Positions 1 through 42,130 of a DNA stretch of 42,130 nucleotides are shown one piece after another. The stretch is from an uncultured Clostridia bacterium (GTDB lineage: Bacteria; Bacillota; Clostridia; Christensenellales; UBA3700). Positions within the stretch are counted from its first letter, which is position 1, and each line of letters opens with the position of its first letter. The translations under genes and the position numbers were made by a program. The notes below the pieces were generated by a model. The model saw only the letters and a program-made list of their open reading frames with translations. It made no database searches and was not told where the DNA came from. The stretch spans positions 1-42,130 of the forward strand of contig CAMWQA010000007.1 of the NCBI GenBank assembly GCA_947176265.1. The letters are read 5' to 3'.

Positions 1-111
1 GTATATTATGTGTGTAAATAAGATTTACACAATTAATTAGCTCATAATTTTCCCCCTTATCATATAAAGGAAGGGCGGTGGTCGAAAGATTACCGTCCTT
101 TCTTTTTTTAT

Positions 112-273
112 GTTTGGCTCAAAGGTAGGCTAGGCAAATCTAAAATGCATCTTTTCCGCCAAATCAATATAGTACTCACTTTGACGTACAGCAAGTACGA
201 CAAAGATCAATCAATATCGCCTTGACGCAAAATCTACTATTTTATTCTTTGCCTATCTCCCTTCTCGCCAAAC
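112..273. repeat. Hairpin element copy A (~162 bp imperfect inverted repeat, apex CGTAC-AGCAA-GTACG)
   Basis: Ends GTTTGGCtcaAAGG.../...GCCAAAC; apex at 185-199; left and right arms align after reverse complementing. Confidence 0.8.
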
Positions 274-328
274 GAGGGTGGTCACAAATTCTATCGATAG
301 CACCAACTAAGCCTATAAAATTTTAAAT

Positions 329-402
329 GTCATTCTGAGCGTAGTCGAAGAATCTCCCCGATTTAAAAAGTTATTTCATTTCGACCGTAGTGGAGAAATC
401 TC
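329..402. repeat. Two copies of dispersed motif GTCATTCTGAGCGTAGTCGAAGAATCTC / TTTCATTTCGACCGTAGTGGAGAAATCTC
   Basis: Same motif family recurs at 8882, 15316, 25821, 25867 and 33088. Confidence 0.8.
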
Positions 403-480
403 TATCAGTATTAAGAGTTTAATGCCCATTAGCGATAATTTAAGACTTAACAAACTTATTTTTGTATGAAGTTTATGAAC

Positions 481-502
481 ATTCTCATATTTGTATGAGA
501 AT
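481..502. promoter_or_regulatory. Perfect inverted repeat ATTCTCATA-TTTG-TATGAGAAT, candidate operator
   Basis: Read directly; followed by a further ACTCATATT half-site and TATAAT at 537-542, upstream of the CDS at 573. Confidence 0.55.
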
Positions 503-572
503 ACTCATATTGCAACATTTTTCAAAAAATATGTTGTATAATGTAAAAAATAAATTAAGGAGAAAAGACAAT

Positions 573-803
573 ATGCAAAACGACATTAATAATTACAATG
601 TAGAAACCATAAAAGTAAAACAAGAAATGGATTGGTACATAGTACTGGAATATTTAGAGAGTATAAGGACTTTTTGTCCGTTATTTAAGGATAAAAAATT
701 TAGCAAAATGTTTGAGGAAATGAGGCAATATGTGGAAGAGCAGATCGACGTGCCCAATGAAATTGTGGATAAGTACGTAGTAGTGGAGTGCAAAAAGATC
801 TAA
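573..803 (+). CDS. Small hypothetical protein (76 aa)
   Basis: ORF with AAGGAG SD just upstream of ATG 573; the longer 462 start has no SD and overlaps the promoter/operator region. Confidence 0.6.
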   Translation: MQNDINNYNVETIKVKQEMDWYIVLEYLESIRTFCPLFKDKKFSKMFEEMRQYVEEQIDVPNEIVDKYVVVECKKI

Positions 804-821
804 ATTAATTTTATCCTATAC

Positions 822-951
822 TAAAAACAGCTATTAACAATAGTCGTTTTTAATATCACTTTGCCGTAGGCAAAATATAACTGCCACATAGTGGCAATAT
901 AACTCGCCGTAGGCGAATATCACTTATCTGCAAAGCAATCTTTGCAGATAA
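822..951. repeat. AATATAACT-linked hairpin array, locus 1
   Basis: AAAAAC-hairpin-GTTTTT, aatatcact TTGCCgtaGGCAA, atataact GCCACataGTGGC, aatataact CGCCgtaGGCG, aatatcact TATCTGCAAAgcaatcTTTGCAGATA. Confidence 0.85.
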
Positions 952-954
952 CAT

Positions 955-1152
955 TCATTCTCTTCCTAAAAGATAGTCGCTAGATACTTCAAAAAAATCG
1001 GCAAGGCGAACGATATAACTTGCTTTTGGCTCGTTTATTCCACGCTCCCAATAGTCGATGGCTTTTTGGCTCACACCGATTTCGCTTGCAAGTTTTTGTT
1101 GAGAAATATTCCTTTCCAGTCTTAAATTCTTTATAATTTCGCCGATATTCAT
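955..1152 (-). CDS. XRE-family HTH transcriptional regulator (65 aa)
   Basis: IKNLRLERNISQQKLASEIGVSQKAIDYWERG HTH_3 pattern. Confidence 0.9.
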   Translation of the reverse strand: MNIGEIIKNLRLERNISQQKLASEIGVSQKAIDYWERGINEPKASYIVRLADFFEVSSDYLLGRE

Positions 1153-1185
1153 ACTTTAATTATAAAATAAAAGTGTTGCAAATGC

Positions 1186-1214
1186 TTGACAAAGAAGATT
1201 TCTTCTTGTACAAT
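1186..1214 (+). promoter_or_regulatory. Sigma-70-type promoter with palindromic spacer
   Basis: TTGACA-17 nt-TACAAT; spacer contains AAGAAG-ATTT-CTTCTT. Confidence 0.7.
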
Positions 1215-1219
1215 AGAAT

Positions 1220-1351
1220 TATCAAGAAGAAAACTACTTGATTCATTTCCCTTGTTAACTCCTCCTTATGGGGTTAGTGCATATTTGTGACAAATTTACG
1301 TGCAAATTATTTGTTACACAGAAAGGCCGTGGATAACTCCACGACCTTTTT
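1220..1351 (+). ncRNA. Putative small RNA between promoter 1186-1214 and terminator 1322-1351
   Basis: No convincing ORF; terminator AAAGGCCGTGG-ataact-CCACGACCTTTTT; contains CCTCCTT at 1261-1267. Confidence 0.4.
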
Positions 1352-1409
1352 GCAACTTTTGGCAGTCAAAGGGAATTAATATATTGAAGTAATAATATCC
1401 TTTGTCTGC

Positions 1410-1567
1410 CTTAGCGAGGCAATGATAATTGTATAAGCGTCGCAATACTTTGTTGCGCTTACGTTTTGCCTCAGTCACGTACGCACAGTACGCTCCCATC
1501 GGCAAATCCGTGCGCGCCTCGTCTTGCTCGCTTCTCCAATCATCATTATTTCCTACGCCAACGCTCT
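1410..1567. repeat. Hairpin element copy B (apex CGTAC-GCACA-GTACG, 1478-1492)
   Basis: Arms align: ggcaatgataattgtataAGCG..GCttACGttTTGCC vs ggaaataatgatgattggagaAGCG..GCgcACGgaTTTGCC; outer ends less clear. Confidence 0.65.
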
Positions 1568-1577
1568 AATACAGTCG

Positions 1578-1697
1578 TTACTGTTGTTTAGAAGAACAAC
1601 CGCAATTAGAGCAACTCTTTGTTTGAGACTTTGTGGCGCTGGTAGACTTGCTCGTCTTAGAGCTTGCGCTACTGCTTTGTTTAGAATTTCTTGCCAT
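1578..1697 (-). CDS. 39-aa Ser/Thr/Lys-rich microprotein with C-terminal CSNCGC
   Basis: MARNSKQSSSASSKTSKSTSATKSQTKSCSNCGCSSKQQ preceded by AAGGAGGAGATATT, a strong SD. Confidence 0.6.
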   Translation of the reverse strand: MARNSKQSSSASSKTSKSTSATKSQTKSCSNCGCSSKQQ

Positions 1698-1803
1698 AAT
1701 ATCTCCTCCTTTTTCTTGCAACCATTTATTGATTGCAATAGTATTGTGCACACTATAGGGGAGAAGTATACGCAAAATCATTTTACATTTTATGGTATGG
1801 AGT

Positions 1804-3228
1804 TTACACGTTTGCCACCCAAGTTTTCATAAGTCCGCTTGCGTTTGATTGAGCGTTATCGAGACAAGCGTAGAGATTATCGGGCGAGGCAATCTTGAAC
1901 TTATACGTCGCATAGTATTCTTTCAACGCTTTGAGCAACGTATCTTTACCAAGAGTATCTTGCAAATACTTCCACATTATCAAAGACTTGTTGTAAGTGA
2001 TGTTAGTGTAATAGTAGTTGCTAGGGAAGTCGTTGAGCCTTCCGCCAAGAACTCCTTTTGCCGATTCGCCTACGGAATTTTGAATATCAATAAATCTATG
2101 AAATTGCGAGTATGCGTCGGAGAGCATAAGCGAGGAGTAGTCCACGTTGCCGACATTTACGAAATAAAGGTAGGTCGCGTAGCTCGTCAGTCCTTCGTCT
2201 TGCCAAGCGTTGATGAGATTATTGCTACCCACTGCGCCGTACCACCATTGATGAGCGATTTCGTGCGCGACAACTTCTTCGTAAGTCGCTCCGCCCAAAG
2301 TTTCGTTTATTACGCACAGCGTGCCGTATTCCATGCCGCCCGCAACGAATGGCATATCGGCGACAGCCAAAGTGTCGTACGCGTATTTGCCAAAAAGTTT
2401 TCCGTATACTGCTAAGGATTTTTGCATATATGTCAGAGTGTCGGTTTTTTCGCCGAGATAGCTTAACTCAACGCCGTCGTATTTACTGACGCTCTTTTTA
2501 AGTGTGGGAGAGAGTATCAATGCAAAATCGCGGATATTCTTTGCCTTTGCGGTAATTATAGTTTCGCCGTTTTCCTCGCCTTGTTTACTCTTTCCGCTTG
2601 ATACGTAATCCCAACCGTTTGGAAGATTGAAAGTCACTTGATAATTTGCCGCGTCGGAGAAGTAGGGATCGCCGATAGGAGAGTATTCGTCGTAATACCA
2701 CTTGCCGTCGACGAATGCGCAAAGCATTGGATAAAAGCCTGTCAACGATATGCCTTTTTCGTTGAAACCGTACCGTCCGTTGGTATGCGGAAGCGTGATA
2801 GTATATTGCATATCCACGCTTATTTTTTCGCCTGCTTGGAGCGGAGAATGTAGAGATACCGTAAGGATATTGCTTTCAAAATCAAAGTCGTAGTGCGCAA
2901 TATCGCCATACACTTCTTTGAGTTCAAAAGCGCCGTAACTTATTCCGTCGGGATAGAAATCTCCCTGTTCTTCCTGCGCGCACGGCAGAGGCTTTCGTTT
3001 GTCAAAAGCGTTGGCGTACACGTTGAATTTCAGCTCTTCAAGCGGCGCGCCGTAGTCGTTTACGATATCGACTTTTTGACTGCACTCTACGGTGTTATCT
3101 TCTTGAATATCAAGCCAAATTTTGTAGGTCGTAATGGGCTCGTCTTGCGTTTTGCAAGATACTGCAAAGACGAGAAGTGAACATACGATAATTGCAACGC
3201 ATATAATGGATATAATCTTCTTTTTCAT
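1804..3228 (-). CDS. M1-family (gluzincin) metallopeptidase lipoprotein
   Basis: Lipobox signal (LLVFAVSC), GGMEYG and HEIAHQWW...E motifs. Confidence 0.88.
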   Translation of the reverse strand: MKKKIISIICVAIIVCSLLVFAVSCKTQDEPITTYKIWLDIQEDNTVECSQKVDIVNDYGAPLEELKFNVYANAFDKRKPLPCAQEEQGDFYPDGISYGAFELKEVYGDIAHYDFDFESNILTVSLHSPLQAGEKISVDMQYTITLPHTNGRYGFNEKGISLTGFYPMLCAFVDGKWYYDEYSPIGDPYFSDAANYQVTFNLPNGWDYVSSGKSKQGEENGETIITAKAKNIRDFALILSPTLKKSVSKYDGVELSYLGEKTDTLTYMQKSLAVYGKLFGKYAYDTLAVADMPFVAGGMEYGTLCVINETLGGATYEEVVAHEIAHQWWYGAVGSNNLINAWQDEGLTSYATYLYFVNVGNVDYSSLMLSDAYSQFHRFIDIQNSVGESAKGVLGGRLNDFPSNYYYTNITYNKSLIMWKYLQDTLGKDTLLKALKEYYATYKFKIASPDNLYACLDNAQSNASGLMKTWVANV

Positions 3229-3339
3229 ACAAGATTTTATGCGGTAATAAATATAATTATGTAAAATCTACAATAATTGGCTCTTGACATATATTATAAA
3301 TAGATAGTAGAATATAAATGTAAAAATAAATATAAAATT

Positions 3340-3501
3340 ATCCGAGGATAGACCTATGCGAATACGTCCAAACAGCGGAATTTGAGTTGGATTACGATTG
3401 GCGACGAGGTCAAGGCGTACTATATGTACGTCGACCGAGCGGCGGGCGTAAGCCGACCGAAGGACGCGTTTAGATGTATTTGAATAGGCATATCGTCGGA
3501 T
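3340..3501. repeat. Hairpin element copy C (apex CGTAC-TATAT-GTACG, 3416-3430)
   Basis: Arms ATCCGaggATAgaCCTATgCgAATACgTCcAAAC vs ATCCGacgATAtgCCTATtCaAATACaTCtAAAC. Confidence 0.8.
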
Positions 3502-3511
3502 GGAGGTACAA

Positions 3512-4675
3512 ATGGGATTTTTAAAAAATCAATTTAGAAAGGTAATCCAATGGGAGAGCGATAACGTCAACGACATTATCTACAAATACCCACTTGAGAG
3601 AAAAGAAGAGATAATGCGCAAGTCCACGCTTGTAGTCAGAGAGGGACAAAAGGCGCTCTTTATTCAAGAGGGCAAACTTGCCGACGTATTCGGACCGGGT
3701 ACGTATCAGCTTAACGATATACGCAACTTCCCATTGTTGACTCAGCTTTATCATTGGAAGACTCTTTGGGAAAGCCCTTACACAGGCGACGTATACTTCA
3801 TATCTACCAAGCAATTCTTGAATATGAAGTGGGGTACGTCCAATCCCATTATGATGAGAGACCAAGACTACGGCGTAGTGAGAGTAAGGGGCTTTGGCGT
3901 ATACTCGTTTGCAGTAGGCACGCCTACCAACGCTTTGAGAGAACTCATAGGTTCTATGAGCAGTTTTACGGTACGCAACGTCGACGATTACTTTAAGAAA
4001 ATTATCACGTCCACACTTTCCAACGTAATCGCAGAATCCAAGATACCTGCGCTTGATCTTGCCATGCACTACGACGATTTGGCAGAAATGGCAAAGGCAA
4101 AACTGGCAGACGAGTTTGAAAAGATTGGTATTGAGATTAAGGCTCTCGTAATAGAGAATTTGTCCTTGCCGGAAGAAGTGGAAAGAATGCTAGACAAGCG
4201 CACCAACGTGGGCGTAATGAAGGGCGCAATGAAAGAATACACCCAAATGGAAAGCATAGAAGCTATGAAGAGCGCGGCCAAAAATCCTGGCGGTATGAGC
4301 GGACTCGGCGTTGGTATGGGCGCAGGCGTAAGCATGGGCAAAATGTTTGTCGACGCAATGTCTTCAGTATCCAATTCTCAAGAAGAGAGAGTAGTGGAAG
4401 AAAAGATTGCCGAAGAAAAGATTCAACGCGACGATACCGTTGAGTGTCCCAACTGTCACAGCAGCGTACCAAAGAACAGCAAGTTCTGTCCCGAGTGCGG
4501 CAACAATATGACGCCGCCCAAAAAGCTTTGTCCTGCGTGCGGCGCAGAAGTAGGCAAAGCTAAGTTTTGTCCCGAATGCGGAGCAAGAGTAGACGAAATA
4601 AGATGCAAAGAGTGCGGAAAGGTACTCAAGCCAAATCAGAAATTCTGTCCCGATTGCGGCACTAAACAAGACTAA
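3512..4675 (+). CDS. SPFH (band 7) domain protein with C-terminal zinc ribbons (YdjI-like)
   Basis: MGFLKNQFRKVIQWE N-terminus; three C-x2-C...CPxCG ribbons at the C-terminus; GGAGG SD at 3500-3504. Confidence 0.85.
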   Translation: MGFLKNQFRKVIQWESDNVNDIIYKYPLERKEEIMRKSTLVVREGQKALFIQEGKLADVFGPGTYQLNDIRNFPLLTQLYHWKTLWESPYTGDVYFISTKQFLNMKWGTSNPIMMRDQDYGVVRVRGFGVYSFAVGTPTNALRELIGSMSSFTVRNVDDYFKKIITSTLSNVIAESKIPALDLAMHYDDLAEMAKAKLADEFEKIGIEIKALVIENLSLPEEVERMLDKRTNVGVMKGAMKEYTQMESIEAMKSAAKNPGGMSGLGVGMGAGVSMGKMFVDAMSSVSNSQEERVVEEKIAEEKIQRDDTVECPNCHSSVPKNSKFCPECGNNMTPPKKLCPACGAEVGKAKFCPECGARVDEIRCKECGKVLKPNQKFCPDCGTKQD

Positions 4676-4685
4676 TAGATAACCT

Positions 4686-5768
4686 ATGCAAGCAAACACG
4701 ACCCAACAGCAATCACTTCATTCTCAGGTATACAAATGCAAAAGTTGCGGCAACTTTTTGCACTACGATCCCGAGAGCAAAAAGATGAAATGCGATTATT
4801 GCAATACCACCGTGCCTACGCAAGAAGTAGGCATGGCGCATGAATTGCCCTATCACGACGGAGTTGAGCAAGGCTTCGTCAAGTGGGGCGGTATAAAGAG
4901 CGTCAAGTGCAAGTCTTGCGGAGCGGTAACAGTATTGCCCGACTATGAGGTCGTGTCCAACTGTCCATTCTGCAATGCGCACAATATCGTTGATACTGAA
5001 GAAATCGACGGACTTCAACCCAACGGTATCTTGCCTTTTAAGATAACCAAAGAGCACGTTCCTACAGTCTATGAAAATTGGCTTAAGAGCAAGAAGTTAG
5101 CGCCGGGCAGACTCAAAAAGGATGCAAAGCGTCAACCTGCAAGGGGCGTATACGTTCCGCTGTTTACTTTTGATACGGCGGCGGATTGCGACTATACCAT
5201 AAGATACGGTCAGCATTACACCGTCACTGTGGGGAGCGGTAAAAACAGACATACGGAGACGAGGACGAGGTGGTACACAGCAAGCGGTCACGTCTACGAC
5301 TTTTTCAACGACGTGCAGATAGAGGCAAGCAAGTCTATCACTCAAAAAAATCTCAGGAAGTTAGGCGGTTTTGACACCGACAATAGCCTCGAGTATCACA
5401 ATCAATTTATCAGCGGTTACAGCGCGGAAAGATACGATAAGAGCTTAGACGAGAGCTGGGCGGACGCAAAGGACGTTATCAAAGCGTCATTGCGCCAGCA
5501 AATTGTCTCGAGGTATCGCGCCGACGTAGTAGATTACGTCAATATGAGTTGTTCGTATTCAGAAAGGACGTACAAGTATGTACTAGTTCCCGTATGGATA
5601 TTCAATTATCATTACGGCAAAAAGTCCTATGACTGTATCGTCAACGGCAGATCGGGCAGAGTAGTGGGCAAATATCCCAAATCTTTCGTCAAGAGTGGCG
5701 CGATTGCTCTATCGGTACTTGCCGTCGCAGGTTTTCTCGTATGGCTATTCGTCAAATATTTTGTTTAA
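4686..5768 (+). CDS. TFIIB-type zinc-ribbon protein with C-terminal TM helix (YdjG-like)
   Basis: YKCKSCGNFLHYDPESKKMKCDYC, KCKSCGA...CPFC, C-terminal ALSVLAVAGFLVWLFV. Confidence 0.75.
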   Translation: MQANTTQQQSLHSQVYKCKSCGNFLHYDPESKKMKCDYCNTTVPTQEVGMAHELPYHDGVEQGFVKWGGIKSVKCKSCGAVTVLPDYEVVSNCPFCNAHNIVDTEEIDGLQPNGILPFKITKEHVPTVYENWLKSKKLAPGRLKKDAKRQPARGVYVPLFTFDTAADCDYTIRYGQHYTVTVGSGKNRHTETRTRWYTASGHVYDFFNDVQIEASKSITQKNLRKLGGFDTDNSLEYHNQFISGYSAERYDKSLDESWADAKDVIKASLRQQIVSRYRADVVDYVNMSCSYSERTYKYVLVPVWIFNYHYGKKSYDCIVNGRSGRVVGKYPKSFVKSGAIALSVLAVAGFLVWLFVKYFV

Positions 5769-5833
5769 AACGATAGCCATTTAGGATATAATAATATATA
5801 ATATCAGTATAATAATAATTTTGGAGGCGCATT

Positions 5834-6037
5834 ATGGCAATAACTAAGGATATGCTCATTGCAGAAGCATTGCAACATGAAAACAGCGAGGCTATCGCAG
5901 AGACACTTTTGAGTATCGGCATGCACTGTTTCGGTTGCGCAATGGCAAGAGGCGAAACTATTGAAGAAGCCGCTATGGTACACGGCGTTGACGTGGACGA
6001 GCTTGTCAAGAAACTCAACGAAGTTGCAGACAATTAA
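5834..6037 (+). CDS. DUF1858 (redox disulfide) domain protein
   Basis: LLSIGMHCFGCAMARGETIEEAA pattern. Confidence 0.88.
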   Translation: MAITKDMLIAEALQHENSEAIAETLLSIGMHCFGCAMARGETIEEAAMVHGVDVDELVKKLNEVADN

Positions 6038-6215
6038 ATCATTATAATTTAAAAAACACGAGGCGAGAGTTTTCTCTCGCCTTTGTCGTTTTATCGCATA
6101 ATTTTTTTAAATACTTAAAAATAATTGCAATAATGATATATTTTTGGTAAAATAATAAAGGTTTTTTAATAAAAACATAAATACTTAAAGCAAAATAAAG
6201 TTTTGGAGGCTTTTT

Positions 6216-7469
6216 ATGGAAAAGTTAGTAGGAGCATGTATGTTCGGACAATCCGGTGGTCCGTCATCTGTTATCAACTCAAGCGCTGCAGGTGTATTTA
6301 CCGAAGCGTTGAAACAAGATTGCATTACAGCCGTTTACGGCGCTGCTCACGGTATCAAGGGCGTACTCAACGAAGAGTTCTACGATATCAGCAAAGAGGA
6401 TATGAAAGAGCTTATGTTGCTCAAGAATACTCCTTCTTCCGCTCTCGGTAGCGTAAGATACAAGCTCAAGGCAGAGAAGGTAGACGACACAGACTACAAG
6501 AGACTTCTCGAAGTATTCAAAAAGTATAATATCCGTTACTTCTTCTACAACGGCGGTAACGACTCTATGGACACTTGCAACAAGGTCAGCAAGTATATGA
6601 AGAAGTCTGGTTGGGATTGCCGTGTAATGGGCGTTCCAAAGACCATTGATAACGACCTTTTCGGTACGGATCACTGCCCGGGTTACGGCTCGGCTGCAAA
6701 GTACGTTGCTACGACGACTATGGAACTCAAGTTGGACGCGACCGTATACGACACTCCAATGATTACCGTAGTTGAGGCTATGGGACGTCACGCAGGCTGG
6801 CTTACCGCAGCGTCCGCGCTTGCTTGCGCAAAGGGTCTCGGTCCAGATCTCATCTATTTGCCAGAAATCCCATTCTCCACGGACAAGTTCCTTGCAGACG
6901 TTGACAAGAAGATGAAGGCAAACAACGGCAAGTGTATGATAGTCATCTCCGAAGGTATCGCAGACGAGAACGGTACTCTTATCGCAGAGAAGATAAACGA
7001 AAACGTTGCAAAGGACTCTTTCGGTCACGCGCAACTCGGCGGCGTAGGTACGGCTCTTGCAAATCTTTGCAAAGAGAAGTTCGGTTGCAAAACAAGAGCT
7101 ATTGAATTCTCGCTTATGCAAAGATGCGGCGCTCATTTGGCTTCCAAGGCAGACGTTGAAGAAGCTTTCAAGGCAGGTCAAGCCGCAGTTAAGTATGCAG
7201 TAAGCGGAAAGACCGACAAGATGGTTATCCTCAAGAGAGATATGAACTCAGGCAAGTATAAGTGCAAAGTCGGCGTTATGGACGTTGCTAAGGCTGCCAA
7301 CACCGAGAAGAAAGTTCCGCTCGAGTGGATTATCAACGACGGCACGATGCTTTCGCAAGACTTCATTGATTACGCTTTGCCGCTCATTCAAGGCGACAGC
7401 AAAGCTCCGCTTGAAGACGGACTTCCAAGATTTGCACAACTCAAGAAAGTATTCGTTGCTAAGAAGTAA
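6216..7469 (+). CDS. pfp: 6-phosphofructokinase, PPi-type
   Basis: GQSGGPSSVIN, GGNDSMDT, PKTIDND, EAMGRHAGWL motifs. Confidence 0.92.
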   Translation: MEKLVGACMFGQSGGPSSVINSSAAGVFTEALKQDCITAVYGAAHGIKGVLNEEFYDISKEDMKELMLLKNTPSSALGSVRYKLKAEKVDDTDYKRLLEVFKKYNIRYFFYNGGNDSMDTCNKVSKYMKKSGWDCRVMGVPKTIDNDLFGTDHCPGYGSAAKYVATTTMELKLDATVYDTPMITVVEAMGRHAGWLTAASALACAKGLGPDLIYLPEIPFSTDKFLADVDKKMKANNGKCMIVISEGIADENGTLIAEKINENVAKDSFGHAQLGGVGTALANLCKEKFGCKTRAIEFSLMQRCGAHLASKADVEEAFKAGQAAVKYAVSGKTDKMVILKRDMNSGKYKCKVGVMDVAKAANTEKKVPLEWIINDGTMLSQDFIDYALPLIQGDSKAPLEDGLPRFAQLKKVFVAKK

Positions 7470-7487
7470 TCAAAGACAAAAAATAAA

Positions 7488-7520
7488 TAAAAAGAGTCGG
7501 GTTATCCCGACTCTTTTTTA
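7488..7520 (+). terminator. Rho-independent terminator after pfp
   Basis: AAAAAGAGTCGGG-ttat-CCCGACTCTTTTTTAT. Confidence 0.9.
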
Positions 7521-7689
7521 TACGACAAGGTCGGGATTTTCGTCCCGACCCGTATTTTGGCTTTTGATTGAAGGATAAATTATGGCTTTTGCTTTTGTTT
7601 TTGTACTTTGTTTATCTTTTGTATTACAGTACATTGTATGTCAATTAGTCTTAATTTGTACCTTGTTTTTGCAATTTATTTTTAAATTA

Positions 7690-8448
7690 TCAATTTTCTT
7701 GCCCAAGAGCGTTTATTGCGTTGGCTATGACGTTCGCGCAGTTGCCGACAAGAGTATCGACGTCGCGAGGGGTCAGCATATACCGCGAATATCTGTCCGT
7801 CTTATCGCTTATTATACTGCCTACGGAGATTATCAGCGGTACCCCTATTGCTATGACGGGCGAGAGGAGGGAATTGCCGTCAAGACAGGGCTGCGCATTG
7901 TCGACGCCGCTTCCCGGACATATTCCCGCGCTTGTCAGTTGAAAGCAGTTGCCAAGTCGCGAAATATAGTTGGTCGCAAGAGTGTCTATCGCAATGATTA
8001 AGTTGGGCTTGTGGTAATCGCTTATGGCTTTGACAATGTCAAAGGATTTAATGCCGGTTATGTCCGCCACTTTGGGGGCGATTGCGCTCAAACAAAACTT
8101 TTTACCGCCGGCGTTGATTCTCTTGACGACTTCGTTTCCCAGCGCGTCTACGATGACGTTTTCGTTGCCAAGTCCCACCACTAGTACTTTGCCTTCCTTG
8201 ACGTCAACTTGCCGTATAAGTTTCTTGATGCCCGTGTGGAGTACGTCGACAAGAGTATCGCCCTTGATTTGCGGAGTTGGGGATACCGTCAAATAATATC
8301 CTTCTTTTCGTCCGCTCTTTCTTGAGGCGACTTTATCTATTTCCACTTCGCTTACGTCTACTCCCTTTTGTTTATACGAGTGAGACTTTATACCTAGGTC
8401 TTGACTTGCTTCTATTATGGGATAACTTATATTATCAAAGTTTTTCAT
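7690..8448 (-). CDS. gpr: GPR germination protease
   Basis: VVGLGNENVIVDALGNEVV, CPGSGVDN; divergent from rpsT. Start is approximate. Confidence 0.9.
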   Translation of the reverse strand: MKNFDNISYPIIEASQDLGIKSHSYKQKGVDVSEVEIDKVASRKSGRKEGYYLTVSPTPQIKGDTLVDVLHTGIKKLIRQVDVKEGKVLVVGLGNENVIVDALGNEVVKRINAGGKKFCLSAIAPKVADITGIKSFDIVKAISDYHKPNLIIAIDTLATNYISRLGNCFQLTSAGICPGSGVDNAQPCLDGNSLLSPVIAIGVPLIISVGSIISDKTDRYSRYMLTPRDVDTLVGNCANVIANAINALGQEN

Positions 8449-8561
8449 AAGTCTAGTATTGCCAATTGTTGAAATTATAAAAAATATGTATAAAATTTGT
8501 TGCATAAATAATTTTGTTATGCTAGAATATGTTAGTAAAAATACGTGAACGGAGGGAGAGT

Positions 8562-8831
8562 ATGCCAAATATTAAGTCCCAGAAAAAGAGAGTTATTATC
8601 GCTCAAAAAGAAAACGAAATCAATACTTCCAAGCGTAGCAGAGTTCGCAATGCAGTAAAGAAGTTTGAAGCAGCTATCGAGAGCAAGGACGTGGCTACTG
8701 CAGAAAAGCTTTTGGTTGAGACAATTTCCTTGATTGACAGAGCTAAGAGCGACGGTATCTATCATGCCAACACTGCAAGCAGAAAGATTTCAAGACTTTC
8801 TAAGCAACTTGACGCATTGAAGAAAGCGTAA
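8562..8831 (+). CDS. rpsT: 30S ribosomal protein S20
   Basis: MPNIKSQKKRV...NTASRKISRLSKQL; GGAGGG SD. Confidence 0.95.
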   Translation: MPNIKSQKKRVIIAQKENEINTSKRSRVRNAVKKFEAAIESKDVATAEKLLVETISLIDRAKSDGIYHANTASRKISRLSKQLDALKKA

Positions 8832-8849
8832 ATAATTAAATGATTAAAG

Positions 8850-8878
8850 AATATGACTGCATTTGCAGTCATATTTTT
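8850..8878 (+). terminator. Terminator after rpsT
   Basis: ATGACTGC-attt-GCAGTCATATTTTTAT. Confidence 0.8.
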
Positions 8879-8881
8879 ATA

Positions 8882-8910
8882 TGTCAATTCGACCGTAGTG
8901 GAGAAATCTC
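8882..8910. repeat. Dispersed motif TGTCAATTCGACCGTAGTGGAGAAATCTC
   Basis: Matches the copies at 374 and elsewhere. Confidence 0.8.
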
Positions 8911-8933
8911 ATTCAAATTAAAAAGGAGCATAT

Positions 8934-9467
8934 ATGAATATATTAATTTTGACAGGCAGTCCCAGAAAGGGAAGCAATACGGATATACTTGCCAAATCAT
9001 TTGCCGACGGCGCAAGCATAAATCACAACGTTGAGATTGTATCCGTATGCGATTACAAAGTCAATCCTTGCGTTGGTTGTAATTCTTGTTTTACAAGAGA
9101 GGGCAATAAGTGTTTTCAAAACGACGGTATGGCGGATATATACGCCAAAATGGCAAATGCCGATATGCTTGTCGTCGCTTCTCCTGTGTATTTTTACGGT
9201 ATAAGCGCGCAGCTTAAAAATATCATTGACCGCTGTCATACTCCTATGCGTAAAAACTTTAAAATTAAAAGCACTGCTTTGTTGCTTGTCGCAGGCTCTT
9301 CAAAGTCTTGCGTATTCGACGCAATTGTCAAGCAATACGAACTCATCGTAGATTATTTCCATTTTGAGGACAAGGGCAGAGTGCTTGTCGGCGGCGTAAA
9401 CGATAAGGGCGCTATAGCGGGCAGAGAAGAACTCAAACAAGCTTATTTGCTTGGTAAAAATCTTTAA
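8934..9467 (+). CDS. Flavodoxin-like NAD(P)H-dependent oxidoreductase
   Basis: ILTGSPRKGSNTDILAKSF, CVGCNSCF, VVASPVYFYGISAQLKNIIDR. Confidence 0.9.
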   Translation: MNILILTGSPRKGSNTDILAKSFADGASINHNVEIVSVCDYKVNPCVGCNSCFTREGNKCFQNDGMADIYAKMANADMLVVASPVYFYGISAQLKNIIDRCHTPMRKNFKIKSTALLLVAGSSKSCVFDAIVKQYELIVDYFHFEDKGRVLVGGVNDKGAIAGREELKQAYLLGKNL

Positions 9468-9583
9468 TTATTTGATTTTTTCTTGCGACATTTATAGATA
9501 ATCAACAATATTACCGCTTCTACGCCTATGGTAATAAAATAATATAAGTAACACCACAACACGTATTCCATGTAAGGATATGG

Positions 9584-10147
9584 TTACGGAGCGGTTATTT
9601 GATTCTCGCATAAAGTATAAAATGCCGATATTGGAATAAAAGACCAAAGAGCAACGTTGATAAATATGTGCTTGTATTTCAAGTTGGATTTATTTAGTTT
9701 TTTACCGACGTAATAGCACGCTATGCCTATGCTTTGCACAAGTATGCCTACGAATATGCTCATTATGCCAAATGCAGGTCTTGGATTAAGCGGATAAGTT
9801 CCGTGGTTGCCGAATTCATTCAACCATATTATCCAAGACGTAATCAAACCTATTGCGTAAAAGAAAGTAGAGAAGAATTGCATTATTTTACTTGCAAAGA
9901 TATTTCGGTCGGGCTTTTCACACATAATTACCGTAGCGTTTGGAGTCTCCAACTCTTCTATTAACAGATAATCCGTAGTTACGCCGAATATTTTGCTCAG
10001 CGCAACAATTTTGTCGCTATCAGGTGTAACGTCACCAAGTTCCCATCTTGATATTGCTTGACGAGATACGTCGATTTTTTCGGCAAGTTCTTCCTGCGAC
10101 ATTGCGTTTGCTTTTCTTAATTTGATAAGCTTTTCATTAAAAGTCAT
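9584..10147 (-). CDS. XRE HTH regulator with TM segments; C-terminus apparently truncated by an in-frame TAA
   Basis: HTH MTFNEKLIKLRKANAMSQEELAEKIDVSRQAISRWE; paralog of 10315-11022. Confidence 0.85.
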   Translation of the reverse strand: MTFNEKLIKLRKANAMSQEELAEKIDVSRQAISRWELGDVTPDSDKIVALSKIFGVTTDYLLIEELETPNATVIMCEKPDRNIFASKIMQFFSTFFYAIGLITSWIIWLNEFGNHGTYPLNPRPAFGIMSIFVGILVQSIGIACYYVGKKLNKSNLKYKHIFINVALWSFIPISAFYTLCENQITAP

Positions 10148-10314
10148 AATATCCTCCTGAGGGTTCGTCTAATTTAACTATATCATAAAAGGTATTTACA
10201 ATCTACCACGTTAGAGTTGAAAATACGCAACTATTTGTTACAATATAGAAAAAGGAGCGTACCTTATGCATAGTTCACTCCTTTAATTTTAGGTATTGTA
10301 TGTAAAAATATAAA

Positions 10315-11022
10315 TCAATCTTGTTTTTGTGTATTTTGAGTTTTCTTTTGCTTTTTATGTATGCACAAAAATATTATGCCGAGTATTGCCATTAATATAA
10401 AATGCGCTAATACTATCCACAAAGTCCAGAGGTAATCGCCATCTGCTACGGGATTATAAGGGTATGGCGAAGGCTCCCCATAAACAAATATTGTAATTAT
10501 TGCAGAAGTAGGCATATAGTGTAAAAGTAATATATTTAGATATTTCTGCCCCCAAGAGAGTTTTGACTTGTGAAATTTGTTGGAGAAATAATAGCAAGCA
10601 ATACCTACGCATTGAACGATTAGTCCACGCATTATAGCGGACAATCCTTGCAATTGAGGGAAGTAGACGCCGTCAATATAAAGTCCGCAGGCATTTGCCC
10701 ACGCTTGAAACGCAACCAACAATCCAATGCCGTAGAAGAAAGTGGAGAGAAATCTCAAAATCTTTCCTATCATTATATTTTTGTTGGGATTGTCTCGCAT
10801 TATAATTGCGCCGGTAGGATTATTCACTTCGTCTTTGAGAAGATAGTCGGTTGATACGCCGAATAAATTGCTCAACGCAATAATTTTGTCACTGTCGGGA
10901 ATTGAGTCGCCAAGTTCCCATTTTGATATTGATTGTCTAGATACGTCTATCTTTTCGGCAAGTTCTTCTTGTGACAATGCGTTGGCTTTTCGTAATTTGA
11001 TTAGTTTTTCTTTGAAAGTCAT
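10315..11022 (-). CDS. XRE HTH regulator with C-terminal TM domain
   Basis: Near-identical HTH to the neighbouring gene plus several hydrophobic segments. Confidence 0.88.
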   Translation of the reverse strand: MTFKEKLIKLRKANALSQEELAEKIDVSRQSISKWELGDSIPDSDKIIALSNLFGVSTDYLLKDEVNNPTGAIIMRDNPNKNIMIGKILRFLSTFFYGIGLLVAFQAWANACGLYIDGVYFPQLQGLSAIMRGLIVQCVGIACYYFSNKFHKSKLSWGQKYLNILLLHYMPTSAIITIFVYGEPSPYPYNPVADGDYLWTLWIVLAHFILMAILGIIFLCIHKKQKKTQNTQKQD

Positions 11023-11120
11023 ATTTCCCTCCTAGTTTTATCTAATTTAACTATATCATAAAACTAGGAGTAAATCTACATAGTCGAGTTTGAAAATACG
11101 CAACTTAAGTTGGCAATTTA

Positions 11121-11591
11121 TTATTTATGATACGCGCTGCCTTCTTCTATCATAAAAGCGCGATAAATTTGCTCAGATAGTACTAATCTTATAAGTTGGT
11201 GGGGATAGGTAATTGCGCCAAAGCAAAGAGAGAAGTCGCATTTATCGAGTACTTGTTGCGACAGTCCGTAAGATCCGCCGATTACAAAAGTGATATTAGA
11301 CGTTCCGCTTTGTTTGAGCGCGGAGACCTTTGCGCTCAATTCTTCGCTCGTCAACATTTTGCCTTTTAAATCGAGCGCAATGGAGTAGCCTTTGAGTTTT
11401 GATATTATTCTTTCGCCTTCAGAGGTTTTGACATTGTTGATACTCTTTTGCGACGTGTCGGAGAGAAGTTCTTCGCTCACTTCGACAATCTCGAATTTGC
11501 AAAATCTCGACAGCCTTTTAGCGTATTCCTCAATGCCGTCTTTAAGATATTTTTCCTTTAACTTGCCTACGCAGACTATACGCACGTTCAT
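11121..11591 (-). CDS. rlmH: 23S rRNA (pseudouridine1915-N3)-methyltransferase RlmH
   Basis: VRIVCVGKLKEKY, FVIGGSYGL, PHQLIRLVLSEQIYRAFMIEEGSAYHK. Confidence 0.95.
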   Translation of the reverse strand: MNVRIVCVGKLKEKYLKDGIEEYAKRLSRFCKFEIVEVSEELLSDTSQKSINNVKTSEGERIISKLKGYSIALDLKGKMLTSEELSAKVSALKQSGTSNITFVIGGSYGLSQQVLDKCDFSLCFGAITYPHQLIRLVLSEQIYRAFMIEEGSAYHK

Positions 11592-12844
11592 GACGTATAG
11601 CCTACGATAGTGTTGATTATCCAAATTACCAATACCACGACTAGCGCAAAGATAATGCCGCGGCTATTTTTCTTTTTGAGTTGTACGTCGTCGTCTTGGC
11701 GCAGAGAAGCGTAGACTTCTTTCTTTTCCTCGCTGTAATCTTTGAGTTGATCTTCAAGCTCTTGCGCCTGTTTCTTTTCTTCGAGGACTTGCTCGGGAGA
11801 TTTGAAGAGATAGGCAAGTTTTTTGTTGAAGATTTTGATAGGCTGTTTTTTACCGGTATATATGACTTCTTGCTCTTGCTCGATACCCATTGCATCGTCT
11901 TCTTTTTTGCGCTTTGCATAGCTTATCTTATACACCGCTATAAAACAACCTACTAGTATTGCAAGTCCGCCTATGCAGAGTATCAACATGCCCCACCAAG
12001 GAATTGACAAATCAGTAGATCCCGTGATGAGATATATCGCGTATCCGCTAATCAACGTGATTGCATTGTTGAAGAAATGCACGAGTATATTTGCCCAAAT
12101 ACTGCCAGTCATATAGTATACAAGACAGCATACCGCGCCGACGAAAAATTGATGTATGAGTTGCATTGGCGAGCCGTGCATAAAAGCAAAGATAGTGGAA
12201 CTCAATATTATTCCCGCAAATATCGATATACGGCTTCCGCCTCTTGCAACGATACCTCTGTGTAAAGTCTCTTCGCATACAGCGGGCACGGCGGCAACGA
12301 AAATCAAATACAATACGAGTTTGCCGAAACTGTCCACGACTATATTAGCGCCGGTATAATGATAGCCGGTCAAATTGACGAGATATACGAATAGACTTGC
12401 AAGCGGCATAAAACCCGCAAGCAAACCGATGGCGATTGGCAAAGTCAAGGCAATTTGTCCGCCGTTTATCTTGCGCTTGAAGCCCATACCTTTGAATACG
12501 TTGAAAGACTTTATTTTCCAATAGCACAGCGGGGAGAGTATCATCGTACATTCGTTGAGAAGCGTCACGAGGATAATTCCGCCCGTCGAAGCGGTAAAGA
12601 CGTCGAAAGCGTTCTGGACGGCGTCCGCGCCTTCTTTGGAGGAGATTTGCACTCCCAACTTATATGCGAGTATACTGCTTGCAAGTAAAACCATGACGAG
12701 TTGAAGCATATATTGCAATATGAATTGCGCAATAAACATTGCGCTTGCGTCGTAAAACTCGAGCGATTGATTTGACTTTTTGAATGAGTTCAAAAAGCTT
12801 TTTTTATTTGCCGTGTTCTCAGTTGTCTGTTTATTCTTTGCCAT
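11588..12844 (-). CDS. CPBP-family intramembrane metalloprotease
   Basis: CEETLHRGI (EExxxR), FAFMHGSP, HFFNNA; multiple TM segments; overlaps rlmH start by 4 bp. Confidence 0.9.
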   Translation of the reverse strand: MAKNKQTTENTANKKSFLNSFKKSNQSLEFYDASAMFIAQFILQYMLQLVMVLLASSILAYKLGVQISSKEGADAVQNAFDVFTASTGGIILVTLLNECTMILSPLCYWKIKSFNVFKGMGFKRKINGGQIALTLPIAIGLLAGFMPLASLFVYLVNLTGYHYTGANIVVDSFGKLVLYLIFVAAVPAVCEETLHRGIVARGGSRISIFAGIILSSTIFAFMHGSPMQLIHQFFVGAVCCLVYYMTGSIWANILVHFFNNAITLISGYAIYLITGSTDLSIPWWGMLILCIGGLAILVGCFIAVYKISYAKRKKEDDAMGIEQEQEVIYTGKKQPIKIFNKKLAYLFKSPEQVLEEKKQAQELEDQLKDYSEEKKEVYASLRQDDDVQLKKKNSRGIIFALVVVLVIWIINTIVGYTS

Positions 12845-12857
12845 AATGCCTCGTGCG

Positions 12858-13634
12858 TCAAATATTGAATTTGCGCGTTGATTTATATTGATTTGCTATT
12901 TCTACGAATACGTCTTCACCCTCGACGTAGTAGTTGTTTTCTAGATTTTTTGCCGTGCAGTCAAATGCAATTTCGGGAGTGTTGTTGTCTTGCGAAAGGT
13001 GGGCAAGCAAAAATCTTTTTGTTCCGCTTTTTGCAAGTTCCAATACCGCGCTCGCGCAGTCGTCGTTGGATAGGTGTCCGTTTTTGCCCATTATTCTTTG
13101 TTTGAGCATAAAGGGATACGCGCCTTCTCTCAACATATCTATATCGTGGTTCGACTCCAGCATTACGAAGTCGCTCCCTTTGAGTTTTTCAAGCGTTGCT
13201 TCGCTTACGAAACCCAAGTCGGTGGCAATGGAAAGTACGCTTTTGCCTTGCGATATTTTGTACCCGAGATTATAGTTGGAATCGTGGGGCAGACGGAACG
13301 GCGCAATCGTCAAGTCGCCCAGCTCAAACGGCGCGTCCATATCCCTATCGACGATATAAGGGTATACCATTGTATCGACGAATTCTTTGCTTTCGCTGTG
13401 GCAGTACACGGGTATGGAGTATTTTTTGCAAAGACTTGCAATGCCTTTGACGTGGTCGGTATGTTCGTGCGTGATAAGTATTGCGTTTATCTTTGACAGG
13501 TCGATATTGGCAAGTCTTGCCCTTTCCGACAGATCGCGCAAATTCAAACCGTCGTCAATCATAACGCTGACGTTCTTCGTGGAAATTATACTACAGTTAC
13601 CTTTGCTTCCGCTTGCAAGATTACAAAACTCCAT
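12858..13634 (-). CDS. walJ: MBL-fold metallohydrolase, WalJ/YycJ-like
   Basis: LASGSKGNC, ITHEHTDHVKGI, ESNHD, NGHLSND. Confidence 0.88.
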   Translation of the reverse strand: MEFCNLASGSKGNCSIISTKNVSVMIDDGLNLRDLSERARLANIDLSKINAILITHEHTDHVKGIASLCKKYSIPVYCHSESKEFVDTMVYPYIVDRDMDAPFELGDLTIAPFRLPHDSNYNLGYKISQGKSVLSIATDLGFVSEATLEKLKGSDFVMLESNHDIDMLREGAYPFMLKQRIMGKNGHLSNDDCASAVLELAKSGTKRFLLAHLSQDNNTPEIAFDCTAKNLENNYYVEGEDVFVEIANQYKSTRKFNI

Positions 13635-13681
13635 TTAGCTTTCCTTTGCACAATATGAGTTGATTTTTTTATTTCTAACTC

Positions 13682-13868
13682 ATATCCGATGCTAACACAA
13701 CAGAACATAATTTTGTTTACAAAATCGCTTGCGTCTAAATAACGGATTTTGGATTGATTTTTGTGTGTGGCGAATGCAGTCGTACTCTATGTACGTCAAG
13801 AGAGCCACGCGCAAAAGGCAACCAAAGGACGTATTTAGATATGGTCTGTCTGTGTTGACAGCGGATAT
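13682..13868. repeat. Hairpin element copy D (apex CGTAC-TCTAT-GTACG, 13781-13795)
   Basis: Termini ATATCCG...CGGATAT; arms CTAAATAacggattTTGG..GTGGC vs CTAAATAcgtccttTGG..GTGGC; left arm carries a ~25-nt extra palindrome ATTTTGTTTACAAAAT. Confidence 0.8.
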
Positions 13869-13932
13869 ACAATATTTTATCACAATTTTATTGTATATAC
13901 AAATGATATTATGGTAAAATGTAGGCAAAGAG

Positions 13933-14805
13933 GTGTATATGTACAAGATAGATACTCAAATTATCGCGCAAAAAATCAAGCGGGCGATAGATAAAATCTC
14001 CTGCGAAGTTGAGCCAAGTTGTCGCGTTGCGCTCAAGAAAGCCTATGAGATTGAGCAAAACGAGACGGCAAAGTTTGCTCTCAAAGTCATGAATGACAAT
14101 ATCGACCTCGCGGCGAGCGAGCATAGACCGGTGTGTCAAGATACCGGCATGGTAGTGGTATTTGTCGAGATAGGCAAAGAAGTTATACTTGCAGGTAAGC
14201 TGTTGCAAGACGCAGTAGACGAGGCGGTCGAAGAGGCCTACGTCACTTTGAGAAAGTCGGTGCTTGACCCAGTCACGAGAATAAATACCAAGACAAATAC
14301 CCCCGCAGTAGTGCATACGTCTTACGTTGAAGGAAGCGACGTCAAAGTGGAGATAATGCTCAAGGGCTTTGGAAGCGAGAATATGTCAAAGGTATATCTG
14401 CTCAATCCCGCTCAAGGACTTGAAGAGGCAAAGAGACTTATTGTCGAGACGGCAAAGGTCGCAGGTAGCAATCCCTGTCCGCCTGTGATACTCGGCGTGG
14501 GACTGGGCGGTACGCTTGAGAAAGCCTGCATTATGTCCAAGCACGCTTTATTCCGCAAGATAGGCAGCAACAATCCAATTCAGCACCTTGACGAGTTGGA
14601 GAGAGAATTGCTAGCAAAGATAAACGAGTTGGGCATTGGAGCGCAAGGCTTCGGCGGAAAAACTAGCGCGCTAGGAGTATTTATAGAGAGCTATCCCACG
14701 CACATATCGTCCTTGCCTGTGGCAATCAACGTGCTTTGCCACTGTTCGCGTTCTTGCGAGTTTGTGATAGACGGAGCAAAGGAGGGAATTTATGTCAGTG
14801 ATTAA
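13933..14805 (+). CDS. Class I (Fe-S) fumarate hydratase/hydro-lyase alpha subunit
   Basis: VCQDTGMVVVFVEIG, NPCPPVILGVGLGGT, GAQGFGGKTSALGV. Confidence 0.92.
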   Translation: MYMYKIDTQIIAQKIKRAIDKISCEVEPSCRVALKKAYEIEQNETAKFALKVMNDNIDLAASEHRPVCQDTGMVVVFVEIGKEVILAGKLLQDAVDEAVEEAYVTLRKSVLDPVTRINTKTNTPAVVHTSYVEGSDVKVEIMLKGFGSENMSKVYLLNPAQGLEEAKRLIVETAKVAGSNPCPPVILGVGLGGTLEKACIMSKHALFRKIGSNNPIQHLDELERELLAKINELGIGAQGFGGKTSALGVFIESYPTHISSLPVAINVLCHCSRSCEFVIDGAKEGIYVSD

Positions 14806-15313
14806 GTTGACTTTGCCTTTGAGCAAAGAAGCGATGAAGAATTTAAAAGTCGGGGATATGGTACAGCTTGACGGCGATATGCTCGTATTTAGAGACGCAG
14901 GACATAAGCGATTGTATCAAAGTATTTTAGACGGCAATCAAGCATTTGATTACGCAGGCGAAACCATATACTTTATGGGGCCTTGTCCCGCAAGAAACGG
15001 CGAGGTATTGGGCAGCGCAGGACCTACGACTTCTTGCAGAATGGATAAGTATACGCCATATATGCTCGATCACGGCTTGTCCGCGCAGATTGGCAAGGGC
15101 AAACGCGACGAGGCAAGTATAGAGGCTTTTAAACGCAACGGTTGCGTATATTTTGCAGCCATTGGCGGAGCGGGAGCAATATACAGCAAATGTATCCAAA
15201 AGGCAGAAGTACTTTATTTTGAGGATTTAGGCACGGAAGCAGTTCGCCGAATTACCGTTAAAGATTTCCCAGTAGTAGTGGCAATAGACAGTCAAGGAAA
15301 GTCGATATATTAA
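14792..15313 (+). CDS. Class I (Fe-S) fumarate hydratase/hydro-lyase beta subunit
   Basis: GPCPARNGEVLGSAGPTTSCRMDKYTP; overlaps alpha subunit. Confidence 0.92.
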   Translation: MSVIKLTLPLSKEAMKNLKVGDMVQLDGDMLVFRDAGHKRLYQSILDGNQAFDYAGETIYFMGPCPARNGEVLGSAGPTTSCRMDKYTPYMLDHGLSAQIGKGKRDEASIEAFKRNGCVYFAAIGGAGAIYSKCIQKAEVLYFEDLGTEAVRRITVKDFPVVVAIDSQGKSIY

Positions 15314-15315
15314 AA

Positions 15316-15343
15316 TGTCATTTTGACCGTAGTAGAGAAACTC
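15316..15343. repeat. Dispersed motif TGTCATTTTGACCGTAGTAGAGAAACTC
   Basis: Diverged copy of the motif at 374. Confidence 0.75.
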
Positions 15344-15544
15344 AACCGCTTGACTTACAGTCCCCTTGAGGGGAAGGTGTTGCATAGCGACAGAAGGGGT
15401 GTAAACATAAAACAAAACGCAAGTTTTCTCGCGTTTTATTTTTTTATATGCAAAAATATGCTTTTATCTAATGAAAAAGTTGCGGATAGTCATGTTATAG
15501 TTTATAATTAAGACAAATAATTATGTATTTTAAGGAACAAAAAA

Positions 15545-16096
15545 ATGAGCGGTGAAGAATTAATTATGGAGCAAATTAATGTTGCTCAAACACAAACTGA
15601 CGTATTAATTATTCAAACAGTTGCAGTAGCAATCGCAACTCTAGTGGCAGCTTTGACACTGTTTTTTAGTATTAGAAAAGAGAGGATAGTGGCAAAGAGT
15701 AAACCTACAAGATCCTATTTGGAATATGAGGACGAATTTGGCGACTTAATTGCAAATTATGGCGTTGGTATAATGGAGATCAAAAGCATTGAAATTCTAT
15801 ATGACGGACAACTTACAAATTATGATGCGCTTTATAAACTTTATGAAGACAAACTTGGAGTAGGCGAAGATGAATTGACATGGGATACATATCTAGATAA
15901 TGAAGAATTATTAAATAGGGTAATTGGATCTCAGGCTGAATTGGAAGTTGCTAAAATCGATCCTTCATCAGAAGAGAATGTTATAGTGTATGGAGCTACA
16001 AACTTGCTCGCTCAACTTAGAAAAATAAGAAAACTTGTCACAATCAAAATTACATACAAAGAAATGTATGGTAGAGAAAAGGAAATAAAACTTTAA
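15545..16096 (+). CDS. Hypothetical protein with one TM helix
   Basis: VLIIQTVAVAIATLVAALTLFFSI TM segment; terminator follows. Confidence 0.65.
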   Translation: MSGEELIMEQINVAQTQTDVLIIQTVAVAIATLVAALTLFFSIRKERIVAKSKPTRSYLEYEDEFGDLIANYGVGIMEIKSIEILYDGQLTNYDALYKLYEDKLGVGEDELTWDTYLDNEELLNRVIGSQAELEVAKIDPSSEENVIVYGATNLLAQLRKIRKLVTIKITYKEMYGREKEIKL

Positions 16097-16109
16097 AATC
16101 AAGAAATAT

Positions 16110-16138
16110 AAAAGCGTATCGTTTGATACGCCTTTTTA
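16110..16138 (+). terminator. Terminator between convergent genes
   Basis: AAGCGTATCgtttGATACGCCTTTTTATT. Confidence 0.8.
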
Positions 16139-16957
16139 TTACTGCGCGCACTGCGTAGCGATATTTAGCACGTCTTTGTTCTGCTCGTACATTTGCGGCA
16201 GATAATTTATCAATTCATTATACGGCACGCTTTCGTCTCCGACTTCTATCGTCAAGCCGAGTTTTTGAAATGTCGTTACGTACCAATCCTTATATCCGCC
16301 CGCGCTGTTGTAAGAATTAAGCAGAGGATAGCCCGTCGAGTCGGATATGCGTTGGGCGCATTCTATATTGGGGTCTACGCAACCAAATCCCTTGTATATC
16401 ACGTTGCCTTTTGCGTGATAGCTCAGCGTAACCGACGGTTTGACTCTTTCAGTCAAATCTCTCAACGCGATATTTTCATATTCGGAGAATGGGTGCTGTC
16501 CAACGTAGTTGGCAGGCGCAGGAGAAAAGACGTTTTGCGCGCCTTCGCCCCAGCGGGCGTTGTAATTTACGTTGAGGTCGACAGCCCTAGCGTTGGCTTT
16601 CCAAAGCGAGAAATCTTGACTACCGCCGTTGACGTTAAGCAAAAAATCTTTGAGGCTTTGTTCGGGTATAGAAGACAGTCCCTGTTGCACCAACAACGCG
16701 CCGTCGATATTTACCATAGGCACGCACCATACGCCGTATCCGCCGTTATAGTTTTTCATCATCTCAATGACTAATGGCGTCGTCACCCATTCTCTTGCGT
16801 GAATTGACGCGTGCAACAGCGTCTGTCCGCCCGTCCTCGAGCCTTTGAAAATGCAAGGTATAGGTCTCCCCAACAGGGTGTAGCCAATGTCAAAAATCTC
16901 TGCGCCTTGAGCGGCGAGAATATCCAAATCGTTTTGCAAATCGTCAAGAGTATACAT
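16139..16957 (-). CDS. M14-family zinc carboxypeptidase
   Basis: HASIHAREWVTTP (HxxE), LDLN-like VDLNVNYNARW, YHAKGNVIY, TIEVGDE. Confidence 0.88.
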   Translation of the reverse strand: MYTLDDLQNDLDILAAQGAEIFDIGYTLLGRPIPCIFKGSRTGGQTLLHASIHAREWVTTPLVIEMMKNYNGGYGVWCVPMVNIDGALLVQQGLSSIPEQSLKDFLLNVNGGSQDFSLWKANARAVDLNVNYNARWGEGAQNVFSPAPANYVGQHPFSEYENIALRDLTERVKPSVTLSYHAKGNVIYKGFGCVDPNIECAQRISDSTGYPLLNSYNSAGGYKDWYVTTFQKLGLTIEVGDESVPYNELINYLPQMYEQNKDVLNIATQCAQ

Positions 16958-17045
16958 ATTGCAGTGTATGCGTAATCAAACTTATTTGTGAGTATTTAAT
17001 ATTTATCTATTTGGCAAAACTAATATCTTGTGATAGAATATATCT

Positions 17046-17519
17046 ATGACGGATAAAGAAAAGCAAAAGTATATGAAAGCCGCAATCAAACTTGCGCAGA
17101 AAGGGGCGAGTCTTGACGAAGTGCCCGTAGGCGCAGTGGTAGTAAAGGACGGCAAGATAATTGCGAGGTCGCACAATCTCAAAGAGAAAAAGAATTGCAG
17201 TAATTATCATGCGGAAATGGTGGCCATTGACAAGGCTTGCAAGGCGATAGGCGATTGGCACCTCAACGAGTGCGATATATTCGTCACGCTCGAGCCGTGC
17301 GCAATGTGCGCGGGCGCGCTTATCAATTCGAGAATACGCGGAGTATACTTTGGCGCATACGACAGCAAAGCGGGTTGTTGCGGTACGCTCTACGATCTCT
17401 TAAGCGACGAGAGGTTTAATCATAGACCATACGTTGAAGGCGGTATTATGCAAGTCGAGTGCGGACAATTGCTCAGCGATTACTTTAAGGAAAAGCGAGA
17501 ACAGAAAAAACGTTTATGA
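17046..17519 (+). CDS. tadA: tRNA adenosine(34) deaminase
   Basis: HAEMVAIDKACKAIGDWHLNECDIFVTLEPCAMCAGALINSRI. Confidence 0.93.
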   Translation: MTDKEKQKYMKAAIKLAQKGASLDEVPVGAVVVKDGKIIARSHNLKEKKNCSNYHAEMVAIDKACKAIGDWHLNECDIFVTLEPCAMCAGALINSRIRGVYFGAYDSKAGCCGTLYDLLSDERFNHRPYVEGGIMQVECGQLLSDYFKEKREQKKRL

Positions 17520-17534
17520 TAAATTGTCCTTAAC

Positions 17535-17642
17535 CGTCGCAACGCGACGATATAACCCGCCGACAGGCGAATATAACTGCCACGTAGTGGCAATATAACT
17601 CCGACGAGGTCGGAATATAACTTTACCGCGAGGCAAAATATA
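17535..17642. repeat. AATATAACT-linked hairpin array, locus 2
   Basis: CGTCGCaacGCGACG, CGCCgacaGGCG, GCCACgtaGTGGC, CCGACgagGTCGG and a degenerate TTTACCgcgaGGCAAA joined by (a)atataac(t/c). Confidence 0.88.
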
Positions 17643-17654
17643 CAGAGGTTTGAT

Positions 17655-18224
17655 ATGTTGATAGTTGGATTGGGTAACCCCGGCAAAAAGTATGAAGATA
17701 CCGTACATAATATGGGCTTTATGACGGTTGACGTTTTACTTGACAAAATAGGCGCGAAACTCGACAAAAAGGGTTGTGAAGCAGAGTATACAACGCAGTA
17801 TATAGGCGGAGAAAAGCATATAATTGCAAAACCGCAAACCTTTATGAATTTGTCGGGAGTGAGCGTAAAAATGCTTGCTAACTCCAACAAAATATCTCTC
17901 GAAAACGTTCTTGTAATTTACGACGATATAGATTTGCCTCTCGGCAACGTAAGAGTGCGCAGAGAGGGGTCGGGCGGAAGCCACAACGGCATGAAGAATA
18001 TAGTCGCCGAATGCGGGTCTACAGCAATCCCCAGAGTGCGTATTGGCGTTGGCGACGAGAGAGGTAACAGAGAGCTCAAGGATTACGTTTTGTCAAAAGT
18101 AGGCAAGCAAAAACACGAAATACTCGACAAGGTTTTTGATAAGGTTGCCGACGCAATATGGAAATATATGGTAGATCACGATATAGACTTGCTAATGCGT
18201 ACTTTGAATGGGAAATTAGTATAA
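17655..18224 (+). CDS. pth: Peptidyl-tRNA hydrolase
   Basis: LIVGLGNPGKKYEDTVHNMGF, KPQTFMNLSG, IYDDIDLPLG. Confidence 0.96.
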   Translation: MLIVGLGNPGKKYEDTVHNMGFMTVDVLLDKIGAKLDKKGCEAEYTTQYIGGEKHIIAKPQTFMNLSGVSVKMLANSNKISLENVLVIYDDIDLPLGNVRVRREGSGGSHNGMKNIVAECGSTAIPRVRIGVGDERGNRELKDYVLSKVGKQKHEILDKVFDKVADAIWKYMVDHDIDLLMRTLNGKLV

Positions 18225-18232
18225 ATTAATAA

Positions 18233-21200
18233 ATGAATTTTGACGAACTACTTCAACTTAATAATCTTGACGACGACCTATCCGGCTTGTACAGCGCAGT
18301 GCAAGACGGCAGGGACGTTATGGTCTTTTCCGCAGGCGAAGGCGAAAAGATACATATCTCTTCGCATTTGGGTAAATTCGTTTTGTTCGTCGCAAAGGAC
18401 GCGTTTAGGGCGACTACGCTTTTAAACCGTCTAAAAGATTATTTCGGAGAGCGGGTTGCCTATCTGCCCGCCAACGAAGAACTTCTTTTGCACCGCGCTA
18501 CGTATCGTAAGAGCATACTTTCGCAGCGCATAGACGCGCTTTATAAATTGGCAAGCGGAAAGCTTGACTGTCTCGTCGTTTCGCCGCAGACGCTTACGCA
18601 ATATCTTCCGACGAAACAGGCTGTCAAAGACAGCGTCCTCAAAATCAAAAGGGGCGATTCTCTCGACATGTACGACCTCATTGACAGGCTTGCGCTTATG
18701 GGATACACCCGCGAAGAAGGAGTGGAAGAAAAGAGTACTTTCAGCGTTGCGGGCGACATTATAAGGATATTTCCGCCTCACAGAGACTTGCCGATACGTA
18801 TAAGCTTTTTTGACGACGAAGTGGAGAATATCAAAGAGTTTGCTCCCGATACTCTTATGAGCGTAAGAGAGATAGACGAAGTCAATCTTATGCCCGACAA
18901 CGATTTGTTATTGCCGTATAAGGTAATTGAAGGCGGACTTGACAGAGCAAGGCGTATTATTGACAAACTTCCGTCTGACGTTGCTCAAAAGGTAGAAAGC
19001 ATATATTCCAGTCTTTGCGTATCGTCCGTATGCACTCAAAAGATGCAATGGCTTTTGCCTTTCGTCAAAGACAAGATGCACACCGTATTTGATTATCTTG
19101 ACGAAAACTGCGTCGTCGTGTTTGACGAGCCTAGCGGAACTTTGGAGCAATTAGAGCTTTACGTCAAAGAACATTTGGGACGAGTCAAACAGCTTTCGCT
19201 AACCGGCGAAGTGCTGAAAGAACATTCTAAATCGCTTATGAGCGTGGACGAAACGCTTGCGAAATTACGAGCGCGCCAAAAGGTGGGATTCAATTATCTC
19301 ACGGCTACCAACGCGATTTTTTCTCCCGAAGAAGTATTCAATATATCGTGCAAGACTTTGAGCAATTACACCGTGCATTACGACGCGCTTCTCAACGATT
19401 TGCGCGCATTTGACAAGTGGGGCTATACCACGCTTATTTGCATGGGCGACGAAGTGTCGGCAAAGACCTTGAGAGACAATCTCATATCAGAAGATATAGG
19501 TTGTTCCGTCGTCGAAGATATAAAAGACAGGCGGGCGGGTATATTCATACTTTCTAGGGAAATATCCAAGGGCTTTTTATATACCAAAGCCAAAGTAGCC
19601 GTCATAGGCAGAGAGGATATATCGCGAGTCAAGACGCAGCGAAAGAAAGACGAAAAGGCCACGCAAGTATTTACTATCCCCAAGGTAGGAGATTACGTCG
19701 TTCACGAAGTGCACGGCATAGGCAAGTGCCTGGGCACGAAATACGTCACGACGGGCAACATATCCGACGAATATATTGTCATCGAGTACAGAAATCACGA
19801 GATACTCTACGTCCCCACTGACAAACTCGACAGGTTGAGCAGATACACCGGCAGCGATAGAGAACCCAAACTTTCTCTTATCGGCGGAAAGGATTTTGAC
19901 AAGATTAAACAAAGCGTCAAAGCCTCCGTCAAGGAAATGGCGGTCAACTTGCTAGAGCTGTATTCTCAAAGGCAGAGCAAGCAAGGCTATAAGTACGCCG
20001 AGGACGACTATCTCCAGAAGGAGTTTGAAGACGCGTTTGAGTATACTCCTACAGACGACCAGGTCAAAGCCGTTCAGGATATAAAATCCGATATGCAAAG
20101 GGGCGTTATTATGGACAGGCTTCTTTGCGGAGACGTGGGATACGGCAAGACGGAAGTTGCGCTTCGGGCGATATTCAAGACGATTTGTCACAACAAGCAA
20201 GCCGTGATACTCTGTCCCACGACGATACTTGCGCGTCAGCATTACAACACGGCAAAACAAAGGTTCAAGGATTTTGGTATCAACGTCGAATTGATAAGCC
20301 GTCTGCAGTCGACGAGAGAAGTCGACGAGGCGCTGGGCAGACTTGCGATTGGCAAATCGCTTATTGCGGTAGGCACGCACAGAATGCTGTCGCAAGACGT
20401 ACATTTTCACGATCTTGGTTTAATCGTACTTGACGAAGAACAACGCTTTGGAGTCGAGCATAAGGAAAAACTCAAGTTGCTCAAAAACAATGTCAACGTG
20501 CTTACTATGTCGGCTACGCCCATACCGCGCACTCTCAATATGGCAATGACGGGCATCAGAGATATAAGCGTACTCGAGACTCCGCCGTCCAACAGATTGC
20601 CGGTGCAGACTTACGTATGCGAATTGAGCGACGCTTTGATAACCGACGCCGTCAACAGAGAACTTGCCAGAGGCGGACAGGTGTTTATACTTTATAACAG
20701 AGTAAAAGGTATAGAGAATTTTGCAAAAAGGGTATCGGTTTTAGCGCCTGAAGCGAAAGTCGATTACGCGCACGGACAGATGAGCGCAGAACAGCTTGAA
20801 GACAAGATAGGCAGGTTTTACGCAAAAGAATACGACGTCCTTGTCAGCACGACGATAATTGAGAACGGTATTGACATACCCGACGCCAACACGCTTATCG
20901 TGTGCGAAGCCAACAGATTGGGACTTTCGCAAATGTATCAATTGCGAGGCAGAGTGGGCAGAAGCAATCGCATAGCCTACACCTATTTCACTGTCAAACC
21001 CGACGACGTTTTGACAACCGACGCGTACAAGAGACTGTCAGCTATATTGGATTATACGGAACTGGGAAGCGGATTTAAGATAGCCATGCGCGACTTGGAG
21101 ATAAGAGGCGCGGGCAATATTCTCGGCAAAGAACAGCACGGGCATATCGAAAAGGTAGGCTACGATATGTATTGCAAGTTACTTCGCGAGGCTGTCGACG

Positions 21201-21679
21201 AATTGCAAGGCGTAAGCGCAAAGCAATCGCAGGACGTCAAGATCAACCATTCGTTCGGCGCTTATATCGACAAAGAATACGTTGCGGACGAGGATATGCG
21301 TATGCGACTGTACCGCAAGACTCTCGATTTGACTTGCGAGGAAGAACTCGACAAACTCAAAAAGGGCGTGGAAGAGAGCTACGGCGCAATTCCTACGTGT
21401 TGCAATCGGCTTTTTGAGTTGGGACTTATCCGCAATCTTGCCAAGAGCATAGGTATCAAGCAGATAGATATTTCGCAAAAGACCGCGCACATGATATTTG
21501 CCGACGGCGAATGTTTTAAGGACAAAGACGTCATGCTTGCCGTACAGGATATGCAAAACGAGGTAAATCTCACTTACGAAGAGTGTCCCAAGTTGCAATT
21601 TGAGTGCAAATTCCGTCCAATTGACGAAAAACTTGACAAGTTTAAAAAATTTTTGCTCAAATGCGGGAAAAGTTTTTGA
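18233..21679 (+). CDS. mfd: Transcription-repair coupling factor
   Basis: CarD-like VGDYVVHEVHGIGK; helicase GDVGYGKTEVA, DEEQRFGV, MSATPIPRTL, QLRGRVGRS. Confidence 0.97.
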   Translation: MNFDELLQLNNLDDDLSGLYSAVQDGRDVMVFSAGEGEKIHISSHLGKFVLFVAKDAFRATTLLNRLKDYFGERVAYLPANEELLLHRATYRKSILSQRIDALYKLASGKLDCLVVSPQTLTQYLPTKQAVKDSVLKIKRGDSLDMYDLIDRLALMGYTREEGVEEKSTFSVAGDIIRIFPPHRDLPIRISFFDDEVENIKEFAPDTLMSVREIDEVNLMPDNDLLLPYKVIEGGLDRARRIIDKLPSDVAQKVESIYSSLCVSSVCTQKMQWLLPFVKDKMHTVFDYLDENCVVVFDEPSGTLEQLELYVKEHLGRVKQLSLTGEVLKEHSKSLMSVDETLAKLRARQKVGFNYLTATNAIFSPEEVFNISCKTLSNYTVHYDALLNDLRAFDKWGYTTLICMGDEVSAKTLRDNLISEDIGCSVVEDIKDRRAGIFILSREISKGFLYTKAKVAVIGREDISRVKTQRKKDEKATQVFTIPKVGDYVVHEVHGIGKCLGTKYVTTGNISDEYIVIEYRNHEILYVPTDKLDRLSRYTGSDREPKLSLIGGKDFDKIKQSVKASVKEMAVNLLELYSQRQSKQGYKYAEDDYLQKEFEDAFEYTPTDDQVKAVQDIKSDMQRGVIMDRLLCGDVGYGKTEVALRAIFKTICHNKQAVILCPTTILARQHYNTAKQRFKDFGINVELISRLQSTREVDEALGRLAIGKSLIAVGTHRMLSQDVHFHDLGLIVLDEEQRFGVEHKEKLKLLKNNVNVLTMSATPIPRTLNMAMTGIRDISVLETPPSNRLPVQTYVCELSDALITDAVNRELARGGQVFILYNRVKGIENFAKRVSVLAPEAKVDYAHGQMSAEQLEDKIGRFYAKEYDVLVSTTIIENGIDIPDANTLIVCEANRLGLSQMYQLRGRVGRSNRIAYTYFTVKPDDVLTTDAYKRLSAILDYTELGSGFKIAMRDLEIRGAGNILGKEQHGHIEKVGYDMYCKLLREAVDELQGVSAKQSQDVKINHSFGAYIDKEYVADEDMRMRLYRKTLDLTCEEELDKLKKGVEESYGAIPTCCNRLFELGLIRNLAKSIGIKQIDISQKTAHMIFADGECFKDKDVMLAVQDMQNEVNLTYEECPKLQFECKFRPIDEKLDKFKKFLLKCGKSF

Positions 21680-21790
21680 TAAAAAGTTTACAAGTACGCA
21701 TTGGTTGTGTATAATAGATTATGCGTAATATTTTATTTTATTATATATTATGCCTATAAATAACAATACACCTAGAAAAAGGAGTAGTAT

Positions 21791-24052
21791 ATGAAGAAGA
21801 AAATCGTTGCATTAATTCTCATGGTGGCGCTTATATCGACGTTTTTCGTCGGTTGTTCGCTTTTTGAGACGGATGCCAACAGAGACTATCATCAGGTCAT
21901 TGCCAACGTAAGCTATAAGACAAACAGCGGCACGTTGACGGCAGTGGTGTATAAGGGCGAAGTAAAGACTCAAGTCAACAGATACGCGGCGTATATTCAA
22001 TACGGCTGGACTGAGGATGATTTAGTAGAGTATGCTTACAACAACGTTGCAAGACAAAAGTTGTTGCTTTTGTACGCTCAAGAATATTTGTATGTCAATA
22101 AGCTCGTTCCGGACGGCTTTGGATACGACACCCTCGGCGCATGGAATAATTTCAAGAACAAAGACGTAAAGAATCACGTGCAAGCTTATTCCAAGTTTTT
22201 GACGGTTGACGAATTGAGATATTGTATTGAGAGCGTCAACAAGCAATTCGACGAGAGCTGGAAAGACCTCGTTGAGGAGAGAGAAAAAGAATCGGCTAAA
22301 AACGACGGCAACTCCGACGGCGAGACTGCAAGCGGAGAGGAAGAAGAGGAAGTTAAGAATAGCGACCTTTTGGAAGCTCGCGAACAAAAGGACAGAACTG
22401 CGGACGACGACGATGACGACGAGTACGAGCTCAACGAGTCTATCAAGACGGAAAAAGATATCGTCAAGTATTTTGCGGACAAGTACGACGTGGCTATGGA
22501 TGAAGACAAACTTTCTTCAACTTATTTCTTCAACTACGTCACTTCTTTGATCAAGAAAGAGAACAACGACAAGGTTAAAATTATGAGAGCGGCTTTGAAC
22601 GAGTTGAAAAAGAATATCGAAAATCAATATATGGATTACGAATATTTCCTCGTTCAACAGATGCAAACCAGAATTATCACGAAGTTTACCGACCACATCG
22701 GAACTTTGCCGGAAATTACTAAAAAAGTAACCAATAAATATAAGGGCAGATACGACGGTCTTGTATTTGACGCAATCAATTCTTACAACGACAAAGACAA
22801 CTCGGCTTACAATACTGCAGTGGGCAACAAGACTTTTGCTTACGTTGCGCCAACTAGCAAGAACTATTTGCAAGTAAAGAGCATTTTGCTTTCCTTTACC
22901 GACGAGCAAAAGAGCGCAATCTCGTCTCGCGCAGAGCAATACGGTTACGTTGACGGCGTAGCGAAGATTTTGCGTAACGCTTACGCAACGGGTATCGTAC
23001 CGAAAGAATACGAGGAATGGGCGCTCGACGTATACGCAGACTTGGGTATAAAGGTCAACGTATCCAATCCCGATTACGACGCTGACGAGGACAAACTTGT
23101 CGACGCGTATACCGACGCTTCAATCAAGGACAAAGAAGGCGTATACGCAAATCCGTCCGTTGATTTTATGACGGTTCTTGCCGCAATGGCAAACGATATT
23201 CAAGCAAAAGTTGACAAAGCCGTTAAATGGGCGACCGACAACAGCATGAGCGACGTTGAGAAGTATCTTGTAAAACAATACGCATCTCAAGAAGCTTTCA
23301 ACGATTGGATTAATCTCGTCAATGACGACGGCGGTATGGTATCGACAGACGTTTATGCAGTTACTCCGGAGGGCGAAAGCACCACTTACGTTGAAGAGTA
23401 CACCGTGCTTGCAAGAGCTTTGACAGACGCGGGAGTTGGAGCAACCGCGCTCAAGGATTACGATACGACCAATTCTAGCGAAGGCAATATAGATTACAAG
23501 GGTACTACCGAAATCCTCAAAGGCGGCAACGGCGCATATACGCTTTATAAGCAGAATATGACGACGTCGGTAGGAGAATATAAGGACGATCTCAGCGCAG
23601 ACGTATACACGTTGGTTACGGCAAGCGGAGCAAAGATTTCCTTCATCGTCAACGAATTCGGTATTCACGTCGTAATGGTAGCAAGTATGCCTGTTGACGA
23701 GAACTTGGGCAGCGTAAGCGAGCAAGTCAAGCCGGACGCCGCAGACGAAACCAAAGACAAGACTTTCTATGTTAAGAACGACGATTACCTCTATGAGTAC
23801 TCCGTAAAGGTTGAGTACGTAAAAGAAAAGGACGAAGACGGCAACGAGACTGAGACGGAAGAAATCGAGTCCATTAAAGTCGAGAGCAAGACTATTAAAG
23901 AATATCTTGAAGAGGCGCTCAAAGACGAACTCAGCGGCGACGTCAGGACGTTGCAACAGCTCAACTTGTTTGGCGACGACACTCATATCAGCAAGGTTGA
24001 CAAGGTGTATAAGCAAGTCGTTAAGGAAGTTAAAGACGCATTGAAAGGTTAA
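21791..24052 (+). CDS. Lipoprotein, possible SurA/PrsA-like foldase
   Basis: Lipobox FVGCS; position after mfd; FGIHVVMVASMP near the C-terminus; acidic low-complexity insert. Confidence 0.55.
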   Translation: MKKKIVALILMVALISTFFVGCSLFETDANRDYHQVIANVSYKTNSGTLTAVVYKGEVKTQVNRYAAYIQYGWTEDDLVEYAYNNVARQKLLLLYAQEYLYVNKLVPDGFGYDTLGAWNNFKNKDVKNHVQAYSKFLTVDELRYCIESVNKQFDESWKDLVEEREKESAKNDGNSDGETASGEEEEEVKNSDLLEAREQKDRTADDDDDDEYELNESIKTEKDIVKYFADKYDVAMDEDKLSSTYFFNYVTSLIKKENNDKVKIMRAALNELKKNIENQYMDYEYFLVQQMQTRIITKFTDHIGTLPEITKKVTNKYKGRYDGLVFDAINSYNDKDNSAYNTAVGNKTFAYVAPTSKNYLQVKSILLSFTDEQKSAISSRAEQYGYVDGVAKILRNAYATGIVPKEYEEWALDVYADLGIKVNVSNPDYDADEDKLVDAYTDASIKDKEGVYANPSVDFMTVLAAMANDIQAKVDKAVKWATDNSMSDVEKYLVKQYASQEAFNDWINLVNDDGGMVSTDVYAVTPEGESTTYVEEYTVLARALTDAGVGATALKDYDTTNSSEGNIDYKGTTEILKGGNGAYTLYKQNMTTSVGEYKDDLSADVYTLVTASGAKISFIVNEFGIHVVMVASMPVDENLGSVSEQVKPDAADETKDKTFYVKNDDYLYEYSVKVEYVKEKDEDGNETETEEIESIKVESKTIKEYLEEALKDELSGDVRTLQQLNLFGDDTHISKVDKVYKQVVKEVKDALKG

Positions 24053-24074
24053 AATCAACAAAAATAAAAGACAG

Positions 24075-24101
24075 AGGACGCAATTTAATTGCGTCCTTTT
24101 C
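24075..24101 (+). terminator. Terminator
   Basis: AGGACGCAATT-ta-ATTGCGTCCTTTTC. Confidence 0.85.
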
Positions 24102-24153
24102 ATTATATATAATATAATATCAATATAATATATAGATATAGTTGGAGTATGAT

Positions 24154-25248
24154 ATGAACTACGGCAAATTTAAGTTGGATTACGAATTGACCGATTACGG
24201 CAAGTTGCTCTTTGATTTTGACGGCAATTTAAACGGTATGGAGATGTCTCCGCAAAGACGCAAGGCAATGTTGAGTAATCCCGCATTTTATTTTATGGTT
24301 GCTCCGGTATTCGTGATGGTCATTTGGTTTATAGCAAGTCTTATAGCTAATTCAATCAAGTTGGGATTTTTGCCGGCTGTTGGCTTGCATATAAGCGGAT
24401 TTTTTACAATGTTTGTCATGAGCTTAATACTGCTTTTGTCGGCATTCGGCGGTTGGGGCAAGTTTATGCGTCTGGCAAGCAGGGGCAAGGTTACCGGTAT
24501 AAAAGAATTCAACGCCAGCGAAAGGGAAAAAGAAGAGATTTTAAGAAGTAAGCGAAGCAGTATTCAGATCTATGAAGAGTGGTTGGTAATTACCAATTGC
24601 GGATGGACGGAAGTATATGATTTGAGTATGCTTGAAAAGGTTAAGTTGGAAAGCAACGATGAAAAAAATAAAAGTTATCTGATAAGTTTTATTGCGACGA
24701 CAGGCGAAAAGGCTTACTCGGCTGTCAATATTCCTCGCGAAGCAACGTTGATTATTCAACTTAAGAAGATATTCAAAGATAAGTTGGATATTCGCAACAG
24801 AGTCGTAAAAAAGCGCGCAATTGAGCCTATAAACAAACCGATAGGTACGTTGATAGGTTTGACTTTCTTCGTTTTGATATTCATACTCGCAGGCGTTGGC
24901 GTAATACTTATGCATTATTATATCGAGCCGTCTATTCCCGTTTTCTTGGGCGCGTTCTTTATCGTCGGCGGTTGCATAGCGTTGTGCGGAGTATACGACT
25001 TTATACCCGCGCTTAAAGACGTGCTTGTTCCTATATTGTTTGGTTCGGTATTTATATTTTTCCCAATTTGTTTGGTTCAGTTGATAGTCAAACAGAGCGA
25101 CGCAGGACTTACTATTAAGCAAATGTTTGGAATTTTCAATCCAATAAGCGCGGCGGCGCTCTTTTTCTGTTGGTTGGGGTTAATACTTATATATGTCGGC
25201 ATAAAGAATATAATAGATTATATTCGTTATAGAGATAAGAATAAATAA
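24154..25248 (+). CDS. Hypothetical multi-TM membrane protein
   Basis: Several hydrophobic segments (VAPVFVMVIWFIASLIA, LIGLTFFVLIFILAGVGVIL, ...). Confidence 0.7.
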   Translation: MNYGKFKLDYELTDYGKLLFDFDGNLNGMEMSPQRRKAMLSNPAFYFMVAPVFVMVIWFIASLIANSIKLGFLPAVGLHISGFFTMFVMSLILLLSAFGGWGKFMRLASRGKVTGIKEFNASEREKEEILRSKRSSIQIYEEWLVITNCGWTEVYDLSMLEKVKLESNDEKNKSYLISFIATTGEKAYSAVNIPREATLIIQLKKIFKDKLDIRNRVVKKRAIEPINKPIGTLIGLTFFVLIFILAGVGVILMHYYIEPSIPVFLGAFFIVGGCIALCGVYDFIPALKDVLVPILFGSVFIFFPICLVQLIVKQSDAGLTIKQMFGIFNPISAAALFFCWLGLILIYVGIKNIIDYIRYRDKNK

Positions 25249-25263
25249 TTTAAAGAGGTAATT

Positions 25264-25797
25264 ATGGACTGCGGAGAAAAGACCAAAAAGCAAAATTTGA
25301 TTTACAAGGGCAGAATACTTGAGTTGTACAATGACGAAGTTAGGCTTGCCGACGGTAGCGACTCTCACAGAGAATACGTTCATCACAATGGCGGCAGTAG
25401 CGTACTTGCGGTGGACGGAGAAGGCTTTGTATACCTCGTAGAACAGTTTAGATATCCCTATAGAGAAATGATTTTGGAGATACCTGCGGGCAAGTTGGAG
25501 ATTGGCGAGAGCGCGTACGACTGCGCAATGAGAGAACTCAAAGAAGAAGTGGGGCTTACCGCCGACAGTTTGATTGACCTTGGATTGATATATCCGACTC
25601 CCGCTTACACCGACGAGCCATTGCATATCTTTCTTGCCACGTCGTTTACCGTGGGCGAAAACAAACCCGACGAGCACGAACTTATCAACGTCAAGAAGAT
25701 CAAGTTTGAAGACGCTTTGCGTATGGTAGAATCCAATGAGATTAAAGACGCAAAGACCGTTACTGCCATATTGCGATATGCGGTAATGAAGAAATAG
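25264..25797 (+). CDS. NUDIX hydrolase (ADP-ribose pyrophosphatase-like)
   Basis: Nudix box GKLEIGESAYDCAMRELKEEVGL. Confidence 0.93.
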   Translation: MDCGEKTKKQNLIYKGRILELYNDEVRLADGSDSHREYVHHNGGSSVLAVDGEGFVYLVEQFRYPYREMILEIPAGKLEIGESAYDCAMRELKEEVGLTADSLIDLGLIYPTPAYTDEPLHIFLATSFTVGENKPDEHELINVKKIKFEDALRMVESNEIKDAKTVTAILRYAVMKK

Positions 25798-25820
25798 TAG
25801 AGTAACGGTTTTTAATCTGT

Positions 25821-25902
25821 GTCATTTCGACCAAAGCGAAGCGACGTGGAGAAATCTCAAACTTACTGCCACCCTGAGCGGAGCGGAGTCGAACGGGTCT
25901 CT
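25821..25902. repeat. Two adjacent dispersed motif copies
   Basis: GTCATTTCGACCAAAGCGAAGCGACGTGGAGAAATCTC and TGCCACCCTGAGCGGAGCGGAGTCGAACGGGTCTC. Confidence 0.75.
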
Positions 25903-25934
25903 GAATAAAAATACATATTAAAAAGTATGAGTAT

Positions 25935-26055
25935 AAGGCTTACAAGTGGGTTTGCATTAGTACTACCATATTTTTTAGTGAGAGTATTATAAAAGTCGAA
26001 AGTATCAAAACCAAAAACTATGAGTGTACTTAATGCAAATCCCACTTTGCGCCTT
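25935..26055. repeat. ~121-bp imperfect inverted repeat (non-CGTAC apex)
   Basis: AAGGCttacAAGTGGGtTTGCATTaGTACtacCATA vs rc AAGGCgcaAAGTGGGatTTGCATTaaGTACactCATA. Confidence 0.8.
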
Positions 26056-26195
26056 ACACACGCCGTCCAAAGGTTGCAGATAGTTTTACTAAACGATACG
26101 CCACACTGAACGTAAGTCGAACACTATGACTTGCGTTCTTTTCTTATATAAAAAAGCAGGAAATTTGTGTTTCCTACTTTCTATTTCTTCGCTAC

Positions 26196-26438
26196 TTAAA
26201 TATTTAAGTTTTCTTCATCAAATAAAGGGCTGTCTAAAAACTCGCTAACAGTCATACCAAATCCACTTGCTATTAAAATAGTAGTTGAAAGCAAATTATC
26301 CATAACTGTTTCGTGTATTATATTTTTTAAGGTGGAATGCGGTATTCCGCTTTCCATAGCAAGTTTATATCTTGTAATTTTCTTTTCTTCTAGCAGTTCT
26401 TGAATTCTCAACGCTAATGCGTGATTAACATTATTCAT
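26196..26438 (-). CDS. XRE HTH regulator (80 aa)
   Basis: IQELLEEKKITRYKLAMESGIPHSTLKNII; GGAAGG SD before ATG 26438. Confidence 0.85.
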   Translation of the reverse strand: MNNVNHALALRIQELLEEKKITRYKLAMESGIPHSTLKNIIHETVMDNLLSTTILIASGFGMTVSEFLDSPLFDEENLNI

Positions 26439-26573
26439 AAGTTGCCTTCCTATATTATTATCTACAACCATAATTTTATTATTAATTTTTGCTCCTAGAA
26501 TGAATATTTTGTTATTAGATATTACTATCAAAACAAAACGACAGATCCCTTACGGCTTCTTGGCTTTTTTATG

Positions 26574-26897
26574 CTACTTCAAATTCTTCATTAAATCTAC
26601 AACTCGGGCTTTGTTTTCAGAACTTAAAACCTTGTATATTTCAAATAATTCTTTTGCTTCCTTGTAGCTAGCAATATCATCAAAGAAAAATTCTTCTGGA
26701 GAGGAACCGCAAACTTGAATTGCATCAAGCAAAACTTCCGATGGCATAGCCAAATCGCCATTGTCAAACTTGGCTATATAAGCTTTAGATTTTCCAATTC
26801 GTCCAGACAATTCTCTTGCTGACAAACCTGCTCTTGCTCTAATGATACCTAACCTATCAATCAAAAACTTTCTTGCTGGTGTAACACTTTTATTCAT
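26574..26897 (-). CDS. XRE HTH regulator (107 aa)
   Basis: RLGIIRARAGLSARELSGRIGKSKAYIAKFDNGDL. Confidence 0.85.
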   Translation of the reverse strand: MNKSVTPARKFLIDRLGIIRARAGLSARELSGRIGKSKAYIAKFDNGDLAMPSEVLLDAIQVCGSSPEEFFFDDIASYKEAKELFEIYKVLSSENKARVVDLMKNLK

Positions 26898-26944
26898 AAT
26901 AACCCTCCATTAGAACCATTGTAAGATAGTATTTTGCGACGAGT

Positions 26945-27034
26945 GCCTACTATTTATGGTAAAAGTCGATTGTAATTCAGCATAAATATGATATAATAAC
27001 CATATATACTCAATTTATACCATTGAGAGTAGGC
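26945..27034. promoter_or_regulatory. Inverted operator pair flanking a promoter
   Basis: GCCTACTATTTATGGTA (26945-26961) and inverted TACCATTGAGAGTAGGC (27018-27034); TTGTAA-16-TATAAT between them. Confidence 0.5.
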
Positions 27035-27109
27035 ATAAGAAATAAAAAGCAAAATGAACTACGCAAAAAATGGAGTTATTGCGCTCATAGATATTTGCAA
27101 GGGGGATAA

Positions 27110-27262
27110 ATGAAAAAGTATATATTAAAGTTTATATTAGTCGGAGTATCGTTCTATGTTATGATACTTATAGTTGGATTTTGTTGCATATATGCAGCGC
27201 AAGGCGATGATACATGGAATTATCTTAAAGATTTTTGGGAATGGTACAAAACTTTGTTTTAA
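27110..27262 (+). CDS. 50-aa single-TM microprotein
   Basis: MKKYILKFILVGVSFYVMILIVGFCCIYAAQGDDTWNYLKDFWEWYKTLF; GGGGG upstream; below the ORF-track cutoff. Confidence 0.55.
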   Translation: MKKYILKFILVGVSFYVMILIVGFCCIYAAQGDDTWNYLKDFWEWYKTLF

Positions 27263-27287
27263 TAAGGCGCTAAAATTCGATTAAATA

Positions 27288-27494
27288 TTAAACTTCACTT
27301 ACACCTAAAAGATAATCTGTAGTAACTTCAAAAAATTTGGCAAGAGTAATGATAGCTTGCGCATTGGGCATTCGTGTATTATTTTCCCAACTGCTAATTG
27401 CGCTTGCAGTAAGTTTTGTCGCTTTTGCAAGTTGCACTTGCGTAAGATTTTTTTCTTTACGCAACTCTTTTAATCTCTTTACAAATTCATTCAT
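27288..27494 (-). CDS. XRE HTH regulator (68 aa)
   Basis: LKELRKEKNLTQVQLAKATKLTASAISSWENN. Confidence 0.9.
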   Translation of the reverse strand: MNEFVKRLKELRKEKNLTQVQLAKATKLTASAISSWENNTRMPNAQAIITLAKFFEVTTDYLLGVSEV

Positions 27495-27534
27495 ATCATA
27501 ATTATTACACAAAAGTAGAATATATAACCAAAAC

Positions 27535-27584
27535 TCTACTATTGTAGAGAAATATTTGACAATTCTACTATAGTAGAGTATAAT
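27535..27584 (+). promoter_or_regulatory. Promoter with palindromic operators
   Basis: TTGACA (27556-27561)-17 nt-TATAAT (27579-27584); spacer holds TCTACTATAGTAGA; second site TCTACTATTGTAGA at 27535-27548. Confidence 0.8.
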
Positions 27585-27616
27585 AGAGAAAAATACACTA
27601 AAATAGGAGCAAAAAT

Positions 27617-27895
27617 ATGTTTAAGTCACAGATTATACAATTATATCGCGGATATGACATCGACAAAGCGCTTATTAACAAAGAGCATAAAGAAGAGAAT
27701 GAAAATTTAGAAAGAATTCGAAAAGCAGTATTAGAGAAGATTGGAAGAAACGCCCAACTAAAGGATTTATTTCTCAAATTTGAGAAATTACTATGCGAGC
27801 TTGATTTCGCCGAAGTTGAAGACGTATATAAAGAAGGATTTGTGATGGGCGCGCGATTGGCATTGGAAATCTGCGGAGTGCAGTGCGAAGAATAG
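27617..27895 (+). CDS. Small hypothetical protein (DUF6809-like)
   Basis: C-terminal GFVMGARLALEICG; good SD/promoter; family call tentative. Confidence 0.6.
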   Translation: MFKSQIIQLYRGYDIDKALINKEHKEENENLERIRKAVLEKIGRNAQLKDLFLKFEKLLCELDFAEVEDVYKEGFVMGARLALEICGVQCEE

Positions 27896-27918
27896 AGATT
27901 TAATAAAATATCCTTAAC

Positions 27919-28029
27919 TAAAATGAGTACACAGACAAGTGTACTCATTTTAATATAACTGTCGCAGAGCGACAATATAACTATTGCATAGCAATAATAT
28001 AACTGCGTGCAAGGCAAGCAATATAACCA
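27919..28029. repeat. AATATAACT-linked hairpin array, locus 3
   Basis: AAAATGAGTACACagacaaGTGTACTCATTTT, GTCGCagaGCGAC, ATTGCataGCAAT, TGCGTGCaagGCAAGCA joined by aatataact. Confidence 0.88.
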
Positions 28030-28057
28030 AAAAAGGAAGGCGTTTGCCTTCCTTTTT
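28028..28057 (-). terminator. Bidirectional-type terminator
   Basis: AAAAAAGGAAGGC-gttt-GCCTTCCTTTTT. Confidence 0.85.
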
Positions 28058-28065
28058 AAACTGGC

Positions 28066-29277
28066 TTATTTGCTTTCTTTCTTTTTGCCCTTGTTTACGA
28101 ATACGTTGTTGTCAGCGGTTTCGTTTCTTACAGGGTTAACGCCTTGCCATTTTGCGATGAGCTTACCGTCCTCGTCAAATCTGTGAGGGTAGCAAGCCTT
28201 TGCAGTTGCGATAATACCGTCTTCGATTGTACCGCCGCCGTCGTAACCGAGTTCGTCGTAGTGCAAGTATTCTTGAACTTTATTTACGTCGTCTTCATAG
28301 AAAAGGTCTTTAGACTGAATGTCTTGCATCAAGTAGTTGTAGTTGAGACCGCTATCTTGGTTGTCTTTCTTCAACTTCTTTACGACAGTCATCTTTACGC
28401 CCATTGCGGCAACGCCTGCGCCTACGCCGAAGTATCTCTTCTTGCAGCCGATGGTTTCCATAATGAGGTTGATCATATTCTTGAACTTCCAGTCCTTGTT
28501 ACCGATAGGCAATCTGTCGCCGTGTTGACCGTAATAAGCAGCTGCGACTACGGATTCGGCAATACCGTTGACGTGAATCATATTTGTACCGCCCTTCGGG
28601 AAGAAGATAGCGGGCATACCTGCAAATCTGTCAAGGAATACTTCCTTCCAAAGAGGAGTACGTCCGGGCATACTTCCGAAGATATATGGGAGTTCGAGTA
28701 CGACTACGTCCATACCGCCGTCTGCAACTCCGCCGCCGGTTTTGATAAGAGCGTCGCCTTGCTCAACTCTAACCTTGATATATGGGTGTCTGTCAGCGAG
28801 GTGGCTTTCAGGCCATCTTCTGTCGAAGTAAGCGAAGTAGGAGTTGAGAAGAATAGCTTTCTTTACGCCGGCTTTTTTAGCAGCCTCGAATACAGGGATA
28901 ACCTTGTCTACAAGATAGGTGTGGAAGAAGTCATAACCAGTTACGCCCTTTGGAGTGTGCATTCTGTCGTCAGGACCTACTGCGTATACCAAAGTATCAA
29001 AACCGGTAAACATTTGTACGAGTTCGTCTTCGGTTACTGTAGGGGACTCGTCGCCGGGTCTGAGGTTGAATAGTCTGCCGTAGTGTACGTCAATCTCTTG
29101 AGGCCACCAATCTTGCGAAAGCGTAAGCTCGTTTGGAAGAGCAAGTACGCCTACTTTTGCGCCTTGTCTTATGAATTCTTTAGCGGAGTAGAAGCCCAAA
29201 AAGCCTGTGCCGCCGCAGATAAATACGTTTTTAAATTCGTGTTTTTGGGTCGATGGACCCTTTTGGTAATTTTCCAT
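28066..29277 (-). CDS. NAD(P)-dependent epimerase/dehydratase (extended/atypical SDR)
   Basis: VFICGGTGFLGFYSAKEF Rossmann motif. Confidence 0.8.
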   Translation of the reverse strand: MENYQKGPSTQKHEFKNVFICGGTGFLGFYSAKEFIRQGAKVGVLALPNELTLSQDWWPQEIDVHYGRLFNLRPGDESPTVTEDELVQMFTGFDTLVYAVGPDDRMHTPKGVTGYDFFHTYLVDKVIPVFEAAKKAGVKKAILLNSYFAYFDRRWPESHLADRHPYIKVRVEQGDALIKTGGGVADGGMDVVVLELPYIFGSMPGRTPLWKEVFLDRFAGMPAIFFPKGGTNMIHVNGIAESVVAAAYYGQHGDRLPIGNKDWKFKNMINLIMETIGCKKRYFGVGAGVAAMGVKMTVVKKLKKDNQDSGLNYNYLMQDIQSKDLFYEDDVNKVQEYLHYDELGYDGGGTIEDGIIATAKACYPHRFDEDGKLIAKWQGVNPVRNETADNNVFVNKGKKKESK

Positions 29278-29305
29278 ATATATTTACACCTCTAATATTG
29301 TTTTC

Positions 29306-30928
29306 TTATTTTTTCTTCGCGAGTTCTTTTTCTTTCTCTATGATATCCATGTAGCAATCAGCTGGATAGAAGTTGTTTTCGCTTTCGTCGTGAGTGTCAT
29401 ACCATACTTGCGCAAAGAATGGAATGTGCTTTGACAATTCGTCAAAGTTCCACGGAGCGGGAGTACAGCACTCTGGGCACCAGTGACCTGCTTTAAGAAT
29501 GGTATACGGAGAAGAGTTGAATTCGTGACCGTTGTGGCACTTCCAAGTGATCTTCTTGTAAAGGTTGCCCTTTTCCATAGTCTCGCTTACGACTTCGCCT
29601 CCTCTGAATTCAGCGGCTTGCTTCATATCTTCGATATCGAGCTCGCTGTCCGGCTTGCTCTCGTCATAGCCGTGGCTAAGAAGATACTTTTTAGCGTTCT
29701 TGATATCTCTTCTTTCTTGATAATCTACGAGATTGCCTTGTTCGTCTTTGATTTGGTTCTTGCAGAAGAGTTGATATTTGGACCAATCTGTACCGATTTC
29801 CTCAAATTTTTCTCTAGAACCGTAGAATGCTTGAATACGTCCGTCAATGTGGTTGTTGTACCAGAACATTGGCGAGTTGGAGTTTTTGAAAAGTTTTTGA
29901 ACCGTTACTTTGCTCAAGAAGCTCTTTGGCAAGATTGCGCCAAACTTGAAGTACCAGTTGAGTTTTGCCATATTCTTCCAGAAGTCTTGCCAGGTCTCCG
30001 TACGGAAGTGGAGATAATCCTCAAGCACGTCGGAATCGTAATACCAGAAGCAGTGGAAGTTTCTAGCTGCAGCCCAGTTAGGCTTAAAGAATTGCTCGGG
30101 TCTTGCGCCCATGAGAGCAAAACCTGCGTCCATAGTTTCATATCCGGTTACACGGCAAGTTTCGCCGTTACCGATATTGTATATCTTTTGCCAGAATTCA
30201 GCGGGGAGTGTGCCGTCGAGGTCGTACTCAACCAAGTGTTGAAGAGCAAGACCGCTGTCTCTTGCGGTAGCCCATTCGATAGGTACGTTCCAGCAAGTGT
30301 GATACATAAGTCCGTCGCTCATATTGTTTTTGAAGAGGTTGTCGTGCAATACGCCCGATTGTCTCAATACAACCCAGTTGGGGAGTTCTGCTTCAAGCAA
30401 GTATCTCTCTGCTCTGAGCTTCGTGATTGCATAGAAGTCGTATACGCTTGGTACGAGCGGATCGCCTACGCGTCCCCAAGGATGCTGCCAAGTACGGTTG
30501 CCGTATTCAGCTACCGTGCCGATATGTACGTATTTGATTTCGTTTGCTCTCGGGCTTTCCTTAATCGCGTCGATAAGGTTCTTTGCGCCGTAGAAGTTGG
30601 TCTTTTCAGCGCCTACCGGATTGTGGTCGGAAATAGGTGGAATTACGGCAGCGCAGTGGAGCACGTAATCGCTCATTGCAACGACTTTTTCGCAGTCGGC
30701 TTTATTTGAAAGGTCGCCAAACAAAACAGTGAGTTCGCCGGCAGTTTTGATTTTCGCCTTAACCTTAGCATATTTTTTCAAAAGAGCCTCTCTCAACTTC
30801 TCGTTGGATCTCTTTTTTCTCAAAAGAATTACGCAATTGAATTTTCCCGTATCCATTACGCACTTCAATACTTGGCTTCCCATAGAGCCGGATGCGCCGG
30901 TTACGAGAACTGTTTTTTTCTCTGACAT
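29306..30928 (-). CDS. NAD-dependent epimerase/dehydratase fused to C-terminal zinc ribbon
   Basis: VLVTGASGSMGSQVL, YxxxK (YAITKLRAE), C-terminal WKCHNGHEF...GHWCPECC. Confidence 0.85.
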   Translation of the reverse strand: MSEKKTVLVTGASGSMGSQVLKCVMDTGKFNCVILLRKKRSNEKLREALLKKYAKVKAKIKTAGELTVLFGDLSNKADCEKVVAMSDYVLHCAAVIPPISDHNPVGAEKTNFYGAKNLIDAIKESPRANEIKYVHIGTVAEYGNRTWQHPWGRVGDPLVPSVYDFYAITKLRAERYLLEAELPNWVVLRQSGVLHDNLFKNNMSDGLMYHTCWNVPIEWATARDSGLALQHLVEYDLDGTLPAEFWQKIYNIGNGETCRVTGYETMDAGFALMGARPEQFFKPNWAAARNFHCFWYYDSDVLEDYLHFRTETWQDFWKNMAKLNWYFKFGAILPKSFLSKVTVQKLFKNSNSPMFWYNNHIDGRIQAFYGSREKFEEIGTDWSKYQLFCKNQIKDEQGNLVDYQERRDIKNAKKYLLSHGYDESKPDSELDIEDMKQAAEFRGGEVVSETMEKGNLYKKITWKCHNGHEFNSSPYTILKAGHWCPECCTPAPWNFDELSKHIPFFAQVWYDTHDESENNFYPADCYMDIIEKEKELAKKK

Positions 30929-31211
30929 TATAAATTATCCTCCAAAATCAATGTTAAATTTAGTATGCGGTTTACACCATAATCAAGTATAGCACACAAA
31001 TTTGCGCATTGTAAATATATTTTTCAAAGATTTTACTATATATTGTAAAAATAATATTATAATATAATATAATTATCGTAATATACCATATCTTGTGGCT
31101 GATTTTTTGTCCGCAACTATTAGGGCGATATCGACAAATATAAGAAAAACAATATCTAAAATTATTTGTAGAATTATAGTAAATATTTTTAAAAAAAGTT
31201 TAAAAAAGTAG

Positions 31212-31240
31212 TTGACACCTTTAATTCGTTGTGATAAGAT
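31212..31240 (+). promoter_or_regulatory. 16S rRNA promoter
   Basis: TTGACA-17 nt-TAAGAT. Confidence 0.8.
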
Positions 31241-31447
31241 AAGTAGGCTGTCACAGAAATGTGGCAGTAAAAGCACCTTAAAAACTAAACAGAGAGAAGG
31301 AATAGCGATAGTAGCTAATAAGAGAAAGTGGAAACACTTGAAAACAAATAAATTAGTAAAAAGCTATTTCAGACAAGAAAAGTATAAGTGTACAGATTAA
31401 ACACGATATGCGAAAAGTCAATTGTTTGAAAGAGTTAGAGATTGAAC

Positions 31448-32952
<1,505 letters not shown>

Positions 32953-33056
32953 AAGGAGTAGCGAAGAGCTACAACTTAAGTCGAGACAGTTATGCGAAAG
33001 TGTGATTGTCGCTACTATTTATTTCTTCTTCTGTTAGTTGGTGTAAATATGTAATT

Positions 33057-33085
33057 AAAGAGCAACGAATAGTGGCTCTTTTTTT
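33057..33085 (+). terminator. Terminator of 16S transcription unit
   Basis: AAAGAGC-aacgaatagtg-GCTCTTTTTTT. Confidence 0.8.
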
Positions 33086-33087
33086 AT

Positions 33088-33117
33088 TGTCATTTTAGAG
33101 CGAAGCGGAGAAATCTC
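33088..33117. repeat. Dispersed motif TGTCATTTTAGAGCGAAGCGGAGAAATCTC
   Basis: Variant of the motif at 374. Confidence 0.7.
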
Positions 33118-33229
33118 TACCGAATATAATTATCTAAAATGTTGACATTTTTTAATTAGTATATTAAAATATCGGTGGTATTTAAAAATACTTGATTAAT
33201 AAACAAAATTATTTTAGGGTGATTGAGAT

Positions 33230-34183
33230 ATGACAAAGAAATGGCTTTATGGAAGAAACGTAGTACTTACGGGTTGTTCGACGGGTATGGGCAAAGAAGT
33301 GCTTATGATATTGGTTAAGAAGTACGGCTGCAACGTAATGGGCGTGGCAAGAAACAAGGCTAAACTCGACGAGTTGAAAGCAGAACTTGGCGACAAGTTC
33401 TCATACCGCAGATTTAATATATCTGACTTGCAGGCTTGGAAAAATTTCGCGCTCGAGCTTGAGAATATGGGCTTTATGACTGATATACTTATCAACAACG
33501 CAGGTATGATTCAACCTTTCGGTCAATACAACGATTTGACTGACGATCAAATCAAAAAAGTTGTGGACACCAATCTTATGAGCGTGGTATACGGCTGTAA
33601 AGCAATGCTTCCTACGATTAAAAAATCAAAATATGGATATATTTGTAACGTAGCCAGCGCGTCTGCAATATTGCCGGTTGGCGGAGAGAGCATTTATTCC
33701 GCAACAAAGGGCGGAGTTTGGGCGCTTACCGAGTGCTTGGCTCAAGAGTTGAGAGGCTTCGGAATAGGCGTGTCTTGCGTAATGCCAGGTCCGGTTAAGA
33801 CGGATATATACAAGGCAAGAGAGGGAGAGAGCGGACCAAAGGCAGATTCTTTGGTAGCAAGCATAGGTATTACTGCGCATACTGCAGGCAAGAAGATAGT
33901 TAAGGCTATCCGCAAGGGCAAAGTAAGAGTCGTTACCGATGCCGTAGCAGGACTTATGGATTTTGGTATGAGACTTTGTCCGTCATTGACTTGCAAGGCT
34001 ACGGGCGGCGCAATCAAGAAGATTTGTCCGAAGGTACAATCTTTTAAACCTATCTATGCCGAGCAAATTGAGAATAAGAAAGCGATCAAGCAAATGAAGA
34101 AAGACCGCAAAAAGACCGTATATAAAAAGCTCGATCAAGTGCCGGCGGGCGCTTTCAAGGACGACGATTTGACTGATATATAA
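33230..34183 (+). CDS. Classical SDR-family oxidoreductase
   Basis: TGCSTGMG, NNAG, YSATK motifs. Confidence 0.92.
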   Translation: MTKKWLYGRNVVLTGCSTGMGKEVLMILVKKYGCNVMGVARNKAKLDELKAELGDKFSYRRFNISDLQAWKNFALELENMGFMTDILINNAGMIQPFGQYNDLTDDQIKKVVDTNLMSVVYGCKAMLPTIKKSKYGYICNVASASAILPVGGESIYSATKGGVWALTECLAQELRGFGIGVSCVMPGPVKTDIYKAREGESGPKADSLVASIGITAHTAGKKIVKAIRKGKVRVVTDAVAGLMDFGMRLCPSLTCKATGGAIKKICPKVQSFKPIYAEQIENKKAIKQMKKDRKKTVYKKLDQVPAGAFKDDDLTDI

Positions 34184-34210
34184 ATATCTAAACAAATTAG
34201 TCAAAAATAT

Positions 34211-34239
34211 TTGACACACCCCAAGCTGTGTGCTAAAAT
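34211..34239 (+). promoter_or_regulatory. Promoter of rpmG-secE-nusG operon
   Basis: TTGACA-17 nt-TAAAAT. Confidence 0.8.
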
Positions 34240-34286
34240 GTATAAGCACCTACTATGGGGTGTAATTTTTTTGGAGGTGTTGTTTT

Positions 34287-34436
34287 ATGACAACGAGAAT
34301 TACCTTGGCTTGTACAGAATGTAAACAACGCAATTACGACACATATAAAAATAAGAAAAATACTCCGGATAGATTGGAGATAAAGAAGTATTGCAAGTTC
34401 TGTAAGAAGACAACTCTGCATAAAGAGACCAAATAA
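34287..34436 (+). CDS. rpmG: 50S ribosomal protein L33
   Basis: [58 protein letters not shown]; below ORF-track cutoff. Confidence 0.95.
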
Positions 34437-34451
34437 TAAGGGGAGACTTTT

Positions 34452-34805
34452 ATGGCAAAGAAAAATAAGAATCAAATGGTTGCATCTGAAAGTTTGGTGT
34501 CCAACGCTCCGCTCAAAGACGCAGATTTGAGTTCAAAAAACGTCTCTTCCAAAAACGTTAAGGACGGCAAGGGACAAAAAAATAAAAAGGATAAAAAGCA
34601 AAACGCGGGCGTAAAAATGAGAAAAGCCTTTAAGGAAATGTTTTCCGAGCTCAAAAAGGTCAATTGGCCTACGGCAAAGAAGACGGCTGCATCATTCGGT
34701 ATCGTTCTCGTAGTAGTGCTTTTCTTCCTCGTTATTATATCCGCATTCGATTACGGAATAATGCAACTCATCAAGCTTTTGATGGACGCTTCGGTGGGTA
34801 GCTGA
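34452..34805 (+). CDS. secE: Preprotein translocase subunit SecE
   Basis: FSELKKVNWPTAKKTAASFGIVLVVVLFF. Confidence 0.93.
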   Translation: MAKKNKNQMVASESLVSNAPLKDADLSSKNVSSKNVKDGKGQKNKKDKKQNAGVKMRKAFKEMFSELKKVNWPTAKKTAASFGIVLVVVLFFLVIISAFDYGIMQLIKLLMDASVGS

Positions 34806-34817
34806 TAGGAGGACGAT

Positions 34818-35363
34818 ATGGAAGATATGGAAAACATAAACGGCATTGAACCAAAGTGGTATATTCTCCAAACGCAATTTGGATATGAGTCAATTGCCGA
34901 ATCGTCACTCAGACAGCTTGTCGAACTTAATAATTTGCAAGAATATATTCTTGATATAGTCGTGCCCGAAGAGGAAGAGACCGTTGAGCGCAATGGGAAA
35001 CTCAAACTCGTTAAGCATAAAAAATATCCTAACTACGTGTTTATCAAGATGGTATACACAAAGCAGATTTGGTATATGGTACGCAATACCAGAGGTATCA
35101 AAGATTTCTGTAGCGGATACGACGGCAAACCGTTGCCTATGAGCGACGAAGAGGTCAAGAGAGCTCAACTCGAGAAAGTTACTATCGAAGATCTCGACAT
35201 ACACGTTGGCGACGCAATCAAGATTATGAGCGGACCGCTCAAAGACTTTATAGGCGAAATCAAGGACATCAAAGCAGATATAGAGAAAGTCAAAGTATCG
35301 GTAATGATGTTTGGCAGAGAGACTACGGTCGAACTTGATTTTGCTCAAATAGAAAAACTTTAA
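34818..35363 (+). CDS. nusG: Transcription termination/antitermination protein NusG
   Basis: KWYILQTQFGYE, VFIKMVYTKQIWYMVRNTRG, VGDAIKIMSGPLKDFIGEI. Confidence 0.95.
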   Translation: MEDMENINGIEPKWYILQTQFGYESIAESSLRQLVELNNLQEYILDIVVPEEEETVERNGKLKLVKHKKYPNYVFIKMVYTKQIWYMVRNTRGIKDFCSGYDGKPLPMSDEEVKRAQLEKVTIEDLDIHVGDAIKIMSGPLKDFIGEIKDIKADIEKVKVSVMMFGRETTVELDFAQIEKL

Positions 35364-35455
35364 TTCATCAACAACAGTCACTCGTGACTTGGGAGAGGCG
35401 TAAAATCTTTTAATGCGACCTCGTTAATACCACGATTGCTAGGAGGTACAATACT

Positions 35456-35881
35456 ATGGCAAAGAAAGTAAAGGCAGTTGTAAAACTTCAACTTCCTGCC
35501 GGCAAGGCAACTCCGGGACCACCTGTAGGTTCCACGCTCGGTCCTCACGGAATCAATATTCCGGGATTTACCAAAGAGTTTAATGAAAAGACGAGAGGTC
35601 AAGAAGGTCTTATCCTTCCTGTCGTAATGACGATTTACGAAGACCGTTCGTTTACGTTCGTACTCAAGACCCCACCCGCTGCGGTTCTTATCAAAAAGGC
35701 GTGCGGTTTGCAAAGCGGAAGCGCTAAGCCAAACAAAGACAAAGTTGCAAAACTTACGCAAGCTCAACTCGAAGAAATCGCAAAGACCAAGATGCCCGAC
35801 ATTACCGCAGGCAGTTTGGAAGCAGCAAAGAAGACCATCGCAGGTACCGCTCGTTCAATGGGCGTGCTCGTAGAGGAATAA
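35456..35881 (+). CDS. rplK: 50S ribosomal protein L11
   Basis: [26 protein letters not shown]. Confidence 0.97.
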
Positions 35882-35894
35882 CGGAGGGCTTGAT

Positions 35895-36581
35895 ATGAAA
35901 CAGAGTAAGAGATTTATTGAAGCGCAAAAACTTGTAGATTCAAGCAAGGCGTACGAGCCTCAAGAGGCTATGCAGTTGGTAGTTAATACCGCTACGGCAA
36001 AGTTTGACGAATCAATCGAACTCCACGTAAGATTGGGCGTTGACTCCAGACACGCTGACCAACAGGTCAGAGGCGTTGTAGTTCTTCCTCACGGTACCGG
36101 TAAAACTCAAAGAGTTTTGGTTATCGCAAAGGGCGCTAAGGCAGACGAAGCTTTGGCAGCAGGCGCAGACTACGTAGGCGGCGAAGAGTATATCAACAAG
36201 ATTAAGAATGAGAACTGGTTTGATTTCGACGTGTGCGTTACCACTCCCGAAATGATGGGCTTGGTAGGTAGAATCGGTAAGATTTTGGGACCTAAGGGCT
36301 TGATGCCTAACCCCAAGTCGGGTACCGTTACTATGGACGTAACCAAGGCTGTTAAGGAAATCAAAGCAGGTAAAGTTGAGTACAGACTTGACAAAACCAA
36401 TATTATTCACGTTGCTATCGGCAAGAAGTCTTTCGGCGCAGAAAAGCTCGTTGACAACTACAACACGATTTTCGACGCTATCGTTAAGGCAAAGCCGGCA
36501 GCTGCAAAGGGACAATATATCAAGAGCGCAACAGTATCCAGTACCATGGGACCTGGACTTAAGCTTGCAATCAAGATGTAA
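35895..36581 (+). CDS. rplA: 50S ribosomal protein L1
   Basis: [36 protein letters not shown]. Confidence 0.97.
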
Positions 36582-36624
36582 TTAAGCCCCGACGGAAAAT
36601 TATTGCAAATATACTCAAAATCGT

Positions 36625-36653
36625 TTGACAAATATTTGCAAACATTCTATTAT
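36625..36653 (+). promoter_or_regulatory. Promoter upstream of rplJL
   Basis: TTGACA-17 nt-TATTAT. Confidence 0.75.
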
Positions 36654-36659
36654 ATAAAA

Positions 36660-36780
36660 GCAAAATATCTTGCCAAAGACAGCAAGTGCGATTTATCGCT
36701 TAATTTCTTGCCGAGGTAGGGACAACTTTTAAGAGTTTTCACCCTCTATGTCTTTGGCGTAGAGGGTAATTTTATAGGAG
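36660..36780 (+). ncRNA. L10 (rplJ) leader
   Basis: TTGCCGAGGTAGGGAC... directly upstream of rplJ, typical position and motif. Confidence 0.7.
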
Positions 36781-36787
36781 GTAAAAA

Positions 36788-37297
36788 ATGTCAGAACATA
36801 AATCGGCGGCAAGAATTGAGAAAGAACAACACGTTGAAGAAATCAAGACTTTGATTAAGAATTGCAACGGTATGGTCGTAGTTGAGTATCAAGGCATCTC
36901 CGTTGCGGACGACACGACTCTCCGCGCAAAGTTCAGAGCAGAAAACGTACAGTACAAAGTTCTTAAGAACAGACTCGTACTTCGCGCTATGCAAGAACTC
37001 GGCATCGACGGATTTGATCATCATCTCAACGGCGCGTCTGCATTTGCATTTGCCAACGGCGACGCTCTCGCAGCCGCAAAGATTGTAGTAGAACAAGGCA
37101 AGACAATCAAGGCTTTGAAGGCAAAGTGCGGTCTTATGGACGGCGCATATATCGACGAAACCGTGGTTACTAAACTTGCATCTATTCCGTCAAAGGAAGT
37201 TCTTCTCGCTCAACTTCTCGGTATGCTCCAAAGTCCTATCAGCGGATTTGCAAGAGCTATCCAACAGATTGCAGAGAAGCAAGAGGCTCAAGCGTAA
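36788..37297 (+). CDS. rplJ: 50S ribosomal protein L10
   Basis: GMVVVEYQGISVADDTTLRAKFRAENVQYKVLKNRL. Confidence 0.96.
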   Translation: MSEHKSAARIEKEQHVEEIKTLIKNCNGMVVVEYQGISVADDTTLRAKFRAENVQYKVLKNRLVLRAMQELGIDGFDHHLNGASAFAFANGDALAAAKIVVEQGKTIKALKAKCGLMDGAYIDETVVTKLASIPSKEVLLAQLLGMLQSPISGFARAIQQIAEKQEAQA

Positions 37298-37373
37298 TTA
37301 TTTGGGCAAGTTAAAACAAAAAATAGCCGTATGACGGCGCAACAAAATTAAAATTAATTGGAGGAATATAAAA

Positions 37374-37748
37374 ATGGCAGATATTGCTAAAATGATTGAA
37401 GAAATTAAAGGTATGACAGTTTTAGAGCTTAACGATTTGGTTAAGGCTATCGAGACAGAATTTGGAGTAAGCGCAGCAGCTATGGCAGTTGCAGCTCCCG
37501 CAGCAGGCGGCGCAGCAGCTCCTGCAGCAGAAGAGAAGACAGAGTTCGACGTTATCTTGAAGGGCGCTGGTCCTAACAAGATGGCTGTTATCAAGCTCGT
37601 TAAGGATTTGACAGGCGCTGGTCTTAAGGATGCTAAAGACTTGGTTGACAACGCTCCTAAGGCTCTCAAAGAGGGTATCTCCAAAGAGGCAGCTGACGAA
37701 ATCGCTAACAAGCTCAAGGAAGCAGGCGCAGAAGTCGAAATTAAGTAA
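37374..37748 (+). CDS. rplL: 50S ribosomal protein L7/L12
   Basis: [43 protein letters not shown]. Confidence 0.97.
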
Positions 37749-37752
37749 TCAA

Positions 37753-37914
37753 GTTTGGCTCAAAAGTAGGCTCCGCAAATTTAAAATGCGTCTTTTCCGC
37801 CAATATGGCATTTGGCTCAAACCGATGTACGGCAAGTACGACGGTCTTCGCCTAACGCTATCTTGACAAAAAAACCGCAATTTTATTATTTGCGTTTCTC
37901 CTTTCTCGCCAAAC
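37753..37914. repeat. Hairpin element copy E (162 bp, apex TGTAC-GGCAA-GTACG)
   Basis: GTTTGGCtcaAAAG...GCCAAAC termini; starts 5 nt after rplL stop; closely similar to copy A. Confidence 0.85.
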
Positions 37915-38084
37915 AAAGAAAGAGAAGCCGAATACTAATCAGAAGTAGAGACAGTATTAAGAGTATGGCTATATTGCCGTACTCTTTTTTGCTATCAATT
38001 TTTATTGCAAATATTTTAAAGTATGGTATAATAAATACAATTCATTTGCCATTAATGGAGATTTTCATTATTGGAGGTATACAA

Positions 38085-38309
38085 ATGGATTGCAAATTAA
38101 AAGTGGACAAAAGAGCAACTGGATTAAAGATTTACCGGTTGTTGGAGAGCTCGGAATTGTCGAGAGAAGAGATTGCAGAGTTTCTTGAATTGACTTCTCC
38201 AAGAGTAATTTATGATTGGGTAAACGGGACGAAGTTGCCTAGTACGGAAAACTTGCTTAATCTTGCAAAACTCTTAAATGTCCAAATTGAAGACATCCTT
38301 GCAATATAG
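38085..38309 (+). CDS. Small XRE-like HTH regulator (74 aa)
   Basis: IAEFLELTSPRVIYDWVNGTKLPSTENLLNLAKLL; GGAGG SD; terminator GACATCCT..AGGATGTCTTTTTT follows. Confidence 0.82.
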   Translation: MDCKLKVDKRATGLKIYRLLESSELSREEIAEFLELTSPRVIYDWVNGTKLPSTENLLNLAKLLNVQIEDILAI

Positions 38310-38363
38310 GATGTCTTTTTTGAACTGCAAGTTCATTGTATTATTTAAATTAATGTGATAGCA

Positions 38364-38541
38364 TTGACATATACTGATATTAATGATATTATATCAGTGC
38401 ATAAGTGCAAGCGGTATCTCCGCTTTATGCCTATAAACTCGGCAACTAGATTGTCGGTAAAAGTTAGCGTGGTGTGAATGCTTATGTAGTAGCTTAATAA
38501 TCAATTAAGCGGAGCACTTCCATTACGGAAGTGCTTTTTTT
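38364..38541 (+). ncRNA. Promoter + structured leader RNA + terminator upstream of CDS 38553
   Basis: TTGACA-17-TATTAT; GCATA/TATGC + AAGCGG/CCGCTT stem, CGGCAA/TTGTCG stem, GCTTAAT/ATTAAGC stem, GCACTTCCattacGGAAGTGCTTTTTTT. Confidence 0.65.
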
Positions 38542-38552
38542 CAGGAGGAAAA

Positions 38553-39536
38553 ATGAAGAAAGATAGCAAGACGAGAAATAAAGATATAGAGTTATATGAA
38601 TATTTGGATTATGAATATAGCGTTGATGATTATAGATATTGGGGTCTTTTTTTTAATAAGAAGGGGAGATTGATGGTTGACCCCAAAAGATTTCAAAAGA
38701 TGATAGGCCGAAATTTTTCTCAAGACATATTGAAAGTAATAAACAATCGCAATACGCATTATTTTTATCCAAAAACTTTAAATTACGTTAAATGTAATAT
38801 AGGTTATTTTTATGATACTATATACGAGATAAATGATGAATGGAAAAAAATTTATCTTCCTCTAATAGAAAGAGAGGTCGAAAGAATCAAAAAAGAAGAA
38901 CCTCTCACAATTGCCGACGACTATAACTTTATGTGCGGTATATCAAGTAGTATTGCCGCCCAAGCGCGAGCAAATTTTATAAATGCAATGCGCAATGCGG
39001 ATTATAATAGAAACAGAGAGTACTTGTTGAAAAGTCTATATGCTCAATTTTTTCATCAGATGATGTCGAAAACTGAAGCTGTATCCGTACGAGTTTTAAC
39101 TAAAAATAAAGCTATGAAGGACAGATTTGATAGAACCGTTTTGTATGCAACAGCGTATAATTGCAATAAGAGTATAGAACAATTAGAAAATTACGCAGAT
39201 TATGATAAGGCATACTGTATATGGAACTTTATAAAGCATAACAGCCAATCAACATATTTAACGTTAAAGAGTCGATATCAAGAAGTTTTGATTGATACAC
39301 AGTATTCACAAGGGGAAATGGCATTTCTTTATATAAAGTTTGACAATGATTTAATACAGAATTTGATAGATGGACTCCGCAAGTTTTTTGAAGAGTATTG
39401 CGAATTGGTTCATAGTGACGAGAATTATAGAGAATCGCAGTGGAATTATGACGATTATTTTATAAGTATAGCGGATTATGAGATTAATAAGATAAATAAT
39501 CCGTTGGGATTGGATGTGTTTGACGATATTGACTGA
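38553..39536 (+). CDS. Hypothetical protein (327 aa), unknown function
   Basis: Strong AGGAGG SD; no recognised domain. Confidence 0.75.
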   Translation: MKKDSKTRNKDIELYEYLDYEYSVDDYRYWGLFFNKKGRLMVDPKRFQKMIGRNFSQDILKVINNRNTHYFYPKTLNYVKCNIGYFYDTIYEINDEWKKIYLPLIEREVERIKKEEPLTIADDYNFMCGISSSIAAQARANFINAMRNADYNRNREYLLKSLYAQFFHQMMSKTEAVSVRVLTKNKAMKDRFDRTVLYATAYNCNKSIEQLENYADYDKAYCIWNFIKHNSQSTYLTLKSRYQEVLIDTQYSQGEMAFLYIKFDNDLIQNLIDGLRKFFEEYCELVHSDENYRESQWNYDDYFISIADYEINKINNPLGLDVFDDID

Positions 39537-39635
39537 TGCCAAAATATATAGAAAGTATTGACGGGAATATGTATTATGTGGTAAAATTTTGATAAACTAT
39601 TAGTATCGGCTTGACTCAAAGCCGCGGAGAATACT

Positions 39636-40700
39636 ATGAACTATTTATCAAAGATTTGCAGGACCACTCAACCGTACGTAGCGGGCGAGCAGCCGCAAGA
39701 TAAGAAGTACGTCAAACTCAATACCAACGAAAATCCCTATCCGCCTTGCAAGGGAGTAGATGAGTTTGTAAAAAGTTTTGACGTGGACAAACTCAAATTA
39801 TATCCCGATCCGCAAAACACGGCTCTTGCAAAAGCCATTGCTAAGAAGCACGGACTTGAGGTTGAAAACGTCTTTATCGGCAACGGCAGCGACGAAGTGT
39901 TGGCAATGTGTTTCCCCACGTTTTTTGATAAAGACGGAGACGGAGTAGCTTACGCTGACGTAACCTATTCTTTTTATAAGGTATGGGCAAAAGTTAACGA
40001 GATACCGTCCGTAGTAATTCCTCTTTCCGACGACTTTAAGTTGGACGTCTCGAGTTTTAAGCAGGCAAAGTGCCAAGGTATGATTATTTGCAATCCCAAT
40101 GCGCCGACCGGGCTCATAGTCAACAGACTTGATTTGATGGCTATCATCGAAGCTAATCCAGAGAAGATAATCATTATAGACGAAGCGTACGCAGATTTTT
40201 GCAATTGTTCAATGGCGAATTACGTCAGAAAATATCCCAATTTGCTCATAGTTCGTTCTTTCTCCAAATCGTATTCTTTGGCGGGCGCAAGGTGCGGATA
40301 TGCTATAGGAGACGCAGCGTTAATTAACGGACTTAAGACTATAAAAGATTCTTACAACAGCTATACAGTCAATGCGTTGACAGAGGGCATAGCTGTACGC
40401 GCATTGAAAGACACCAAATATTTTAGCTCTTGCGTCGACAAAATAGTTGCCACAAGAGATTCTGTTGCCGACGAATTGAGAGGATTGGGCTTTGAGGTAT
40501 TGCAATCCAACGCCAATTTCTTGTTTGCGAAGCACAGTGAGCGTCCTGCAAGCGAGATATATTATCAGCTCAAGAAAAAGGGCGTGCTTGTCAGACACTT
40601 CAACTCGGCTAGAGTCGACAATTACCTTCGTATTACGGTGGGTTCGTCTGAGGAGATGGCAAGTCTTGTTTCTGCGTTGGAGAAGATACTCAAAAGCTAA
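39636..40700 (+). CDS. hisC: Histidinol-phosphate aminotransferase
   Basis: LNTNENPYPP, GNGSDEVL, NPNAPTG, DEAYADF, RSFSKSYSLAGARCGY. Confidence 0.93.
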   Translation: MNYLSKICRTTQPYVAGEQPQDKKYVKLNTNENPYPPCKGVDEFVKSFDVDKLKLYPDPQNTALAKAIAKKHGLEVENVFIGNGSDEVLAMCFPTFFDKDGDGVAYADVTYSFYKVWAKVNEIPSVVIPLSDDFKLDVSSFKQAKCQGMIICNPNAPTGLIVNRLDLMAIIEANPEKIIIIDEAYADFCNCSMANYVRKYPNLLIVRSFSKSYSLAGARCGYAIGDAALINGLKTIKDSYNSYTVNALTEGIAVRALKDTKYFSSCVDKIVATRDSVADELRGLGFEVLQSNANFLFAKHSERPASEIYYQLKKKGVLVRHFNSARVDNYLRITVGSSEEMASLVSALEKILKS

Positions 40701-40791
40701 TAAATATTGCGGAGAAGACTTTCGACAAAACTAGACCTTTTTATAGAGGATATTCAAAGATACTGCTTTAAAATAGTGGTATCTTTTTTGT

Positions 40792-41904
40792 ATGGAAAAA
40801 GTTGTGACGCAAGTAAGCGGAAATATATCTTCAGACGTAGCAAAGCTAGTTGCCGACGTTATGCCTATGGGGCATATATGCTTGTGTTATTTGAGCTCAG
40901 ACAAAGAGTTTGCGCAAAAGACGGTTGAAGAAATCAGCGAGTTTGAGTACAAGATTACTTACGTCGAATATCCTGACGGAGTTATTTGCAACGATGAGAG
41001 CGCGCTCGATATAGTTAATTGCGACGATGACGTAAGATTATGTTTGGGCGTTGGAGGAAGAGAAATTGCAGCTCTTCTTGCTAAGGCTTGCGAAAAAAGA
41101 CCTCTGCAATACGCGCTTGTCACAAATTCTCCGTTTTTGTATGGGATAGGATATGCTCTAAAAGGCGCATTGCCTTTAAAACTCTTGATAGACAAAGACG
41201 GAAAAGAAGGCTTTGGAGATTACGCCAAATGCGTCGGAGCGGTTTTGGCGCATAGAGTTGCGCTTTGGGAAAAAAAGTACGTACATTCCATGATTGGTAT
41301 TCAAGATTACGCAAAACTCAAGTATGAACAAGATTTGCTTGACGGCATAATAGGGGACGGACAAATGTCTGACGCGGACAAGCTCTTTAATGGTATATTG
41401 GAGTATGCAAAGATATACGATTCACCATACAAGTCGTCGGTAGAAATTCTCGCCGAGCTTACCGAGCACGTTAATCTAACTAGCGACAGGGGCGAGAGTA
41501 TGTTGCTTGCAGGTATTGCGCTAATTAAGTATTTTAAGACGATTATGTCAATCGAAGAATATTCGTTGATTACTCCTGCGGATATATCTACTCGCTGTCG
41601 CGCGCTTGCCAAAATTTTGGGAGCAGACGTTAGCGATTTTATAAATTTGGTCAAGGATAGAAAATTTCAAAGCAAATGGCTTTATATTCACTGCGAGTAT
41701 AGGCAAGATATGCTCAAGGAAATAGAAGACCTTGACGCAAAACTATTAAATATCATAAAAAGCGCCAAGCGGTTTATGCCCGACGTGGGCTATCACTTGG
41801 GAGACGATTATGATTGCAACAGCATCATTCAATTGATTTACAACTTATCGCCGATAGTCCACGAGTGCTCGCCTATAGCAATGGCGGATATATTGTTGGG
41901 TTAG
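40792..41904 (+). CDS. Possible dehydroquinate synthase/Fe-ADH-like (glycerol-1-P dehydrogenase-like) protein, divergent
   Basis: LCLGVGGREIAALLAKAC Rossmann-like segment and overall layout; weak. Confidence 0.35.
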   Translation: MEKVVTQVSGNISSDVAKLVADVMPMGHICLCYLSSDKEFAQKTVEEISEFEYKITYVEYPDGVICNDESALDIVNCDDDVRLCLGVGGREIAALLAKACEKRPLQYALVTNSPFLYGIGYALKGALPLKLLIDKDGKEGFGDYAKCVGAVLAHRVALWEKKYVHSMIGIQDYAKLKYEQDLLDGIIGDGQMSDADKLFNGILEYAKIYDSPYKSSVEILAELTEHVNLTSDRGESMLLAGIALIKYFKTIMSIEEYSLITPADISTRCRALAKILGADVSDFINLVKDRKFQSKWLYIHCEYRQDMLKEIEDLDAKLLNIIKSAKRFMPDVGYHLGDDYDCNSIIQLIYNLSPIVHECSPIAMADILLG

Positions 41905-41906
41905 CA

Positions 41907-42066
41907 GTTCGACTCAAAGAGATGTGCCGTAATTTTGTGCGGCGATAATTCTCTTCATACTTTTTCAAACTCACTTGACGTACATGCAGTACGCCTGCAT
42001 TCGTTTTCATCGTCTGAAAATAATTCTTGCTCGCAAAAATCTTACGGCACTCCCTTTTCGTCGAAC
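41907..42066. repeat. Hairpin element copy F (160 bp, apex CGTAC-ATGCA-GTACG)
   Basis: GTTCGAC...GTCGAAC termini; GTGCCGTAA...TTACGGCAC; starts 3 nt after an upstream stop codon. Confidence 0.85.
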
Positions 42067-42130
42067 GAGAGGGGGCTCTTTATTCCAACTAAACTTATTA
42101 AAAAGGTATGCAATTAGCGTTGCATACTTT

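Follow-up and report, generated by a model that had tools for sequence, protein, structure and literature searches.

We conclude that the hairpin array at positions 822-951 of the window, the 42,130-nt stretch of DNA from an uncultured Clostridia bacterium that was analysed as a whole, is probably the cargo-free end of a mobile element associated with S23/IVP proteins. The arrays of this element would be extended by fold-back copying, and the heptamers within them would be recognised by S23. The S23/IVP family (PF05635) consists of the "23S rRNA intervening-sequence" four-helix-bundle proteins. For decades no function has been assigned to these proteins, nor is it settled how the intervening sequences of rRNA move (PMC4990558). 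The arrays offer a first testable clue to S23, with a clade-specific 7-nt motif as the candidate substrate and a target sequence plus its new complement as a concrete candidate reaction product. If this is true, a repeat array that turns its insertion sites into new, perfectly paired hairpins would represent a sequence-making route not known from other elements, and it would explain a large class of short repeats in rumen Clostridia and perhaps the cyanobacterial heptamer repeats.

Constant linkers and variable hairpins

The focal array is made up of five hairpins and four 7-nt linkers with the consensus ATATMAC (M = A or C), all given here on the + strand. It is preceded by an inner boundary, or core, at 810-821 (TTTATCCTATAC), a variant of the array-starting TTATCCNNAAC that was recognised from its sequence and from the recurrence of the motif at other arrays. 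Inverted-repeat and folding analysis placed hairpin 1 at 822-852; it is terminator-shaped (TAAAAA...TTTTTA) and its stem is imperfect. A motif search located the linkers ATATCAC (853-859), ATATAAC (875-881), ATATAAC (897-903) and ATATCAC (917-923), and stem pairing analysis the hairpins between them: hairpin 2 at 860-874 (TTTGCC-GTA-GGCAAA), hairpin 3 at 882-896 (TGCCAC-ATA-GTGGCA) and hairpin 4 at 904-916 (TCGCC-GTA-GGCGA). The outermost hairpin 5 (924-951) is an inverted repeat of 12 perfect pairs, TTATCTGCAAAG-CAAT-CTTTGCAGATAA. The linker had originally been taken as 8-9 nt long, a count that included a flanking A and T; these bases are parts of the neighbouring stems, each of which is closed by a constant T-A pair.

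As originally predicted, the array lies between two convergent genes, and both ORF ends were confirmed. The + strand ORF (462-803) has orthologues in genomes G161 and G155 with no array past the stop codon. The - strand ORF (955-1152) encodes a helix-turn-helix-like protein of 65 aa and has array-free orthologues in G162, G156 and G151; hairpin 5 starts 3 nt past its stop codon. The array may additionally end transcripts of both neighbours. The original idea that the hairpins mark transcript ends covers only part of what was found; it did not extend to the S23/IVP link, the 7-nt unit, the two-sided elements or the outer hairpins derived from the target, all described below. As to the extent of the focal insertion, relatives diverge over a longer stretch, and G162 lacks the whole of 107-958. 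The same part of the window holds a dispersed repeat (108-276) that is present in dozens of copies of ~70-91% identity in the source genome and its genus. Further along are a complete 16S rRNA gene (31444-32951) and a ribosomal protein L10 leader (36655-36781).

The focal array folds far better than shuffled sequence, with z = -8.1 and -9.4 as DNA and z = -7.0 on both strands as RNA, and none of 200 shuffles folded as well. As DNA, the centroid fold consists of five separate hairpins on both strands. As RNA, the - strand retains the five hairpins and the + strand favours an alternative pairing between hairpins 2 and 4. The three arrays of the window gave no Rfam match over the gathering score. 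The second of these arrays (17527-17642, + strand) has the core TCCTTAAC, hairpins and three ATATAAC linkers; it lies between two codirectional genes, at a site where genus members such as G162 carry no array. The third (27911-28057, + strand) combines the core TCCTTAAC, hairpins and ATATAAC linkers with a terminator-like outer hairpin at 28030-28057. AATATMACT occurs 11 times in the window against 1.1 expected, and 10 of the 11 copies fall within the three arrays.

The original prediction had described consecutive palindromes whose stems differ while complementarity is kept, a reversal of CRISPR logic in which the spacer is constant and the palindrome varies. This design holds for the focal array, throughout the source genome and in many relatives. 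A search of the 1.77 Mb draft genome for two linkers in succession (AATATMACT N5-25 AATATMACT) returned 59 matches, compared to 0 for the reversed control, and the spacers are palindromes genome-wide. In 56 distinct units of this genome, 96% of stem cells pair, compared to 53% when arms were re-dealt between units. Neither of the two outcomes named at the outset as counting against the pattern, a lack of further genomic instances or unpaired stems at those instances, was obtained. The loops are dominated by C(RNA)G triloops (R = purine; 36 of 56), and triloops of the form C(GNA)G are known for their exceptional stability in single-stranded DNA. Together, these hint at a DNA hairpin formed on the AATATMACT strand, although RNA is also possible.

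We also considered that the arrays are non-mobile RNA 3'-end devices, such as tandem terminators or exonuclease barriers, that are selected at gene ends and whose stems co-vary because an RNA hairpin is needed. Among the 31 arrays of the source genome with a usable neighbour, the distance from the outer array end to the gene boundary has a median of ~30 bp, and in 20 the nearest boundary is a gene 3' end. The innermost hairpin is often terminator-shaped, as are some outer hairpins. Near-identical hairpins vary more in their loops than in their stems, with 50 of 71 stem differences in the source genome falling in compensatory pairs. These data are consistent with such devices. However, the other 11 of the 31 arrays are located immediately before a gene start, the linkers contain no U-tract, genus members have no arrays at the compared sites, and the same cassette occurs at several sites of one genome. 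Since the association with S23 and the correlation between linker and protein described below are also left unexplained, we regard RNA 3'-end devices as an unlikely account of the arrays.

S23 genes and heptamer linkers

At least one array match was present in 23 of 151 genomes of the order. The two genomes from the source genus in that sample had none, and the S23 gene was likewise absent from the two array-free genomes of the genus that were checked. Among the named matches, true hairpin arrays come mostly from Clostridia MAGs of the ruminant gut, and their distribution across rumen Clostridia is patchy. Matches in Nitrosopumilus, Prevotella, Cytophagales and others proved to be plain tandem repeats with no hairpin arrays and were set aside. 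PF05635 was present in 15 of the 16 genomes classed as array-rich (three or more array matches) and, in the rest of the sampled order, in 25 of 135 genomes (Fisher p = 3e-9); the 16 span many genera, though related genomes are not independent. PF05635 matches exceeded the cut-off in 11 of 16 genomes of one profile search, and the array-rich genome G029 had no S23 match by profile search.

Hairpins repeated in tandem between genes, with one single-stranded motif kept constant, also recall REP palindromes with their GTAG motif (PMC8266576). If the arrays were of the REP/BIME type, their movement would fall to an HUH (Y1) transposase, which cuts next to hairpins. The stems of REP elements are conserved together with GTAG, whereas here the stems vary and the linker is ATATMAC. 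In addition, the transposase family PF01797 is absent from the source genome and from 12 of the 16 array-rich genomes. With 4 of 16 array-rich compared to 6 of 16 array-free genomes carrying it, the Y1 transposase is not enriched and was rejected as a partner. We therefore give very little credence to movement of the arrays by a Y1 transposase.

Several loci are two-sided, with both arrays facing outward in the arrangement [hairpin - GTTATAT]n - terminator-shaped hairpin - GTTANGGATAA - centre - TTATCCNNAAC - terminator-shaped hairpin - [ATATAAC - hairpin]n. The centre is empty or holds either other repeats or an S23 gene. A repeat of the type GTCATTCTGAGCG...GAAGAATCTC, found at 328-413 of the window, recurs between inverted arrays at L033 and beside the arrays L005 and L009. 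Inverted arrays enclose an S23 gene at L036 (in the source genome), L189/L193 and L190, and an S23 gene directly adjoins a two-sided array at L207, L215 and L276. The L193 and L190 proteins match TIGR02436 with 108-111 bits against a cut-off of 24, and the element-encoded S23 proteins have a PDB relative, 2rld. A complete element would consist of a hairpin array, the inner boundary AGTTNNGGATAA, an S23 gene or nothing, TTATCCNNAACT and an inverted hairpin array. Because the sole S23/IVP gene found in the source genome (L036 2030-2335; G000:C1:66515-66816) is frameshifted, the arrays of this genome may be fossils that are no longer mobile.

Where S23 genes are located away from ATATAAC arrays, they are often accompanied by similarly designed arrays built on another linker, for example ATGAAAT, ATATCGC, AATTCAT, ATTTCAC, AGCTAAA or ACATCAC. 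At least five copies of a 7-mer were present in 32 of 46 S23 flanks, most with linkers other than ATATAAC, compared to 178 of 2000 control windows. At ten S23 loci with other linkers, the spacers are 89% paired compared to 31% after re-dealing, with the 89% inflated by the choice of loci and registers for good pairing. Linker similarity tracks the S23 protein tree and not the host: a Mantel test linked it to the similarity of the S23 proteins (r = 0.33; 0 of 1000 shuffles). Sorted into four classes, the linkers require 5 changes on the protein tree, compared to a shuffled mean of 8.8 (minimum 6), and host family requires 11. The four classes were set after the tree was seen, and the Mantel test is independent of them. 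One genome, G077, carries several S23 clades, each with different linkers. L192 is an exception, as its S23 protein belongs to the ATATAAC clade but is accompanied by 18 ACATCAC copies arranged as long tandem units.

At 13 of 48 S23 loci there are tandem repeats whose period is exactly 7, compared to 2 of 480 control windows, with none at lags 4-6 or 9-13. Such repeats also accompany S23 genes on plasmids of Treponema, Bernardetia, Nostoc and Planktothrix, where they are mostly inverted across the gene. Given this exact period across phyla, the 7-nt linker of the focal array is probably the same unit, here spaced by hairpins. On one Planktothrix plasmid (L315), the S23 gene with its heptamer repeats lies between the DISARM gene drmD and an MmeI-type restriction gene.

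These observations are consistent with recognition of the 7-nt linkers by an S23 oligomer. Alternatively, S23 could be a passenger in an element moved by something else, and the correlation between linker and protein would reflect co-inheritance only. Most element copies contain no S23 gene, and no catalytic site is known in S23 proteins, both of which fit a passenger. Nevertheless, S23 is the only gene found between the arrays, and it lies between or beside heptamer repeats across phyla. We consider the passenger role, which overlaps with our preferred explanation, somewhat unlikely.

Outer hairpins and insertion sites

Seven loci of the source genome, other than the focal array, were compared with orthologues from genus members that carry no array at the gene end in question. 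At six of the seven loci, the outermost hairpin has a gene-side arm that coincides with, or reaches, the gene's own 3' end at the stop codon; at the seventh, this arm begins just past the stop codon. These outer hairpins are derived from the target. In one example, the hairpin reads GAGCTAGAATAAGC-CAAAA-GCTTATTCTAGC and the corresponding sequence in G154 is GAACTAGAATAAGCGAATGC. The complement arm measures 10-16 nt, and its longest match in any array-free orthologue is at most 7 nt. At L031, the other end of the element abuts a terminator that is already present in G162. Because the coding arm is constrained, these comparisons indicate that the second arm must have been made to fit the gene-side arm. 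Judged from its products, this suggests fold-back copying, which is a single step for a polymerase; slow selection would need seven repeats of the same outcome.

In the mechanism we propose, the element would insert beside or inside a hairpin-forming site such as a gene end or terminator. The 3' end of the target would fold back on itself and be copied by a host polymerase, and the perfect hairpin made in this way would then be attached to the element at its linker end. Over repeated rounds, arrays of constant linkers and variable stems would build up. We infer this chemistry, and any current mobility of the element, from the sequences of the products; mobility was read from presence/absence and multi-copy patterns.

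In the relative G150, insertions lie in terminator loops. A multi-copy element in this genome ends in contig breaks, and its three left and three right flanks pair up: the joined flanks L172+L176, L170+L173 and L175+L174 each form a terminator hairpin that is split in the loop. The two flanks of each pair come from different contigs and were assigned to each other by the complementarity of their stems. At these three sites there was no consistent target-site duplication. In elements of the G150 type (L207, L124, L171), the 5' hairpin has a loop (AATAGGGATT or GATAGGGATT) complementary to the element 3' end (AATCCCTAT), a match that could close the element ends on each other. In other genomes, S23 elements sit flush after tRNA terminator hairpins (L279, L284, L286, L287 and L288). 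Insertion into a 23S rRNA helix was seen at none of the inspected elements, which lie between protein genes or after tRNA terminators.

Group IIC introns insert beside or inside terminator hairpins, and the sites described here recall them. The element might accordingly move through an RNA intermediate with a reverse transcriptase acting in trans, from a group II intron or a DGR-like system. The source genome has two RVT_1 genes, and PF05635 resembles the DGR protein Avd (PMC10053308). However, RVT_1 is absent from 10 of the 16 array-rich genomes, including the multi-copy genomes G009, G016, G057, G103 and G150, and we consider an RNA intermediate highly unlikely. A reverse transcriptase was rejected as a partner, with RVT_1 present in 6 of 16 array-rich genomes and 4 of 16 controls.

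Relation to known systems

Our search, which covered open-access papers, turned up no account of arrays of this kind; on this basis we do not assert priority. Like CRISPR arrays, they are regular and combine constant and variable parts. In contrast to CRISPR, the variable part is palindromic, the constant part measures only 7 nt, and S23 rather than cas genes adjoins the arrays. With palindromes as spacers and S23 as the gene found between arrays, a CRISPR-like reading was rejected. With REP/BIME/REPIN elements and their TnpA-REP (PMC8266576, PMC3116915) the arrays share tandem intergenic palindromes, a constant single-stranded motif and non-autonomous copies; they differ in the variable stem, the motif and the missing association with a Y1 transposase. 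Like MITEs, the elements are short, cargo-free and bounded by inverted ends, and they are probably derived from a gene-bearing element. In contrast to MITEs, the inverted ends are hairpin arrays and there is no transposase relative. The three G150 sites showed no consistent target duplication.

The short tandem heptamer repeats (STRR) of cyanobacteria are tandem 7-bp repeats, and in Nostoc and Planktothrix S23 genes are flanked by inverted heptamers. The Clostridia heptamers differ in that they are often spaced by hairpins. The open-access papers searched contained no link between STRR and S23.

The 23S rRNA intervening sequences (IVSs) with an S23/IVP ORF occur in Leptospira and Coxiella, and S23-bearing IVSs replace the tetraloops of rRNA helices (PMC4990558). 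They resemble the present elements in the protein family, the sporadic distribution, an unknown mechanism of mobility and a seat in a hairpin loop that lengthens the stem-loop (PMC4990558); the three G150 insertions lie in terminator loops as IVSs lie in rRNA helices. Unlike IVSs, the elements described here are located outside rRNA, reach many copies per genome, are mostly ORF-free and carry variable-hairpin arrays with constant 7-nt linkers. More tentatively, S23/IVP proteins could be the hallmark of a class of mobile elements found across phyla, whose members would recognise repeats of 7 bp and spread into the boundaries of genes and terminators as their hairpin ends are copied by fold-back. 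The intervening sequences of rRNA and the cyanobacterial heptamer repeats might be special cases of this class. In conclusion, S23/IVP genes, rRNA IVSs, REP elements and MITEs have all been described before, and none of these, as defined, accommodates an S23-tied array in which the linkers are constant and the hairpins vary.
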